NCBI RefSeq assembly: GCF_000317635.1
Contig: NC_019779.1
Location: 2,728,001 to 2,792,000 of the forward strand
From: Halothece sp. PCC 7418
GTDB taxonomy: Bacteria; Cyanobacteriota; Cyanobacteriia; Cyanobacteriales; Rubidibacteraceae
Direction of reading: 5' to 3'
DNA: 64,000 nt
Below, piece after piece: positions 1 through 64,000 of this stretch. The stretch's first letter is position 1. Each line of letters opens with the position of its first letter. The notes beneath the pieces were generated by a model. That model worked only from the letters and a program-made list of their open reading frames with translations. It searched no databases and had not been told where the DNA came from. The position numbers and the translations under genes were made by a program.

Positions 1-50
1 TTATCAGACTCTTGTCGGTAACCGTTGCGCCTGATGTGACAGAAACCAAA

Positions 51-1211
51 TTAGCTCGGGAGAAGGGAGAGAATTTCTTTGGCAGCGCGATCGCGCACGC
101 CAACTTCCCCTAAACCCGCTCTGACTTGTTGATAGCCTTTTAACATCGTATTTCGTTGCGAAGATTCTCTCAGAAGCGCGATCGCTTCTTGCACCACTCG
201 CGAAACCGTTGCGTCCTCTTGCAATAATTCAGGAACAATAGGTTGGTTGACGACTAAATTAGTCGGTGAAATAAAGGGGACAGAAAAGTTTAAAAAGGTG
301 CGTCCCAGCCAGATAGTCAAGGGATTAACGCGATATAACACCACTTGCGGAACATTGAGCAATGCTAATTCTAAATTGACCGTTCCCGACTTGGTAATCG
401 CTAAATCCGCAGCAGCGATCGCGCTGAGGGTGTCTTCTACAACGTCCACAACAAGGGAATACTGATCAATTGCAGTTTCAATCGCCGACAAAAACTCAGG
501 ATTAGAAAGCGGTAATAAAAACTTCACATCGGGACATTTTTCTTGTAACACCACCGCTGCTTCTAAAATCACAGGTAAGAGAAACTGAATTTCCTGCCGA
601 CGAGAAGCGGGAATTAAGGCGACGATGGTTTCCTCGTCTGTGATGGCCAGTTGTTGACGGGCTTGGTCACGACTGGGGGCTGTTTCCATGCGATCTAACA
701 AGGGATGTCCCACCCAAGTCACATTTACTCCTCGCGCTGCAAAAAAACGAGCTTCCTCTGGAAACACAGCCAGCAAGCGATCACTCACCCGAGCAATGGC
801 GTTGGCATCTTCTGGAAACGGCGACCACACCCACGCTTGCGGGGCAATGTAATAAACAATGGGCAACTGGGGTAAATACTGACGTACATAATTCCCAATC
901 GCCAAATTCGGCCCCATGTAATCAATTAAGACCAACACATCAGGAGGAGACTCCCGCAGAAACGCCTTTGCCCGTCGTTGTACCTTCAGCGTGGGGAGAA
1001 CAAAAGGCAAGGATTCCAAAATCCCCACTGACCCAATATTGGTAGTATTGCCTAATAAAGTTGCCCCAGCCTTTGCCATCCGTTCCCCTCCCAAAGCAAA
1101 TACCTCTAAAGGCAATTCCTCAGCTTGGGCTTGGCGATAGAGGGCTTCTACCAGCAACGCCCCTTGCAAATCCCCAGACACTTCTCCTGTACTGATAAAT
1201 ACCCTTGACAT
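51..1211 (-). CDS. lpxB: Lipid-A-disaccharide synthase
   Basis: Glycosyltransferase that joins UDP-2,3-diacylglucosamine to lipid X to form the lipid A disaccharide at the inner face of the cytoplasmic membrane. The 386-aa product has the normal family length. It opens with the LpxB N-terminus (FISTGEVSGDLQGA) and has the typical C-terminal donor-site region with KSGTVNLELAL and PFISPTNLV. An in-frame GTG lies one codon upstream at 1214; I prefer the ATG. It follows lpxA by 8 bp, so it is the last gene of the bamA-lpxC-fabZ-lpxA-lpxB run on this strand. The 50 bp beyond its stop show no recognisable gene. Confidence 0.96.
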   Translation of the reverse strand: MSRVFISTGEVSGDLQGALLVEALYRQAQAEELPLEVFALGGERMAKAGATLLGNTTNIGSVGILESLPFVLPTLKVQRRAKAFLRESPPDVLVLIDYMGPNLAIGNYVRQYLPQLPIVYYIAPQAWVWSPFPEDANAIARVSDRLLAVFPEEARFFAARGVNVTWVGHPLLDRMETAPSRDQARQQLAITDEETIVALIPASRRQEIQFLLPVILEAAVVLQEKCPDVKFLLPLSNPEFLSAIETAIDQYSLVVDVVEDTLSAIAAADLAITKSGTVNLELALLNVPQVVLYRVNPLTIWLGRTFLNFSVPFISPTNLVVNQPIVPELLQEDATVSRVVQEAIALLRESSQRNTMLKGYQQVRAGLGEVGVRDRAAKEILSLLPS

Positions 1212-1219
1212 CACCGATT

Positions 1220-2020
1220 CTACGATCCTCCCTGCGGAGTTAACCCACGACGGTCACCACTGCGAGAGGCTTGAAGAAAGTGGTGTAAATGTTGTAGGGG
1301 TTCGGAATCGGAGAGACATTCTAATTGCACCAAGGCCTCTTCCAAGCGATAGCGCGATCGATAAAGGAGACGAAAGGCTTTTTTGAGTTCAGTAATCTCT
1401 TCACTGGTGTAACCTCGTCGTTTCAAGCCAATCAGATTTAAAGAACGCACTCGCGCTGGATTGCCTGCCACTAGGGTATAAGGAGGAACATCGCGATCGA
1501 TGCGACTCATCCCTCCGACCATTGCCAACTTACCGATGTGAACAAACTGATGAATTCCCAAGACCCCACCAATGGTTGCTTTTTCTTCAATATGGACATG
1601 ACCAGCAAGGGCGACGTTATTTGCAATCACTACTCCATCTCCAATCACACAATTATGAGCTACATGGACACACGCCATAAGTAAGGTATGATTGCCGACT
1701 TCTGTAATTTCTCCTTCGCCCGTCGCGCGGTTAATGGTGACGTACTCACGGATGAGATTATCATCGCCAATTTTAACCCAACTGTTTGCCCCTTGATACT
1801 TCAAATCTTGGGGTTCTAAGCCAATAACCGCCCCTGGAAAAATCCGATTATTTGCCCCAATTTCTGTGGGTCCTTCAATCACAACATGAGAACCAATGGT
1901 CGTCTCCGCACCAATTTTGACGTTATCTCCAATGACGGCATAGGCCCCAATTTTGACGTTCGGGGCGATTTCGGCTCGATCAGAAATCACAGCAGTGGGA
2001 TGAATTAATGATGTACCCAC
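1220..2020 (-). CDS. lpxA: UDP-N-acetylglucosamine O-acyltransferase
   Basis: First committed acyl transfer of lipid A synthesis: it moves a 3-hydroxyacyl chain from ACP to UDP-GlcNAc in the cytoplasm. The 266-aa protein starts with IHPTAVIS and is built of hexapeptide repeats (left-handed beta helix, about residues 1-180), with the family HVAHNCVIGD and GVLGIHQFVHIG segments holding the catalytic His region. The start is GTG, supported by a GGAGAGG ribosome-binding site about 5 nt upstream. It lies 11 bp after fabZ and is probably co-transcribed with it. Confidence 0.96.
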   Translation of the reverse strand: MGTSLIHPTAVISDRAEIAPNVKIGAYAVIGDNVKIGAETTIGSHVVIEGPTEIGANNRIFPGAVIGLEPQDLKYQGANSWVKIGDDNLIREYVTINRATGEGEITEVGNHTLLMACVHVAHNCVIGDGVVIANNVALAGHVHIEEKATIGGVLGIHQFVHIGKLAMVGGMSRIDRDVPPYTLVAGNPARVRSLNLIGLKRRGYTSEEITELKKAFRLLYRSRYRLEEALVQLECLSDSEPLQHLHHFLQASRSGDRRGLTPQGGS

Positions 2021-2031
2021 AAAACCTCTCC

Positions 2032-2541
2032 TTACTCGAACAAGGAAAACAGCATGACTCCTTCGGCAGCCACTTGGTTATCAACCGTAGCGCGTCCGTG
2101 CATTTTGCCAAAGCCTCGTTTGAAAGAGAGTAGCTCAACACTCATGATTAACTGGTCGCCAGGGACGACTGGACGACGGAAGCGAATTTTATCAATTCCT
2201 GCAAACGCGAAGAAACTGCCTTCGACACTGGGGAGTTGAGTCAACACCACCCCTCCCACTTGCGCCATTGCTTCCACAATGAGAACCCCTGGCATGATGG
2301 GACGATTGGGAATATGTCCTTGAAAATGGGGTTCATTAAAAGTCACATTTTTGAGTCCCACTGCGCTTTCACCAGGAACATAATCAATAATGCGGTCAAC
2401 CAAGGCAAAGGGGTAACGATGGGGAAGTAGTTGTTGGATTTCCTCAACCGTATAGACGGTTTTTGTCGTTTCGGAAGCAGAATGAGAAGAGTGATCAGAG
2501 GTGGATGCGAGATGAGAAGGTTCGGAAGTTACTGAAGACAT
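2032..2541 (-). CDS. fabZ: 3-hydroxyacyl-[ACP] dehydratase FabZ
   Basis: Dehydrates 3-hydroxyacyl-ACP in fatty-acid elongation and so competes with LpxA and LpxC for the shared hydroxyacyl-ACP pool. The hot-dog fold core begins near residue 33 ([19 protein letters not shown]) and carries the catalytic [27 protein letters not shown]-type segment, with the His and Glu in place. The first 30 residues are a Ser/Thr/His-rich extension not needed for the fold. The gene lies between lpxC and lpxA, a common bacterial arrangement. A 231-bp spacer separates it from lpxC; I see no gene in it. Confidence 0.95.
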
Positions 2542-2772
2542 AAGTCGTGTTTACAAAAGTTAAAATTTACGGGTGAAAATGGTTTCGGAAGGTCTGGACA
2601 TCACTTGGAGTACGTCGAACTGGATTGAAGACAACCCCCGAGAGGAGTGATGGAAGTTCTGAAGAAGGCTCAGAACTTATGCCCCGAAATGACGCACTCG
2701 TTAAGTTAATTTTAAGGGGTTCGGGGATCATTTCAGTTACCCATTACCCGTTAGCCACTAATCAACAATGAG

Positions 2773-3600
2773 TTATTGATTGGTGAGGCGTTGCGCCAGA
2801 CGAATATGTAAGCGGTGACTGGCTTTGTAGGCAACAATATGGGCTTGGGGAAGGCTTCCCAAGAGGCTTAAATCACCCACTAAATCTAACAGTTTATGAC
2901 GAACCGGTTCATTTGCAAAGCGTAAAGGCGGATTTAACCAACCGTCTTCGTTACAAACGAGAGCATTCTCAAGGCTTCCTCCTTTGATTAATCCTGCTTT
3001 TTGCAGGGCTTCCACTTGTTCAGCAAGGACAAACGTTCTCGCTGGCGCGATCGCGCTGTGATAGTCTTCTTGCTCCAGTTGCCAACTATACCATTGTTGA
3101 CCGATGGCGGGAACGGGAAAATCAATCCCATAACTGAATCGGGTAGTGTTCGCGGGGAAAGCTGCAACAATCGCGTCTTCTTCTTGGACTGAGACGGGGG
3201 TAGTCACCTGAATCCCCAATTTTTGTTCCCCTTGACAACTCATGCGCCCAACTTTCGCTAACTGCTCAACCCAATCCTTTCCAGACCCATCAAGCAAAGG
3301 CAATTCCGCGCCATTCACTTCAATTCTGGCGTTATCAATCCCCTGACCCACTAACGCTGATAATAAATGTTCTACCGTACGCACTGTTGCCTCCCCATTA
3401 GCGAGTTCCGTTGACATTTGGGTTTGGCTGACTGCATTCACCGTTGCAGGAATCGTGGGGGTCTTCGGTAAATCGGTGCGGACAAAGTAGCGTCCCTCAT
3501 CCGCCGTTGCTGGTTTAACGGTTACCGTTACCTTTTCTCCAGAATGGAGACCGACACCTGTGAGAGTAAAAGATTGCGCGATCGTTTGTTGTTTGGTCAT
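2773..3600 (-). CDS. lpxC: UDP-3-O-acyl-N-acetylglucosamine deacetylase
   Basis: Zinc-dependent deacetylase and committed step of lipid A synthesis. The 275-aa product has the family opening [12 protein letters not shown], the zinc-ligand motif VEHLLSAL near residues 77-84, and the second metal site [14 protein letters not shown] near residues 234-247. It is a little shorter than the E. coli enzyme (305 aa), as usual in cyanobacteria. The ATG at 3600 gives a complete N-terminus. It lies about 100 bp downstream of bamA, with a perfect palindrome in the gap. Confidence 0.96.
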
Positions 3601-3610
3601 TGGTCATTAG

Positions 3611-3630
3611 AGACGTTCCATGGAACGTCT
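3611..3630. repeat. 20-bp perfect palindrome between bamA and lpxC
   Basis: The two 10-bp halves AGACGTTCCA and TGGAACGTCT are exact reverse complements. The element lies about 10 bp upstream of the lpxC start and could be an operator or a small hairpin in the bamA-lpxC transcript. It is followed by short repeats of the ATGACAAAGGACAAAGG kind. No function is shown by the sequence alone. Confidence 0.6.
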
Positions 3631-3697
3631 GTAAATTAGTCATGAGTCATTAGACAACAAATGACAAAGGACAAAGGACAAAAAATTGTTCACTGAC

Positions 3698-5776
3698 TTA
3701 AAAGCGTTCTCCAATCCCAAAATGAATCCGACTGTCGCCTTCATCATTGAGTCCAAAGTCAACTCGAATCGATCCGAGGGGAGATTGCACGCGAACGCCA
3801 GCCCCATAGCCAAAGCCACTACCCGGTTTATCTCGGACTTCAGCTGGCTCTCCTGGAACATCGTCACCAGTACCTAAATCAGTACCGACATCAATAAATA
3901 ACGCCCCGCCAACAATCGAAAAAATGGGAAAACGATATTCTGCGGTGGCTTGGACAAAGCTGCGTCCCGCCCCCACATCTCCAAAGTCATAGCCTCGTAC
4001 CGAATTCGTCCCTCCGAGGGAGAAGGCTTCATAAGGAGGTAAATCGCCGAAGACGGTTCCAGCTTGGACATTAAAAGCAAGGGTTTCTCCTCCTTCTTCA
4101 CTGAAACTAGTAAAGTCCACGGGGATGAAATAACTATAACTTCCGCGCACTCGATTAAAGAGAATATTACCAGAACCCAAGGGAATGGATTGATCAATTC
4201 CTAAACGTAACACGGAACCATCAGTCGGTTGACGGGGATTATCGCGACGATCGCGCACCGCATCTAATTCCACCAAAAACAAATCATCTTCCCCACTCTC
4301 ATCAAAAGCGAGTTGATTCCCCAATTCATCGACTGGGGAAATATCACCATCCTCATCTTGAATTTGAACGCGGTTATACTCTAGTCCCGCCGACAGTCTC
4401 CAATCGGGGCGGGTAAAGGGATCGGGAGCGAGAGGACGACTAAAAGTAACCCCACCCCCTGTTCTAACCACACGGGGACTATCGCCATTCGGTAAATCGA
4501 CATTGGTTTCCCCTTCATCAAAAATCACAGAAATGGAACGGCGACGGAACAAATCCACCGCGTAGGAGGTGCGATTGGGATCTCCTGCAATCCAAGGATC
4601 AACAAATCGGGTATTAAACAGGAACGTCCGTCCGCCCACTTGCACTTCTGCGGATAAATTTTGATTATTCCCGCCTAAATTCTGTTCTTGGTAGCTGATT
4701 GTTCCAAACAAACCACTTTCCGAACTAATTCCAGCCCCTGCACCAATGGAACCCGTATTGCCTTCAACCACTTCAAAATTCAACACTACTTTACGAGGAT
4801 CTTCACCGGGGCTAAAAGAAAGACTAGCATCTTCAAAAATGCCTAAGCCAAAAATCCGTTCTAAGTCAGCGCGAGCGGTTTCCCGTTGAAAAACATCCCC
4901 TTGGGATAATTCGACTTCTCGGGTGACAATGAAGTCGCGGGTGCGTCCTTCAATTTCATTTCCTTCTTCATCAAAGGTTTTGACCTGAATCTCTTCAATG
5001 ACTCCTTCTGCAACCGTTAAGGTGACTACGCCATCGGGAGAAACCTCGGGGGAACCGACCACTTGCGCTAAGTCATAGCCATTGTCTTGATACCACTGAT
5101 TCAGTTCTTCAATGTTGGCTTGCAGTTCCTGTAAATTGAGAATTTCCCCATACTGTTCGCTGAAAATGTTATTGACCACCGATTCGGGTAGCACTCTGGT
5201 TTCTGCTTCTTCTGGAACCGTATTCACCTGCACTTGTTCTAAAACGGGGTTCGGTTCGACAACAAAGGTCACCCGCACCCCGAGGGGGGTATCTTCGGGG
5301 ACCACTCTCACGTTGCGGAAAAAACCCGTTGCAAAAATCGCATTGACATCTTCTTGCAGTTGCGATCGCGTGGTTAAGCGTCCAGGCTGGACATTGGTGG
5401 CTTCAAAGACAACATCTTCCAAACGTCCTTCTACACCTTCCACATCTACTTCCACAATTAACACTTGCGGTTCTTCTGCGGGAGAAGAAGTCTCAGGGGT
5501 TAGGGAAGGATCGGAATTATTGTTTTGACTGAGATTCTGGGGGGTCTCTTCCGTTACTGGGGTGGATTCGAGAGAAGAAGTCTCAGGGGTTAGGGAAGGA
5601 TCAGAATGATTGTTTTGACCAACGGTCAAAGTCGGCGCATTCTGTTTAAAAAGGCGTAATCTGCGACTTAAATTTTTGGGTTCTACATTGGTTAAGGTTT
5701 GGGCAACAACTCCCTCTTTGGAACTGATGACAGAACAAAAAAGGGCTGTTGCTAAGACAGGAGATAAGCGAGACAT
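3698..5776 (-). CDS. bamA: Outer-membrane assembly factor BamA/Omp85
   Basis: Inserts beta-barrel proteins into the outer membrane. I place the start at the internal ATG (5776), which gives a clean signal peptide (MSRLSPVLATALFCSV, cleavage near VVAQ); an upstream in-frame start would add 11 charged residues. After a linker come POTRA domains (about residues 100-340) and the 16-strand barrel, with the family motifs GGTNSVRGYDFGDVGAG and the C-terminal FGIGERF ending in Phe. The linker holds a near-exact duplicated block, NNxSDPSLTPETSS, visible in the DNA at about 5489-5530 and 5573-5615. It heads the lpxC-fabZ-lpxA-lpxB group. Confidence 0.95.
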   Translation of the reverse strand: MSRLSPVLATALFCSVISSKEGVVAQTLTNVEPKNLSRRLRLFKQNAPTLTVGQNNHSDPSLTPETSSLESTPVTEETPQNLSQNNNSDPSLTPETSSPAEEPQVLIVEVDVEGVEGRLEDVVFEATNVQPGRLTTRSQLQEDVNAIFATGFFRNVRVVPEDTPLGVRVTFVVEPNPVLEQVQVNTVPEEAETRVLPESVVNNIFSEQYGEILNLQELQANIEELNQWYQDNGYDLAQVVGSPEVSPDGVVTLTVAEGVIEEIQVKTFDEEGNEIEGRTRDFIVTREVELSQGDVFQRETARADLERIFGLGIFEDASLSFSPGEDPRKVVLNFEVVEGNTGSIGAGAGISSESGLFGTISYQEQNLGGNNQNLSAEVQVGGRTFLFNTRFVDPWIAGDPNRTSYAVDLFRRRSISVIFDEGETNVDLPNGDSPRVVRTGGGVTFSRPLAPDPFTRPDWRLSAGLEYNRVQIQDEDGDISPVDELGNQLAFDESGEDDLFLVELDAVRDRRDNPRQPTDGSVLRLGIDQSIPLGSGNILFNRVRGSYSYFIPVDFTSFSEEGGETLAFNVQAGTVFGDLPPYEAFSLGGTNSVRGYDFGDVGAGRSFVQATAEYRFPIFSIVGGALFIDVGTDLGTGDDVPGEPAEVRDKPGSGFGYGAGVRVQSPLGSIRVDFGLNDEGDSRIHFGIGERF

Positions 5777-5970
5777 TTTTATTGTTTTTAACACGTCCAC
5801 ACACCACATTTGCGATTGGTTAGTTGTTATATATAGCGTTTCTTAGTCTGTTGAGGGACAAAGCGAGTCGGTGGATGTTCATCGTTCATGAGCCTGTCGA
5901 ACGGTCAAAGAACGAAGAACCAAAATTTAGAATGTACCTCAAGAAGCGTGAAAACTGCTATATTTATTGT

Positions 5971-6711
5971 TTATTCGTTACGAGTTGTCAATTCAATTTG
6001 TGACAATATTCGCGTTTGCACCTCCTCATAAGCGGATTCTACATTTCCTAAATCTTTACGAAAGCGGTCTTTATCCAAGACTCGTCCTTGGGGATCATCA
6101 GTTTGGCTTTGATCCCAAAGACGACAAGTGTCAGGGCTAATTTCGTCAGCCAGCAGTAAATTTTCCTCGGCATCTAAACCAAATTCTAATTTGAAATCAA
6201 CCAGTGTAATCTGACAATCGCTAAAAAAGGTTTTCAGATAAGTATTAATCGCCAGTGCTTTACTTTGCAGTTGTTCGAGTTGGTTAAGACTGGCTAGATT
6301 GAGAATTAAAACGCGATCGCGCGTCAGTAGGGGGTCGCCTAACTCATCTTTTTTGTAATAAAATTCAACTAGGGGAAAGGGCAAAACTGTTCCTTCTTCC
6401 AGCCCTGTTTGTCGGCACAAACTTCCTGCAGCAATGTTGCGTACCACTACCTCTAACGGTAAAATAGTGACTGCTTTCACTCGCATTTGGTTTGAGGCAA
6501 CTTGATCAATATAGTGGGTAGCAATCCCTTGTTGTTCAAGGAGTTGAAACAGTGTACTGCTGATGCGACAATTGATGACCCCTTTTTGCGCGATCGTGCC
6601 TTTTTTCTGGGCGTTAAACGCGGTTGCGTCGTCTTTAAAGTGGGTTAATAAAATTTGTGGGTCATCCGTGGGATAGATGATTTTTGCTTTTCCTTCGTAT
6701 AGTTTTTCCAT
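5971..6711 (-). CDS. purC: SAICAR synthase
   Basis: Phosphoribosylaminoimidazole-succinocarboxamide synthase of purine synthesis: it condenses CAIR with aspartate using ATP. The sequence starts with the family hallmark MEKLYEGKAKIIY, so I use the ATG at 6711 (246 aa, normal length). A longer ORF reaches 6786, but it would overlap the divergent gene starting at 6773. The SAICAR signatures near LPLEVVVRNIAAGSL and LVDFKLEFGLD are present, as is the ADEISPDTCRLWD segment. It is transcribed toward bamA across a 190-bp spacer. Confidence 0.96.
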   Translation of the reverse strand: MEKLYEGKAKIIYPTDDPQILLTHFKDDATAFNAQKKGTIAQKGVINCRISSTLFQLLEQQGIATHYIDQVASNQMRVKAVTILPLEVVVRNIAAGSLCRQTGLEEGTVLPFPLVEFYYKKDELGDPLLTRDRVLILNLASLNQLEQLQSKALAINTYLKTFFSDCQITLVDFKLEFGLDAEENLLLADEISPDTCRLWDQSQTDDPQGRVLDKDRFRKDLGNVESAYEEVQTRILSQIELTTRNE

Positions 6712-6772
6712 TTGGGAAATTTGCTTTATCGTTAGGGGTAAACCGTCAAGTATTTGAGGAATCGTTAACAGT

Positions 6773-7033
6773 ATGCCAGAATCCAACCCCAGTAAAGATG
6801 AATTCCTTTACCCCCATTATCCCTATCGTGGGGAAGCTCAGCCCAAAAATATTGTTTTTAACGCGAATTTACAGGAGTTTGCTCAGAGAGTAAACTACAT
6901 CTGTAACTTAGAAACGGGTGGTAAAATCACCTCCGAGGAAGCCTATCACCAAATTAAAGAATTATGGAAAGAATTAAAATCTTCTCGCAAAGGGTTAGAA
7001 ATGGACGAACCCTCCAATCATGATGATAGTTAG
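6773..7033 (+). CDS. Small conserved cyanobacterial protein
   Basis: An 86-aa soluble acidic protein with the recognisable cyanobacterial N-terminus FLYPHYPYRGEAQPKNIVFN followed by two predicted helices (LQEFAQRVNYICNLETGG and SEEAYHQIKELWKELKSS). I think it belongs to a conserved family with no known function (possibly DUF7219, from memory). It is divergent from purC, with about 60 bp between the two starts, so they may share a promoter region. The next gene starts 37 bp after its stop. Confidence 0.8.
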   Translation: MPESNPSKDEFLYPHYPYRGEAQPKNIVFNANLQEFAQRVNYICNLETGGKITSEEAYHQIKELWKELKSSRKGLEMDEPSNHDDS

Positions 7034-7070
7034 GCATTTACCGTAACCTTTGATCCTGCACAATGGAACA

Positions 7071-7457
7071 ATGATCAATCATAGTGGCATGAGTGACCCT
7101 GTATTTTGGCTGGCGTTATCCCTGTTTCTCGTTGCGATTAGCCTGAGCGCTGTCCTAGTCGCAGCGTTCCCTGCATTTTTGGAACTGGCGCGAGTGGCTC
7201 GTAGTGCAGAAAAGTTTTTTGATACCTTAGAAAAAGAACTCCCCTCGACTTTAGAAGCGATTCGCCTCACAGGGGAAGAACTGACGGAATTGACGAATGA
7301 AGTCAATACAGGAGTTAAAAGTGCGTCTCAGGTGGCAAAACGGCTTGATCGCGGGGTGACAACGGCTAAAAATCAAGCGCAGGGGGTGAAAAAGCAAACC
7401 CGAGGAGTGATTGCTGGTGTAAGAGTGGCTTGGAAAACTTGGCGGGGAACGCAGTGA
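7071..7457 (+). CDS. DUF948-like membrane-anchored coiled-coil protein
   Basis: One N-terminal transmembrane helix (about FWLALSLFLVAISLSAVLVAAF) is followed by a long helical stretch in which Thr/Glu/Val alternate (LEEL.E, VNTGVKSASQVAKRLD). This is the layout of DUF948 proteins, which look like chemotaxis-receptor coiled coils without a sensor. The start could be the ATG at 7071 or the ATG at 7089 (MSDPVFW); a TTG at 7050 would extend it further. Function unknown. Confidence 0.75.
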   Translation: MINHSGMSDPVFWLALSLFLVAISLSAVLVAAFPAFLELARVARSAEKFFDTLEKELPSTLEAIRLTGEELTELTNEVNTGVKSASQVAKRLDRGVTTAKNQAQGVKKQTRGVIAGVRVAWKTWRGTQ

Positions 7458-7461
7458 ATCA

Positions 7462-7485
7462 AAGGACGATCGCGCGATCGTCCTT
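7462..7485. terminator. 24-bp perfect palindrome after the DUF948-like gene
   Basis: The half-site AAGGACGATCGC is followed directly by its exact reverse complement, so a 12-bp stem with almost no loop could form in single-stranded nucleic acid. It starts 5 bp after the stop codon and contains overlapping CGATCG/GCGATCGC-type sites. It has no run of T after it, so the terminator call is tentative; it may only be two fused HIP1-type sites. Confidence 0.4.
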
Positions 7486-7526
7486 CCAAGGCTAAAAATA
7501 ATTCTTACAAAGATTAAGTCAGAAAG

Positions 7527-7590
7527 CCCTCGATTTCAAATCGAGGGACGGGGCTTTCAAGGTGCGGAGGAAACCTCCGCACACAGCCCC
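7527..7590 (-). repeat. Left-end scaffold hairpin of the TnpB element (minus orientation)
   Basis: Read on the minus strand, it has GGGGCT, an inner hairpin GTGCGGAGG/CCTCCGCAC, AGCCCC, GTC and then a perfect 21-nt palindrome (7527-7547, half-site CCCTCGATTT), followed by CTTTCTGACT. The copy at 18770-18843 matches this layout closely, and the right end of tnpB shares the scaffold part. It may be a transposon end, an omega-RNA-like RNA read from the RHH side, or both. Confidence 0.65.
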
Positions 7591-7613
7591 TCATGAATGA
7601 CACAAACAAGGCT

Positions 7614-7766
7614 TTAGCCTTCTGTGTCATTGTAGTTTGGCATTTCTAAGGTATCAATCCAGTCCTCCACTAATTGAGTCATTGTTTTCCGTTTATATCT
7701 AGCATATAATCTCAACTTTTCAACTCTAGATGTTTCAATACGAAGGCTTAATCTTTGTTTATCCAT
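7614..7766 (-). CDS. 50-aa ribbon-helix-helix (CopG-like) protein
   Basis: Short ORF starting ATG at 7766. It begins MDKQRLSLRIETSRVEKLRL: a beta-strand with alternating residues (RLSLRI) followed by two helices (SRVEKLRLYARYKR, TMTQLVEDWIDTL). This is the ribbon-helix-helix DNA-binding pattern of CopG/Arc proteins. It is divergent from tnpB with only 60 bp between the two starts, so it could bind there and repress tnpB or its own promoter (inference). Its stop codon runs into the left-end hairpin region, and the solo copy at 18.7 kb keeps only its last codons. Confidence 0.65.
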   Translation of the reverse strand: MDKQRLSLRIETSRVEKLRLYARYKRKTMTQLVEDWIDTLEMPNYNDTEG

Positions 7767-7792
7767 TTTCCACCCTTTGGGTTTATTTTTAT

Positions 7793-7798
7793 GTTATA
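7793..7798 (+). promoter_or_regulatory. Possible -10 box for tnpB
   Basis: TATAAT lies 29 bp upstream of the tnpB ATG within an AT-rich 60-bp divergent region (GTTATAATAATC). I see no clear -35 box at the right spacing. The divergent RHH gene starts at 7766, so any protein bound here could affect both genes. Confidence 0.4.
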
Positions 7799-7826
7799 AT
7801 AATCTTAGCATTATTTTAGAAAGCCT

Positions 7827-9119
7827 ATGTATGGATGTCAGCAAAATCGAATTAAACCAAGCTCTGAGGTCATTCCCATATTAGAACATATTTGCTATAC
7901 GGCTAATAATCTCACTAATTGTGGGATTTATCTGGCTCGTCAAACTTTCTTTAATGAGAAAAGAATTATTGGCAAGTATGAACCAGAAGAAGTCCTAAAA
8001 GGACAGGTCAACTTCAAAGCCCTCTACTCTCAATGCGCTCAACAGGTTCTTAGAAGCGTTGCAGAATCTTTTAAGTCCTATAAGGGTTTGAGAAAAGCCT
8101 TTTTCAAAGGAGAAATTAGTAATCATCCTAAACTTCCCAATTATAGAAATAAAGGAGGGATGGCGGTTGCTTCCTACCCAAAACAAGCTCTGAAGTTAAA
8201 GAGTGGTCAAGTTAGAGTTCCTTTAGGGAAAACAATTAAAGCGTGGTTTGGTCGATCAGAGTTTTTTGTTCCTTTTCCTTCTAATTTAGAATGGGAGAGC
8301 ATTAAAGAGTTAAGAATTCTTCCTAGAAACCGAGAGTTTTATATCGAATGGGTGTATGAAAGACCTGAAGTGAAAACTACAGTTAATTCTACCGAAGCAC
8401 TAGGGGTTGATCCAGGCTTGGATAATTGGTTAACTTGCGTTTCCACCATTGGAGAGTCTTTTATCATTGATGGGAGGAAAGTTAAATCTCTCAATCAGAA
8501 CTATAACCGTCGAGTGTCTTCTCTTAAAGAGGGAAAACCTCAAGGTTATTGGGACTTTGAGTTAGCTAGAATCACCGAAAAACGAAACCGTCAAATCCGA
8601 GATGCTGTTAATAAAGCAGCGAAAATGGTGATTAACTATTGCCTTAATAAGGATATAGGAATCATCGTTTTCGGTTGGAATAAAGGTCAGCGTCAAGGAG
8701 TCAATATAGGGAAGAAAAACAATCAGAACTTTGTCCAGATTCCCACTGCTAAATTAAAAAATCGGATTCAGCAGTTAGCAAAGGAACACGGTATTGAGTT
8801 TGTAGAAACTGAAGAATCTTATACCTCAAAAGCCTCTTTTCTAGATCGTGATTTGCTACCGACCTTCGGTGAAAAACCCGAAAGGTGGCAACCATCAGGA
8901 CAAAGAGTGACCAGAGGGTGCTATCAAGATTCAAAAGGAAGAATTGTAAATGCCGATGCAAACGCAGCAGCAAACATCCTCCGAAAAGTAGAGATACAGC
9001 TAGGATTAGTCCTAGCCAAGGTCTGTAGAGCAGCTTTGAACCTGCCCCAGAGATTTTATCTTTGGAACTCCAAACGAAAAGCGCGAAGCATTATGGCTTT
9101 AGGAGGGGCTGTGTGCTGA
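7827..9119 (+). CDS. tnpB: RNA-guided nuclease TnpB
   Basis: OrfB/TnpB of the IS200/IS605 superfamily, the compact RuvC nuclease ancestral to Cas12, expected to cut DNA matched by an omega RNA from the element's right end. The 430-aa protein has all three RuvC carboxylates: D195 in GVDPGLDN, a Glu at about 330 in FVETEESYTSKASF, and D377 in VNADANAAANI. It therefore looks catalytically intact. The usual CxxC...CxxC zinc finger between RuvC-II and RuvC-III is missing; instead the TSKASFLD...F.GEKPER segment of a zinc-finger-less clade is present. The stop codon lies inside the right-end scaffold hairpin. No tnpA is nearby. Confidence 0.92.
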   Translation: MYGCQQNRIKPSSEVIPILEHICYTANNLTNCGIYLARQTFFNEKRIIGKYEPEEVLKGQVNFKALYSQCAQQVLRSVAESFKSYKGLRKAFFKGEISNHPKLPNYRNKGGMAVASYPKQALKLKSGQVRVPLGKTIKAWFGRSEFFVPFPSNLEWESIKELRILPRNREFYIEWVYERPEVKTTVNSTEALGVDPGLDNWLTCVSTIGESFIIDGRKVKSLNQNYNRRVSSLKEGKPQGYWDFELARITEKRNRQIRDAVNKAAKMVINYCLNKDIGIIVFGWNKGQRQGVNIGKKNNQNFVQIPTAKLKNRIQQLAKEHGIEFVETEESYTSKASFLDRDLLPTFGEKPERWQPSGQRVTRGCYQDSKGRIVNADANAAANILRKVEIQLGLVLAKVCRAALNLPQRFYLWNSKRKARSIMALGGAVC

Positions 9120-9195
9120 ATTCATTTCAGCACCCTGAAAGCCCCGTCTATCATGCGAAGCAACGTTTGGAATCCACGCGATTTTAATCCGTGGA
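9105..9195 (+). ncRNA. Putative omega RNA / right end of the TnpB element
   Basis: Starting within the last five codons of tnpB, GGGGCT (9105-9110) pairs with AGCCCC (9140-9145) around an inner stem GTGCTGAA/TTCAGCAC. GTC and a short AT-rich imperfect hairpin (CCACG...CGTGG, about 9172-9195) follow. TnpB omega RNAs are known to overlap the 3' end of tnpB and to end with the guide taken from the flank. The inner stem differs from the left and 18.7-kb copies yet still pairs, which supports an RNA structure. The guide boundary cannot be fixed from one copy. Confidence 0.55.
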
Positions 9196-9199
9196 GAGT

Positions 9200-11170
9200 T
9201 CAATTCGTCAACCGAGTTAAAACTTGGTTAGACCGCTCAATAAACTGTTGCATTCCTTCCGCATCAAAGGCTTTTTGTGCCATTAACGCCAAGTCATACA
9301 CATGACGACACATCATTTTAGCGAACTCACTGGAAGAGGACTCACCTGTACTGCTTTGAATAATTCCCCCTTGATTGAGTTTAACCAGATTTTGAATGAG
9401 AGGATGAGCCGTATTCACCACTAAAACGTGCTGATCGGGGAATTGCATCGACTGTTGTTGCATTAATGCAGTCATTTCCTGCATCCGTCGCATGGCTTCG
9501 GGTAAGAGTACCATTGCTGGGGGTGCATTTTGCGGATCATCCGATTTAATCGCTTGGGTTTTAATATTCACATTGGAGTTATTAATCGCACTTTCAAATA
9601 ACTCTTTCACCACTTCATTCCGCGTTTTATTGGTCTGCGGATCAACAATTTCTCCCCCTTGATCATTCTCGACTAAAGTGTCATCTAATTCGGCATCAAC
9701 ACGGGTAAATTGCAGGTTAGAATACTCCTGTTCTAAGAAGGGAATGAAGTAATTATTATCAATAAACGAGTCCATGAACAAGACTTCTAAGCCTTGATTT
9801 TTGTACAGTTCCACATAGGTGCTTTGGGTAGAAGGATCTGTACAGTAGAAAACTCGATTTTCATGTTTTTCTTTATTCCGTTCCAGATAGTCTTTCAGGG
9901 TGGTGTAATAATACCCGTTTTCGTCAGTGGCGTTTTCAGTGGGGGTTGCATCTTCCCACTCATCTCCCCCTTCTTTTTGCACTTCCACTTGTGGAGTATC
10001 ACTCCCTAAATCGGCACTACTGCGGAAGATAATAATGTCTTCCACTTGTTTCTTGAATTTCTCATCTCGGAGCGCACCGTACTTAACAAAAGTTCCCAAA
10101 TCTTGCCAACTATTGATATATTTTTTGGGATTATCTTCGTAAAGGGATTTGAGGCGATCGCCAATTTTTTTCGTAATATAATCAGCAATCCGACGAACCG
10201 TGCGGTTAGCCGTTAACGCACTCCGCGAGACATTTAAGGGAATATCAGGGCTGTCAATCACTCCGCGCAAGGGTAACAAGAACTCGGGAATAATTTCCTC
10301 ACAGTTGTCACTGACAAAAACTTGGTTACAGAACAGTTTAATGTGTCCCCGACTGACATCAACATCGGGTTTTAATTTCGGGAAATAGAGGATTCCAGTG
10401 AGGAGAAACGGATAGTCGGTATTCAGGTGAACCCAGAGTAAGGGATCTTCTTGATAGGGATATAAATAACGATAAAATTCGAGATAGTCTTCGTCGGTTA
10501 AGTCGCGAGGAGATTCTTTCCAAATAGCCCGTTGACGATTAATTGCTTCTCCTTCTAATTTAATGGGAACGGGCATAAAATCGCAGTAGGTTTTGACTAA
10601 CTGGCGAATCCGTTGTTGTTCGGCGTATTCTTTTTCTTCTTCTAAAAGCGTAACGGTAATGGTGGTTCCGCGAGTTTTGCGATCCGACGCTTCTAAGGTA
10701 AATTGGGGAGAACCGTCACAACTCCAATGAACGGGCTCTGCTCCTTCTTTATAAGATAACGTATCAATTTCCACCTTTTCCGCAACCATGAAACAGGAAT
10801 AAAACCCTAAGCCAAAATGACCAATGAGTTGGTTGGCGCTATCTTGATATTTTTGAATGAAGTCTTCCGCACTGGAAAACGCAACTTGGTTAATGTATTT
10901 TTTGATTTCATCGGCGGTCATCCCAATCCCATTATCAGAGACCGAAATTTGTCGTTTTCCTTGATCGAGATGAATTTTAATTTCGGGTTCACCCACATCC
11001 TCTTTCATCTCCCCAGAAAGGGATGCCATTTTTACTTTGCTAATCGCATCAACGGCGTTAGAAATTAATTCCCGTAAGAAGATTTCGTGGTTGGTGTAGA
11101 GAGATTTCTTGATAATGGGGAAAATATTTTCACTATGAATCGTGATTTTCCCTTGTTCTAATACAGTCAT
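9200..11170 (-). CDS. htpG: Molecular chaperone HtpG (Hsp90)
   Basis: ATP-driven Hsp90 chaperone. It has the GHKL nucleotide site near the N-terminus (ELISNAVDAISK, DNGIGM, IGHFGLGFYSCFMV), the middle domain with the RGVIDSPDIPLNVSR catalytic-loop segment, and a C-terminal dimerisation part. The 656-aa length is normal for cyanobacteria. It is complete, and the neighbouring TnpB element has inserted right beside its stop codon without changing the reading frame. The 317-bp upstream region (11171-11487) has HIP1-like repeats at 11217-11230 but no sure promoter or CIRCE element. Confidence 0.97.
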   Translation of the reverse strand: MTVLEQGKITIHSENIFPIIKKSLYTNHEIFLRELISNAVDAISKVKMASLSGEMKEDVGEPEIKIHLDQGKRQISVSDNGIGMTADEIKKYINQVAFSSAEDFIQKYQDSANQLIGHFGLGFYSCFMVAEKVEIDTLSYKEGAEPVHWSCDGSPQFTLEASDRKTRGTTITVTLLEEEKEYAEQQRIRQLVKTYCDFMPVPIKLEGEAINRQRAIWKESPRDLTDEDYLEFYRYLYPYQEDPLLWVHLNTDYPFLLTGILYFPKLKPDVDVSRGHIKLFCNQVFVSDNCEEIIPEFLLPLRGVIDSPDIPLNVSRSALTANRTVRRIADYITKKIGDRLKSLYEDNPKKYINSWQDLGTFVKYGALRDEKFKKQVEDIIIFRSSADLGSDTPQVEVQKEGGDEWEDATPTENATDENGYYYTTLKDYLERNKEKHENRVFYCTDPSTQSTYVELYKNQGLEVLFMDSFIDNNYFIPFLEQEYSNLQFTRVDAELDDTLVENDQGGEIVDPQTNKTRNEVVKELFESAINNSNVNIKTQAIKSDDPQNAPPAMVLLPEAMRRMQEMTALMQQQSMQFPDQHVLVVNTAHPLIQNLVKLNQGGIIQSSTGESSSSEFAKMMCRHVYDLALMAQKAFDAEGMQQFIERSNQVLTRLTN

Positions 11171-11487
11171 AGGATTTCTTTTAGCTTTACAGTTAACGTC
11201 ATATCCAAATTGTGCGCGATCGCGCGATCATCGCAAATCCCAAATTTCCGTGCTTTGATCATTCGGGTTTCCCTACTTAGGAATGAAAGAATGGGTTAAC
11301 CGTTAATGTTCGTTTCTCTGAAAGTGCGCGATACCTACGGCTCGGTCTCCGACCTACGTGCTTCTGAAAGCTCCATCTGTGGAATGGTATAGGATCAATT
11401 TTGATCAATCTCTTTACAAAGAAGGACAGAAAACAGAATCCAGAAAATGGATCAAGATCAGGATAGGGGAGAGTAATGAGAGAAGGA

Positions 11488-11582
11488 TGTTGAAAATTAT
11501 TTGGTCTGATTACTTACAATATCGCGCTCAGGTAAGAGGGTTCAACCTAAACAAGAATGGGAGATTTGAGATCAATGAATAA
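11488..11582 (+). pseudogene. Internally deleted DUF4258-like (toxin-side) remnant
   Basis: A 31-codon ORF with a GAGAAGG ribosome-binding site encodes MLKIIWSDYLQYRAQVRGF...NGRFEINE. The first part resembles the N-terminus, and the last 8 residues the C-terminus (a GRFxxxE ending), of a roughly 90-aa cyanobacterial family that I recall paired with DUF2283 proteins. The middle is missing, so it is probably an internal deletion. Its stop overlaps the start of the DUF2283 gene, as in intact pairs. The family call rests on memory. Confidence 0.5.
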
Positions 11583-11934
11583 CTCAAAAATGGCATATTT
11601 TGCTCAGGAAGACATTCTGCACTTAATGATTTCCGACGAACCTGAAGCGGATAGTCGCGAAATTAGTCCCAATATCACAGCAGAACTTAATGAAGCAGGA
11701 GAGTTGATTGGCGTTGAAATTCTTCAGGCAAGCTCGTTTATCAAAGATACAATTTTAGAATTAGTGCAAGCTCAGTTGTTTGAAATGACTGGATCAGATG
11801 GAAAAGTTGGCGCGGACTCCGCCTCAAAAAAATTGGCTATTCGCATCGGTGAGCAATACAGATTATATAGACTCTGCTATCTTCAGAAATGTCGCCAACT
11901 TAATCATTGTGATTTTGAAGGTGATAGTTTATGA
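11575..11934 (+). CDS. DUF2283-like protein with an altered C-terminus
   Basis: Residues about 5-60 (MAYFAQEDILHLMISDEPEA, ISPNITAELNEAGELIGVEIL) match the compact DUF2283 fold, usually the partner of a small toxin-like gene. After ILELVQAQLFEM the sequence runs on for about 45 residues that are Cys/Leu-rich and unlike the family, ending in CDFEGDSL. That tail probably comes from readthrough into foreign or rearranged DNA. The last bases hold one copy of the direct repeat that flanks the retron. Start taken as ATG 11575, overlapping the upstream remnant. Confidence 0.6.
   Translation: MNNSKMAYFAQEDILHLMISDEPEADSREISPNITAELNEAGELIGVEILQASSFIKDTILELVQAQLFEMTGSDGKVGADSASKKLAIRIGEQYRLYRLCYLQKCRQLNHCDFEGDSL
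11909..11931. repeat. Left copy of the 23-bp imperfect direct repeat flanking the retron
   Basis: The sequence is close to GTNATTTTGAAGGTNATNGTTTA and matches 20 of 23 bases of 16498-16520 in the same orientation. It ends 9 bp before the a1 strand of the retron RNA. It could be an attachment-site-like or target duplication made when the island inserted, or a chance remnant of duplicated coding sequence. Confidence 0.5.
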
Positions 11935-11936
11935 TT

Positions 11937-12087
11937 GAGGATAGTCACTTGCGGGATAAGTATTGATTTCCGTTGTTGATCCTGCGACGGTGTATTTTAC
12001 GGTCAGCTTTACACAACCAATCGTGGTTTTGTTATTTATTGGCTTTTCGCAAGCATAAGCGAGAATATACCCGCAAGTGATTATCTC
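11937..12087 (+). ncRNA. Retron msr-msd-like RNA
   Basis: Directly upstream of the reverse transcriptase, ATAGTCACTTGCGGG (11941-11955) pairs over 15 bp (one G-U) with CCCGCAAGTGATTAT (12070-12084). This is the a1/a2 inverted repeat that brackets every retron RNA. Between them are a 7-bp hairpin (11970-11990, CCGTTGT/GCGACGG), a weaker CCAAT/ATTGG stem (12017-12042) and a hairpin TTTTCGC/GCGAGAA (12044-12065). These fit an msr followed by a short msd. The RT start is 45 bp downstream. The branching G and the exact msd ends cannot be assigned by eye. Confidence 0.75.
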
Positions 12088-12131
12088 TTATTGACCCCCC
12101 TGATATCAGTGCAGTTTCGAGGAAATGTAAG

Positions 12132-13256
12132 ATGGTAATTAACTTACCACAGGGACAACTAATCGAGAAAAAGCGTTCTAAGAGAGAACAAAAAAGCTCT
12201 CTTTTGCTTTTGAAAAAAAGTCCTGAAGAGTTACGCACCAAGTTTTTTGAGTTAAATAGTCCTCGTGATGTTGCGAAACTGTTAGGAATTTCCTATGGTC
12301 GTTTGGTTTACCATATTTATATCGTTTCAGAAGCTAATCGTTACAAAACATTTGAAATCCCCAAACGATCTGGAGGTGTTCGCCAGATATCAACGCCAAG
12401 AACAGCATTGAAAATTATTCAATGGAAACTCAACCAAGTGTTGCAAGCCGTCTATAAACCGAAACCCTCTGCACATGGTTTTGTTCCTAATAAAAATATT
12501 GTTACGAATGCCCAAGCCCATTCCAAAAAACGTTATGTTCTCAATTTAGACTTAAAAGACTTTTTTCCCTCCGTTAATTTTGGTCGGGTTCGGGGAATGT
12601 TTATGGGAACTCCCTATAGTTTAAATGCCAATGTAGCGACAGTATTGGCTCAAATTTGCTGCCATAATAACCAACTTCCCCAAGGCGCACCCACTTCTCC
12701 GATAATTACAAATATGATTTGCGCGAAAATGGATAGCCAGTTACAGCATTTAGCAAAAAGTTGTAAAGCTACTTATACCCGATACGCTGATGATATTACA
12801 TTTTCAACAACCTTAAAACAATTTCCTGAGTCTTTAGCAAGAGTCATCACAGAAGAAGGAGAAGAAAGAGTTATTTTAGGAGAGCCTTTGCTGGGAATTA
12901 TTGCTGAAAATGGTTTTGAAGTTAATGAACAAAAAATTAGATTACAAACCAAGGGAAATCATCAAGAAGTAACAGGGTTAACAACTAACCAGTTTCCGAA
13001 TGTTGACCGTCGTTTTGTCCGTCAAATTCGAGCGATGCTTCATGCTTGGCAGAAATTTGGCTTAGAAGCAGCAGAAGCAGAACATCGGGAAAGGTATAGA
13101 AATAAAGCAAACTTTCCAGGAAAAAGTGAATCTAATTTTAAGGAGGTACTTCGAGGAAAAATAGAATTTATTGGAATGGTTAAAGGGAGAAATAATGAAA
13201 TATACCAAAAATATTTACAGTGGTATGTAAAGTTATTAAAATTTGGTAGTAATTAA
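12132..13256 (+). CDS. Retron reverse transcriptase
   Basis: The 374-aa RT reverse-transcribes the upstream msr-msd RNA into multicopy single-stranded DNA. Visible motifs are RT1 LNLDLKDFFPSV (D140), the LPQGAPTSP block (182-190) and the catalytic YADD (218-221). The two retron-specific signatures are also there: NAQAH at 126-130 (NAXXH, region X) and VTG at 280-282 (region Y). The first 60 residues form a basic helical N-terminus with an HTH-like stretch (PRDVAKLLGISYGRL). A GAGG ribosome-binding site precedes the ATG. No maturase or protease is fused. The next two genes follow at 16 and 23 bp spacing, making one operon. Base composition is much more AT-rich than the flanking genes. Confidence 0.93.
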   Translation: MVINLPQGQLIEKKRSKREQKSSLLLLKKSPEELRTKFFELNSPRDVAKLLGISYGRLVYHIYIVSEANRYKTFEIPKRSGGVRQISTPRTALKIIQWKLNQVLQAVYKPKPSAHGFVPNKNIVTNAQAHSKKRYVLNLDLKDFFPSVNFGRVRGMFMGTPYSLNANVATVLAQICCHNNQLPQGAPTSPIITNMICAKMDSQLQHLAKSCKATYTRYADDITFSTTLKQFPESLARVITEEGEERVILGEPLLGIIAENGFEVNEQKIRLQTKGNHQEVTGLTTNQFPNVDRRFVRQIRAMLHAWQKFGLEAAEAEHRERYRNKANFPGKSESNFKEVLRGKIEFIGMVKGRNNEIYQKYLQWYVKLLKFGSN

Positions 13257-13272
13257 ATAATTAAATTGTTTT

Positions 13273-14007
13273 ATGTCTAACTTAAACAGAATTAACAAGA
13301 GCAATATTAAAAATAGATACCAAGAGTTACTTAAAGATATTAGTAATTCTGTTGATGTAATTATCTTATTACAAGGTATATTAAGCAGCCAAGTTGTTAC
13401 TGATGTTACCGTATCAGATTTAAGTAAAAGTTTAACTCAAAATAGTCAATCCTATTCGGATCAAGTTAAGCAATGCTACATTGATTACTCTGATATTAAG
13501 GATGATGTATTTAGGAAGCAACTAGAAAAAGATAGTCAAGTGATGTTGAAAGCGAAAATTAACAATGATTTTGAACAATATTGTCAATGCGCCTGCTTAC
13601 AAATAGAAGCTGCTCTTGAATACTTTACAAAAATCAAGCCTGAGATTTATAAAAAATTTCTTGATGAAGATGATTATTATAAAGATAAAGATATAAGGTT
13701 TTTTAATAAAAAAGCAGCTTATGATTTTTGGTATGAAGAAACCTATAAAAAGAAAAGAGCGATAAATGACTCAAATTATAATAATATCTTATATATTATG
13801 AACATTAGAGATGCAGCAAGCCATAGAACACTAGGTCATGTTTCCTTTGAAGAGAAATTAGGAAAAGTTATACCTAAAAAAAAAGACCCTGAAAAAGAAA
13901 AAACTTACTTTGATTATGTAATAGATTTCTACAAAGAGCATGACTTTGCATTAGTGAAAAGAAGAACTGAAAATCTGGTAAGAAATATACTTATTAACCA
14001 GTTTTAG
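13273..14007 (+). CDS. HEPN-like protein in the retron operon
   Basis: A 244-aa all-helical protein with no signal or membrane segment. It has the helix CQCACLQIEAALEYFTKI (about 104-121), typical of the first helix of HEPN domains, and RDAASH at 179-184. The latter fits the HEPN Rx4-6H active-site motif with a polar residue after the Arg. HEPN proteins are often ribonucleases or toxins in defence and toxin-antitoxin systems, so this could be the toxic effector or a partner of the downstream gene. That is inference. The C-terminus is Lys/Glu-rich. It lies 16 bp after the RT gene. Confidence 0.55.
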   Translation: MSNLNRINKSNIKNRYQELLKDISNSVDVIILLQGILSSQVVTDVTVSDLSKSLTQNSQSYSDQVKQCYIDYSDIKDDVFRKQLEKDSQVMLKAKINNDFEQYCQCACLQIEAALEYFTKIKPEIYKKFLDEDDYYKDKDIRFFNKKAAYDFWYEETYKKKRAINDSNYNNILYIMNIRDAASHRTLGHVSFEEKLGKVIPKKKDPEKEKTYFDYVIDFYKEHDFALVKRRTENLVRNILINQF

Positions 14008-14030
14008 TAATTAAAATTCAATTTAAAATA

Positions 14031-16460
14031 ATGAGAGAAGGAAAAATTATATGGTTTGGTGGTTTTAACCATAAGACTAACAAAAATAATAATTATGGTT
14101 TTTTATCTGATCCAGAGGAAGGAGACATATATTTCTGCAAATCTGAAATCGTATTAGAAGAAGACTTATTATTTCTAGAGCAAGATGCTGAGAATAGGAA
14201 GAAAGGTCAAGGGATAATTGTCAACTATCAATTAAAATATAATCAACGTAAAAAGAAAGAATATGCTTCTCAAGTCAGACTAAAAAGAGTTATTGATTTT
14301 TACCCGCCTTATGATACTCAAATAAAAGAATTGTATGTTCGCTTTCTGAGCTTCAAAAAATATGAACCCATTAGAGATTTAAGTCCTAACCTAGTGGAAG
14401 ATCGAGAAAGAATTAAGAACTTTGCCAAAAACTTAAGCATAGAAGATTTTATAAAATTGACGCGATATTTGATCCGCGAAGAAGCTGATCAAAATATTCC
14501 AGAAATCCTACAGTATTTTATTGACACTCAAAAAAATTATCAAGATGCGGAAAGTATTATTAATCAACTGTTTATTCGTTATCCTATCTATTTGAACTAC
14601 TGTTCACACTATTTAGAGAGATTAACCAATGACTCCTTACTAGATATTGCTTCAAATTCTTCATTTGCAGATGTTAGTTTAGATTTCACTAATTCTATTC
14701 TAGAGCGACTCATTGATTTGAGAGAAGATAACTTCTTTCAAATACATCAACTTAACCATCATTTTTTATCCGTACTGGCTCAAGAAAGTAAGTATTGGAA
14801 CTACCTATCACTTGAAGAATTAACTTACTTGTATAGTAAGCAAAAACAGAATATTAATCAAACTGATTCCTATAGTTTCTTGGAAGTGGTTATAGAAAAA
14901 CTTGAAGAAGGGGAAACTGTAGATACTCAGGTTTGGAAAACCATAGATATACTTAAAGATTGTGTAGAATATCACGGTAAACTTTGGAATATAGCACCAG
15001 ATTTTATTAAAGTCGATATGATACGACAACGCTACCAAAAGTTTTTACAAATAGTAGATGATTGGAAAAATTATGAGCCAAAAGATGCTGAAACCATTAA
15101 AGTAAACTGCAACACAGCCTATGACTTTACAACATCAGATGAAACTTTGGCTATGGAATGGGCTGAAGATGGGATAACACAAGCATCTAATTTTACTAAA
15201 AGTACCATGTTTTCGGCGCGTGGAGCAGAAAAAGCCGCAATTGACCACTATCAAAAAAGAGGTTATCAAGTTAAAGATACTGCAATACAACAAGTAGAAG
15301 GATCATCTCAAGAGTGGAAATTGTATGATATTGAAGTCAAGAAGACAAATCAAATAAAATGTATAGATGTTAAAAATGCAAGAAGCTCCTATAGTAACAA
15401 TAATCGCTTTAGTGAATTTTGCGTTCCCAAATTTAAGAAACGAGAGAATGATGAGGATGTAATTATTCTAGGGGTTTTTTCGCCCTATTTTTCTAGTTTT
15501 CCAGTTCCTGAAAGATATATCAATGGTAAAAGTATCAGAATTTTAGGTGAAGTAACGGAACTTTTGTTGAAACAACTTCAAGAACGCTGTAGAAAGTTAT
15601 ATTCTCAACTAGAAATCACCATCAAACGAGAGAGTAAATATAAAAAGAATTATCTTTCTGAATATATACCAATTTGGGCTTTTGACTTTGACGAAGAATT
15701 TTATAGCGAAAGAATACAAATAGAGGAAAGATTTAGAAATCTAAGTTCAGATGAAATTCCTCCCTTATCAGAGCTAAAACTGCTTCAATTATCTCCATTG
15801 TCTCTTGCTTTATCTTCCAACCTGAATTTTCCTGATTCTTGGAAACAGGAGTTAACCATTTCTGAGCTTCGTTTTGCTAAAACCTTAAGAAGTTTAGTAG
15901 GTGCAGATGAAACTGATACCAATCATGAAGAAGTACCAGTAGTTAAACTATCTCATATCTTCCTAGCAGTTTTGACTCACTTTCTTGAAAACTGTCTCAA
16001 TCACGATTCTAGTTTTTCTCCTACAATCTATAGGAAGATACTTTTTACTGACTCTCCCAGCACAATGGGAGTTTATGATCCAATTTCATTTATTGAGAGT
16101 ATCTGTAATATTTTAGAAACGGTTTGGAATAATTGCAGAGATGAATTACTGAGTTTTAGTTACTTTAAGTTCGACTCTAGAGGATTACTTCGAGGTAAAG
16201 AAAGAGGAACAGGAATATATAAAACAATACTAGCTTATTGTGGAGGTTGGCTCAAAGATGATCGCAAAGGAATCAATGTTCCTTGTGGAAACGAACCCCT
16301 ATATATTGGTCATCAAAAGACCTGTCCCCGTTGTCAAAAGTTAATTTGTGAAAAATGTGGATATTGTCAGAAAGGTTGTCCTGGAGATCCAAATCTAGAT
16401 ATTGAACCATATAATGATAGCTTAGGAAGAAGCTCGACTTCAGGAACATGGTGGCTTTGA
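14031..16460 (+). CDS. Cold-shock-domain / PD-(D/E)XK nuclease-like / zinc-finger protein in the retron operon
   Basis: An 809-aa protein. Residues 1 to about 88 resemble a cold-shock (OB-fold) domain: GKIIWFGGF, NYGFLSD, DIYFCKSEI. A long helical region follows (about 90-370). Residues 395-485 fit a PD-(D/E)XK nuclease core: E400 in a helix (ARGAEKAAIDHYQKRGYQV), D433 in LYDIEV, then D446-V-K448 in CIDVKNAR. The last 60 residues hold a Cys cluster (C765, C768, C773, C776, C779, C783, with C752 nearby) that looks like zinc binding. The layout suggests a nucleic-acid-sensing nuclease effector of the retron; cold-shock-domain proteins are known beside some retrons. Function is inferred, not shown. 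Confidence 0.6.
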   Translation: MREGKIIWFGGFNHKTNKNNNYGFLSDPEEGDIYFCKSEIVLEEDLLFLEQDAENRKKGQGIIVNYQLKYNQRKKKEYASQVRLKRVIDFYPPYDTQIKELYVRFLSFKKYEPIRDLSPNLVEDRERIKNFAKNLSIEDFIKLTRYLIREEADQNIPEILQYFIDTQKNYQDAESIINQLFIRYPIYLNYCSHYLERLTNDSLLDIASNSSFADVSLDFTNSILERLIDLREDNFFQIHQLNHHFLSVLAQESKYWNYLSLEELTYLYSKQKQNINQTDSYSFLEVVIEKLEEGETVDTQVWKTIDILKDCVEYHGKLWNIAPDFIKVDMIRQRYQKFLQIVDDWKNYEPKDAETIKVNCNTAYDFTTSDETLAMEWAEDGITQASNFTKSTMFSARGAEKAAIDHYQKRGYQVKDTAIQQVEGSSQEWKLYDIEVKKTNQIKCIDVKNARSSYSNNNRFSEFCVPKFKKRENDEDVIILGVFSPYFSSFPVPERYINGKSIRILGEVTELLLKQLQERCRKLYSQLEITIKRESKYKKNYLSEYIPIWAFDFDEEFYSERIQIEERFRNLSSDEIPPLSELKLLQLSPLSLALSSNLNFPDSWKQELTISELRFAKTLRSLVGADETDTNHEEVPVVKLSHIFLAVLTHFLENCLNHDSSFSPTIYRKILFTDSPSTMGVYDPISFIESICNILETVWNNCRDELLSFSYFKFDSRGLLRGKERGTGIYKTILAYCGGWLKDDRKGINVPCGNEPLYIGHQKTCPRCQKLICEKCGYCQKGCPGDPNLDIEPYNDSLGRSSTSGTWWL

Positions 16461-16497
16461 AAGAACGTAAAATGATTGTCCTTCGCGCCATTTATGT

Positions 16498-16520
16498 AGT
16501 CATTTTGAAGGTTATCGTTT
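16498..16520. repeat. Right copy of the 23-bp imperfect direct repeat flanking the retron
   Basis: Matches 11909-11931 at 20 of 23 positions in the same orientation. It lies 38 bp after the stop of the last retron gene. Together the two copies bracket the RNA and all three genes, with nothing else inside. Confidence 0.5.
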
Positions 16521-16555
16521 AGAGTGGTAAGGCTGGTATCTTGAGGGGTGGAGTT

Positions 16556-17146
16556 ATGGAAACTCAAAGCTACATTGCACAGTATTCTCCTGTTGTTTTA
16601 AGAAACTACTTTCGCCAGCAAATCTTCAACGATCGCGCGGGTTGGTTTCTCGAAGAATATAACCTTTCCACCACATTTCCTAGCATGAAAAAGAAAGGAT
16701 GGTGTCAGTATCCTGCTCAACCTGATTTTGTCTATGCTTATTTCCGCTTACTTGCGTTGGGGGCGGTTGTAACGCTACAAACCCTTCAGAATACCCAGCC
16801 TCAAACCTCTCTTTCCGTTGAAGATCAACGCCCTCTCCTCTGTTCACTGATGGAAAATGATATTCATCGGGTGATTGTACCAATTGCAATGACTGCTTGG
16901 TTAACACTTGATGAGTTCCGTTGGCATCATTTTATCCCGAATATTCCTACTGATCTAGACTATGGTTTAATTGGAAACTATCCAGAAGCAATCACCTGTT
17001 ACGCTGCATTTATGGGTGGCTTCAACCGTAGCGAAATCTTATCCCAGTTATCGCCAAAAACGATCGCGCACTGTGAAGAATTAGCAGCCCAAGAAGTTTC
17101 TAAACAAATCGGTATCAATTATCAACCGCTTGCTGTTTGTGGTTAG
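16556..17146 (+). CDS. Unrecognised 196-aa protein
   Basis: I do not recognise this protein. The ATG at 16556 has a good ribosome-binding site (GGAG about 5 nt upstream). The product is mostly helical, rich in Trp, Tyr and Leu, with no clear signal peptide (METQSYIAQYSPVVLRNYFR...). Helices around YAYFRLLALGAVVTLQTL and VIVPIAMTAWLTL are hydrophobic but broken by polar residues. Its sequence contains a HIP1-type site (GATCGCGCG), unlike the retron genes, so it probably belongs to the resident chromosome. It starts about 35 bp after the right-hand direct repeat. Confidence 0.7.
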   Translation: METQSYIAQYSPVVLRNYFRQQIFNDRAGWFLEEYNLSTTFPSMKKKGWCQYPAQPDFVYAYFRLLALGAVVTLQTLQNTQPQTSLSVEDQRPLLCSLMENDIHRVIVPIAMTAWLTLDEFRWHHFIPNIPTDLDYGLIGNYPEAITCYAAFMGGFNRSEILSQLSPKTIAHCEELAAQEVSKQIGINYQPLAVCG

Positions 17147-17213
17147 TCTTCCCGTCAGAATCAAAAAGAACAATAGAATGAAAGTAGGATGAAATTACCC
17201 GAAATTAACGCCT

Positions 17214-17924
17214 ATGCGTCGCCCGATCGCGCCAATAAAAGTAAAATGGGAAAAACTTCCCCCAGACTACACTCTCCCTGATGATCCCGTGGATAATATC
17301 GCTCAACCCCTCCTCGCTGAAGCCCTTAGCGACAGTTTAGATCTGGCTAGCTATTTGGGGGAAACCGCCTTTACTTGCACCAATTACGGCATCTGCGCGG
17401 TTGTGGATGGCAAAATTGTCGTCAAAGCTCCCGATTGGGCTTATGTGGCGCAAACATGGGTCTCTCGGGAAGCAATTGAAAGAAGCTACACCCCAAAATT
17501 AGAGGGCGAGATTCCAACCATTGTCATGGAATTTCTCTCCGAAACCGAGGGAACCGAATACTCCATTAAACCCACTTATCCCCCTGGAAAATGGTTTTTC
17601 TATGAACAAGTTTTACAAGTTCCTCACTATGTTATTTTTGAGATTGCCACAGGGAAATTAGAAGTTTATCAGTTAAACTCGTCTCAGGTTTATGACTTAC
17701 AACAACCTGATGATAAAGGGCGGTATTGGATTGCTGGATTAAACTTATATTTGGGCGTATGGGAAGGAACACACCGTAATCGTAGCGGTTACTGGTTGCG
17801 TTGGTGGAATGAACAGGAAGCGTTATTATTGTGGGGAACTGAGTTAGCTCAAAGAGAGCGCGATCGCGCTGAACGTCTTAAGGCTCAGTTGCGCTCATTG
17901 GGGATTGAACCTGAGGATAGTTAA
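17214..17924 (+). CDS. Uma2-family (DUF820) putative restriction-endonuclease-like protein
   Basis: Uma2 proteins are PD-(D/E)XK-fold proteins, greatly expanded in cyanobacteria and of unknown biological role. The 236-aa product has the family elements VKAPDWAYVAQ, the acidic strand PTIVMEFLSETEG, WFFYEQVLQVPHYVIFE and a final helical tail rich in Arg/Glu. The usual active-site arrangement (D, E, Lys/Tyr) seems present, though not in textbook spacing. It follows the unknown gene by 67 bp and precedes a kilobase without intact genes. Confidence 0.85.
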   Translation: MRRPIAPIKVKWEKLPPDYTLPDDPVDNIAQPLLAEALSDSLDLASYLGETAFTCTNYGICAVVDGKIVVKAPDWAYVAQTWVSREAIERSYTPKLEGEIPTIVMEFLSETEGTEYSIKPTYPPGKWFFYEQVLQVPHYVIFEIATGKLEVYQLNSSQVYDLQQPDDKGRYWIAGLNLYLGVWEGTHRNRSGYWLRWWNEQEALLLWGTELAQRERDRAERLKAQLRSLGIEPEDS

Positions 17925-18042
17925 AATTGAGTTCAGTTGGAGAAGTATTGAACCACTCCAGACATAGAGGATTCACCACAGGGGTCAATATTTGTGATCA
18001 ATTGCTCGAAAGGAGAGTGTAAAAAGGTGATTCAGCTACCAG

Positions 18043-18123
18043 TTACCAAATTTCTTTACCAATGGGATCACCCCAATCCATTTCTCCTTCAAAATCTTCT
18101 GGGGTTAACTCGTAGTAGGTAAA
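18043..18123 (-). pseudogene. C-terminal fragment of an unknown protein
   Basis: Read on the minus strand, 26 open codons encode FTYYELTPEDFEGEMDWG, continuing to a TAA stop after KEIW. The codons look natural, but an in-frame stop directly precedes the fragment and there is no start. It is probably the tail of a decayed gene; the family is not identified. Confidence 0.4.
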
Positions 18124-18160
18124 TTATTGTACATTTTTTGACTTAGCTTTACTTTTTAGT

Positions 18161-18195
18161 GGAAAGGGAAATGGGTCTTAGCCATTTCCCTTTCC
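18161..18195. repeat. 14-bp perfect-stem hairpin
   Basis: GGAAAGGGAAATGG pairs exactly with CCATTTCCCTTTCC around a 7-nt loop. There is no T-run on the plus side. It could be a transcription terminator, a small RNA stem or the end of a lost mobile element. Nothing nearby decides between these. Confidence 0.5.
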
Positions 18196-18562
18196 TAAAC
18201 GGCTTGCTTTCGCCAATCTGATTTCTCAGTAAAGTGTGCCTCGACAAACTTCTAATCGCTTTTTACATCTGTAACACGACCTTATAAAGCATCGGTACTT
18301 AGTTTAATTACAGACCACAGTAGCTAACGGCTGGCGTTCATCGAAAGGTGTGATCACGAAAAGAAGGTAGGTAGCCTTGTATTTTAGGACTTATACCTGA
18401 GTCTGCACGCTCGTACCTTTCTAGGTCAACAAAAATCGAACTATGTCAATTAATGTCTAGCTTTTAACGAGCGGTTACCCCTGTCAGTAAGTCGTCTAAG
18501 GTATATTTTTTCTTTCGTCTTGAGTTCTCCATTGATTAAAATTCAATGGATTCACTCTTGTT

Positions 18563-18724
18563 GTGACTCAATGGATTAAAATCACATTTCGTCACTTCCT
18601 TTCCCACACTCAAGAATGGGAGACAGACCTTGACGCTTGGTTAACCTTAGCTGTGTCCTTACCTGTTCAATTAGCCCGTTTGGGTTTTTCACCATTAAGT
18701 TTAGGGCTATTTTTAGAATCATAA
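18563..18724 (+). pseudogene. Unrecognised 53-codon open frame
   Basis: From a GTG at 18563 an open frame reads TQWIKITFRHFLSHTQEW..., ends ...SPLSLGLFLES, and runs into the solo TnpB-element end. It has no good ribosome-binding site. Two copies of CAATGGATTMA just upstream suggest a small duplication. It may be a fragment of a lost gene or chance. Confidence 0.25.
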
Positions 18725-18843
18725 CATAAAATGACACAAAAGGCTGAAGCCTTTAAGGGCCATTCATGAGGGGCTGTGTGCGGAGGTTTCCTCCGCACCT
18801 AGAAAGCCCCGTCCATCCGTTTCAAACGGATGGCTCTCTGACT
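18722..18843 (+). mobile_element. Solo, internally deleted copy of the TnpB-element end
   Basis: Starting near ATAACATAAAA, it joins what looks like the RHH promoter side to the last RHH codons (TGACACAAAAGGCTGAAGCC). Then come GGGGCT, the inner GTGCGGAGG/CCTCCGCAC hairpin, AGCCCC, GTC, the perfect palindrome 18813-18833 (half-site CCATCCGTTT) and CTCTCTGACT. It matches the minus-strand reading of 7527-7626, apart from loss of most of the RHH gene and tnpB and a different palindrome sequence. It is a non-autonomous (MITE- or PATE-like) derivative. Confidence 0.6.
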
Positions 18844-18903
18844 GTTTTCCTGTAGAATCGGAGGAACTAAACGCTTGATCCACTGTTTAATTGCTCTCAT
18901 CAT
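18844..18903 (-). pseudogene. N-terminal fragment of a gene cut by the solo element
   Basis: From the double ATG at 18903/18900, codons read MMRAIKQWIKRLVPPILQEN and then enter the solo element. The xxWIKRLVPPIL opening resembles the N-terminus of some cyanobacterial methyltransferase-like sugar/polysaccharide genes (from memory). The rest of the gene is not present in the following kilobase. Confidence 0.4.
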
Positions 18904-18932
18904 GGCTGGTAACACTGACTGTATTTGTATAT

Positions 18933-21900
18933 TTATGAAGAAACGGTAATTTGTGAGCCTTGATCCGTTTTCGTGACTTCAATGCGATGCTGGAAGGCTT
19001 CTTTGAATTCCCGCATATGGGTAACAGCCAGAATACAACAAAAATCGGGCGCGATCGCGTTGATGGCTGCAATTAAGCGTTCACAACCGTGACTATCCTG
19101 CGTTCCAAAGCCTTCATCCACAATGAGTAATTGTAAAGCGGTTCCTGCTCGTTGTGCTAACAGTTTGGCTAGGGCGAGACGAATCGCAAAATTAATCCGA
19201 AACCCTTCCCCACCCGAATAGGTTTCATAAGCCCTTGTTCCTTGGGCATCTGCAATAATAATATCAAGGGTATCAATGAGCTTGGTTTGCTTTTTGGATC
19301 GTCCTTTACTTGCTTTTTGAGTGAGGAATTGAACGTGCAATTGATTCCCTGTTAAACGGCTTAAGATTTGATTAGTTGTTGCTTCGAGTTGCGGTAAGAT
19401 ATTTTCGATCATGAGGGCTTGAATGCCATTTTTCCCGAAGGCTTGGGAGAGTTCTTTATAAACGGTTTCTTTTCGTTTTAAAGTTTTCAGTTTTTCTTTC
19501 GAGTCTTGGTATTTTGTTTTTAATTCTTCGAGATAGTTCAGTCGTTGTTCGAGTTTTCCTTTCTCTGATAAGTAACTGTCTAGTTGTTGACGTTGTTGCT
19601 GCGTTTTCTGTTCTAGCTGTTTAATTTCGGTGCGAACATCAGTCACTTTTTTAATCTCTTCATTCAGCGCGTCGAGTTGTTGCTGACAGTCTGCTTTTTC
19701 TTTTTCCCGACTTTGAAGGCGTTGATTAATTTCGGTTAATTCGGCTTGCTTTTGGGGAAACTCTGCTTTCGCTTGTTCGAGTTTCTGATAGTTGAGTTGA
19801 CTTTTTTGCGCCTCTTGGACTTGAGTAATAACTTCATTGTGGCGCGATCGCGCATAGCCTAAGTCTTCAATTTCTTGATCAATTGTTTGTAATTGTTCAC
19901 TAAAACTTGTTTCCATTTCTGTAATTTGTTCTTGAATTTTAGTCCGCGATTGTTCTAACTCGGGCTTACGCTGATTAATTTTTTCAACTTCTTTTTTTGC
20001 ATCTGCGAGTTGTTCTGCTTTGCGGTCTGCGTAGCGTAAACTATCCACTTTTTCTCGCGCGATCGCGTGGGTTTTCTCATCATAATTTATCTCTGCTAAT
20101 CGCTGTTCAATATTTTGCAATTCTGCTTGCTTTTCTTGAGCATACGTTTCCTGATCTAATATCTCTTGAATGTCTCGTTTCTCGCGATTTAAATTAGAAA
20201 TTTTCTCATGGATATTACAAACATCCTCATCAAAGTAAGACTCTAACTGTCCCCGACGGGCGACTAATTCATCATGTTCCGCTAATTCTTGAGTCAAGGT
20301 TTCATATTCTTGACTGTAATGATCTAATTCACGTTTTGACTTTGCTAAATCTTCCCAAACTGTTGCTTTTTCGGCTTCAATGGATTGATATTCTTGTTGG
20401 GTTTTATGAGTCACTCGTTGTTTATGTTCGTCATCCAGAGGGCGTTCACATAACGGACAATTCGCTTCTGGATTTTGTAATAACTCTAATTTTTTAACTA
20501 AGTCTTCTAATTGTTTCTCATAAGTTTTTTCCGTTTGTTGGAGTCTCGCTTGTAATTCTTGTTGCTTTTGTCGCTTTTCTTGTAGTCGTTGCGAATAGGT
20601 TTCTTTTTTCTCCAGTTCTTTTAATCGGTCAATAATTGAATTATATTCTTTTTCTCGTTCTGGAAATTGCGCTAACTCGGCTTGTAATTCTTTTAAGTTA
20701 CTTTCGATTTGTTCTAGACGGGCTTTTTTGCGTTCTCCTTCCCGATCAACTTCCAATTGCAACGTTTGGCGACGCTGCATCAAGGGTGACACTTCTTGTT
20801 GCAGTTGATCCAGTTCTTTTAAGCGTTCTCGGGCTGCATTCAGTTTCGCAACTTCTTCCTTAATTTCATCGGCTTTTTGGAGTGTTTTTTGTGCCGATTC
20901 TTCTTGTGCAGTTAAGTTTTCCAGTTCGGTTTCGATGCGCTGTTTTTGGAGTTTGAAATCATTGATTTGCTTTTGCTGCTGTTCTTTAATTTGCTGCGAT
21001 CGCTGCGTTAAGTCTTGATAGGTTTCAAACTTCTTAGCAAGACTTTCTTGTTCTTTTTGTAAATCGAGATAGGTTTGATAGGCTTGCTTAATTTCTGTTT
21101 CTCGTTCTAACAGTTGATTGAGTTCTGAGAGACTTTGCTGAATTTTTTGCTGTTCTTGGGTTAGTTTTTGATAATCTTGCGCGATCGTTTGATATTGTTG
21201 GTTATACCAATCAATTTGTTCCTGTTTAGTTTTGCGCTGAGAATCTAAGGTTTGTAGTCTTTGTAATTCTGTTTGATCGGCTTCTTGTTTTTCTTGTAAT
21301 GCTTGATACTTCGCTTCAACTTCTGCTAATGATTGCGCGATCGTTGTTTTTTGTTCTAACTCTTTTTCCGTTGGGGCTAGCGTTTGTTCTAACTGTTCAC
21401 TTTGTCCTTTTAATTTCCGAGAAATATCTTTGGCTTCTTCCGATAAATCTTGATACTGATCGAGTTTGAGTAATTCCGCTAACAGTTTCTTGCGTTCTGT
21501 CGGGGAACGCTGCATAAATTCATCCGCGCGACCTTGACGTAAATAAGCAGAATTAATAAACGTATCGTAGTCGAGTTTTAGCAACTCATTAATCTTTTTT
21601 TGTGTTGCTTTCACTCCTTTTGCAGTTAACGATTGAAACTGATTTTGATGTTGAACTTGTAATTCTAAAGATGCGCTTTGTCCGCGACGACGACCTCGTA
21701 AAACCCGATAGGTGTCCCCATTACATTGAAAGCGAAAATCCACTTGTACTTCTTTTGCAGTAGAATTAATCACATCTTCATCCGAAGTAGTGCGCGTTTT
21801 TCCCCATAACGCCCAAGTAATGGCTTCGAGAAGGGAAGATTTTCCTGCACCATTCGCCCCACAAATACAAGCGGTATGCAATCCTGTAAAGTCTAGCGTC

Positions 21901-21950
21901 GCTTGTTGATAACTGAGAAAGTTAGAGAGTATCAGTTGTTGTGGAATCAT
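18933..21950 (-). CDS. sbcC: SbcC/Rad50-type exonuclease ATPase subunit
   Basis: ATPase half of the SbcCD (Mre11-Rad50-like) nuclease that cleaves hairpins and DNA ends. The 1005-aa protein has the N-terminal P-loop GANGAGKSSLLEA, about 800 residues of coiled coil rich in Gln/Glu/Lys, a zinc hook CPLCERPLDD near residue 497 at the coil tip, and a C-terminal SGGEGFRINFAIRLALAKLL signature with Walker B LLIVDEGFGTQD. The ATG at 21950 gives the canonical MIPQQLILSNFLSY opening. No sbcD is visible next to it. Confidence 0.95.
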   Translation of the reverse strand: MIPQQLILSNFLSYQQATLDFTGLHTACICGANGAGKSSLLEAITWALWGKTRTTSDEDVINSTAKEVQVDFRFQCNGDTYRVLRGRRRGQSASLELQVQHQNQFQSLTAKGVKATQKKINELLKLDYDTFINSAYLRQGRADEFMQRSPTERKKLLAELLKLDQYQDLSEEAKDISRKLKGQSEQLEQTLAPTEKELEQKTTIAQSLAEVEAKYQALQEKQEADQTELQRLQTLDSQRKTKQEQIDWYNQQYQTIAQDYQKLTQEQQKIQQSLSELNQLLERETEIKQAYQTYLDLQKEQESLAKKFETYQDLTQRSQQIKEQQQKQINDFKLQKQRIETELENLTAQEESAQKTLQKADEIKEEVAKLNAARERLKELDQLQQEVSPLMQRRQTLQLEVDREGERKKARLEQIESNLKELQAELAQFPEREKEYNSIIDRLKELEKKETYSQRLQEKRQKQQELQARLQQTEKTYEKQLEDLVKKLELLQNPEANCPLCERPLDDEHKQRVTHKTQQEYQSIEAEKATVWEDLAKSKRELDHYSQEYETLTQELAEHDELVARRGQLESYFDEDVCNIHEKISNLNREKRDIQEILDQETYAQEKQAELQNIEQRLAEINYDEKTHAIAREKVDSLRYADRKAEQLADAKKEVEKINQRKPELEQSRTKIQEQITEMETSFSEQLQTIDQEIEDLGYARSRHNEVITQVQEAQKSQLNYQKLEQAKAEFPQKQAELTEINQRLQSREKEKADCQQQLDALNEEIKKVTDVRTEIKQLEQKTQQQRQQLDSYLSEKGKLEQRLNYLEELKTKYQDSKEKLKTLKRKETVYKELSQAFGKNGIQALMIENILPQLEATTNQILSRLTGNQLHVQFLTQKASKGRSKKQTKLIDTLDIIIADAQGTRAYETYSGGEGFRINFAIRLALAKLLAQRAGTALQLLIVDEGFGTQDSHGCERLIAAINAIAPDFCCILAVTHMREFKEAFQHRIEVTKTDQGSQITVSS

Positions 21951-22018
21951 GGATATTGCGTTAGGAAAAAATCGAGTGATGGAACTTTATTTTCGGATCG
22001 TAGATTGTAGTAGATCGT

Positions 22019-22456
22019 AGGTTGGGTTAGTGATAGCGTAACCCAACCTAGTTGGTTCTTTGTTCTTCGGTCGTGGTTCAGCGAACTAATTGATCAATGA
22101 ACCATGAACTACGAAGGAATTAGATGTTGGGTTCGTTACCAAGGGCCCAACCTACAGAGTTTTTTTCAGTCAATCATGGGTGAGGGTGAACAAATAACAA
22201 ATAAAGCCCTTACCAAATCTTAATCTGAAATTGGTAGGTTGGGCTAGCGTGATAGCGTAACCCAACCTAGTTGGTTCTTTGTTCTTCGGTCGTTGTTCAG
22301 CGAACTAATTGATCAATGAACCATGAACCACGAAGGAATTAGATGTTGGGTTTCGTTGCCTCAACCCAACCTACAGAGTTTTTTTCAGTCAATCATGGGT
22401 GAGGGTGAACAAATAACAAATAAAGCCCTTACCAAATCTTAATCTGAAATTGGTAG
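22019..22456. repeat. Tandem duplication of a 219-bp noncoding unit
   Basis: Two consecutive copies, offset by 219 bp, run from about 22019-22237 and 22238-22456 with only scattered differences. Each contains a TTGGGTTA...TAACCCAA stem (perfect 12-bp stem at 22018-22050 in copy 1), the string TTCTTTGTTCTTCGGTCG, and the end TCAATCATGGGTGAGGGTGA. Related TTGGGTT/AACCCAA hairpins occur at 42765-42795. No ORF of note lies inside. This explains most of the 545-bp gap between sbcC and hemA. Confidence 0.85.
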
Positions 22457-22495
22457 GGCTTGACAACTCCATATTTAATTTTTGGGAGATTTCAC

Positions 22496-23782
22496 TTAAC
22501 CATATTGTTCTTCCGGGTCAAGATTAAACAACCGTTGTAATGATTGAACGGTACGACGACGCATTTCAATATCTTGTTGCGCCCGCAGTTCCACCATCGG
22601 TTCATGGAGGATTTTATTGACAATTCCGCGAGTGAGCGCTTCAATGACTTCTTGATGTTTTTCTGCAAACTCAGTTCCGAGACGAGAGAGGGCTTTTTCT
22701 AATTCTTGTTCGCGGATGGTTTCGACTTTTTCCCGCAGACAGCTAATGGTGGGAACGGTTTCGAGGGAACGCCACCACACTTCAAAGGATTCCACTTCTT
22801 CATCTAATAAGGCTTCGGCTTCTTGCGCCATTTGGCGACGACTCGCGGTATTTTTGGCGACCACTTGCTTCAAGTCATCGACGTTATAGCTATGTAAATG
22901 GTCTAATTCTTTGACATCACTGGCGATATTGAGGGGAACTGAGATATCAAATAATAAAAGAGACCGTTCTGGATCTAAATGTTGTTCAAGTTTCGCGCGA
23001 TCTAAAATCGGTTCACTGGCTGCGGTACTGGTAAAGACTAGGTGAGATTCACTAATCACGGTCATCATTTCTTCAATGGGATGCAGTTGTAGTTCTACCT
23101 CAGTAAACTGTTTGGCAAGATCCGCAGCCCGTTTCTGAGACCGGTTCACAATCGCAATGTTAGTTGCGCCTTTTGCAACCAGATGCTGCACTAACAACCG
23201 CGCCATTTTACCTGCGCCAATAATCGTACAGTGATACTCCTGTAAATCATTGACTTTACTTTGGGCGAGTTCGACGGCTGCGGAACTAATGGACATCGCA
23301 CCCGTTCCCAAATTGGTATTGCTACGGACTCGTTTTCCAGCAGAAAGGGCTTGTTTGAAAAGCCGATCGAGCAATCTGCCAATTCCTTGATGTTTTTGCG
23401 CCAATTTATGGGCGTGTTTCACCTGCGATAGGATTTGTCCTTCTCCTAAAACTAAGCTGTCTAAGCCCGCAGCAACCCGCATCAGGTGACGCAGGGCATC
23501 TTGATGGAGGAGAATAAACAGGTGGCGACGCAGTTGGGAAATGGGGTAAGCGCTACGTTCCGATAAGAATTGTGTAATTTCGTGAACCCCTTGTTCTGCG
23601 TCGGTGATGACGGCATAAATTTCTAAGCGATTACAAGTGCTGAGGATGGAAATCTCCTCAATGTGGGGAAGTTGGCACAAGTGCGCGATCGCGCCTTCAA
23701 TGGCATGATCTTGAATACTTAATTTTTCTCGCACCGCTACGGGTGCAGTTTTGTGACTTAAACCGACAACTACAATGTTCAT
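22496..23782 (-). CDS. hemA: Glutamyl-tRNA reductase
   Basis: Reduces glutamyl-tRNA(Glu) to glutamate-1-semialdehyde with NADPH, the first step of tetrapyrrole (chlorophyll, haem, bilin) synthesis. I use the internal ATG at 23782 (428 aa), which gives the family start [15 protein letters not shown]; the open frame continues about 40 codons upstream without similarity. The catalytic-Cys segment [12 protein letters not shown], the [13 protein letters not shown] motif, the NADP-binding [10 protein letters not shown] and the C-terminal dimerisation helices are present. A 200-bp upstream gap shows no obvious regulatory motif. Confidence 0.96.
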
Positions 23783-23985
23783 GTGTTCTCCCGAGGATAT
23801 CTTCTTCTTCGCGTCAGTCAAAAAAAATTTATGGAGTCTAAGGCAACTCCTCTCTATCTTTTGCAATTTATACGGAATTGTGTCCCAAAAGATAGATTTT
23901 GAAAACAAACTTTGTAAAATTATTTAAATTCGTTCTTGGTTCGTGGTTATTTGTTCTTTGGGGTAAGGAACATAGAGTTGACGGG

Positions 23986-24237
23986 TCACTGGTAATCACG
24001 TTTGCTGCTGGCTAACTGTCCGTGAATATTAACGCAGTACGGAACAAAATAAGTCAGGATTGCAGAATACCAACGATTACGAGTCATTTTCCCTTGTACT
24101 AAGGCAGAACCATGGTTGATTACAAATAGGAGGGTACCAATGATGAGCGCAACCCGTAGCGCAGTCGGGGCTAATTTTGGGTTGGTGAGGGCTTGCAAGA
24201 ATTCTAGAACAGATTTCATGAGGTTAAACGTAGTCAT
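23986..24237 (-). CDS. nrtS: NrtS-like nitrate/nitrite transport protein
   Basis: A small membrane protein with two hydrophobic helices (LAPTALRVALIIGTLLFVINHGSALV and WYSAILTYFVPYCVNIHG). The NHGSALVQGKMTRxRW string is diagnostic of NrtS, a low-affinity nitrate/nitrite transporter described in marine cyanobacteria. I use the ATG at 24237 (83 aa); a longer frame adds 15 unlikely residues. The start lies 1 bp beyond the stop of the toxin gene upstream, so the three genes probably share a transcript. Confidence 0.8.
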   Translation of the reverse strand: MTTFNLMKSVLEFLQALTNPKLAPTALRVALIIGTLLFVINHGSALVQGKMTRNRWYSAILTYFVPYCVNIHGQLASSKRDYQ

Positions 24238-24238
24238 A

Positions 24239-24508
24239 TTACAACCGTTTGAGAAATTCATCATATTCGGAATGTGTCCCAATCCAAAACCAATAAATAT
24301 GATTTTCTTTTAAAAGTCCAAGTGCTCGGTAATTTAGGCTGATACGTATTGAATAGATGGGTTGTCGTTGACTAACTCGTTTGAATTGAAGACTATTATG
24401 ATAAGGATTAGAACGCCAGAGAACATAAGTCTTTCTTGCTTGTTCCTGAACTGATGTTGGTAATCCGCCAAGTTTCTTCCGAAATGCCTTAGTTATACTC
24501 GATTCCAT
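24239..24508 (-). CDS. RelE/ParE-like toxin
   Basis: An 89-aa basic protein with the RelE fold pattern: helix FRKKLGGLPTSVQEQARKTYVLWRSNP, then NSLQFKRVSQRQPIYSIRISLNYRALGLL and IYWFWIGTHSEYDEFLKRL. Family members are mRNA interferases or gyrase poisons held in check by a neighbouring antitoxin. It starts 9 bp after the antitoxin stop and ends 1 bp before nrtS. Confidence 0.8.
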   Translation of the reverse strand: MESSITKAFRKKLGGLPTSVQEQARKTYVLWRSNPYHNSLQFKRVSQRQPIYSIRISLNYRALGLLKENHIYWFWIGTHSEYDEFLKRL

Positions 24509-24517
24509 AGAAAAGAT

Positions 24518-24778
24518 TTAGAGATCAGACACTTCATCTAAAGGTATAGTCTCTCCCGAAGCAATTTCTTGAAGTACCATTTCTGCCATCTGATCCCATT
24601 GCTGATCGGTAGTTAATTCAAATTTTGATTGCCAACTCGCTTCATCTTCCATCTCTGCTAAAAGACGAGAGGCGATTGCATCTTGCACATCATTCGGTAA
24701 GGTTTTTATCTGCTCGATCGCTTGTTCAAGTAGCTGGGTCATGGTTGTAGTCAGTGTTTTATCGTGCTCCTCCATCAT
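24518..24778 (-). CDS. Antitoxin of the RelE-like pair
   Basis: An 86-aa acidic helical protein (LEQAIEQIKTLPNDVQDAIASRLLAEMEDEASW) of the type that precedes RelE-like toxins in cyanobacteria, likely binding both the toxin and the promoter. The start is uncertain: ATG 24778, or an internal ATG at 24742 (MTQLLEQ). The order antitoxin-toxin with 9-bp spacing is typical. Confidence 0.75.
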   Translation of the reverse strand: MMEEHDKTLTTTMTQLLEQAIEQIKTLPNDVQDAIASRLLAEMEDEASWQSKFELTTDQQWDQMAEMVLQEIASGETIPLDEVSDL

Positions 24779-24886
24779 TGTATCTATTTGCTTAGAATCT
24801 CTTGATTATGAATTATCACAAGGAAAATAACTCATGCTTAAAATAGAGGTCTGAATCGTGATGTTTTAATGGTCTGAGAAGAAAAA

Positions 24887-26011
24887 ATGACTAGAGACGG
24901 GATTGGAATTCGGACCGCACAGGAAATGGCGGAACGCGAGGTTGGACAAATTCATGTTTATGATGGTGAAGGGAAAGGAAAATCTCAGGCTGCTTTGGGC
25001 GTGGTTTTACGTTCCATTGGTCTGGGGATTCATTCCAGAAGCACCAATAGAGTGCTGTTACTGCGATTCCTCAAAGGACCGGAACGGGTTTATGATGAAG
25101 ATGCTGCGATCGCTGCTTTGCAAAAAGGCTTTCCCCATCTGATTGACCAAGTTCGCACTGGCAGGGCGGAGTATTTTGGTAAAGATGAAATTACCCCCTT
25201 TGATGAACAAGAAGCCATCCGTGGTTGGAATATTGCTAAAGGCGCGATCGCCTCAGGATTATATTCAATTGTGGTCTTAGATGAATTGAATCCTGTTTTG
25301 GATTTAGGGCTTCTCTCAGAAGAGGATGTGGTCGATACTCTCAAAAATAAACCGCAACCGTTAGAAATGATTGTCACCGGTCGCGCTGCACCGCAAAGTT
25401 TGTTAGACTTAGCGAATCTGCACTCAGAAATGAAGCCTCACAGTGCTACAGATGCAGCCCTAGAAGGCATTGAAATTTACACAGGGGATGGCAAAGGAAA
25501 ATCTACCAGCGCCCTTGGAAAAGCCCTGCTTGCCATTGGTCGGGGAATTGATCGGGATCAATCGCATCGGGTTTTAATTATCCAGTGGTTGAAAGGGGGA
25601 ACCGGTTACACCGAAGATGCCGCGATCGCTGCTTTGAAGGCAAGTTATCCCAAACTTATTGATCATATCCGTTGTGGTCGTGATGCTATTGTCTGGCGCG
25701 GAAAACAGCAACCCGAAGACTACGAAGAAGCCGAACGCGGTTGGAAAATTGCCCTCGACGCGATCGAGTCGGGAACCTATAAAACCATTATCCTTGATGA
25801 ATTAAATCCCACTGTGGATCTCGAACTTCTTCCCGCCGAACCCATTGTCAAGGCGTTATCCAACAAACCTGATGGGACACAAGTCATTATTACGGGGCGT
25901 TGTTTTAATCGTCATCCCTTCTTCGATCTCGCTAGTGTGTATTCTGAGATGGTCTGTCATAAACATTATGTCTATGATGGGGTGGAACTGCGCCGTGGTG
26001 TTGATTATTAG
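24887..26011 (+). CDS. Tandem-domain CobA/CobO-like ATP:corrinoid adenosyltransferase
   Basis: Two homologous P-loop domains in one 374-aa chain: GEGKGKSQ at 27-34 and GDGKGKST at 200-207, each followed by VVLDELNP or IILDELNP and a VTGR/ITGR strand. This is the CobA/CobO (BtuR) fold that puts the adenosyl group on cobalamin or corrinoids. Single-domain enzymes are near 190 aa; the fused duplication probably makes an intramolecular dimer (inference). It is followed by a heptamer repeat tract and then dapL. Confidence 0.88.
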   Translation: MTRDGIGIRTAQEMAEREVGQIHVYDGEGKGKSQAALGVVLRSIGLGIHSRSTNRVLLLRFLKGPERVYDEDAAIAALQKGFPHLIDQVRTGRAEYFGKDEITPFDEQEAIRGWNIAKGAIASGLYSIVVLDELNPVLDLGLLSEEDVVDTLKNKPQPLEMIVTGRAAPQSLLDLANLHSEMKPHSATDAALEGIEIYTGDGKGKSTSALGKALLAIGRGIDRDQSHRVLIIQWLKGGTGYTEDAAIAALKASYPKLIDHIRCGRDAIVWRGKQQPEDYEEAERGWKIALDAIESGTYKTIILDELNPTVDLELLPAEPIVKALSNKPDGTQVIITGRCFNRHPFFDLASVYSEMVCHKHYVYDGVELRRGVDY

Positions 26012-26075
26012 TCATTGGTCATTGGTCATTAGTCATTAGTCATTAGTCATTAGTCATTGGTCATTAGTCATTGGT
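26011..26075. repeat. Heptamer tandem repeat tract (GTCATTR)
   Basis: About nine head-to-tail copies of GTCATTG/GTCATTA start at the stop codon of the CobO-like gene. Such short tandem heptamers are common between genes of cyanobacteria. Similar units occur at 3640-3660, 32611-32647 and 44650. Confidence 0.85.
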
Positions 26076-26182
26076 CTTCTAGCGATCATTGAACTACGCC
26101 AAAGAACAACGAACAAACTAAGAATTACTAAAGTACGACAGTTTGCTAGAATGCCAAAACTTGATTGCTCTTAATTACCGTT

Positions 26183-27421
26183 ATGGTCAAAATTAACGAA
26201 AACTACCTCAAACTGAAAGCGGGCTACTTATTTCCCGAAATTGCCCGTCGGGTGAATACCTTCGCCGAAGCCAATCCAGAGGCGCAAATTATTAAATTGG
26301 GCATTGGTGATGTTACCGAACCCTTACCCCAAGCCTGCTGTGATGCGATGGCAAAAGCAGTGGATGAAATGCGCGATCGCGCAACATTTCAAGGCTATGG
26401 CCCCGAACAGGGGTTTCCTTGGCTCAGAGAAAAAATTGCCACTCATGAGTATCAAAGTCGTGGCTGTGATATCTCTGCCGATGAAATCTTTATCTCTGAT
26501 GGCTCTAAATGCGACACAGGGAACATTTTAGATATCCTCGGTAAGGAGAATACCATTGCGGTCACTGACCCCGTATATCCAGTTTATGTGGATACTAACG
26601 TAATGGCGGGACACACGGGACCTGCAAACGAGGATGGCAAATATGAAGGCTTAATTTATATTCCCATCACCGCAGAAAATAACTTTACTGCGAAGATTCC
26701 CACCGATCAAAATGTTGATTTAATTTATCTGTGTTTTCCCAATAACCCCACTGGTGCGGTTGCTACAAAAGAACACTTGCAAGCCTGGGTAGATTATGCC
26801 AAATCGGTGAACGCACTGATTTTATTTGATTCTGCCTATGAAGCCTATATTACTGACCCCAGTCTTCCTCACTCCATTTATGAAGTAGAAGGGGCAAAAG
26901 ACTGCGCGATCGAGTTTCGTTCTTTCTCCAAAAATGCGGGTTTCACAGGGACACGCTGCGCCTTTACCGTCATTCCCAAAACCCTGAAAGCAAAAGCCTC
27001 TGATGGGTCAGACGTGCAAATCTGGCAACTGTGGAATCGTCGTCATTCGACCAAATTTAACGGCGTTTCCTACATTGTCCAACGCGGTGCAGAAGCCGTC
27101 TATTCCGAACAAGGACAAAAAGAAGTCAAAGGCTTAATCAACTTCTATCTCGAAAATGCTCAAATCATTCGGGATAAACTGACTGCAGCCGGGTTAACCG
27201 TTTATGGTGGGATTCACGCCCCCTACATTTGGGTGAAAGCCCCAGATGGACTCTCCAGTTGGGATTTATTTGATAAACTGCTTTATTCGGCGAATATTGT
27301 TGGCACTCCTGGATCTGGGTTTGGTGCAGCCGGAGAAGGCTATTTCCGCATCTCTGCATTTAACAGCCGAGAAAACGTAAACGAAGCCATGCGACGGATT
27401 ACCGAAAACTTAAAAGTTTAG
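26183..27421 (+). CDS. dapL: LL-diaminopimelate aminotransferase
   Basis: PLP enzyme that converts tetrahydrodipicolinate directly to LL-diaminopimelate, the one-step lysine/peptidoglycan route used by cyanobacteria and plants. The ATG at 26183 gives [20 protein letters not shown], the usual start (412 aa). The PLP-lysine segment [18 protein letters not shown], the [15 protein letters not shown] loop and the C-terminal [16 protein letters not shown] are present. It is followed by an inverted repeat (27431-27462). Confidence 0.96.
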
Positions 27422-27430
27422 AGATTTTAG

Positions 27431-27462
27431 GAGGGGAGAGGCTTAAGGGATCGTCTCCCCTC
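27431..27462 (+). terminator. Probable terminator hairpin after dapL
   Basis: GAGGGGAGA (27431-27439) pairs with TCTCCCCTC (27454-27462), starting 9 bp after the dapL stop. Only a short T-containing tail follows, so it may be a weak intrinsic terminator. Confidence 0.6.
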
Positions 27463-27475
27463 TTAACATTTGCAA

Positions 27476-27634
27476 TTAATCTGGATCTTCAACAAGGAGA
27501 TAGCCAATCTTGCAATCAGTCCCCTGACACTTCAAGACTGGACAATACTCGACATTAACTGTAAAAGTAAAGCAGTCATAGCGTACAACGGAGGTGTACG
27601 GTGGTGTCCCACAACGCCTTAAGGATTTTCCTCA
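27476..27634 (-). pseudogene. Cys-rich C-terminal gene remnant
   Basis: Fifty-two open codons on the minus strand encode ...PPYTSVVRYDCFTFTVNVEY, CPVLKCQGTDCKIGYLL and then VEDPD before TAA. Codon use looks natural, and the CxxxxCxxxxxC pattern could bind metal, but an in-frame stop precedes it and there is no start codon. I do not recognise the family. It lies in the 407-bp gap between dapL and the EF-G-like gene. Confidence 0.35.
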
Positions 27635-27752
27635 AAGCTCATCAAATTGGTTTTCCTTTAGAGGTCAGAATCGAGCTTCTGATGAGCATCACTGACACAC
27701 AAGTCAATCCAAATTATTCCTCAATTCTAAAAGACCTAAACCATTAATGTCA

Positions 27753-27790
27753 ACAAGCGAGCGAACTTTTCCAAAAAGTTAAACGCTTGT
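27753..27790. repeat. Composite hairpin between direct TAATGTCAA repeats
   Basis: ACAAGCG pairs with CGCTTGT and, inside it, AACTTTT pairs with AAAAGTT. TAATGTCAA lies just outside on both sides (about 27745 and 27795). This looks like a small palindromic mobile-element footprint, or a terminator for the EF-G-like gene that ends at 27829 on the minus strand. No better evidence is available. Confidence 0.4.
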
Positions 27791-27828
27791 CAGCTAATGT
27801 CAAGTAATAGTTGTATTAGGAAATAACT

Positions 27829-29856
27829 CTATTGGGTATTACGATTTGCCAAAACCTCCTGAGTGACTTTTTCTGGAACTTCTTGAAAGTGATGGGGTTG
27901 CCAATCAAAAAAGCCGACTCCCAGTGTCAGCGATCGCAGCTCGATAATAAAGTTTTGCATTTCGGCTTGGGGAAGATAAGCCGTTACCTGATCCCAGTTC
28001 AACCAATCGGTACAACTTTCATAGCCCATAATCTGTCCGCGATGTCCACTGACCAACTGCAAGACATTGGAGGTAAAGTCAGCGGGGGCATACACCTGTA
28101 TTTCTAAAATGGGTTCTAATAAAGTCGGTTGACAGTTGGGCATTCCTTCAGTCATCGCCAGACGGGCTGCTTGCTTAAACGCTTGTTCGGAACTATCCAC
28201 AGAATGAAACGAGCCATTGGTGAGGGTAACCGCCACATCCACCACCGAAAAGCCCAAGGGTCCTTCGGTCAAATAGTCTTGCACACCAGTTTTTACCGCC
28301 GGAATATACTGTTTCGGAATCGCACCCCCGACAATCGTATCTTCAAACTGAAAGCCTTCTCCTCGTCCTAACGGCTGGATATCGAGATAAACATCCCCAA
28401 ATGCACCATGTCCGCCAGTTTGATGTTTATAGCGTCCACGGGCTTGACTTCCCTGACGAATGGTTTCTTGATAGGGAACCTGAGGGAAATCTGTTTTCAA
28501 AGACAGGTTATATTTCCGCTGCAAGCGATCTAACGCCACTTGTAAATGAATCTCTCCTTGTCCCCAAAGCACGATTTCTTGGGTCTCATCGTTTTGTTCC
28601 CAAGCTAAGGCGGGATCTTCTTCTAACAGTTTTGCCAAGGCTTCGGTGAGTTTCACTTCATCCTTACGATGTTCTGGGGCAATGGCTAAGGCATAAACCA
28701 AGGACATTTTGTCTGGAGTGGGTAAGGGATCTGGATCATTATCACTACTGAGGGTGTCTCCAGTTTGGATGCCTTCTAGACGGGAGAGAGCAACAATTTC
28801 ACCAGCAAAGGCTTCGGGGACGGAAGTTTGCTGTTGTCCGAGGAGTTGATACATCCCCCCAGGACGAACCCCATTCAAACTCATATTACTGGTCAGTCGT
28901 CCTTGCCAGATACGGACTAAAGACAGTTTTCCCCCTTGCTGAGAGTAATATGTTTTCAGGACTTGGGCAATGGTGGGAGACTCAGCCTCTGGATTAACAC
29001 CACGCCGTTTTGCAGTCACCTCTGGTGAAGGGACTTCCGCCACTAATGTCGATAATAAAGGACGAACCCCATAATCTTGTTCAGCGATGCCAAAGCAAAC
29101 GGGAACAATTAAATCAGCGCTGACATCTTGCTTGAGATCTTGTCGGATTTCGTCGAGGGAAGGATTAATGTCTTCTAAAAGTTCTTCTAGCAGATGATCA
29201 TCAAATTCGGCCAGTCCTTCTAAAAGCTCATCACGGGCAACTTTTTCTCCTGCAACGGCAGTTTCAGGGGTAGAGACGGGATCTGCTTTGGTGCCGACAT
29301 GATATTTATAGGCTTGTTCTGTAATTAAGTCAATGTAACCAAGAATTGTTTGTCCTTGATACAGGGGATATTGCTGCGGGAGTAACGGACGAGGGGAAAC
29401 TGCTTTAATCGCTGCTAAAATTTCGGTAAAGGGATGGTTTGCCCGTTCCATTTTATTGAGAAAAATGAAGTGGGGAATTTCCCAATCATCCAGGAATTTC
29501 AAAATGGGGGCAAGGGTTAAGACGCGCTCCACAGTCGGTTCACAGACCACCACCGCTGCATCCACCCCAACGAGTGCATTTTGGGTTTCTTGGGCAAATT
29601 CGATGGAACCGGGACAATCAAGAAAGGTAAATTGCAAGTCGTCCCCTGTGGTGTAGGCAGTATTGATTTCTACAGTCATGGCGCGATCGCGCGCTTCAGG
29701 TAAATTATCGCCAACCGTATTCCCCTGTTTAATACTTCCTTTGCGACCGAGATTTCCAGAAACAAAGAGTAAACTTTCTAAAAGGGTCGTTTTGCCACTA
29801 CTTGCCGGACCAACAATTGCAATATTACGGGATTTTCTCGATACGTTATCATTCAT
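27829..29856 (-). CDS. EF-G-like translational GTPase
   Basis: A 675-aa protein with EF-G architecture: GTPase domain (G1 GPASSGKTTLL, G3 DCPG, G4 NKMERA), then domain II and the EF-G-type domain IV/V (YKHQTGGHGAFGDVYLDIQP, PILEIQVYAPADF). It is a divergent second EF-G-like factor rather than the main FusA, which has GHVDAGKTT in G1. I use the ATG at 29856 because GGAGG lies 7 bp upstream; the frame extends 9 codons further. Its role is unknown; it could act in ribosome recycling or in stress translation. Confidence 0.85.
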   Translation of the reverse strand: MNDNVSRKSRNIAIVGPASSGKTTLLESLLFVSGNLGRKGSIKQGNTVGDNLPEARDRAMTVEINTAYTTGDDLQFTFLDCPGSIEFAQETQNALVGVDAAVVVCEPTVERVLTLAPILKFLDDWEIPHFIFLNKMERANHPFTEILAAIKAVSPRPLLPQQYPLYQGQTILGYIDLITEQAYKYHVGTKADPVSTPETAVAGEKVARDELLEGLAEFDDHLLEELLEDINPSLDEIRQDLKQDVSADLIVPVCFGIAEQDYGVRPLLSTLVAEVPSPEVTAKRRGVNPEAESPTIAQVLKTYYSQQGGKLSLVRIWQGRLTSNMSLNGVRPGGMYQLLGQQQTSVPEAFAGEIVALSRLEGIQTGDTLSSDNDPDPLPTPDKMSLVYALAIAPEHRKDEVKLTEALAKLLEEDPALAWEQNDETQEIVLWGQGEIHLQVALDRLQRKYNLSLKTDFPQVPYQETIRQGSQARGRYKHQTGGHGAFGDVYLDIQPLGRGEGFQFEDTIVGGAIPKQYIPAVKTGVQDYLTEGPLGFSVVDVAVTLTNGSFHSVDSSEQAFKQAARLAMTEGMPNCQPTLLEPILEIQVYAPADFTSNVLQLVSGHRGQIMGYESCTDWLNWDQVTAYLPQAEMQNFIIELRSLTLGVGFFDWQPHHFQEVPEKVTQEVLANRNTQ

Positions 29857-29918
29857 CTCATTTCCTCCAAGATTAATTCCCAATTAAAATGGGATAGTTT
29901 CATCCTATCTTTGCAGCC

Positions 29919-29998
29919 TTGACATCCTCCACCCGCTAAATCAGAGAATATAGCGGGGGATTCCTCTCTTCACAGACAGGGCTTCCTGCTTCTTCCAC
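29919..29998. mobile_element. IS200/IS605-type end remnant
   Basis: CTTGACATCCTCC, then a hairpin CCCGCT...AGCGGG, GGATTCCTC and GGGCTTCCTGCTTC make up the pattern I know from cyanobacterial IS605-family right ends. There is no transposase or TnpB here, so it is a solo end left in the gap between the EF-G-like gene and the N-ATPase operon. Confidence 0.55.
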
Positions 29999-30025
29999 AT
30001 TCCGAATCAGGGTTTTTCCTTCTTT

Positions 30026-30937
30026 TTAGGATGAAGGATGATCACTCAGGGCTTCAAAACCAGAAACGACATCCAATAACTCAGAGGTAATCGCGCTTTG
30101 ACGTTGACGGCGATATTCAGAGGTGAGATCCGAGATCCGATCTTGAATGTTTTTCTCGGCTGATTGCATGGAGGATAAACGACTGGCATTTTCACTGGCG
30201 AGAGAGGCTGCTGCTGCAAGAAACAGGTAGAGAGAAAGATACTCGCGGATTAAAGCGGATAGAAATGCTTCTTCATCCATGGTTAAGAGGGGGATTTCAT
30301 TGGTTTGCCAACTCTGTTGACTGAGAGAATGCAACCAGTCTAAGTCGATGGGAAGTAATTGAAACTGACGGGGATTATAGGTGGTTCCGGTACTGGGTTC
30401 GTTGTAATAAAGAATCACGCGATCCACTTGTTTATGCAGTTGCCAGTCTTCAATGGCTAATAGAATTTCTGCGGTGAGATCGACAATAGCATCCACCGCA
30501 GCAGGAACAGCAAATTGTTGATATATTACTTTATTTTCACTTTCTAGAGGCGTTAATAATCGTTCTCCCGCGATCGCGATTAAAGGATCATTGTTTAATC
30601 CCAATGCTTGCAACTCCGACAAGGCAAAAGAGGCAATCCGTTCGTTAAATTGTCCACACAACCCGCGATCAGAGCCAAAAATAATCGCAGCAACCCGTTG
30701 AAACTCCACAGAATGAGAGGCAAGAAGCGGGGGAATGAGGGGTTCACCTTGAAAATGCCGTTGTTGCAATAGAATCTGAAACCCCGTTTCAATACTGCGA
30801 CTGTATTCCCCTAAAACATCCACAGCGCGTTCATATTGGCGAATACTCACCGCAGCTAGGGCTTTCATGGTCTTCACCACCGCTTGCAAGTCTTCTACAT
30901 GATGAATGGTCGCTTGCAGAGATTGGGCATTAGTCAT
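30026..30937 (-). CDS. atpG: N-ATPase gamma subunit
   Basis: Central rotor shaft. The 303-aa product has the long N-terminal helix ([31 protein letters not shown]), the [15 protein letters not shown] segment and the C-terminal coiled helix ([37 protein letters not shown]). It is the last gene of the operon and overlaps the atpA stop by 8 bp, which suggests translational coupling. The sequence differs clearly from ordinary cyanobacterial gamma, as expected for the N-ATPase branch. Confidence 0.92.
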
Positions 30938-32474
30938 GGCGGATCTCCTCTTGCAGTTGCGTGGTTGTGTTCTTTAATGCTTGCGAGAGGGTGTCGATGT
31001 CTTCTTCACTCAATTTTTCTCCATTTTGAATCTGATCGCGCAGTTGAGACAATTCTCCATTCATCACGGCTTGCACCCGTGCTTCGGCTGTTTTAATCTG
31101 ATCTAACGGAATCTCATCAAACAGTCCATTATTCACTGCAAAGAGAATCGCAACTTGTTCGGCTGGGGTGAGAGACTTCGATTCTTTCTGTTTGAGGACT
31201 TCTCGCACCCGACGACCTCTTTCTAGCGTATGGCGGGTTTGTTCATCTAAACGAGTACCAAAACGGGCAAAAACTTCGACTTCTTGGAATTGGGAATAAG
31301 ACAGACGCAAATCAGAAGAGACTCGTCTGTAGGCTGGGAGTTGCGTTTTTCCGCCAACCCGAGAAACCGATTTCCCCACATCAACGGCGGGAAGAATCCC
31401 CTGTTGAAATAAGTTCGGAGACAGATAAATTTGACCGTCAGTAATGGAAATTAAATTGGTGGGAATATAAGCCGAAATATTTTGCGCTTGGGTTTCCACA
31501 AGAGGAAGGGCTGTCAAAGAACCGCCACCGAGTTCATCCCGCAGATGGGTTGCTCGCTCTAGCAATCGGGAGTGAATATAGAAAATATCCCCTGGATAGG
31601 CTTCTCGACCAGGCGGTCGTCGTAACAGCAGAGACAGTTCACGATATGCCCAAGCGTGCTGGGTAAGGTCATCATAAATAATCAGGACATCTCGACCTTG
31701 ATCGCGGAAATATTCGCCAATACTGGTCGCTGCATAAGGGGTAATATATTTTAAGCCCGGTGGTGATTCCCCAGGGGCAACTACAACCACGGTATAATCC
31801 ATGGCTTGGTGTTGGCGCAACCGATCAATCACTTTTGCCACTGCTGCACCCCGTTGCGCGATCGCGCAGTAAATACAAATCACGTTATGCTGTTTTTGAT
31901 TGAGAATGGTATCCACGGCAATGGCAGTTTTCCCAATTTGCCGATCACCGACAATTAGTTCTCGTTGTCCTCGTCCCACAGGAATTAGGGCATCAATCAC
32001 CTTAATTCCCGTTTGCAACGGCACTTCCACGGGGGCGCGTTCCATAATCCCTCGTGCTGGACGTTCTGTGGGTAAACGTTCACTGGTTTCAATCTCCCCT
32101 TTGTTATCGAGAGGGCGACCTAACCCATCCACCACCCGCCCTAACAACGCCTCACCCACGGGAACATCTAAAATGCGACCCAAACGATAGACTTTATCGC
32201 CTGCTTGCACTCCTTCACTGTCTCCGAGAAGAATCACGCCAATTTCTTCCGCATCAAGGTTAAAGGCAATTCCCAGTAACCCCTCGGGAAATTCAATCAA
32301 TTCATCCAAACGCGCCCCAAATAGCCCACTAACGGTCGCAATGCCACTGGAAACCGATTTCACGATTCCCACCTCATGGGCTTGTAAAGGGAAGCGATAT
32401 TGATCCAGCACGCTTTCCCATTGGGAGAAGGTGGTTTCAACTAAATGGGTTAGGGGATGATTATCTTCATTCAT
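30930..32474 (-). CDS. atpA: N-ATPase alpha subunit
   Basis: Regulatory nucleotide-binding subunit of F1. The 514-aa chain has the P-loop GDRQIGKT at 176-183, the [16 protein letters not shown] segment, the [33 protein letters not shown] region and the [10 protein letters not shown] motif. The C-terminus is longer than usual and acidic. About 160 bp of short heptamer repeats separate its start from atpF. Confidence 0.95.
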
Positions 32475-32521
32475 GGCTTAATTTTTGGGTGGAGATTTAC
32501 TATAGATTACTTGTGGATAGT

Positions 32522-32647
32522 GACCAGTGACCAGTTACCAGTGACCAGTTACCAGTGACCAGTTACCAGTTACCAGTTACCAGTTACCAGTTACCAGTTA
32601 CCAAATAACAAATGACCAATGACTAATGACTAATGACTAATGACTAA
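32522..32647. repeat. Heptamer tandem repeats (GACCAGT/TACCAGT, then AATGACT)
   Basis: About eleven copies of RACCAGT/TACCAGT (32522-32602) are followed by four to five AATGACT units (to 32647). The second tract runs into the last codons of atpF. These sit inside the N-ATPase operon between atpF and atpA and may create the only long gap of the operon. Confidence 0.9.
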
Positions 32648-33407
32648 TATTAGTGGTAAATAATTCAGAAAATGTACGATCTAAATCTTGCAGATAATCA
32701 TCAACACTCCATCTCACTTCATGATCGCCAAATCGGGCTTCAATCCCAAAAATTAGATCGGGATTGGTTTCAAAGGTAATCGCATTACTATGGGTAAGGT
32801 TTTGCTTTTCAAGGGTGAGGGCAATTTGCTGTCGTTGCGGGGAGGATAACTCAAAGCCACTCCAAACCACAACATCTTCAATTCCTGTATTTTTAAGGTT
32901 AGATAATTCAGTTTCCTCATTATTACTCTGATCTTTTAAGCGTTCTAAAAAGAGAGCAATGGCTTGATCTTCTAACTCTGCATCTGCTAAATCTTGCAAA
33001 ACCCGACGACAAATGGTGATGGTTTCTTGCTGTAATTTTTGGCGCGATCGCGCATAGAAAGATTCTTTTTCTTGTTGTAAAGCCTCCTGCCATTGTTCCC
33101 GCCGTTGTTGAATTTCTTCCCGTGCCGATTGCCGTAATTGTTGACGTTTTTGTTCCGCTTCTGCTTTTGCTTCTGAGATCAAAGCCTCCCGTTGCGCTTC
33201 CAGTTCCGCTTGTTGATCGCGATATTTCTGGGCTTCTTGTTGGGCTTTTTCCTCTTGTTCTCGTGCATCATTCCAGCGTTCTTGCAGTTGACGTTGACGG
33301 TCATCCATCACCTTATTAATCGGTCGATACAAAAACCGCCAAAGTAAATAGACTAAGATGACAAAGTTAATAATTTGGGCAAAAAAGGTAAACCAATCAA
33401 ATAACAC
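32637..33407 (-). CDS. atpF: N-ATPase b subunit with delta-like C-terminus
   Basis: Stator stalk subunit. A normal F-type b is near 160 aa; this one is 256. It has one N-terminal membrane helix (FFAQIINFVILVYLLWRFLY), a long Gln/Glu/Arg coiled coil (about 35-150) and then a C-terminal part (about 175-256) with TFETNPDLIFGIEARFGDHEVRWSVDDYLQDL. That part resembles the end of the delta/OSCP subunit (normally DPSLIGG.RVG...DGS). No separate atpH lies in the operon, so b and delta functions are probably fused, as known for N-ATPases. Its last codons lie in a repeat tract. Confidence 0.88.
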   Translation of the reverse strand: MLFDWFTFFAQIINFVILVYLLWRFLYRPINKVMDDRQRQLQERWNDAREQEEKAQQEAQKYRDQQAELEAQREALISEAKAEAEQKRQQLRQSAREEIQQRREQWQEALQQEKESFYARSRQKLQQETITICRRVLQDLADAELEDQAIALFLERLKDQSNNEETELSNLKNTGIEDVVVWSGFELSSPQRQQIALTLEKQNLTHSNAITFETNPDLIFGIEARFGDHEVRWSVDDYLQDLDRTFSELFTTNISH

Positions 33408-33411
33408 GCTG

Positions 33412-33690
33412 TTACCCTCCTGCTTGGTTCAGAAAATGATTCCAGAATGGGTTCGCGAAAATCAAAATAATGGAAATCACAAAGCAGTAAATCGCCGTTG
33501 ATTCCACAAACGCCATCCCTACAAATAAGGTTCGCGTAATCGTGTTGGCTTTGTCGGGTTGTTGCGCTAACGCCCTTAAAGCATTGGCGAGGGCTAACCC
33601 TTCCCCAATCGCAGGTCCGATCGCGCCTAAGCCAATGGTTATTCCTGCGGTGAAAATCGAAACAATACCAATTAAACTTAGATCGTTCAT
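33412..33690 (-). CDS. atpE: N-ATPase c subunit
   Basis: Rotor-ring proteolipid of 92 aa with two membrane helices. Ion-site residues are clear: V62-E63-S64-T65 and Y68 in helix 2, the Na+-type V-E-S-T-x-x-Y pattern, and E30 in helix 1 (GPAIGEG) where Na+-ATPases often have Gln. The double carboxylate is typical of N-ATPases; Na+ coupling has been reported for a halophilic cyanobacterium, but H+ specificity has been argued for another N-ATPase ring. I use the ATG at 33690 (MNDLSLIG); the longer frame adds 20 basic residues. Confidence 0.94.
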   Translation of the reverse strand: MNDLSLIGIVSIFTAGITIGLGAIGPAIGEGLALANALRALAQQPDKANTITRTLFVGMAFVESTAIYCFVISIILIFANPFWNHFLNQAGG

Positions 33691-33694
33691 CGTC

Positions 33695-34393
33695 TTATCC
33701 ATCCTCTTGTTGACGTTTGGTCGTGCGTTGCGCTTCCATTCCCGAAGCAATGTAAACTAGAGCGAGAATCGAGAAGACATAGGCTTGAATCACTCCCACT
33801 AGCATTCCAAAAGCGCGGGTAATCGCAGGAAAGATTAAAGGAACTAAGACAACCAAAATGCCCACCAGCAAACTGGTACTCATGATATTCCCAAATAAAC
33901 GCACCGCCAGAGATAGGGTTCGGGAAATCTCGCTGATAATATTGAACGGTAGCATGATTGGCAAGGGCGAGATGTAACTTTTGAGGTAGTTGACAATCCC
34001 GACATTTTTAATCCCGTAAAACGGAACCGCCACTAAAACACAAATCGCTAAAGCAGCAGCGGTGGATAATGATCCCGCAGGGGATTCATAGTAGGGAAAG
34101 AGGGTCAACACATTCGATACGCCAATAAAGAGAAACAATGTCCCAATAAAGGGTAAAAACTGAGTGGGTTCTTGACGAATCCCTTCTCGGATTTGGGTGT
34201 TCAGTTGGTCAACAATAATTTCTAGGGTATTTTGCCAACGGGAAACGCGATTGGGATCAACCCCTAAATCTCGGGTAGCCAGCCAAGACGCAATGACTAA
34301 AATCAGCATCACCAGCCAGCTATAAACTAAAGTGGCGTTAATGACAATCCAGTCTCGTTGCCAAAAGATGATGTTATCGGGACTAATGTCCAT
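33695..34393 (-). CDS. atpB: N-ATPase a subunit
   Basis: Membrane stator channel of 232 aa with about five to six helices. The essential Arg is R165 in SLAVRLFGN, followed by the ALVYIASGMEAQ end. It lies 4 bp upstream of atpE on the same strand. The length is typical for the N-ATPase branch, shorter than the housekeeping protein. Confidence 0.94.
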   Translation of the reverse strand: MDISPDNIIFWQRDWIVINATLVYSWLVMLILVIASWLATRDLGVDPNRVSRWQNTLEIIVDQLNTQIREGIRQEPTQFLPFIGTLFLFIGVSNVLTLFPYYESPAGSLSTAAALAICVLVAVPFYGIKNVGIVNYLKSYISPLPIMLPFNIISEISRTLSLAVRLFGNIMSTSLLVGILVVLVPLIFPAITRAFGMLVGVIQAYVFSILALVYIASGMEAQRTTKRQQEDG

Positions 34394-34423
34394 AGTGGTA
34401 TCCCTTAATGCGAGTGACGAATC

Positions 34424-34714
34424 TTAATTTTCCTCTTGATAGGGTTTCGGTTCCCAGCGACGAATCAGCAGCGATCGCGCAATTAAAAATCCCAATAAAC
34501 CCAGCAAAACATTTGCCCAACCGCCTTGCGCCAGCCCATAAAAGCCCACACCTGCTAGCATTAAACGACCGAAATAACTGACTAGAAATAAGCGTAAGGG
34601 GGCATGAGTGGTGGTCAGCCGTTGGGTGGTTTGCCAAAGTCCCCAAAAGTAGAGACTTCCCAGCGCAAATCCAAAGGGGATCGCAACCATTTTTTCTAGG
34701 ACTTCACTGATCAT
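34424..34714 (-). CDS. atpR: N-ATPase accessory protein AtpR
   Basis: A 96-aa protein with three hydrophobic helices (VAIPFGFALGSLYFWGLWQT, LRLFLVSYFGRLMLAGVGFYGLA, WANVLLGLLGFLIARSLLI) and the conserved R in GRLML. AtpR is found only in N-ATPase operons and is thought to help assemble the c ring. It overlaps the atpQ stop by 11 bp and lies 30 bp upstream of atpB. Confidence 0.85.
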   Translation of the reverse strand: MISEVLEKMVAIPFGFALGSLYFWGLWQTTQRLTTTHAPLRLFLVSYFGRLMLAGVGFYGLAQGGWANVLLGLLGFLIARSLLIRRWEPKPYQEEN

Positions 34715-35042
34715 CCTGACTCCTCAACTCCTCTGACTCTTCTTCGGTTGTACTTTCCTGTTGAATCCAAAACCAAGCAATCCCACAGCCACAAGCTAGC
34801 CCGACTAAGATAGAAACTAAGAGGAGACTAGGGGATAATTGGGGAAACGCTGCATCTAACCCAATCCCAATGGCAACGCCAATGAGGGTGGGAATCGCCA
34901 CTGACCAGCCCACAATCCCCATCATCGCCAAACCAAACCAAATCCCTTCTCGTTTCTCTTCTTCACGGGCGCGACGACGTTCAGAGAGCTTGTGTTTAAT
35001 GGTTTCTTGAAATTGTTTTCGTGAGTCTGACTCTGTATTCAT
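34704..35042 (-). CDS. atpQ: N-ATPase accessory protein AtpQ/AtpI-like
   Basis: A 112-aa protein with a basic N-terminal helix (ETIKHKLSERRRAREEEKREG) and two membrane helices (LAMMGIVGWSVAIPTLIGVAIGIGLDA and LLLVSILVGLACGCGIAWFWI). The PTLIGVAIGxxLD string is typical of the ATPase gene 1/AtpI family. It lies directly after atpC, with 2 bp spacing, in the atpDCQRBEFAG order that defines N-ATPase operons. Confidence 0.87.
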   Translation of the reverse strand: MNTESDSRKQFQETIKHKLSERRRAREEEKREGIWFGLAMMGIVGWSVAIPTLIGVAIGIGLDAAFPQLSPSLLLVSILVGLACGCGIAWFWIQQESTTEEESEELRSQDDQ

Positions 35043-35044
35043 GT

Positions 35045-35430
35045 CTATCCTCCTGAACCATAGAGATGTCTCCTAAAATTGACTTCCAACCGCGCGATCG
35101 CGGCCCGAGTTTTTTGTTCAATTTCATCCAAACGGCGAAACTCCTCATCCACCAATTGTTCTAATGCTTCCAAATCGGTTCCTCCAATCGCCCGTTTGAC
35201 CGACACTAAAACCTCCTGACCCACTTTCACCAACAGCCCTTCATCCACCGCAACAAACTGTTCTTGGCGATACGTATCATCAAAGGAAAGAATGCCAGGC
35301 ACAAGGGAGGTGGCATAGTCAATGTGTTGCGGTAACAGGACAAATGCCCCATTTTCGGCTTCTGCGGAGACTTTTCGCGCTTCTTGTTCCAGAAACACCT
35401 TTGTCGGCAAAACGATTTTCAGATTCATCA

Positions 35431-35431
<1 letters not shown>
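35045..35431 (-). CDS. atpC: N-ATPase epsilon subunit
   Basis: F1 inhibitory/rotor subunit of 128 aa. The N-terminal beta sandwich is recognisable (LKIVLPTKVFLEQEARKVSAEAENGAFVLLPQHIDYATSLVPGIL), followed by the helical hairpin LEALEQLVDEEFRRLDEIEQKTRAAIARLE. Start ATG 35431 overlaps the last base of atpD, a coupling signature. Confidence 0.93.
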
Positions 35432-36873
<1,442 letters not shown>

Positions 36874-36987
36874 TTATTTTCATTGTAATGGTGTTACATA
36901 CTTAAATAAAAATAATGAGGCTGAGAAATTGCAAGAACGTCATGAAAATTCAAACTTGTCAATAAATATCAACCGACTGTCCTAAGA

Positions 36988-37425
36988 TCACTTTTCTACT
37001 AATTTCATCACCCGCAGGATAATCATGGTCAACCCCAGACCCATTAATCCTAATTGCCAAAGCCCTAAACCACTGACAATGCCTAACGCGGAAGAAATCC
37101 AAATGGCAGTTGCAGTGGTTAGTCCATGGACTTTATCTCGCTGTAAAATCGCTCCTGCACCGACAAATCCCACACCCGTTAAAATTCCCTGAATACTTCG
37201 CCCGATCAAACTTTCATCTCGTGAACCAATACCACTCTGTAACCCACCTAAAATCACTAAAGCTGCCCCTAAACTGACGAGCATATTTGTCCGCAGACCC
37301 GCCGATTTGCGATCACGTTCGCGATCCCAGCCGATAATTCCTCCGAAAATAACCGCAAGGATTAAGCGACCTGCTGCTTCAGACCAAGGAATAGGAGAAA
37401 GTATTGCAATTACAGGATCTATCAT
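36988..37425 (-). CDS. MgtC/SapB-family membrane protein
   Basis: A 145-aa protein with four to five helices. The family core is clear: GRLILAVIFGGIIGWDRERDRKSAGLRTNMLVSLGAALV and GILTGVGFVGAGAILQRDKVHGLTTATAIWISSALG. MgtC proteins help cells cope with low Mg2+ and were described as F-ATPase inhibitors in Salmonella. Its place just upstream of an ATPase operon is suggestive only. Confidence 0.88.
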   Translation of the reverse strand: MIDPVIAILSPIPWSEAAGRLILAVIFGGIIGWDRERDRKSAGLRTNMLVSLGAALVILGGLQSGIGSRDESLIGRSIQGILTGVGFVGAGAILQRDKVHGLTTATAIWISSALGIVSGLGLWQLGLMGLGLTMIILRVMKLVEK

Positions 37426-37507
37426 GTTTGTAGTCTGTAGCCCACTTGAGGAACAGTCTCTTAGAATAATGTTTTGACTTAATAACTTAATAATCGGTGT
37501 CTTGGAA

Positions 37508-38179
37508 ATGATGCAAAAAATTGGTTTTTTATTAGTCTGGCTGGGATTTATTGCTTATGCTTTCTGGTTTGCTCCCCCTGATGACCCCAATACGGCTGAT
37601 TTAATTCAAAAACTATCAGCGATGGAAGTCGAAGGAATTAATCCTCTCATTGTTTCCTTATTCAACTTGATGGGTATTTTACCTTTAATGTATGCTCCGC
37701 TTTTACTCATTGATGGCAAAGGACAAAAACTCGTTGCCTCACCTTTCGTTATTTTATCCTTTGCTGTTGGGGCTTTTGCCCTCTTACCCTACTTTGCGTT
37801 TAGAGAACCGAAACTCCCCTTTCCTGGGGAAAAAAGCTGGCTGTTAAAAATCTTAGATTCTCGTATCTTTGGGGTGTTACTCACCACTGTTTTTCTGCTA
37901 GTTCTGATTCCAGGATTAAGTAACGGCAATTGGAACGACTTTTTGATCCAGTGGCGAAATAGTCGCTTTATCCATGTGATGAGTTTAGATTTTTGTGTTT
38001 TAGTCTTACTGTTTCCTGCGATTTTACAAACCGATCTCAGTCGTCGCGGACTGAATGATTCCCCATTTTTTAACACTCTGATTTGGATTCCTTTGGTGGG
38101 ACCGTTACTCCATTTTTGTACGCGCCCACCTTTGATTGAAACGGAACAATTGGACAACACTCAAATCCCTCAATCATGA
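37508..38179 (+). CDS. Unrecognised cyanobacterial membrane protein
   Basis: A 223-aa protein with about five membrane helices ([104 protein letters not shown]). The [24 protein letters not shown] loop is typical of a conserved cyanobacterial family without known function. I use ATG 37508 (MMQKIGF) rather than the TTG two codons earlier. It converges on lipA with a 6-bp overlap of the 3' ends. Confidence 0.72.
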
Positions 38180-39064
38180 CTTGAAAGCGGGTTTAGAACG
38201 CGGATGGGATTTCATCAGTGCTTGAACTTGTTCCGCATGATAAGAACTGCGGGTGAGTGGCGAGGAAACCACTTGCAAAAAACCAATGCTTTCGCCATAC
38301 TGTTGCCATCTGGCAAATGTTTCTGGAGTGACAAACTGTTTTACTCCTAAATGTTTTTGCGTGGGCTGTAGGTATTGTCCAATGGTGACAATATCACAGT
38401 CCACATTACGCAGATCATCCATCACGGCTTTCACTTCCGCCTCGGTTTCTTCCCAACCGACCATTAAGCCAGACTTGGTGTAAATCCAAGGAGCAAGTTC
38501 ACGGGTTTTTTGCAGGAGTTGCAGCGATCGCGCATAATCTCCTTGGGGACGCACTCTGCGATATAAGCGAGGAATCGTTTCGATGTTATGGTTTAACACA
38601 TCTGGTTCTGCATCTAAAATGGTCGCTAGTGCATCCCAATTGCCACATAGATCAGGAATTAACAGTTCGATCGTGGTTTGAGGAGAAACCTTACGAACCG
38701 CTTCTATACAACGAACAAACTGTGATGCTCCTTCATCTGGTAAATCATCGCGATTCACTGAAGTAATTACCACATGATTCAACCCCATTTTCTCCACTGC
38801 TTCTGCAAGGTGCAAAGGTTCTAAGGGATCAAGGGCTTGGGGTTTTTTCTCAAAGTCAATGTCACAATAAGGGCAAGCGCGAGTACAAGCCGGTCCCATA
38901 ATTAAAAAGGTTGCAGTTCCCTTCTGAAAGCATTCGCCGATATTAGGACAAGAGGCTTCCTCACAAACTGTATTCAACTTTAATTCACGTAGCGTCTCTT
39001 TAACTTTGCCGACGCGCTCAAATTGAGGGGCTTTTACTCTTAACCAATCAGGCTTTACCGTCAC
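38174..39064 (-). CDS. lipA: Lipoyl synthase
   Basis: Radical-SAM enzyme that inserts two sulfurs into octanoyl groups on the lipoyl domains of 2-oxoacid dehydrogenases and the glycine cleavage system. The auxiliary cluster cysteines (C34, C39, C45 in [12 protein letters not shown]) and the SAM-cluster CxxxCxxC (C60, C64, C67 in CTRACPYC) are both present, and the family RSSYHAE end is intact. Length 296 aa is normal. Confidence 0.97.
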
Positions 39065-39172
39065 GCTATATTTGCTCCAGAACTAGGGTTACGCTTTCTC
39101 ATCTTATCGTGGGATTTCCAACCCAAGCAATGTTATCTCTAAAAATCTTGTGGTATGATATGGGGAGATTAT

Positions 39173-39246
<74 letters not shown>

Positions 39247-39270
39247 TTTTGATACCTTAGAGAACTACTT

Positions 39271-39441
39271 TCAAAGAATAAAAATCTGTTCAGGTTCAAG
39301 AGCCAAGTTTAGCAGTGCCTGTCTCGCAAGGTCTTTCCTTGTCGGAATACCCAAGCCACGTTTTCCTTTGCGACCTAGTTTTGGAATTTAGACTCGTCTT
39401 AAGGACTTACTTTTCCCTGCTGACTCTGTCGTGTTGTCAGT
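39271..39441 (-). pseudogene. Group II intron reverse transcriptase remnant
   Basis: On the minus strand, a frame reads ...KSKSLRRV, an in-frame TAA, IPKLGRKGKRGLGIPTRKD and LARQALLNLALEPE, then a stop. SLRRVxIPKxxGKxRPLGIPTxxDRxxQALxxLALEPE is the hallmark region of group II intron reverse transcriptase/maturases. The rest of the gene is gone and one codon has become a stop. It lies just downstream of the tRNA-Pro gene. No intron RNA domains are visible. Confidence 0.6.
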
Positions 39442-39463
39442 GGAGATAACTCTTGCTATTGTA

Positions 39464-39478
39464 TGATAATGATTATCA
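39464..39478. promoter_or_regulatory. Zur-box palindrome upstream of the porin gene
   Basis: TGATAATGATTATCA is a perfect 7-1-7 palindrome (17 bp with the outer A/T pair) lying 18 bp before the porin ATG. It matches the cyanobacterial Zur-box form TGATAATNATTATCA, with related copies at 57204-57218 and 60553-60567. Its place close to the start fits repression when zinc is plentiful. Confidence 0.8.
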
Positions 39479-39496
39479 TTTTAGTGAGGAGTGAAG

Positions 39497-41089
39497 ATGC
39501 AAGATTTACGCAAGCAAGGGCTTGCAGTTTTTGGAATGATGACGATTTTGTTCAATGGGGGGAACGTTGCCCAAGGACAATCTTTGAGAGGTGATTCTTC
39601 GCAAGTAAACAATGTTTTTGAACTGCGAGATGTGTCTCCTGATGACTGGGCATTTGAAGCACTACGGAATTTAATTGAACGCTACGGTTGTCTTGCGGGT
39701 TCTCCTGATGGGCGTTTTGATGGTAACCGCGCTCTCACCCGTTACGAATTTGCAGCAGCCTTAGCGCAATGTTTGCGACAGATTGAAGATTTGATCAGCA
39801 ATAACCCAACAGATGTAACCGAAGCAGACTTAGCAACCCTACAACGCCTCACGAGAGACTTTGAAGCTGAACTGACCGCCCTCAGCACGCGAGTGGATAA
39901 CTTGGAAGCACGCACCACCTTTTTAGAAGACAATCAGTTTTCCACCACAACCAAACTCAGAGGAACGGTACTGTTTTCTGTCAATAGTGCTTTTGGTAGC
40001 AACCAAGCTGTCCCTGTTTTTATTGATGCGAATGACGCTTCTGACATTGATGAAGGTTTAGTCTTCAATAACCGCGTTCGTCTCAATTTTGATAGCAGTT
40101 TTACTGGGCGCGATCTTCTCAAAGTGCGTCTTGATGCTACAGATGTCACCCGTTTTAATGCACCAAGCACGACAGGAACAAATATGACTCGCCTTGCCTT
40201 CGATCGCGATACTGATGGCAATGTTGTCCTTGGCAAATTATTTTATAAAGCAGCCGTAGGAGAGCGATTTTCTTACGCGATCGATGCCAGCAGAGGACGC
40301 TTTAACGCTCACATTGACAACTTTAACGGTTTTTTCGCCAATGCAGTCAAAGGCTCAATTTCCAACTTTGGGCGCATGAATCCTATTTATATTCAGGGGG
40401 CTGCGGGGGCTGGCGTAACCTTCAACTATGAACTCAGCGACGCACTCACCCTTTCTGCGGGATATCTTGGTCGTAACCCTTCTGATGTGAATCAAGGCTT
40501 ATTTAACGGTTCTTATGCAGCCTTAGGACAACTTGCGTTTTATCCCAGCGAGAACCTCAGTTTAGGGTTAACTTATGTCCGCGCCTATTATCCAGGGGGA
40601 GAACCCTTTGTTTCTGGGGGAACAGGAAGCCGTGTCGCCAACGCTCCTTTTAGCGGGAATATTGCCACCTCAGCCAATCATTTTGGCTTGCAAGCAAACT
40701 CTCGGATTAGCTCTAATTTTATCATTGCGGGGTGGGCGGGATTAACCCAAGCGCAAGCGGAAGAAGATGGGATTGGTTTTGCTGGAACGCCTGTCAGTGC
40801 TGGGGATGATGCAACGGTTTTCAACTGGGCGTTAACCTTTGCCTTCCCGAATGTGGGTAGTCGAGGCAGTCGCGCAGGGATTATTATTGGTCAACCGCCC
40901 AAAGTAACCGCAAACGATGGCGGGCCCACTGGCGATGAAAGTGCGTTTCACTTAGAAGGGTCTTATCGGTATCAAGTGAATGCTAATTTGAGTATCGAGC
41001 CTGGGGTTTTAGTGATTTTTAATCCTGAAAATAACGGTGAGAATGACACAATTACTGTGGGATTAGTCCGTACCATTTTTACTTTTTAA
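39497..41089 (+). CDS. SLH-domain outer-membrane porin, probably zinc-regulated
   Basis: A 530-aa precursor with a signal peptide (GLAVFGMMTILFNGGNVAQGQ). An SLH domain that anchors to peptidoglycan follows (about 48-105, DDWAFEALRNLIERYGCLAGSPDGRFDGNRALTRYEFAAAL), then a coiled coil (about 110-145) and an OprB-like beta barrel. Cyanobacterial porins of this build include iron-uptake porins. Here the Zur box in the promoter suggests zinc passage or a need under zinc limitation (inference). I use the ATG at 39497; a GTG two codons upstream is also in frame. A GAGG ribosome-binding site precedes it. Confidence 0.88.
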   Translation: MQDLRKQGLAVFGMMTILFNGGNVAQGQSLRGDSSQVNNVFELRDVSPDDWAFEALRNLIERYGCLAGSPDGRFDGNRALTRYEFAAALAQCLRQIEDLISNNPTDVTEADLATLQRLTRDFEAELTALSTRVDNLEARTTFLEDNQFSTTTKLRGTVLFSVNSAFGSNQAVPVFIDANDASDIDEGLVFNNRVRLNFDSSFTGRDLLKVRLDATDVTRFNAPSTTGTNMTRLAFDRDTDGNVVLGKLFYKAAVGERFSYAIDASRGRFNAHIDNFNGFFANAVKGSISNFGRMNPIYIQGAAGAGVTFNYELSDALTLSAGYLGRNPSDVNQGLFNGSYAALGQLAFYPSENLSLGLTYVRAYYPGGEPFVSGGTGSRVANAPFSGNIATSANHFGLQANSRISSNFIIAGWAGLTQAQAEEDGIGFAGTPVSAGDDATVFNWALTFAFPNVGSRGSRAGIIIGQPPKVTANDGGPTGDESAFHLEGSYRYQVNANLSIEPGVLVIFNPENNGENDTITVGLVRTIFTF

Positions 41090-41682
41090 TTTTCGGCAAA
41101 GCGTAAAATCTGACTCGCACTGAGGTTAAACTCTGGAATCACCGTTGATTTCAGAGGAGTGTCCCCTGTGTAAACTGTATCCTCATATTTGCCGTTAACC
41201 CAAAGACAGACAGTTACTTGTTGGGTTTCGCGATCGATGATCCAGTATTCGGTAATTCCTCGCGCTGCGTATTCGGTATGTTTATAACGATAATCGCGAT
41301 CGCGATTTTCCTGTCCTGGGGAAACCACTTCTACCACTAAAGCAGGCGGGGGCATATCTTCAGTAATTATGTTTCTTGAATTGCCCATTAAGGCTTGATA
41401 TGCTTCTTCAGTTAAAACTGCCAGATCAGGTAAGCGCACGGTCGCACGTTTGCCAGTAACAGTGACTTCTAAATCCTTGAGATTAATCAATGCAATAGAG
41501 ATAAATTTTGCCAGTTCCAACATTAAGAATTTGGCAAGTTTACAGTTTTCAGGGGACTCTGTCGGCATTTCTATTAATTCTCCATCGACCAGTTCATACC
41601 GTTGATCACTACCGTCGTCATAAGCCAGAAACTCCTCTAAAGTGAAGAGTTGAGATTGATTAGAGATACTTTGCATGGTCAT
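41086..41682 (-). CDS. Uma2-family (DUF820) putative endonuclease-like protein
   Basis: A 198-aa Uma2 protein: LFTLEEFLAYDDGSDQRYELVDGELIEMPTES, then the PD-(D/E)XK-like core RLPDLAVL..., ALVVEVVSPGQENRDRDYRYKHTEYAARGITEYWIID. D, E and the Lys/Tyr region are in the family positions, so it looks intact. GGAGG lies about 9 bp before the ATG. Its stop codon overlaps that of the porin by 4 bp (convergent). Confidence 0.9.
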   Translation of the reverse strand: MTMQSISNQSQLFTLEEFLAYDDGSDQRYELVDGELIEMPTESPENCKLAKFLMLELAKFISIALINLKDLEVTVTGKRATVRLPDLAVLTEEAYQALMGNSRNIITEDMPPPALVVEVVSPGQENRDRDYRYKHTEYAARGITEYWIIDRETQQVTVCLWVNGKYEDTVYTGDTPLKSTVIPEFNLSASQILRFAEN

Positions 41683-41895
41683 TACGCCAGCCTCCTTTTC
41701 CTTATTTCCCAGTTTATCGGTTTTAATGGCTGCAATCAGGAAACTTCGTTATTCTAGAGGGGTTCAAAATCAAAATAATAAATAAAAGTTAAACTAAACC
41801 GTAGGGTTTGCCTCGCCCACCTGATACCAACTCCATCTCTTCGACTGTCGGAAATCTTATGATCGGGTAGTCTTATAACCATATAACTTTTAACA

Positions 41896-42144
41896 ATGAC
41901 TAATAACTATATTCAGGTACTCAGTCAAATTAAATCCCTTAGCCTCTCTGAGAAGTTAAAACTACTGGGCGAGTTAAAAGAATTAGTTAATCAACCCGTA
42001 GAAGTTGAAGGAGAAGATGAAACCATTCCAATTGAGGAAATTATTCAAAGTCAAACTGCCTGGGATGATTATACATCTGGAAAAGATCAAGGAATTTCTT
42101 CTCAAGAATTAAAGCATCAGTTATTAGAAGATGATTTTGCTTGA
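41896..42144 (+). CDS. Antitoxin-like protein
   Basis: An 82-aa acidic protein of the cyanobacterial antitoxin kind: YIQVLSQIKSLSLSEKLKLLGELKELVNQ followed by an acidic, flexible C-terminus (TIPIEEIIQSQTAWDDYTSGKDQGIS). It overlaps the start of a RelE-like toxin remnant by 14 bp, as in intact pairs. Confidence 0.7.
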   Translation: MTNNYIQVLSQIKSLSLSEKLKLLGELKELVNQPVEVEGEDETIPIEEIIQSQTAWDDYTSGKDQGISSQELKHQLLEDDFA

Positions 42145-42274
42145 TTATATTCTATTAAAACCAGCTGAGCGCTATTTAAGGCGAATGAAATCTGATGAGC
42201 AAATTCGGATTCTGAATGCGTTAGATACTTTAATTTCTAATCCTTCAATTTTAGATATTAAACCGTTAAGATGA
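42131..42274 (+). pseudogene. Truncated RelE-like toxin
   Basis: Forty-seven codons encode MILLDYILLKPAERYLRRMK and SDEQIRILNALDTLISNPSI, then LDIKPLR and stop. Normal members continue with a G-R-x-D...WRLRVGxYRVIF beta sheet of about 40 more residues, which contains the active site. That part is absent, and the following DNA belongs to another gene on the minus strand. The toxin is therefore dead and the antitoxin orphaned. Confidence 0.65.
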
Positions 42275-42700
42275 CCAACTGTCTAAAGTGCTAAAAACAA
42301 ACCATTGAATGTGATAAAACCATTCTCCAATTTTGGTAAATTGCAATGGAAATAATAGTAAATAGAAAATTGTTCTCAAAATTTTGCTAAAAATTGAACT
42401 AATCCCCAAACAGCCACTGTTATTCAACTGTTGATTTTCGCGATCTGTGTTTTCTGGGGTAACATTTTTATCCCCTTTCCAAATATCTTTTTCAACCGTT
42501 ACGCTATCTATCCATAAGACCAAACTCATCGCAACTATTAGCGCGATCGCGCTGCCAGTAACACTCATCTTTGATGGATTAGAAACATCATCAGCAACGC
42601 TAAAATCAGCAACTCCAAGAAAGAAAAAAACTAAGCCTAAAAGGAATAAATAAATTCCGCCAAGTAGAGTCATAAACCATGTCAGAGAAGGGAGTTGCAT
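42266..42700 (-). CDS. Unrecognised membrane protein
   Basis: A 144-aa protein with about three membrane helices (TWFMTLLGGIYLFLLGLVFFFLGVA, SAIALIVAMSLVLWIDSV, ILRTIFYLLLFPLQFTKI) and a charged loop between helices 2 and 3. I do not recognise a family. Its 3' end overlaps the truncated toxin by 9 bp, so the breakpoint that removed the toxin's end lies at its tail. Confidence 0.55.
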   Translation of the reverse strand: MQLPSLTWFMTLLGGIYLFLLGLVFFFLGVADFSVADDVSNPSKMSVTGSAIALIVAMSLVLWIDSVTVEKDIWKGDKNVTPENTDRENQQLNNSGCLGISSIFSKILRTIFYLLLFPLQFTKIGEWFYHIQWFVFSTLDSWSS

Positions 42701-42764
42701 AATCAGAACTTTCTTTTCTAGAAAATGGTTATTGTTGTATTTTAATCTGAATCAGTGTACTCTT

Positions 42765-42795
42765 GTAGGTTGGGTTGAGGAACGAAACCCAACAT
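42765..42795. repeat. TTGGGTT/AACCCAA hairpin repeat
   Basis: GGTTGGGTT and AAACCCAAC form a short stem, of the same family as the hairpins inside the 219-bp tandem repeat at 22 kb. It is followed by ACGGTTCATGG...AAAGAACGAAGAAC, which also recurs at 5880-5920 and 22070-22100. These are dispersed intergenic repeats. Confidence 0.6.
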
Positions 42796-42897
42796 CAATT
42801 CGTTATTGGTTGACGGTTCATGGTTCGCGGTTGAACAAAGAACGAAGAACAAGTTAATGTTATCATTCTAGAGTGGGCATCGCCCGCCTAATACCAA

Positions 42898-43902
42898 TTA
42901 CCCTTCAACATAAAAATCAGTGTTGGGCAGTTTCCCTCCCAAAAGTTTAGGATTGACCTGCATCAGTGACTGATAAAACACTTCCAACTCTGACTGTGCT
43001 TCCGCTGCACTGAGATATTCAAACCGATTTTTAGCCAAAGATTGCTCAATCACTGCTGGCGGTAAATCCATATATTTCGACCCTAACTCCGCTGCTGCGG
43101 TGGGGTTTTCTTGTATCCAGTCCAGAGAGTTTCGCAACTCAGCATGGATTAATTCCACTACATCGGGATGCTGGTCTGTTAAACTCTTTAAGATGGAAAC
43201 CCCTGCTTGCGGGAAACGGGCGGTTTGACCCGTGACTTCTCCCCAAGTTTCTCGAAAATCTAAAGTGTAAAAAAGCTCGATATTTTGTTCTTTTCCTTTC
43301 GCCACAACAGCGCTAGCGCGAGGTTCAGCAAATACTCCCGCCTCTCCTTGTCCCACCAGTAACAGTTGAGCCGTGGATTGAAAATCTTGAGTGGAAACAA
43401 TGGTTAAATCTTCATCAGGATTGAGTCCCGCCTGAGTAGCAAGAAAACGGAAGATCATTTCTGGCATACTGCCCTGAAATGGAATCAAAACCGACTTTCC
43501 GCGCAAATCTTCCCAAGTGGCAATGCTGCTATCTGGAGAGAGAACATAAATATTGCCCCAAATCATGACATTAAGCAACCGTAGAGGAAACTCTTTTTGA
43601 TACAGCCCCGCAGACAGTAAAGTAGGATTAGCTGCCATTTGTCCTTGTCCAGAGGTTAACAGGGCTTTCATTTGTTCATGGTTGCGAATGGGAATAAACT
43701 CTAGATTGGGGACTTTTTGCAAAAGACGGCTTTCTTCAATCAGATAAGCGAGGGGAATGGCAATTAAAATAGGAGAACCGCCAATCCCGAGAGAGGACAG
43801 TTGTTGACCCTGTGAAGGGGGGGTTTGACGATCGCAGCTACTGGCAACAACTAATCCGCTAGCGGTCATGATTTGTAAGAAACGGCGACGATTGTATGGC
43901 AT
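42898..43902 (-). CDS. ABC transporter substrate-binding protein (NMT1/SsuA-like)
   Basis: A periplasmic or membrane-anchored binding protein of 334 aa. The N-terminus MPYNRRRFLQIMTASGLVVASSC combines a twin-arginine motif with a lipobox-like Cys, so it may be a Tat-exported lipoprotein. The body matches the NMT1/THI5-SsuA/TauA class that serves sulfonate, taurine, nitrate or pyrimidine-precursor uptake; the ligand cannot be read. It is followed on the same strand order by its ATPase and permease (encoded upstream), so the three form one transporter. Confidence 0.85.
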   Translation of the reverse strand: MPYNRRRFLQIMTASGLVVASSCDRQTPPSQGQQLSSLGIGGSPILIAIPLAYLIEESRLLQKVPNLEFIPIRNHEQMKALLTSGQGQMAANPTLLSAGLYQKEFPLRLLNVMIWGNIYVLSPDSSIATWEDLRGKSVLIPFQGSMPEMIFRFLATQAGLNPDEDLTIVSTQDFQSTAQLLLVGQGEAGVFAEPRASAVVAKGKEQNIELFYTLDFRETWGEVTGQTARFPQAGVSILKSLTDQHPDVVELIHAELRNSLDWIQENPTAAAELGSKYMDLPPAVIEQSLAKNRFEYLSAAEAQSELEVFYQSLMQVNPKLLGGKLPNTDFYVEG

Positions 43903-43907
43903 AGAAC

Positions 43908-44654
43908 TTAAAAAAGAGAGAGAGGCGTTTCAAGGCTAAAGCTGGCTGCAACTTCTGGCACGGCTTGCAACTGAGCTAAAATCCGATAGATATAAGCAGC
44001 ATCCCGTTGTTGAGGCGGTTTTTCATTTTCCCAGCAATAAACCATCCGAGCGGGTCGCGCTGAAAAAACGATTAAATGATCGGCCATGAGAACTGCTTCG
44101 GCGAGATCGTGAGTGACTAAAATAGCGGTGGTTTCGTGTTCGGTGACCCAATTCATGACTAATTGTTGGGCTTGTCCTCGTGTTCCCAAATCAAGAGAAC
44201 TAAATGGCTCATCCAATAAGAGTAAACTGGGATTAATGGCAAATGCTCTGGCAAGATTGACCCGTTGTTTCATCCCGCCACTGAGTTGCTGGGGATACAG
44301 GTGAGTAGCATCGGCTAAACCCACTTTTTCAGCGAGGGTACGCGCTCTTTGCCGTCGTCGTGTCTGATTGACTCCTTGGGCTTTCAGACCAATGGCAATA
44401 TTTTCCACTGTGGTGTACCAAGGAAACAAGCAAGGCTCTTGAAAGACATAAGCAACGGATGATAGGCTTTGCGCGACCTTTCCCGCAGTGGGAGAGACCA
44501 AACCAGCAAGGAGGTTGAGAAGAGTGGTTTTGCCACAGCCAGAGGGCCCCATCAGACAGAGAATTTGGCTAGGTTTAACGCTGAGGCTGATTTCGTCTAA
44601 AACCAGTCGCGAGCCGTATTGGTGAGTAATTCGATCGAGTAATTGTACAGTCAT
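43908..44654 (-). CDS. ABC transporter ATP-binding protein (SsuB/TauB-like)
   Basis: The 248-aa nucleotide-binding domain: Walker A GPSGCGKTTLL, Q-loop VFQEPCLFPW, signature LSGGMKQRVNLARAF, Walker B LLLLDEPFSSLD and the switch His in ILVTHDLAEAV. The VFQEPCLFPWYTT string is typical of SsuB/TauB/NrtD proteins. It lies 5 bp upstream of the binding-protein gene. Confidence 0.93.
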   Translation of the reverse strand: MTVQLLDRITHQYGSRLVLDEISLSVKPSQILCLMGPSGCGKTTLLNLLAGLVSPTAGKVAQSLSSVAYVFQEPCLFPWYTTVENIAIGLKAQGVNQTRRRQRARTLAEKVGLADATHLYPQQLSGGMKQRVNLARAFAINPSLLLLDEPFSSLDLGTRGQAQQLVMNWVTEHETTAILVTHDLAEAVLMADHLIVFSARPARMVYCWENEKPPQQRDAAYIYRILAQLQAVPEVAASFSLETPLSLF

Positions 44655-44665
44655 TAGTCATTATT

Positions 44666-44694
44666 TCCCCCCTTTCAAAGGGGGGCTAGGGGGG
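44666..44694. repeat. CCCCCCTTT/AAAGGGGGG palindromic repeat
   Basis: CCCCCCTTTC pairs with AAAGGGGGG, followed by CTAGGGGGG. It belongs to the same family as 60197-60240 and 62520-62562. It sits in the 44-bp gap between the permease and ATPase genes of the transporter. Confidence 0.8.
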
Positions 44695-44698
44695 ATTT

Positions 44699-45427
44699 CT
44701 AACTTTTATCCGTCCAAGGGAGAAGACGCTTTTGCAATTGCCTCAGCAAGGTATCTGAGGTTAAAACTAAGATAATGGTGATAACAATCCAAGCCATAAC
44801 CTGTGCCGTATCAAGGTTGGCCCGAGCCGTATTTAATTCCGCACCAATGCCTGTTGGGGTTGCTAAAACTTCTGACATGATGGCAACCCGCCAAGAAAGT
44901 CCTAATCCTGTGACCATGACGGGAAGGAGTCGGGAGAGAAGATGAGGAATATAGAGAGATTGAAACAGAACTTTCCCTTGCATTTGGTAAACTTGTGCTA
45001 CAGCTAACAAGCGAGGGTCGAGAGTGCTGATGGTTTCCGCGCTTGCTGTAAATAAGATAGGTGAGACGGTAACGGCAACAGTAAAAATGGAGTTGGTATC
45101 TCCTAAGCCAAACCACACCATTGCTAAGACCAGCCAAGCAATGGGCGGTGTCCCTAAAAGGGCAGTGGCTATGGGATTGAGAGCTTGTTTAATTCGGCGC
45201 TGTGTCCCCGCAAGGCTGCCCGATAGTCCTCCTGCTATAACCGCCAGTCCGAAGCCCGTAAGAGCATGAAAAACCGTTGCTCCCACAGCAGAAATCACTC
45301 GCCCTTCCCAGAGGAGGGTTTGTAGGGCGACTCCCACTTCGATCGCGCTAGGTAAAATGACACTGGTGTAACCTTGGGCTGCCCATTGCCAAAGCAGAAG
45401 AAGGATAATGAAAGAGATTAGCCCCAT
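44699..45427 (-). CDS. ABC transporter permease (SsuC/TauC-like)
   Basis: A 242-aa protein with about six helices and the family EAA-loop region (ISTLDPRLLAVAQVYQMQGKVLFQSLYIPHLLSRLLPVMVTGLGLSWRVAIMSEVLATPTGIG). It belongs to the BinPDC family that moves sulfonates, taurine, nitrate and related anions. First gene of the three-gene unit. Confidence 0.9.
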   Translation of the reverse strand: MGLISFIILLLLWQWAAQGYTSVILPSAIEVGVALQTLLWEGRVISAVGATVFHALTGFGLAVIAGGLSGSLAGTQRRIKQALNPIATALLGTPPIAWLVLAMVWFGLGDTNSIFTVAVTVSPILFTASAETISTLDPRLLAVAQVYQMQGKVLFQSLYIPHLLSRLLPVMVTGLGLSWRVAIMSEVLATPTGIGAELNTARANLDTAQVMAWIVITIILVLTSDTLLRQLQKRLLPWTDKS

Positions 45428-45602
45428 GTCAACACTTATGGTTAACCGAAGTTCAGCTTAAGGGAGAGTTAGCGCGATCGTCAAAAGACAGGCTGTCGAA
45501 GTTCATGGCGCGATCGCGCTCTCCTCTATCGAAAAATCCAAGTCTGCTTAATCAATGTTTGCTGCTAATGGATCGAGGTGAGGGGGTGAGACCAATCCTG
45601 TG

Positions 45603-46700
45603 TCATCCCTTAAGGACATTGAGATTCATGCCTTGCAAGATGGGGAAGTTTTGGGAACTTGGGTAATGGACGACACTGAATGTGTTCGGAAATAACTCTA
45701 CCGAATGAGGAAAGGGGAAGAGTTGTGACAACAAACGACTCAATTTAGACGGCAGCGCGATCGCGCAAACTGTATTTAATTCTTTATGATTTAAGGGGGA
45801 CAATGCTCTTAGGGACAAGTGTGATTCTTGGAGTATCGTGATCTTTGCTTCTAGATGCGCTTGTGCTAACTGTTGGAGGAGGTCGCAATTTTCCCCGATC
45901 ATTTCCTGAATTGAGACTGAGTTGAATTTTGCCAACAACATGGGCTGAGGAGGGCAATGCGGATGAAACGGCAACAGCACCAACCGCAATCCTTGCTTAC
46001 CGACTTTGAGCTTTGGCAAACCCGAATCGAGGGTGAAGTTGAGAAGCTGCATCTGACTGCAACCGGGCGTTAGAATGTCGAATACTGTTAATCCACTATG
46101 GGTTTGTTGGAAGTAGTGGTGATAGCGAGGGGAAATCCCGAAAGCCGTATTGATTAAAGCCTGATTGCTACTCCCGTGACCGACAATAAGTAGGGTTTCT
46201 CCTGAATGCAAAGGTAAAATGGTTTGCCAAAATTGCTGAATCCGTTCATATAACTCTAAAACTGGATAAAATACACAATTTTCCTCGGTCTGGATTTGAA
46301 ATTGATCGGGTCGCATTTGCCAACACTGGTAACGGTCACTATCTTGAGTCCGAACTTCCTGATAAGACCGCCCTTCCCACGTGGGAAACTTGATTTCTTG
46401 TAATAACTCTGAAGTCTGAATCTGTTGCGGTTGCGTCTTCAGATAAGGCAGTAAATCAACAAGGGTTTCTTGAGCGCGTTGGAGAGGACTGACATAAACT
46501 GCATCAAGGGGGCAATTTTCGAGAAATTGACCCATCTGTTGAGAGGCAAGATGACCTTGATCGGTGAGCGTAGAATCATCCGAACTCCCTTGGTAGCGTT
46601 GCTGATCGTTGAGCGTGCTGCGACCGTGACGCAGGAGGAGAATGCGGGTTCCCGTTTTTGGAAGAGGAGAAAGGGGGAAATTCGGCAAAAAATCTCTCAT
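45603..46700 (-). CDS. Histidine-phosphatase-family protein with an extra C-terminal domain
   Basis: Residues about 15-220 match the phosphoglycerate-mutase/histidine-phosphatase fold: ILLLRHGRSTLNDQQRYQG with the catalytic RHG, VYVSPLQRAQET, and the second His in LIVGHGSSNQALI. The remaining 145 residues form an unknown domain. It is the last gene of the glycosyltransferase-exporter operon (3 bp after the exporter gene), so it may dephosphorylate a sugar-phosphate or a lipid-linked sugar of that pathway (inference). Confidence 0.82.
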   Translation of the reverse strand: MRDFLPNFPLSPLPKTGTRILLLRHGRSTLNDQQRYQGSSDDSTLTDQGHLASQQMGQFLENCPLDAVYVSPLQRAQETLVDLLPYLKTQPQQIQTSELLQEIKFPTWEGRSYQEVRTQDSDRYQCWQMRPDQFQIQTEENCVFYPVLELYERIQQFWQTILPLHSGETLLIVGHGSSNQALINTAFGISPRYHHYFQQTHSGLTVFDILTPGCSQMQLLNFTLDSGLPKLKVGKQGLRLVLLPFHPHCPPQPMLLAKFNSVSIQEMIGENCDLLQQLAQAHLEAKITILQESHLSLRALSPLNHKELNTVCAIALPSKLSRLLSQLFPFPHSVELFPNTFSVVHYPSSQNFPILQGMNLNVLKG

Positions 46701-46703
46701 GAT

Positions 46704-48539
46704 TCATCCCACCAGAGAAATATCATCGGCTTGCAAGTGATACAGTTGGGCATAGCGACCCTGAAGGAGCATTAACGCTTGGTGAGTTCCTTGTTCTAAA
46801 AGCCGTCCTTTCTCTAGGTAGAGAATGCAGTCAGCATCGCGAGTGTTACGGAGGTTATGGGAAATCCAAAAAGTGGTTCGCCCTTGAGCCAGTCGTTGCA
46901 AGGCTTCTGTGACCAGGGCTTCACTTTCATTATCTAAGCCAGTGGTGGGTTCATCTAAAATCAAAATCGGGGCTTTGCGAATGGCTGCCCGCGCGATCGC
47001 GATCCGCTGTCGTTGCCCACCAGAGAGGGTCGTTCCCCGTTCGCTGACGATTGTGTCATACCCCTGGGGGAGTTGGGTAATAAAGTCGTGAGCATTTGCC
47101 AGTTCAGCCGCCGCAATCATCTCCGACTCGGTAGCTTCAGCGTTACCATAAGCAATGTTGTCACGGATACTGCTGCCAAACAGAATCGTATCTTGTAAAA
47201 CAATACTAATTTGGCGACGCAGAGAGGCAATGGTATATTCGCGAATATCGTGACCATCAATACAGATGTTTCCTTCTAGAGGGTCATAGAGACGAAGCAA
47301 TAAACTGACAAGCGTTGATTTACCACTCCCAGAAGGACCCACAATGGCAATGTGTTGTCCTGGTTCAACGTCAAAATTAAGGTTCTGTAAGCTAGACTGT
47401 TCCCGATCGCGCTGATAGGCAAAGGTAAGGTTCTCAAACCGCACTGCCCCTTGTAAGGGCGGGGCTTCTGTTGCGCCTCGGCTATCTTGAACCTCTGGCA
47501 CTTGGTTCATTAACTCAATAATCCGCTCCCCAGACGCGGTTGCTTTGGCAATTTGTCCTGTGTATTTTGCCAACTGGCGCATGGGCTTAAAAGCCACTTT
47601 GAGATAAGTCACGAACACCAATAAATCTCCTGGGGAAACCACGCCTGATAGGGTCAGTTGCACCCCCCGCCAGAGCACAATTGCAATGGCAATGGCAACT
47701 AATACTTCCACTAACCGTTCTTGCCCAGCCCGTAATTTCTGAGCTTCTGCACTTTCTTTGAGGCTTTTTCGGTTATCCTGAGCAAAGGATTTTTCGAGTA
47801 GCCCTTGTAAAGATAACGCTTGCACCACTTGAATGGCGCTAATGGCTTCTGCTGCCGAGGCTGCCATCGCCCCTTCCCGCTTGCGTTGACGACGCGCCAC
47901 GGTTTGAATTTTATTCCCCATTTGACGGGTGGTCAGTAAAAAAACAGGAAGAACCGCGATCGCGATCAGAGCCAGTTCCGCATTTAAAAGAAACATGACC
48001 GCCAGCATCCCAACCAGCGTCAGCAAATTGGTAATTAAGGGTAAAAACGCAACAACAGTGACTTCCCGCAGTCGTTCCACATCATACGTCACCCGCGTAA
48101 TTAAATCGCCACTTTTGGCTTGGTTATGAAAAGAAAGAGACAAGTGCTGGAGATGGTGATAGAGTTGATTTCGGATTTCAGTCATGACATGGGTTGCAGC
48201 TACTGCCATATTGACCGCACTCCAATAAGCAAATACCCCGCGTAGAGCAGAAATGAGAACCAGCGCGATCGACAACCCAGTTAAAACCCAGAAAGGATCT
48301 AAATTCTCTATGGGACCCACCCCAAACGATTCCACCTGAAACCCTGGTAAAATCACGCGATCAAACATCAATTTCAGGGGCCAAGGTTCTAATAATCGCA
48401 TTGCCGTTTCTGCGATCAGAGCCAAGAAAGCTGTCCCCATCAACGATTTTTGTTGAGTCAACTGCGGCCAAAACTGCTTCACAATCCGCCCTAGGCTCGG
48501 TAAAGCGTCTCCAATCGATTGCGGTTTCTTTTTTGCCAT
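46704..48539 (-). CDS. ABC exporter, fused permease-ATPase
   Basis: A 611-aa half-transporter with six membrane helices (about 35-330) followed by a nucleotide-binding domain: Walker A GPSGSGKSTLV, signature LSGGQRQRIAIARA, Walker B ILILDEPTTGLD and H-loop WISHNL. It resembles lipid or polysaccharide/glycolipid flippases of the MsbA-like class. Its place in a glycosyltransferase operon suggests export of a glycoconjugate. Confidence 0.92.
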   Translation of the reverse strand: MAKKKPQSIGDALPSLGRIVKQFWPQLTQQKSLMGTAFLALIAETAMRLLEPWPLKLMFDRVILPGFQVESFGVGPIENLDPFWVLTGLSIALVLISALRGVFAYWSAVNMAVAATHVMTEIRNQLYHHLQHLSLSFHNQAKSGDLITRVTYDVERLREVTVVAFLPLITNLLTLVGMLAVMFLLNAELALIAIAVLPVFLLTTRQMGNKIQTVARRQRKREGAMAASAAEAISAIQVVQALSLQGLLEKSFAQDNRKSLKESAEAQKLRAGQERLVEVLVAIAIAIVLWRGVQLTLSGVVSPGDLLVFVTYLKVAFKPMRQLAKYTGQIAKATASGERIIELMNQVPEVQDSRGATEAPPLQGAVRFENLTFAYQRDREQSSLQNLNFDVEPGQHIAIVGPSGSGKSTLVSLLLRLYDPLEGNICIDGHDIREYTIASLRRQISIVLQDTILFGSSIRDNIAYGNAEATESEMIAAAELANAHDFITQLPQGYDTIVSERGTTLSGGQRQRIAIARAAIRKAPILILDEPTTGLDNESEALVTEALQRLAQGRTTFWISHNLRNTRDADCILYLEKGRLLEQGTHQALMLLQGRYAQLYHLQADDISLVG

Positions 48540-48551
48540 AAATTTAACTGC

Positions 48552-49631
48552 TTAATCCTTTGAGATTTCATAGAGGTGAGTTGAATTTTGACTGGACTGA
48601 GATAACTGCGTTGTCGTAACAGTGGAGGAGGAATGAACGGGATAGAGGGAATTGTAACGCCAACTTACCCAGCGATTGAGTTGTCGTTCTAAAGCAATTA
48701 AAGGTTTCATCATCATGGGTGGGGCATGACCGAATAATAATCGCTTCACCCAAGGCTTAAGGAAAGCATTATGCCGACGATATCCTAGGCGACGAAAGCG
48801 TTTTTGAAAATACTTATCTTTCTTGGGCAGATCCCATTTTTTGCGGAAGTGCTTCAAACTGCGGAGTTCCCAGTCATCACTCCAGCGCAACATAAAATAG
48901 GCTAAATCATCTAAGCGATATAGCACCTCTGGCACATAAGTCACCACGGCACTGGGTTCACAGTAAATTGTGCCTTTGGCTTGAGCAACTCTCAGACAAA
49001 AGTCGATATGTTCTCGGGTACTCAGCAGTTTTTCGTCCAAGCAACCAAGGGTTTCAAAAATCGAGCGACGCACCAGCATACAATGAAATTCAGCAAACTC
49101 ACACTTTTGGCGTTTTAACTGATCTTTCACATCTTTCACGGAGCGATTGACAAAGTAATGTTTTTCGTGAACTCGTTGCTGGACTTTTTCGCCTTTAACT
49201 TGCAACACGATGCGAGCTTCTCCGCCAGCAAGGTGAATGGTTTCGCCAAGGGGGCGACCAATACAGGTTAAGGGACAAACGACCGTTGCTGTGGTTTCCT
49301 CAGCACAAGCAACCATCTCCTTAAGCCAGTTTGGCGATACTTCCACATCGTTATCAATAAAGAGGATATATTCGGTTGGCGGGGCATAGGCTAACCCTAA
49401 ATTGCGGGCTTGGTTAGGAGCAAGAAAATGTTCAGTTCGGATCAAGTCAAAGCCCAATGCTTGGGATTTTTGTTTTAAATCATCTCGGAGCCAAGGAGGC
49501 GATCCCCCATCCACATAGACGAGATGGAAGGGAACTGTAGTGTGAGCATAGATGCTTTCTAGAGATTTTTGAGCATAACTAAAGCGCTCACGAGGGGAAA
49601 CAATGATGGTCAGGTTGGGTTGCATCGTCAT
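48552..49631 (-). CDS. Family 2 glycosyltransferase
   Basis: A 359-aa inverting GT-A transferase: NLTIIVSPRERFSYAQKSLESIY, the metal-binding DNDVE motif (LFIDNDVEVSPNWLKEM), and an acceptor region with RREHIDFCLRVAQAKG-type residues. The C-terminus has a positively charged helical stretch (RHFRKKWDLPKKDKYFQKRFRRLGYR) that may sit at the membrane. It lies 12 bp after the next gene in the cluster. Confidence 0.88.
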   Translation of the reverse strand: MTMQPNLTIIVSPRERFSYAQKSLESIYAHTTVPFHLVYVDGGSPPWLRDDLKQKSQALGFDLIRTEHFLAPNQARNLGLAYAPPTEYILFIDNDVEVSPNWLKEMVACAEETTATVVCPLTCIGRPLGETIHLAGGEARIVLQVKGEKVQQRVHEKHYFVNRSVKDVKDQLKRQKCEFAEFHCMLVRRSIFETLGCLDEKLLSTREHIDFCLRVAQAKGTIYCEPSAVVTYVPEVLYRLDDLAYFMLRWSDDWELRSLKHFRKKWDLPKKDKYFQKRFRRLGYRRHNAFLKPWVKRLLFGHAPPMMMKPLIALERQLNRWVSWRYNSLYPVHSSSTVTTTQLSQSSQNSTHLYEISKD

Positions 49632-49646
49632 TTCTGATCCGTTTGA

Positions 49647-50846
49647 TTAGGCAGACAGTCGGACAACATTTTCTTGGGGAGAGGTCAACATTTGGGCATA
49701 AATATGCGCCCACTGCGATTGTTCTCTTTCGGGACTCAGTTCAGTGAGAGCCGTTTTTTGGGCTGCTTGACCGAGAGTTTGGCGTAAGGCAAGGTTTTGG
49801 GCGAGGCGTTCCAGGGCTTGGGCAAGGGCTATGCTATCCCCTGGGGGAACGACTAAGCCGTTTTCTCCATGTCGTAAAATTTCTCCAATGGCATCCACCT
49901 GACTACCAACAATCGCTTTACCCGCTAGCATTGCTTCTAAGAGCGCGTTGGGGCAACCATCATGCAAGGAGGGAACGGCAAAAATATCTATTGCAGGGAG
50001 GTAAGCGAGAGCCGTGGCTCGATCCACCATTCCCGTGAGGATGACCCGATCTTGAATCCCACTTTCTGCAACTTGTTGTTGCCAATAGGTTTTTTCTCGC
50101 TCGGCATAGTCACCGACTAGGAGGAGAGTCAACTCTCGTTTTCGGGCTAAGGTAGCACAGGCTTCAAGTAAAATTTCCAGTCCTTTTTTATCGCGAAAGC
50201 GCCCAGTTGAGGCAATGACTGTTCCTTTTAAATGCTCGCATTGGGGAGGGGTCGGGAGGGCGGTAAAATCGACGGGTTGGATGGAATTCCAGAAAGCTAC
50301 CGCGCGATCGCGCAATTCGGGAACCAAGACAATGCCCCGTTTCATCAGGGCTTCACTGACAAAAGTCACCCAATCTGAATTGGCAAGAACCCAAGTTAAC
50401 TGTCCTTGTTGTTTCGGGCTAAATAGATGCTTGTGCAAGTCACTCCCGCGCACACTATTAATTACGGGAACGCCCCATTCTTTCGCGAGTAACGTGGTCA
50501 AAAACCCAGTTTCGTTAATAAAAAAGCCGTGAAAGAGGCGGAATTGAAATTGACGGTGCAGTTGTTCCAGCAGAAAATAAACTTCGCTGAGAAAATCTTG
50601 GATAATTGGGGTTTCGGAACGGATGGCGGGGAATAAACGATGGACGAAAATGCCGTTTTGTTCTTGAGAGAGACAGCGCGATCGCTGCAAGGTATCATCT
50701 TTACGTTGCTTGGAATGAAAGACGGCAACATGAACCTCATAGCCAATGGCTTTGAGCATTTGGGCAATGCGATGAACTGATTCTCCTACCCCTCCCACAT
50801 CTGGGGGAAATTCTAACGTTGTGATACAAATCCGATGAGATGTCAT
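49647..50846 (-). CDS. Family 4 (GT-B) glycosyltransferase
   Basis: I use the internal ATG at 50846 (399 aa), which has GGAGAG upstream and gives MTSHRICITTLEFPPDVGGVG. The retaining GT-B C-terminal motif is present (PSLHDGCPNALLEAMLAGKAIVGSQVDAIGEILRHGENGLVVPPGD) with E-x7-E. The acceptor and donor sugars are unknown. Confidence 0.87.
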   Translation of the reverse strand: MTSHRICITTLEFPPDVGGVGESVHRIAQMLKAIGYEVHVAVFHSKQRKDDTLQRSRCLSQEQNGIFVHRLFPAIRSETPIIQDFLSEVYFLLEQLHRQFQFRLFHGFFINETGFLTTLLAKEWGVPVINSVRGSDLHKHLFSPKQQGQLTWVLANSDWVTFVSEALMKRGIVLVPELRDRAVAFWNSIQPVDFTALPTPPQCEHLKGTVIASTGRFRDKKGLEILLEACATLARKRELTLLLVGDYAEREKTYWQQQVAESGIQDRVILTGMVDRATALAYLPAIDIFAVPSLHDGCPNALLEAMLAGKAIVGSQVDAIGEILRHGENGLVVPPGDSIALAQALERLAQNLALRQTLGQAAQKTALTELSPEREQSQWAHIYAQMLTSPQENVVRLSA

Positions 50847-50876
50847 GCGTTCTCTCCTGTTAAAAAGCGTCAAAGA

Positions 50877-52025
50877 TTAGGCAACTCGTAACGTTTGGGC
50901 AAATTCCTGTAAAATTTCTCGGGTTTTAGTGACCCCGTTGCAATCAAACTGAATGGAAGTAGGGCGCGTTTGCAAATAGTCCACAATTCGTTGCGCTAAG
51001 TGCTGAGGCGACAAATCTTGAGGACGTAATACTGAAACGACCCCCAAGGCTTCCAGTCGTTGGGCGCGAATGGCTTGCTCTTGATCCCCATTACCCGTAA
51101 AGGGAAGCAACAGGGAACGAACCCCCGTTTGTAAGACATTGAGCGTGGTGTTATACCCTCCCATATTGATGGATAAATCCGCTTGTTTGAGATAAGACAC
51201 CAAATTAGGGGTATAGCGTTCAACGGTCAGGTTAGAGCGAGATTTTGCCACGTTTTGGAGTTCTTCATAAAGCGAAGCTGGGGCAAAGGGGCCAGTAAAC
51301 ATTTGAATCTGATGAGGAATCCGTTGTTCCAATTCGGCACTAGCACCGGCAACCGCCTGTAATAATTCATGACCAAAGCGACCGCCCCCAACGGAACAGA
51401 CAATACTGGGACTCCCCTGAAGAGAGGTCGGTTCTTGCTTTGGCACCACATACCCGGTATAGTGAACTGGGCACTCTAAATCATTAACGCGAGTAAAACT
51501 CCGTTCTAAAGGCATAAATTGCGGATCACCGTGAATCAGGAGTAAGTCAAAATAGCGATTCATCAGTTTACAGACTTTCGCTTCATGACGGGCTTGGTCT
51601 TGTTTAGTGACAACAATATCCCGTAAGCTAGACACGACTTTCGTTCCTTGATCGCGAGCCGTTTCAATCAAGGGAATTAACTCTGGGGAAAAACGACGGC
51701 GACCAAAGGGGAATAACTCAACCATTAAGAGGTCGGGTTGCCATCGCTTTAAGGCAGCGATCATCTGTTGACTCCGCACCGCAAAAACCGCTTCTAGGCT
51801 TTCAAATCCTTCGGGTAAGTTGAGGTTGGTAAATTCGCTATCTGTGGTTAACGGCGGTAATTGTACGATTTCTACCCCATCAGGACTATCAAATCCTGCA
51901 ATGGCAGCCCCACCGTTGATAAAGCACACTGCAAACTCATCGGTTAATCCCCGCACAATTTCCATGCTGCGGACAAGATGACCAATCCCTAAAATATGCT
52001 GGCAGTAAAACATTAATCGTTTCAT
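50877..52025 (-). CDS. MurG-like (GT-B) glycosyltransferase
   Basis: I start at the ATG at 52025 (382 aa), where MKRLMFYCQHILGIGHLVRS is the family opening. Its ATGA overlaps the stop of the upstream glycosyltransferase, and GGAGG lies 11 bp before. It is similar in build to MurG (UDP-sugar transfer), with a C-terminal SINMGGYNTTLNVLQTGVRSLLLPF loop. It is not MurG itself because the peptidoglycan motifs are missing. Confidence 0.85.
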   Translation of the reverse strand: MKRLMFYCQHILGIGHLVRSMEIVRGLTDEFAVCFINGGAAIAGFDSPDGVEIVQLPPLTTDSEFTNLNLPEGFESLEAVFAVRSQQMIAALKRWQPDLLMVELFPFGRRRFSPELIPLIETARDQGTKVVSSLRDIVVTKQDQARHEAKVCKLMNRYFDLLLIHGDPQFMPLERSFTRVNDLECPVHYTGYVVPKQEPTSLQGSPSIVCSVGGGRFGHELLQAVAGASAELEQRIPHQIQMFTGPFAPASLYEELQNVAKSRSNLTVERYTPNLVSYLKQADLSINMGGYNTTLNVLQTGVRSLLLPFTGNGDQEQAIRAQRLEALGVVSVLRPQDLSPQHLAQRIVDYLQTRPTSIQFDCNGVTKTREILQEFAQTLRVA

Positions 52026-53314
52026 GACGCGATCGCCTCCCAAGAAGAAGATAAATTGACAGGAGAAGCCGAGTGACGGGTCAGGGTTTGCAACAATAAG
52101 GCTTTCACTTGGGCAATATTGGTTTCGAGGGTGAAGTGTTCCCTTACGGTTTGTCGTCCCGCCCGTCCCAGTTCAGAGCGCTTTTTCGGATCAGGGTGAA
52201 GCTGAATTAAGGCTTGCGCGATCGCGCTGGGGTCTTTTTCGGGGACGAGAATCCCGTTTTCTCCGGAGACAATTAATTCCGTAATCCCTGAAATCCGAGT
52301 AGAAATAACGGGCAGTTCCATTGCCATCGCTTCAATCAAAACATTGGGAATGCCATCGCGATCGCCGTCTCCAGTCACTTGACAGGGCAACACAAACACA
52401 TCCGCTTGTCGATATTGCTCAATTACTTGGTCTTGGGTTAATTTGCCCACTAACGTCACCTGATCTTGAAGATTAAAATCTTTAATTTGCAGTGCCAAGG
52501 CTTCTTGCAAAGGACCAAACCCAACAATTTTGCAGGTAAAGGGCACTCCCGCTAAACTCAGGTGAGCACAGGCTGCTAAGAGATCAGGAAATCCTTTTTT
52601 CTCGCAAAAGCGTCCGATCGAAAGAATTTTGAGCGGTTCTGTCTTTACGGAAAGAGGAGTTTGTTCCCCTTGAAAGCGCTTTAAGTCCAGACCGTGATAA
52701 GACAAATAAATGGGAGTCGAGGACGTGGAAATTGACGCTAAATAGCGACGGTTGTAGTCTGTGCAAGTGAGAACAAATTCAGCACTTTTCATCCCGCGAT
52801 CGAGCGCGATCGGATCAGTCAAATAAATATCTTTAGCATGGGCAGTCATACTATAAGGAATCCCGCTCAAGTGATGGGCTATTTCTGCGGTTGCTGTGGG
52901 GATATTGGCAAAGTGAACATGAAGATGAGCAATTCCTAACTCGGGTAAAATTGTCGCTAAGTATGCCCCTTGCAGCAATTCATTGAGACGTTTTTTCTCG
53001 GGACGATCAATATAAAATCGCAATTGCTCTAAACACGGTTCGGGATCCGATTGTTGCCAGGCTAAATAGTTTTCTAGGAGTGCGGTTTCTTCTGCTTGAT
53101 CATAGTCGGGTAAGAGAGACGGAACATAAGTGACTGGCGCTTGCAGTTCACTGACTTGAGGGTGATAATCAGTGTCTTGAGGTTTTCTTAAAGAGAAAAT
53201 GTGTAAAGCAATGCCCTGTCGCTCTAATTCCAGCATTTCGTTGAGAATAAACGTTTCTGACAGTTTGGGAAACGTTTTTAATAAGTAACCAATCACGGAA
53301 GGTTTTTGACTCAT
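52022..53314 (-). CDS. Family 4 (GT-B) glycosyltransferase
   Basis: A 430-aa transferase: SVIGYLLKTFPKLSETFILNEMLELERQGI, an internal LKILSIGRFCEKKG strand and the donor loop GIPNVLIEAMAMELPVISTRISGITELIVSGENGILV. The TFPKLSETFI opening is typical of colanic-acid-like and exopolysaccharide glycosyltransferases. It lies 39 bp after the first gene of the cluster and overlaps the next start by 4 bp. Confidence 0.88.
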   Translation of the reverse strand: MSQKPSVIGYLLKTFPKLSETFILNEMLELERQGIALHIFSLRKPQDTDYHPQVSELQAPVTYVPSLLPDYDQAEETALLENYLAWQQSDPEPCLEQLRFYIDRPEKKRLNELLQGAYLATILPELGIAHLHVHFANIPTATAEIAHHLSGIPYSMTAHAKDIYLTDPIALDRGMKSAEFVLTCTDYNRRYLASISTSSTPIYLSYHGLDLKRFQGEQTPLSVKTEPLKILSIGRFCEKKGFPDLLAACAHLSLAGVPFTCKIVGFGPLQEALALQIKDFNLQDQVTLVGKLTQDQVIEQYRQADVFVLPCQVTGDGDRDGIPNVLIEAMAMELPVISTRISGITELIVSGENGILVPEKDPSAIAQALIQLHPDPKKRSELGRAGRQTVREHFTLETNIAQVKALLLQTLTRHSASPVNLSSSWEAIAS

Positions 53315-53353
53315 AGCAATTATGTTTCCAAGAAAAGCAATAAACTAAACCGT

Positions 53354-54571
53354 TTAAACGGCAACGGAGTGAAGCCGAGGGTCAAAGTGATAATCTTGAT
53401 TCAATAGTCTGAGCAAAGCCTCAGTAATGCGAGGCAACGCTTTAAAATCAAGAGAATACTGAGCCGTCAAGCCGTGGGAAGCAGAAAGTTCTTTCGCCAT
53501 CGCTTGTGCTAGTCGCAGTGGCGTTAACTGCTGCGGATGAAGAACACTCAATAGCCCAAGTTCCGCTAAGCGTTGGGCGCGAATCCATTGTTCTGCTACT
53601 GGTTCAATCCGAGGCACAACAACCGCTCGCTTTTGTAAGGAGAGAATTTCGCTGACAGTGTTGTACCCCCCCATAGAAATCACCAAATCAGCAGCGCTCA
53701 TATAACTCGCCAAATCATTAGTAAACTCTAACCAGTGCCAATGGGGAACTGGACGAATGCGTTCTATGAATTGCTGTTTGTGGGCTAAGGGCATTTCGGA
53801 ACCGCCCACAATTAAACTAATGAAGTTTTGATCCCCCATGTCTGTCGCTTGGGCGTGCAAATAGGCATCTAACAGGCGAAACCCATCCTTCCCCCCACCA
53901 GGGGTGACTAAAATAAAGGAGTCACGTTCGGTTATTCCTAGGGCTTGGCGAATTGCTTCTGGAGGTTGCAGACCTTGAGGGCGTTGAATATAGCCCATGA
54001 AATGGGTTTTTGCCTGGAGGGTAGTAGAAAAGCGGTATTGTTTTGAAGCATTGAAAATTTCTGGACTCCCCACAATCCAAACTTCGTCGTAAAGGGATTC
54101 AGTGAGGGAATAATAATTTTCCCGTTGCCATTGCGCGATCGTCGCTTTTGGACTATCTAAAATATCCCGCAGGAGTAACACATAGCGTGTCTTGGGATGG
54201 TGATATTTTAAGTAATCTAAGGTCGCTTGGAGTTCTCCTTGTAACCCATTGGGCTTTTTATCCACCAAGAGAAGATCTGGTTGGAAATGAGCAGCTGCGG
54301 TACAAATGAGGTGTTTTCTTAAATTGAGGGTATCCTCAAATTGACCGTTGAGAAAGGTAACGGTTAATTTGCCCTCTTGATTGCGACCCAGACAAGGCAA
54401 CTTAATGTAGTCTAGTCCTTTAGGTAAGCGGAGTTGATGTAGAGCAGGTGATCCAGAGACAACGAGGATTGATAAATTGGGAATTGCTTGCAGGAGATGT
54501 TCGCAGATTGCCAGCATTCGGCGGATATTACCTAATCCGAACGCATCATGGGAATAGACCATTAACTTCAT
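53354..54571 (-). CDS. MurG-like (GT-B) glycosyltransferase
   Basis: The first gene of the operon, 405 aa: MKLMVYSHDAFGLGNIRRML and the MGGYNTVSEIL loop mark a second MurG-like family member related to the gene at 50.9 kb. The repeated R/D/GLGxI-(R/H) opening of both suggests a paralogous pair acting on the same glycan. A 343-bp gap precedes it, with the two-component genes beyond on the other strand. Confidence 0.85.
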   Translation of the reverse strand: MKLMVYSHDAFGLGNIRRMLAICEHLLQAIPNLSILVVSGSPALHQLRLPKGLDYIKLPCLGRNQEGKLTVTFLNGQFEDTLNLRKHLICTAAAHFQPDLLLVDKKPNGLQGELQATLDYLKYHHPKTRYVLLLRDILDSPKATIAQWQRENYYSLTESLYDEVWIVGSPEIFNASKQYRFSTTLQAKTHFMGYIQRPQGLQPPEAIRQALGITERDSFILVTPGGGKDGFRLLDAYLHAQATDMGDQNFISLIVGGSEMPLAHKQQFIERIRPVPHWHWLEFTNDLASYMSAADLVISMGGYNTVSEILSLQKRAVVVPRIEPVAEQWIRAQRLAELGLLSVLHPQQLTPLRLAQAMAKELSASHGLTAQYSLDFKALPRITEALLRLLNQDYHFDPRLHSVAV

Positions 54572-54748
54572 CGGGATATTCTCCTTAAAGGGGGAATGAG
54601 AGAGAAAGGGAGAACTGTTGCAAGATTTTCAGTGACATTTTTTCTTTCGCAGCGATCGCAGCCTCAAAATCCAAACGGTTAAACTGGATCGTTATTCTTA
54701 TCCTGACGGGGCTTTATAAAAAATTAATGATTCTGAAATGAGAACCAG

Positions 54749-54795
54749 TTCATGAGCTTTCATGAAAATTGGATGAAAATTTTCTTATAAAATGG
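54749..54795 (+). promoter_or_regulatory. Three CATGA-type direct repeats upstream of the histidine kinase gene
   Basis: TTCATGAGCTTTCATGAAAA, then TTGGATGAAAAT, give three ATGA-centred units at about 10-11 bp spacing, followed by TTATAAAATGG (a possible -10). Such direct repeats with helical spacing are what OmpR/PhoB-class regulators bind. It probably marks autoregulation by the neighbouring response regulator. The rest of the 343-bp gap shows only one HIP1-type site and no gene. Confidence 0.5.
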
Positions 54796-54914
54796 CTAGG
54801 ATTGAGGAGATTGGCGAAACAATGGAACTTCTCAGTATTAATACTTGTCTAATTGATGAAAGACGTTGTTCTGTTTGATTTTTAACTCCCACGTACTGCA
54901 TTCAAGCCTTCACT

Positions 54915-56363
54915 GTGAAATCAGTCATTGATTGTCTTAATTTTCGCAATTATTTCAAATCAACTCGCACTCGCATCCTGCTGCTATATCTGTTGACTCT
55001 AATCGGCGTGGTTGCAATTGCCACTCCCATCTTTCAGTTCCTCTTTTTGTCAGCAGTTGACGAGAGAGTACGAGCCGATCTCAGCGAAGAACTAGAAAAG
55101 TTTGAGGAGTCTTATCAACAGTGGAATGCCCAAACCCCAGACACGAAAGCAGCACTGACCGATTTTATTGATGAGTTTTTAGCAGAAACCCGTCCGGAAG
55201 ATGACAATTTTCATCTGATGATCTTAGACAATCAGTTGCATCAGGCAAAGCCCACACCCCTCCCCCAAATTATTCAGTCTCACCCAGAATTGATGCCGAG
55301 GTGGCTGACTCTAGAAACGCCCATTCACGGAACGCTAGCTGTTGACGATCCAAAGATCGGAAGTGTTATTTACAAAAGCTATCTCTTAGAAGTGAACGAG
55401 CAACCGCGGGGACTTTTTGTCACAGTCCACTTGAGTGCTGGTGAACGAGCCGAAGCGTGGGCAGCAGTGCTGATCTTTATTGAGGTTGCCTGTGGGGTAA
55501 TCCTGGTTGCTTTTTTACTGGCTTGGATGGCAAGCGGTCAACTGCTCAAACCCGTTCAACAATTAGCCAAGACGGCAAAAATCATTAATGAGGATAATCT
55601 CAATCAGCGCTTAGTTGTCAAAGGAACGGGAGAGCTAGCAGAATTAGCGAGCACGTTTAATATCATGATGGATCGCGTCCAAACTGCTTTTGAGAATCAA
55701 AGAAGCTTTACCAACGATGTCAGTCATGAGTTACGAACGCCAATCACCATTATTCAAGGGCATCTTGACGTAATGAGTGCGGATCCCAAGGAACAAGCAG
55801 AAACATTGACTGTGGTCTTCAGCGAATTGGAACGCATGAAACGGCTTGTCAATGACATGATTTTATTGGTCAAAGCAGAGCAAGATAATTTTTTGTATCT
55901 GGAAGAAATTAATCTAAAGCGGTTTGTACAAGAGGTCTTTAGTAAGGCAATTATACTCGCTGATCGTAATTGGCAATTAGAGATAACAGCAGAGGGTAGT
56001 TTTTGGGGAGATCGCCAGCGCTTAACAGGGGCTTGGATGAACTTGGTTCAAAATGCCATTCAACATACTGATCTCGAAGACACCGTTGAATTAGGATGTG
56101 CTGTTTCTAAAAACACCCTACGCTTTTGGGTGCGAGATACAGGAGAAGGGATTGCGAAAGGGGATCAGCAACATATTTTTAACCGTTTTGCGAGGGTAAA
56201 GAATGATCGTCGTGCTTCAGAAGGAGTAGGCTTAGGACTCACCATTGTTGTTGCTATTATGAGAGCTCATGGTGGATATGTGGAATTAAGTAGTGAAGTA
56301 GGAGTGGGATCAACATTTACCCTAATTTGTCCGCGGAAATACCAGAAAGAGGTTGACCAATGA
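54915..56363 (+). CDS. Sensor histidine kinase
   Basis: A 482-aa membrane sensor: helix 1 about 20-46 (ILLLYLLTLIGVVAIATPIFQFLFL), a periplasmic sensor region about 50-180, helix 2 about 183-206, HAMP, a HisKA domain with H271 in NDVSHELRTPITII, and a HATPase (NLVQNAIQH, RDTGEG, GVGLGLTIV). The start is GTG. Its stop overlaps the start of the response regulator gene by 4 bp. The stimulus is not predictable; it stands divergent to the glycosyltransferase operon. Confidence 0.92.
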   Translation: MKSVIDCLNFRNYFKSTRTRILLLYLLTLIGVVAIATPIFQFLFLSAVDERVRADLSEELEKFEESYQQWNAQTPDTKAALTDFIDEFLAETRPEDDNFHLMILDNQLHQAKPTPLPQIIQSHPELMPRWLTLETPIHGTLAVDDPKIGSVIYKSYLLEVNEQPRGLFVTVHLSAGERAEAWAAVLIFIEVACGVILVAFLLAWMASGQLLKPVQQLAKTAKIINEDNLNQRLVVKGTGELAELASTFNIMMDRVQTAFENQRSFTNDVSHELRTPITIIQGHLDVMSADPKEQAETLTVVFSELERMKRLVNDMILLVKAEQDNFLYLEEINLKRFVQEVFSKAIILADRNWQLEITAEGSFWGDRQRLTGAWMNLVQNAIQHTDLEDTVELGCAVSKNTLRFWVRDTGEGIAKGDQQHIFNRFARVKNDRRASEGVGLGLTIVVAIMRAHGGYVELSSEVGVGSTFTLICPRKYQKEVDQ

Positions 56364-57043
56364 CTCAAATCCTAATCATTGAAGATGAGACCCAAATTAC
56401 GTCTTTTTTAGAAAAGGGATTAAAGGCAAATGGTTTTACAACAACCGTTGCAACTGAGAGTGAAGAAGCCCTCGCGATCGCGATCGATAGTCAAATTGAC
56501 CTTGTTTTACTCGACTTATCTCTTCCAGGCGAGGATGGTTTATCACTGCTGCAACAACTGCGAGGACAAGGATTCGCTGCTCCCATCATTATTGTTACCG
56601 CTCGCGATGATATTCAAGATAAAGTCACTGGGTTTGAATGGGGAGCAGATGATTATGTCACCAAGCCCTTTCGCTTTCAGGAGTTATTAGCCCGCATTCG
56701 CGCTCGGTTGAGAGTCTCGCTACATCATCAAAATGCTCCAAACGATCAGATTCTGCAAGTTCAGAATCTCACCTTAGACCTACGCACCCGTCGCCTCACG
56801 GTGAATGACGAGTTCGTAGAACTATCAACCCGAGAGTTTATTCTTCTAGAGACATTTATGCGCCATCCTAATCAGGTGATGAGCCGAGAACAACTAATGG
56901 ATCAAGTTTGGGGCTACAACTACGTTCCAGGCTCTAATGTGGTTGATGTTTATGTGGGCTACCTTCGTAAAAAGTTGGGCAATGAACGCATTCAAACGGT
57001 TCGAGGAATGGGCTACCGCTTAAGAAATGTCATGCAGGCATAA
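56360..57043 (+). CDS. OmpR-family response regulator
   Basis: A 227-aa regulator with a receiver domain (acidic IIEDE, phospho-acceptor D52 in LVLLDLSLPG, K in VTKPF) and a winged-helix DNA-binding domain (about 130-225, FVELSTREFILLETFMRHPNQVMSREQLMDQVWGYNY). It is the partner of the kinase upstream. The target sites probably include the repeats at 54749-54795. Confidence 0.94.
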   Translation: MTQILIIEDETQITSFLEKGLKANGFTTTVATESEEALAIAIDSQIDLVLLDLSLPGEDGLSLLQQLRGQGFAAPIIIVTARDDIQDKVTGFEWGADDYVTKPFRFQELLARIRARLRVSLHHQNAPNDQILQVQNLTLDLRTRRLTVNDEFVELSTREFILLETFMRHPNQVMSREQLMDQVWGYNYVPGSNVVDVYVGYLRKKLGNERIQTVRGMGYRLRNVMQA

Positions 57044-57203
57044 TAGGCTTTTAAGCTAACCCCTTTCCGAAAAAAAGTAGGATAAACTAAGCATTTTTGT
57101 TAAACGGATTTAGCGAGTCCATTTTATTTCGCGATCGCGCTCCCAAATACCGTCAGATTTTTAATTTTTTGTTAAATCCCTTTACGATAGAGTCGGGTTA
57201 AAA

Positions 57204-57218
57204 TGATAATGATTATCA
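57204..57218. promoter_or_regulatory. Zur-box palindrome upstream of the COG0523 GTPase gene
   Basis: TGATAATGATTATCA, identical to the box at 39464, lies 21 bp before the ATG at 57240. It is the only strong palindrome in the 196-bp intergenic region. Confidence 0.82.
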
Positions 57219-57239
57219 TAACAATTCAAGGATGAACTG

Positions 57240-58206
57240 ATGGTTACGACTCAAAACTCTGTCCCTGTCACCGTTTTAACGGGTTATCTCGGTGCTGGTA
57301 AAACGACTCTACTGAATCGGATTTTGACTCATGAACATGGCAAAAAAGTTGCCGTTGTTGTCAATGAATTTGGAGAAGTTGGCATTGATAACCAGTTGGT
57401 GGTTGATACCGATGAAGAAATCTTTGAGATGAACAATGGCTGTATTTGCTGTACGGTGCGCGGTGATCTGATTCGGATGATTGGGAATTTGATGAAACGG
57501 CGGGATAAATTTGATCATTTGGTTATTGAAACCACAGGAATTGCTGATCCAGCGCCAGTGATTCAAACGTTTTTTATGGATGAAGATGTCCGCGCAGAAA
57601 CTAACTTAGATGCAGTGATTACACTGATCGATGCTAAACATATCCATCAACACGCTCGATGCGGAAGAAGCCCAAGAACAAATTGCTTTTGCGGATGTAA
57701 TTTTGCTGAATAAAACGGATTTAGTGAGTCCAACGGAATTGGAAGATTTAGAAGGACGCATCCGAGGGATGAATGCAATGGCAAAGATTTATCGCACGCA
57801 GGATGCACAAGTCGAAATGGATCATATTTTGGGGGTGCAGGCGTTTAACCTCGATCGCGCTTTAGAAGTCGATCCTGATTTCTTGGGAGAAGACGGGCAC
57901 GAACATGATGAAACTGTCAAATCAGTGGTAATTGATGAGACGGGAATGCTCGATGGCGATAAACTAGACCAGTGGGTCGGTGAACTTCTCCGCAACCAAG
58001 GGCCCGATATTTTTCGGATGAATTGCCTTCTCAACATTCAAGGAGAGGACAATCGCATTGTGTTTCAAGGGGTGCATATGTTGTTTGATGGCAAGGCGGA
58101 TCGCCCTTGGCTTCCCAATGAAACCCGTAAAAATGAACTGGTTTTCATCGGACGTAACTTAGATGAAACTGCACTCAAAGCTGGATTCCGAAACTGTTTA
58201 ATTTAA
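57240..58206 (+). pseudogene. COG0523 (CobW/ZNG1-like) zinc-chaperone GTPase with a one-base frameshift
   Basis: COG0523 GTPases deliver zinc to target enzymes under zinc starvation. Present are the P-loop GYLGAGKTTLL (14-24), the switch [13 protein letters not shown], the metal motif GCICC (67-71), then NKTDLV and the typical C-terminal domain with HEHDE. Two frames meet at about 57654: removing one G gives ...DAKHIHQHLDAEEAQEQIAF, which matches family usage, for a normal length of about 321 aa. As written, the first frame ends after 157 codons, so the gene is broken unless this is a sequencing or assembly error. Confidence 0.85.
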
Positions 58207-58208
58207 AA

Positions 58209-59267
58209 ATGAGAAGTCGTATCGCATTTGAGCCCACAGGAGAGAGTCGTTTATCGGATTATATCAGCGCGATCGCGTGGTCGCCAAAGGGAGACTTTTT
58301 CGCGGTCAGTGCTGCTTCTGGAGAAGTTGCCCTTTTCAGCTTAGACTCCTTTGTCCCTGTTTTCCTACAACCCGCCAATGATTATACAGTTGATTGTCTC
58401 GCCTTCTCTAGTGATGGTCAATTTCTAGCCAGTGCGGGACAATCAGGACAGGTGAAAATCTGGGAGGTGTCTTCTGATCCTCCTCAAGTAGTCGCGACCC
58501 TAGATTATCCTTCTACGTGGATTGATTGTTTAGCATGGAATCCAGTGAATCATCAGCTTGCCTTCAGCTTGGGAAAGTATAGCCAAGTTTGGGATGCAAT
58601 AACTCAAGAAATTGTCACCACTCTGAATCTTGAAACCTCATCGGTGCTAGATTTAGATTGGCGCAATGACGGGTTATGGCTGGCGGTGGGAGGCTATCAG
58701 GCGACACAAGTTTGGAATACTCAAGACTGGAATGATGACCCCGAATTGATTGAAGTTCCTTCTGCGAGTATTGCGGTGAAATGGTCTCCTGACGCTCGTT
58801 ATTTGGCTTGTGGAAACCTCGATCGCACACTGTTGGTTACGGAATGGGGAAATCCTGATCCTTGGGTCATGCAGGGCTTTATGGGTAAAGTTCGTCAACT
58901 GGCTTGGTCTGCTTATCCCAATCGTGCGGGTGCGCCGTTGTTAGCGGCAAGTAGCGGAAATGATATTGTAGTTTGGGAACGGAGCAAAAATCAACGCATT
59001 GGCTGGAGTAGTGAAGCGGTCAGTCATGAAGAACAAGTGGCTGCTATGGCGTTTCATCCCGAAAGTTTAAGACTCGCCTCAGTGGGGAAAGATGGTTGGC
59101 TTCACTTTTGGCATCGCGGTCAGAAGCTACTACAATCATTTGACCCGACCTTAGAGGGGTTTTCTACTCTGAGTTGGCATCCGCATGGTCATCATCTGGC
59201 TGCTGGTAGTGAAGCGGGAGAAGTTTTTCTTTGGTCGCAAACCCAAAGCGGACGTGGGTTTGGTTAA
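58209..59267 (+). CDS. WD40-repeat protein
   Basis: A 352-aa beta-propeller protein with about seven repeats of the ISAIAWSPKGDFFAVSAASGEVALFSLD kind (SGQVKIWEVSS, GKDGWLHFWHRG). No enzyme motif is visible. It starts 2 bp after the COG0523 stop, so it is co-transcribed and probably in the same Zur-controlled unit. The propeller may act as a scaffold for the GTPase or its client (inference). Confidence 0.88.
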   Translation: MRSRIAFEPTGESRLSDYISAIAWSPKGDFFAVSAASGEVALFSLDSFVPVFLQPANDYTVDCLAFSSDGQFLASAGQSGQVKIWEVSSDPPQVVATLDYPSTWIDCLAWNPVNHQLAFSLGKYSQVWDAITQEIVTTLNLETSSVLDLDWRNDGLWLAVGGYQATQVWNTQDWNDDPELIEVPSASIAVKWSPDARYLACGNLDRTLLVTEWGNPDPWVMQGFMGKVRQLAWSAYPNRAGAPLLAASSGNDIVVWERSKNQRIGWSSEAVSHEEQVAAMAFHPESLRLASVGKDGWLHFWHRGQKLLQSFDPTLEGFSTLSWHPHGHHLAAGSEAGEVFLWSQTQSGRGFG

Positions 59268-59292
59268 TTTAAGATTTAAAGCTGGTTAAAGT

Positions 59293-60523
59293 CTATGATC
59301 GAGATGAATAAGCCAAATTAGTTTTAGTTAAAGCAGGAACAATCAAATCACTTGCCATCCTTGCTCCTGCTATATTTCTGGCAACGGGTCCCACTTGTAG
59401 CCCAGCATAAGCGCCCATCATAAACAATTCACAGCCTTGCCAACGCAAATGGGAATCGAGAACAGGTAAACCATTAATGACTTTGATCGGATATCTTTCC
59501 CGAATCAATGAGAGTAAAGGATGTTCCTCCACATTCGTTTCATGACCTGTTCCTAGCCAAATGCGATCGACATTCAGGTGCTGACCATTATTACAATCAA
59601 CGTGCCAATAATCCCCTTCCCAAACCGCTTGTTTAACTTCACAGTGCGGAGATAGTATCACTTTTCCTTGATGCTGTTGTTGCCGTAACTTGGTCATCAC
59701 ACGCTTGAGTCATCGACCCGCCATTTCGTGCTGTTTGCAATAACTGAAAGCGTTGATACCAGTCAGTTTCCGCCCAAAATCCCTTGAGATATTTTGGCCC
59801 CAGCCAACCTGGATCAGCATCAAATAGTTTTTCCTGAAAATTGCGCCTTGCCATTAAAATCACTGTTGCCCCCAGCTTGGTCGCACCCAAGGCTAAATGT
59901 CCACTGGTTAACCCACCGCCGACAATCAAAATTATTTCACCGCGCAGACTTAAATTTCGTAAATCAATTTGGCTACTGTGGCACAACTGATGACGCAAGT
60001 GTAGAGATGACAACTGTTTTGCCCAATCTGGAATAATCGGTTTTCCCGCCCCCACTGCTAAAACCACTCGTCGCGCTGTTAGAGTTTCTCCTGTGGATAG
60101 GTACAGTTGAAATTTACGCTGAAGGGGGGTAAGACTTAGTACCCTTGCAGGATATACTGTATTTTGTAACTGCAAGTTTTGAATTAAATCTTCGCGAACC
60201 CCCCTTACATCCCCCCTAATAGGGGGGACAGAGGGGGGTTGAGTTCCAGGTAAATCGTAGGGCGGAAAAAATTCATGGCGACGATGTTCGCCAAAGTTGC
60301 GGAGGGCTTGCGGGTTGGGATGAGGATGATGGGGAGAGGGCGATCGCAGATGAGGAATCTGAAACGCACTAAATTGATGATACCACTGCTGCATCCACCT
60401 CCCAGAAGGATCGAAAACCATCAAACGATTCCTCATTGACTTTTTCTTCTGTAACAGATGTGTGACAAGGGTTAAGGCTTGAGGTCCCGCGCCAATAATG
60501 GCGATATCGATCGAGGTCTTCAT
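59293..60523 (-). pseudogene. FAD/NAD(P)-binding oxidoreductase with a one-base frameshift
   Basis: A flavoprotein of the lysine/ornithine-monooxygenase-like kind: FAD-binding IAIIGAGPQALTL (6-18), the middle NAD(P)-binding VGGGLTSGHLALGATKLGA, and a C-terminal GTGHETNVEEHPLL...GAYAGLQVGPVARN domain. A longer frame (59639-60523) and a second (59293-59700) meet near 59701: removing one base restores ...GGSMTQAVMTKLRQQQHQ. The start at 60523 is 30 bp from the Zur box shared with znuA. It also has an in-frame palindromic repeat (60197-60240). It may be a pseudogene or a sequencing error. Confidence 0.78.
60197..60240. repeat. CCCCCC/GGGGGG palindromic repeat inside the oxidoreductase gene
   Basis: AACCCCCC...CCCCCC...GGGGGG...GGGGGGTT forms a nested stem. 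In the minus frame it is read through without stops as about 15 residues (TQPPSVPPIRGDVRGVR region), so it is an in-frame insertion of a dispersed repeat also seen at 44666-44694 and 62520-62562. Confidence 0.75.
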
Positions 60524-60552
60524 TATGACAAAATAGAGTTCTTATACTAAAA

Positions 60553-60567
60553 TGATAATCATTATCA
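60553..60567. promoter_or_regulatory. Zur-box palindrome between the oxidoreductase gene and znuA
   Basis: TGATAATCATTATCA lies 29 bp from the oxidoreductase start and 20 bp from the znuA start. A single box could control both divergent genes. It differs by one base from the two other copies (39464, 57204). Confidence 0.85.
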
Positions 60568-60587
60568 CACAAGATACAAGATCAGTT

Positions 60588-61709
60588 ATGTTTTTCCAGC
60601 ATCGATCGTCATTTCTTTTCGCAAGTCTCCTCGCGTTGGGCTTAGGAAGCTGTGGTCCCACTGCTACTCCTTCTAGTGAATCCCAAGAAACAAGCAATGA
60701 GACAGCAGAAGCAACATCGGAAGAAGAGTTGCAGATTGTAACCACCTTTTTGCCGATGACTCACTTTACCAAAGCCGTGGTGCGCGATCGCGCGGAAGTG
60801 ACCCAACTGTTACCTACCAATACGGGACCTCACGATTATCAAGCCAAACCCACTGATGTCCAAACCATTGCCAATGCCGATGTTTTGGTGAAAAATGGTT
60901 TAGAACTCGAAGTCTTTTTAGAGGATATGATCGCTAATGCGAATAATCCCGATCTTGTGGTTATTAACACCAGTGAAGGGGTCGCAACCATTGCTTATGG
61001 AGAAGAGGACGGTCATGATCATCACGATCATTCAGACCATGATCACGACCATGATCATGATCACGATCATGGAGAAAAAACTGAAAGCCACGATCATGAA
61101 GAACACGGTCACAGCCACGATCATGGAGAATTTGACCCGCACGTTTGGCTTGATCCGAAACGCGCAATGGAACAAGTGAAAAACATCCGCGATCGCGTCA
61201 TTGCCATTGATCCAGAAGGAGAAGCCATCTACACTGAAAATGCCGATGCTTATCTCGAAGAACTCAAAGCCTTAGATGAAGAGATTTCTGATCAATTGAG
61301 TCCTTATGCTGGAGAAACCTTTATTACCTTCCATGACTTCGCCAGCTACTTTGCTGAAAGCTACAACTTAGAATCACAATTCCTTGTTGATATTCCAGAA
61401 GAAAACCCCTCCCCTGAAGAGGTGAAGTCTGTCATTAATACCGTCAAAGCCAAAGGAATTAAAACCCTATTAAGTGAACCGCAAGCAGGAGAGAATTCTT
61501 TTTCTGCTTTAGCCAAAGACCTCGATGTCAGTATTAGCGTCTTTGATCCCATTGAAACTGGCAGTTCCGGGGCGCTGCAACCTGATTATTATCTGGAAGC
61601 GATGCGCCAAAATACGGAGAATTTAGTCAATGGGTTAAAACAGAACAATCAGTCGAGTTTGCTACCAGAAAAAAAGGGAGATGTCTCACCCGTCGCTGTA
61701 AGATTTTAG
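60588..61709 (+). CDS. znuA: Zinc ABC transporter, periplasmic binding protein
   Basis: High-affinity zinc receptor. The ATG at 60588 gives a signal peptide with a lipobox (LALGLGSC, Cys22), so it is a lipoprotein of 373 aa. Zinc ligands are in family positions (H59 in PMTH, H185 in DPHVWLDP, H in ITFHDFASYF). A His/Asp-rich loop (about 143-179, repeats of HDHDH) is typical of ZnuA and thought to collect zinc. Longer upstream frames are excluded because the Zur box overlaps them. Confidence 0.96.
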   Translation: MFFQHRSSFLFASLLALGLGSCGPTATPSSESQETSNETAEATSEEELQIVTTFLPMTHFTKAVVRDRAEVTQLLPTNTGPHDYQAKPTDVQTIANADVLVKNGLELEVFLEDMIANANNPDLVVINTSEGVATIAYGEEDGHDHHDHSDHDHDHDHDHDHGEKTESHDHEEHGHSHDHGEFDPHVWLDPKRAMEQVKNIRDRVIAIDPEGEAIYTENADAYLEELKALDEEISDQLSPYAGETFITFHDFASYFAESYNLESQFLVDIPEENPSPEEVKSVINTVKAKGIKTLLSEPQAGENSFSALAKDLDVSISVFDPIETGSSGALQPDYYLEAMRQNTENLVNGLKQNNQSSLLPEKKGDVSPVAVRF

Positions 61710-61718
61710 GAGTGGGGA

Positions 61719-62489
61719 ATGTCCCAACCAGTATTAGAAATTGAAGATTTAACGGTGTATCGCGGAAAAACTCCTGCTGTGGAACAAGTTTCTCTGACCT
61801 TAAATGCTGGAACTGACACGGCAATTATTGGTCCCAATGGCGCGGGAAAAAGTACGCTGATTCAGTCTATTTTGGGGATTTTACCGCGCTACGCAGGAGA
61901 AGTCTATATCTTAGGACATCCTCTGACGCGCAAAGGAAAGTTAGATCAACGAGTGCGTCAACAAGTGGCATATCTTCCCCAAAATTTCGGCTTTGATCGA
62001 CGGATTCCTATTCAGGTGGAAGAGTTTGTGGGGTTGGGTTGGCATCGTTTGAGCCTCCAATTTCCTTGGTCGCATCAAAAACAATGTAGCCTTGCTGTGG
62101 AAGAAGCCTTAAGCCGAGTTGAGGGTCTTTCTCTTCGCCATAAACCGATTAGTCAGCTTTCTGGAGGAGAAACGAAGCGGGTGTTACTGGCTTATTGTTT
62201 GGTGCGCCCACGACGCTTGTTGATTTTGGATGAAGCCCCCGCAGGCTTAGACTTTCGCGGTGAATCCGACTTTTATCAGTTACTGTATGAACTGAAAAAA
62301 GAACAGGACTGGGCAATTTTACAAATTTCTCATGATTTAGATATGGTCAGACGACACTGCGATCGCGTGATTTGTTTTAATCGCAATATCTTGTGTCAAG
62401 GTTCTCCTGAATCAGCCCTCTCTTCAGAAAATCTCGCTTTGGCTTATGGAGAAGAGTTTGTTCGTTATCAACATTCTTGCAAGGAATAA
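61719..62489 (+). CDS. znuC: Zinc ABC transporter, ATP-binding protein
   Basis: A 256-aa nucleotide-binding domain: Walker A GPNGAGKSTLI, Q-loop VAYLPQNFGF, signature LSGGETKRVLLAYC, Walker B LLILDEAPAGLD and switch His in LQISHDLDMV. It starts 9 bp after znuA. Belongs to the metal (zinc/manganese) branch of ABC importers. Confidence 0.95.
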   Translation: MSQPVLEIEDLTVYRGKTPAVEQVSLTLNAGTDTAIIGPNGAGKSTLIQSILGILPRYAGEVYILGHPLTRKGKLDQRVRQQVAYLPQNFGFDRRIPIQVEEFVGLGWHRLSLQFPWSHQKQCSLAVEEALSRVEGLSLRHKPISQLSGGETKRVLLAYCLVRPRRLLILDEAPAGLDFRGESDFYQLLYELKKEQDWAILQISHDLDMVRRHCDRVICFNRNILCQGSPESALSSENLALAYGEEFVRYQHSCKE

Positions 62490-62519
62490 TCCCATTTTAA
62501 TCAACTTGCGCCACATTGT

Positions 62520-62562
62520 GATCCCCCCAACCCCCCTTACTAAGGGGTGCTAAGGGCGGATC
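62520..62562. repeat. GATCCCCCC...GGGCGGATC palindromic repeat
   Basis: GATCCCCCC and GGGCGGATC are the outer arms of a nested hairpin with CCCCCC/AAGGGG inside. It lies in the 107-bp gap between znuC and znuB and belongs to the same repeat family as 44666 and 60197. It could affect mRNA processing between the two genes. Confidence 0.8.
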
Positions 62563-62596
62563 AACTGTACTTGACTTTTTAGAAATGGTATAAGCA

Positions 62597-63421
62597 ATGA
62601 TTTTAGAAACCGAAATCACCCGCGCTTTGGGGTTATTAGAATTTCCTTTCATGCAACGCGCCTTAATTGGCGGTGTTCTCACGGGGTTAATGGGAGGAAT
62701 CCTCGGCAGTTTCACGATTTTAAGACAGTTATCCTTCTTCAGTGATGCTTTAGGACACTCGGCACTTTTGGGGATTAGTCTGGGGTTACTGTTGGGGTTG
62801 AATCCCTCCCTGATTTTGTTACCCTTTGCGGTCATTTTTGCGTTTGGTATTGCCTATCTTTTGCAACGGACAGAACTCTGGACAGATGCGTTACTCAATA
62901 TTGTCTATTCTTCTTCTTTAGCTGTGGGGATTATTATTCTCAGTTTTGTCGATCAGTACAAAGGAAGCATCAACAGTTTACTCTTCGGGGATATTCTCGC
63001 TGTGGGAGAAGGAGATTTAATATTAAGCGGTTTCCTCTTGCTGTGTTGTCTGGCTTTTATTGGTCTAACCTTGCGGACTCAACTGTTACTAACCTTAAAT
63101 GAATCCCTCGCGATCGCGCGGGGCATTTCAGTTTCCCTTCATCGTACCTTATTTATCGTTCTCCTCTCCTTAGTCGTCGCCGTTTCCATCAAAGCGGTAG
63201 GCGTTTTACTCGTGAGTGCGTTTGTGGTTATTCCCGCTTGTACAGCGCGATTATTGAGTCGCGGTTTTAGTCATTATGTGTTGTTTTCTGCCAGTTTCGG
63301 GGTGTTCTGTGCAGTATTGGGCATTATCCTCTCTGCGCTGTTCGATTTGCCCTCGGGTCCGAGTATTGTCGCCACCCAGTTCGGTGTCTTTTTGAGCGCA
63401 ATCGGATTAAGAAGAACTTAA
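62597..63421 (+). CDS. znuB: Zinc ABC transporter, permease
   Basis: A 274-aa membrane protein with about eight helices, including LIGGVLTGLMGGILGSFTILRQLSFFSDALGHSALLGISLGL and KAVGVLLVSAFVVIPACTARLLS. The FSDALGHSALLGI and VLLVSAFVVIPAC strings are typical of ZnuB. It completes the Zur-controlled znuACB unit; no zur gene is in the window. Confidence 0.96.
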   Translation: MILETEITRALGLLEFPFMQRALIGGVLTGLMGGILGSFTILRQLSFFSDALGHSALLGISLGLLLGLNPSLILLPFAVIFAFGIAYLLQRTELWTDALLNIVYSSSLAVGIIILSFVDQYKGSINSLLFGDILAVGEGDLILSGFLLLCCLAFIGLTLRTQLLLTLNESLAIARGISVSLHRTLFIVLLSLVVAVSIKAVGVLLVSAFVVIPACTARLLSRGFSHYVLFSASFGVFCAVLGIILSALFDLPSGPSIVATQFGVFLSAIGLRRT

Positions 63422-63475
63422 CGAATCTTTAATTTAAGTGTAAGATAGAAATAATTGCAAATTTTTTTTATTAAG

Positions 63476-64000
63476 ATGATGAGTGCCGAGCAAAACCCTT
63501 TCCCTACGCAACCATTGAGTTTCACGAAACAAGCACGCTTCATACAAGGACAGCATCTACCAATTTGGCAAAATTGGGCTTGGTTGATTGAAACTGGAGT
63601 CGTGAAAACTTATACTTGGAATGAGCAAGGAAACACCATTATTTTGGGCTATTGGGGCAAAGGAGAATTAGTTGGTCAAGCCTTATCAGTGGTTTCTCCC
63701 TATCAGGTAGAATGTTGCACCCCTGTAGAAGCACAACAAGTTCCCGCGACGCTTTGGTCGAGTTGGGGAGAGTGTTTATCTCAGCGCTGTCAGCAAAGTG
63801 AAGAATTATTATTTATTCATCGCTGTGAACCCTTGCAAGAACGGTTACGTTTATTCTTATTTTGGTTAGCCCGCAAGTTTGGGCAACCCGTCAAAGAAGG
63901 GTGGAAAATCTGTTTTAAGTTAACTCATCAAGAACTTGCTGATGCCATTGGTAGTTCCCGTGTGACAGTCACCCGCCTGTTAAGAAAGTTAGAACAACAA
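63476..64000 (+). CDS. CRP/FNR-type regulator, cut by the window end
   Basis: The first 175 codons of a gene that continues beyond the window. The N-terminal beta roll is diverged (LPIWQNWAWLIETGVVKTYTWNEQGNTIILGYWGKGELVGQAL) and the C-terminal part has the winged-helix motif LTHQELADAIGSSRVTVTRLLRKLEQQ. This is the CRP/FNR recognition helix region found in NtcA-like and other cyanobacterial regulators. I prefer ATG 63476 or the next ATG at 63479. It starts 54 bp after znuB. Confidence 0.85.
   Translation, partial: MMSAEQNPFPTQPLSFTKQARFIQGQHLPIWQNWAWLIETGVVKTYTWNEQGNTIILGYWGKGELVGQALSVVSPYQVECCTPVEAQQVPATLWSSWGECLSQRCQQSEELLFIHRCEPLQERLRLFLFWLARKFGQPVKEGWKICFKLTHQELADAIGSSRVTVTRLLRKLEQQ

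Follow-up and report, generated by a model that had tools for sequence, protein, structure and literature searches.

The window, that is, the whole stretch of 64,000 nucleotides of Halothece sp. PCC 7418 DNA that was analysed, very probably contains a tripartite retron, made up of a non-coding RNA (ncRNA), a reverse transcriptase (RT) and a trans-encoded predicted HEPN effector, which the complex of RT and msDNA would restrain. Retrons are bacterial elements that make small RNA-linked DNA, and that probably guard against viruses. The features of the locus are collected in Table 1.

Table 1. Features of the retron locus (positions in the window)
Feature	Position	Strand	Basis or remark
Sigma-70-like promoter TTGTGA-N17-TATGAT	11907..11935	+	predicted transcription start close to the first base of a1
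a1 arm of the ncRNA	11940..11955	+	fold, pairing, covariation, shuffles
Inner a1 extension, partner of 12064-12068	11960..11964	+	4 of 5 pairs changed on both sides; 95.6% of cells paired
Proposed branching G (2'-5' link to msDNA)	11965..11965	+	homology with rG15 of Retron-Eco2
msr stem-loop, most conserved part of the RNA	11970..11990	+	7 pairs, 97.5% of cells paired
Predicted msd (reverse-transcribed), about 64 nt	12000..12063	+	both ends inferred by homology with Retron-Eco2
Inner a1/a2 extension, 3' strand	12064..12068	+	covariation
a2 arm of the ncRNA	12070..12085	+	fold, pairing, covariation, shuffles
Retron RT, 374 aa, without fused effector domain	12132..13256	+	Pfam, PADLOC, NCBIfam, motifs
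Predicted HEPN effector, 244 aa	13273..14007	+	position, R-x4-H alignment, profile, predicted models
R-x4-H motif RDAASH, residues 179-184	13807..13824	+	aligned family
809-aa gene, 23 bp past the partner gene, same direction	14031..16460	+	possible accessory gene

The original prediction had described a 15-bp a1/a2 stem with one wobble and arms 114 nt apart. Such arms are present on the plus strand at 11941-11955 (ATAGTCACTTGCGGG) and 12070-12084 (CCCGCAAGTGATTAT), with a spacing of 114 nt, 14 Watson-Crick pairs and one G-U pair (11944/12081). The pair G11940-C12085 adds a 16th, and the full stem joins 11940-11955 with 12070-12085. The ATG of the RT gene at 12132 lies 46 nt past the end of a2 (12085), and the predicted distance of 45 bp fits when counted from 12086. 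In the 197-nt intergenic gap between the upstream ORF and the RT gene, the longest stem with at most one G-U pair and arms at least 60 nt apart has 16 pairs, compared to a maximum of 12 in 1,000 dinucleotide shuffles of the gap. The ncRNA strand has a folding energy of -57.9 kcal/mol (z -5.5), which none of 200 shuffles equalled. The same holds for the opposite strand, with a z of -3.8. Rfam at gathering thresholds has no match at the ncRNA, and reports only a tRNA elsewhere in the window. Promoter sites of the type listed in Table 1 occur twice in the region against 1.0 expected in shuffles, which is weak on its own. Identical boxes with the same spacing were read by eye ahead of a1 in a relative (L031). 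A DUF2283 gene (window 11557-11934) stops five bases short of a1, and other genes are found upstream in the relatives examined.

The three short inner hairpins that had been predicted are present in the minimum-energy fold, but only the first of them (11970-11990) is kept across relatives. Together with it, a five-pair continuation of the a1/a2 stem (11960-11964/12064-12068) is conserved inside the stem. A four-pair base of the msd (12006-12009/12057-12060) is kept less strictly, with 81.8% of cells paired.

The comparison of related loci covered 91 RT loci, namely the window, 10 loci from the genome sample, and 80 that were the best of at least 581 relatives in named genome contigs. An alignment of 18 sequences (A4) was used to build a covariance model with 145 positions and 31 pairs, which was searched against 66 of them, the other 25 being mostly distant RTs and the partial loci L085, L094 and L101. 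Each of the 22 rows in the RT clade of the window has a match to the model at most about 250 bp upstream of the RT. Seventeen of these rows were in the seed of the model; the non-seed rows are L037, L040, L061, L063 and L245, and the RNA matched in L061 is identical to that of the seed row L060. No row of the clade keeps the RT and lacks the RNA match, which speaks for the original prediction. Altogether, 50 matches at E up to 1e-3 were found in 48 sources, and 8 of the 66 sources, among the more distant RT loci, gave no match at E up to 1.

In some relatives, the sequences of a1 and a2 are wholly different, yet the stem is kept. This is the case for L063 (GGACGAGGGATGTCTACGGA and TCTGTAGACATCCTTCATTC), L041 (GGAGATGTCTAG and CTAGATGTCTCC) and L040. 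Across 47 aligned RNAs, 46 of them distinct, standard pairs occupy 91.1% of the cells of the 31 pairs against a shuffle mean of 75.2%, although this alignment, having been fitted to the structure, is biased in its favour, and relatedness among the rows can lift pairing above that of shuffles. When the partners are slid by 1-3 columns, 32-55% of the pair cells remain paired. Changes on both sides with pairing kept were found for 26 of the 31 pairs, and for all 15 modelled a1/a2 pairs, so that compensatory changes in the stem across orthologous loci are present throughout its modelled length. The stems of relatives are also seen by plain search, without the structure-fitted alignment, and an unfitted MAFFT alignment of 21 sequences has changes on both sides in 11 of 24 pairs. 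With a limit of E 1e-5, 45 of the 66 sources entered alignment A6; among the 21 left out are L080, L073 and L083 (E 2.8e-5 to 1e-3), weaker ones such as L069 (E 0.3), and the 8 unmatched sources.

The same association of RNA and RT is seen in cyanobacterial genomes at large. The RNA was found in 17 of 377 genomes (18 matches), and this RT adjoins it in 16 of the 17. An RT match at E 1e-30 or better is present in 34 of 386 cyanobacterial genomes. The 18 of these without an RNA match comprise 17 with distant RTs (32-48% identity) and one (G048) with a partial RT. The genome in which no RT adjoins the RNA is G093 (E 2.6e-4). Its weak match (L243:1971-2078) lies just before an AAA gene that is like the third gene of L034 and L038, and an RT is absent from the 5 kb examined there. 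The match is perhaps a deletion remnant. Two loci carry two tandem retron RNAs before one RT, with near-identical msr and different msds: L051 (5355-5556 and 5800-5955) and L038 (9291-9464 and 8996-9138, minus strand).

As far as sequences can establish it, the a1/a2-closed RNA is under selection for pairing and stays upstream of a retron-type RT. An attenuator, a remnant of an insertion sequence, or some other transcriptional or regulatory structure before an RT of another kind could also present a long paired stem, and the msr stem-loop does score as terminator-like. Considering the covariation over 47 RNAs, the retron motifs of the RT and the steady position before it, we regard this alternative as barely credible. 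The stem-closed RNA, as judged by its conservation, is a genuine msr-msd RNA of a retron.

The RT itself matches Pfam RVT_1 with E 5.7e-23, and the retron RT models of PADLOC with E down to 1.5e-140. The top PADLOC models are RT-Protease_XI (467 bits), RT-TIR_XII (451 bits) and RT-Toprim_I-C (439 bits). RT_XIII follows lower with 294 bits, and RT_IX, in the 25th row, with 182 bits. The models of fused proteins are matched in their RT part only, ending at 304-331 of 475-568 positions; RT-Protease_XI, for example, is matched at positions 3-322 of 510. The NCBIfam models stay below their cut-offs: the TIR retron model scores 397 bits (cut-off 600) and the Ec67 model 368 bits (E 9.1e-110, cut-off 450), and the match to the St85 retron model is below its cut-off too. 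The motifs NAxxH (126-130, with N126, A127 and H130), YADD (218-221, with Y218, A219, D220 and D221) and VTG (280-282, with V280, T281 and G282) are all present. NAxxH and VTG are retron-specific RT motifs, according to the passages compared of PMC6868368. An RNA closed by a1 and a2 upstream of an RT with retron motifs is the standard retron layout, as had been predicted.

Retron-Eco2 provides a guide to the interior of the RNA. According to the available passages of PMC12405507, the branched rG15 precedes four unpaired bases (A16-U19) and then the msr stem-loop, and its msd has 67 bases. In the window, TATT (11961-11964) pairs with AATA (12064-12067), and is followed by G11965, the four bases ATTT, and the stem-loop 11970-11990. 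The layout of a G, four bases and a stem-loop matches that of Retron-Eco2, which makes G11965 the likely branching G by homology. A branching G can in this way be named for the window, but not in every relative: of the 47 aligned RNAs, 44 have G in this column, L075 and L076 have T, and L086 has A, and the corresponding position in L069, which is outside the 47-RNA alignment, is A. By the same homology, which supplies both ends, the template would run from about 12063 back to about 12000, or about 64 nt. The msd had been thought short compared with known ones. This impression does not hold, since the predicted length is close to the 67 nt of Retron-Eco2 and above the 55 nt given for the Retron-Kva2 msd in the available part of PMC13405049.

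The predicted third component is encoded by the 244-aa ORF that begins 16 bp past the end of the RT gene, in the same direction. Relatives have a gene for 178-335 aa at the equivalent place, apart from one of 147 aa in L052, where the contig end cuts the gene. Sequence comparison establishes that, in most of the clade, the RT is followed by a gene in which an R-x4-H motif aligns. The R is present in 21 of 21 aligned proteins (including those of L128 and L052), and the H in all 20 that have a letter there; four residues separate them in 19 proteins, and five in L040.

A profile of the partner family was built from 14 proteins and searched against the six-frame ORFs of 171 loci (91 RT loci and 80 viral ones). 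All 20 hits with E below 1e-3, 14 of which were themselves in the profile, belong to the RT clade of the window or to its partial relatives L048, L085 and L094. The next-best match is L128, from Pontibacter, with E 0.013. On viral contigs, the profile had no hit in the best 80 of 374 confirmed RT relatives (29-48% identity). Among 377 genomes, the profile at E up to 1e-3 hit 10, of which 5 had contributed to it, and the gene is directly 3' of the RT in 8. In G064, a truncated RT frame carries the end of the partner gene as a fusion. In G326, the partner gene is near the end of a 29,190-base contig (L216) that is separate from the RT contig (L031), and the end of the former is, by eye, approximately the reverse complement of the end of the latter. 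These near-inverted shared contig ends suggest that an insertion element probably lies between the RT and the HEPN gene.

It could be argued that the retron consists of ncRNA and RT, and that the downstream gene encodes a HEPN toxin or some other protein of the same defence island rather than the effector. The partner proteins are very divergent, with a mean column identity of 29% compared to 70% for the RT, and two members of the clade do without the gene: in L036, where the RT is intact, neither six-frame ORFs nor the profile revealed a partner gene after it, and L037 has none either. However, the RT frame of L037 is interrupted. Moreover, in 19 of the 20 profile hits the downstream gene begins no more than 11 bp ahead of the end of the RT gene and no more than 69 bp past it, and the 20th (L048) is a fusion with a truncated RT frame. 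In the 377 genomes, the 10 hits are the only ones that the profile finds at E up to 1e-3. Two further loci, L040 and L245, have a gene with R-x5-H or R-x4-H after the RT that is below profile detection. A chance neighbour from the same island thus appears improbable, and the gene is better explained as a candidate effector of the retron.

What kind of effector it might be is less directly evident from sequence searches. At E 0.01, the partner protein of the window is without hits in Pfam, NCBIfam and PADLOC, and PHROGs did not identify it either. At a looser limit, its best Pfam row is a receiver domain (E 0.024), and sub-threshold rows among the relatives include the HEPN-type families DUF3644 (E 0.011) and DUF4145 (E 0.43). 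Weak PADLOC rows, each for 1 of 14 members, are MTase_II (E 0.0012), Csx20 (0.019), CARF_HEPN (0.074) and KwaA (0.09); the unrelated MTase_II model thus outscores the HEPN-type families in one member. A profile search of PDB sequences with the partner family gave one chance hit (E 2.7).

For predicted models, AlphaFold2 reached a pLDDT of 68.8 for the window protein, and of 81.4 for a short relative from L053. In VIA-align, the window model is closest to 2hsb (AF_0298; Z 7.8, rmsd 4.1 over 117 residues) and 2q00 (Z 7.0, 4.6 over 119), followed by Csm6' (Z 6.6, 10.2 over 161), AbiV (Z 6.3, 4.2 over 110), Csm6 (Z 6.2, 4.5 over 134) and MtlR (Z 6.2, 5.7 over 124). The L053 model is closest to Csm6 (Z 6.7, 6.8 over 143) and SO_3166 (Z 6.4, 3.7 over 98), followed by YutE (Z 5.8, 3.7 over 98), 7bxo (Z 5.8, 3.6 over 96) and AbiA (Z 5.5, 5.3 over 125). 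Z values of 5.5-7.8, being below 8, may reflect a mere common helical arrangement. HEPN is named in the structure tables for 2hsb and AbiV, and 2q00, SO_3166, YutE and 7bxo presumably hold HEPN domains. In the literature passages compared, AbiA is a HEPN protein (PMC8934634), and Csm6 holds a HEPN domain (PMC13405049).

An effector of another kind, in which the helical fold and the R-x4-H motif coincide by chance, would be consistent with the lack of significant family matches, with the lack of a significant Foldseek match for either the window or the L053 model, and with Z values that are weak for helical bundles. It would also agree with the MTase_II row and with MtlR, which has no HEPN name in the table and yet ranks among the HEPN rows. 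Against such a coincidence, R-x4-H stays aligned in proteins with little else in common, and HEPN proteins head the list of solved structures for both models (AF_0298, Csm6 and AbiV for the window protein; Csm6, SO_3166, YutE and AbiA for the relative). We therefore give this explanation only a small chance. From motif and models, the partner protein is a probable HEPN protein and putative ribonuclease.

In a tree of 44 RTs, 19 HEPN-labelled rows and L062, L036 and L037 form one group of 22. The deepest node of this clade is weak (80/49), and the nodes of 20 and 19 rows have higher support (93/87 and 96/94). The contig of L062 is identical with that of G326, a genome in which the HEPN gene sits on another contig. 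The labels were assigned by the analyst, for L040 and L245 from position and motif alone; an earlier quick RT tree was made without L048, L085 and L094, which are too short. In a sister group, a gene with SLFN_AlbA_2 and TPR matches in Pfam is upstream of RNA and RT (L091:4706-5821, L074:1278-2360 and L081:4399-5445); the AlbA label was given by eye in L076, L082 and L103, and assumed for L075, the contig of which reaches only about 300 bp upstream of the RT. In another sister group, Pfam identifies a Trypsin_2 gene upstream of RNA and RT (L042:8624-10501 on the minus strand, L065:1697-3580 and L064:3394-4578), accompanied by TPR in L042 and L065; the trypsin label in L066 was given by eye from fragments, and L069 was labelled "alone" despite an upstream TPR gene. 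The upstream trypsin gene and the RT look as if they were a split form of type XI. In the two fused RTs scanned (L093 and L067), Pfam names the RT part only.

These arrangements may indicate that one RT-msr lineage, here mostly cyanobacterial, swaps whole trans effectors, with HEPN downstream and Schlafen/AlbA-TPR or trypsin (in most cases together with TPR) upstream, alongside the fusions of types I-C, XI and XII. In the HEPN clade, the msr would be nearly fixed while the msd varies, and tandem RNAs may wire one effector to more than one sensor. We consider the chances of this scenario to be about even. As a separate observation, L043 (G103) encodes a 757-aa RT in which an AAA_5 match comes after the RT, and the RT gene of L246, from a plasmid of Nostoc sp. 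HK-01, is similarly long.

The gene that follows the HEPN gene is variable. It has AAA_33 with WYL/WCX in L034, L038 and a plasmid of Picosynechococcus sp. PCC 7002, WCX in L040, and RRM in L051 and L053. In the window, its place is taken by the 809-aa gene, the product of which has no Pfam family and no named relative in plasmid and PDB searches. Among 194 genomes, 7 others have relatives of this protein, several of them matched in part, and none of these relatives is beside this RT; in G187, which comes closest, a weak partial match is 11 kb from it. Because of this distribution, the 809-aa gene was not retained as a candidate for the effector. Further upstream in the window, an OrfB_IS605 (TnpB-like) transposase gene is located at 7827-9119.

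The likeliest way in which the predicted effector would work is that of a restrained RNase freed by phage interference with the msDNA hairpin, because this is suggested by what has been published on Retron-Kva2 and Retron-Eco2. Transcription would proceed from the promoter at 11907-11935 through the RT gene. Pairing of a1 and a2 would set G11965 beside the end of the template, and the RT would prime on the 2'-OH of this G, copying about 64 nt of the msd into msDNA. The msDNA would stay bound to the RT via the conserved msr stem-loop, and the complex would keep the HEPN protein in an inactive state. Once a phage product binds or modifies the variable msd hairpin, or degrades it, a HEPN dimer may be freed or rearranged, which would cut RNA, probably tRNA, and stop the growth of the infected cell. 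In Retron-Kva2, according to passages of a preprint (PMC13405049), a complex of RT, winged-helix protein (WH), msrRNA and msDNA holds a HEPN dimer, which cleaves tRNA once a phage protein binds the msDNA. The Toprim part of Retron-Eco2 works as an RNase, according to the passages compared of PMC12405507.

Retrons are a known kind of element, and their occurrence in cyanobacteria is not new: the available parts of reviews already report putative retrons there, and one review places them with myxococcal RTs. No literature on retrons in Halothece was found, and no paper on retrons and plasmid pAQ5 together came up in a literature search, in which PMC6957532 matched for retron and PCC 7002. This plasmid of Picosynechococcus sp. 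PCC 7002 has a retron RNA match (86 bits) and a gene annotated as RT. A "hypothetical protein" gene with the motif RNHRSH overlaps the RT gene, and is not detected by the partner profile; the "ATP-binding protein" of pAQ5 is AAA_33 with weak WYL/WCX matches. Thanks to the relative in PCC 7002, the retron can be tested directly, and the loci in which tandem RNAs differ in their msds pose the testable question of multi-input sensing.

A free-standing RT of the I-C/XI/XII branch with a downstream R-x4-H HEPN gene was found neither in PADLOC (2023), Pfam and NCBIfam nor in the literature passages compared, the Mestre 2020 classification being outside this comparison. Among PMC13405049, PMC8934634 and PMC12948488, the passages compared describe a HEPN retron in PMC13405049 only, and the literature matches listed contain none on a retron and Schlafen together. 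The best reading, within the literature compared, is that a retron type with a trans-encoded HEPN protein on this RT branch was found undescribed. If this is true, the locus would represent a retron type without a name in PADLOC (2023), Pfam and NCBIfam as searched here, and would join a HEPN partner to an RT branch otherwise known for fused effectors.

With respect to the effector, the retron is reminiscent of type IX, in which, according to the available passages on Retron-Kva2 (PMC13405049), the effector is a HEPN RNase held by RT and msDNA. According to the same passages, the Kva2 operon consists of HEPN, winged-helix protein, RT and ncRNA, and the Kva2 HEPN protein lacks the canonical motif. 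In the window, the predicted HEPN gene follows the RT, and its family keeps R-x4-H. The two genes downstream of the RT had no hit to a winged-helix family, although family libraries may miss one. Filing under type IX was rejected because of the rank of the RT_IX model, its 182 bits against 467 for type XI, and the R-x4-H motif. The partner is similar in its predicted models and R-x4-H motif to HEPN ribonucleases such as Csm6, AbiV and HepT-like proteins. Unlike them, it is placed behind a retron RT, and no significant sequence relation to them was found.

With respect to the RT, types XI (RT-protease) and XII (RT-TIR) give the best PADLOC scores, but the RT of the window has no fused protease or TIR domain. 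Together with these two types, type I-C (Retron-Eco2/Ec67, RT-Toprim) is the nearest RT branch. The RNA resembles that of Retron-Eco2, as far as the available passages describe it, in having one msr stem-loop, in the order of G, four bases and stem-loop, and in an msd of about equal length. In contrast to Retron-Eco2, which has a C-terminal Toprim fusion, the RT of the window ends at residue 374, and its partner is a separate predicted HEPN gene. If the assignment is correct, the control of fused and free effectors can be compared on related RTs and msr elements.
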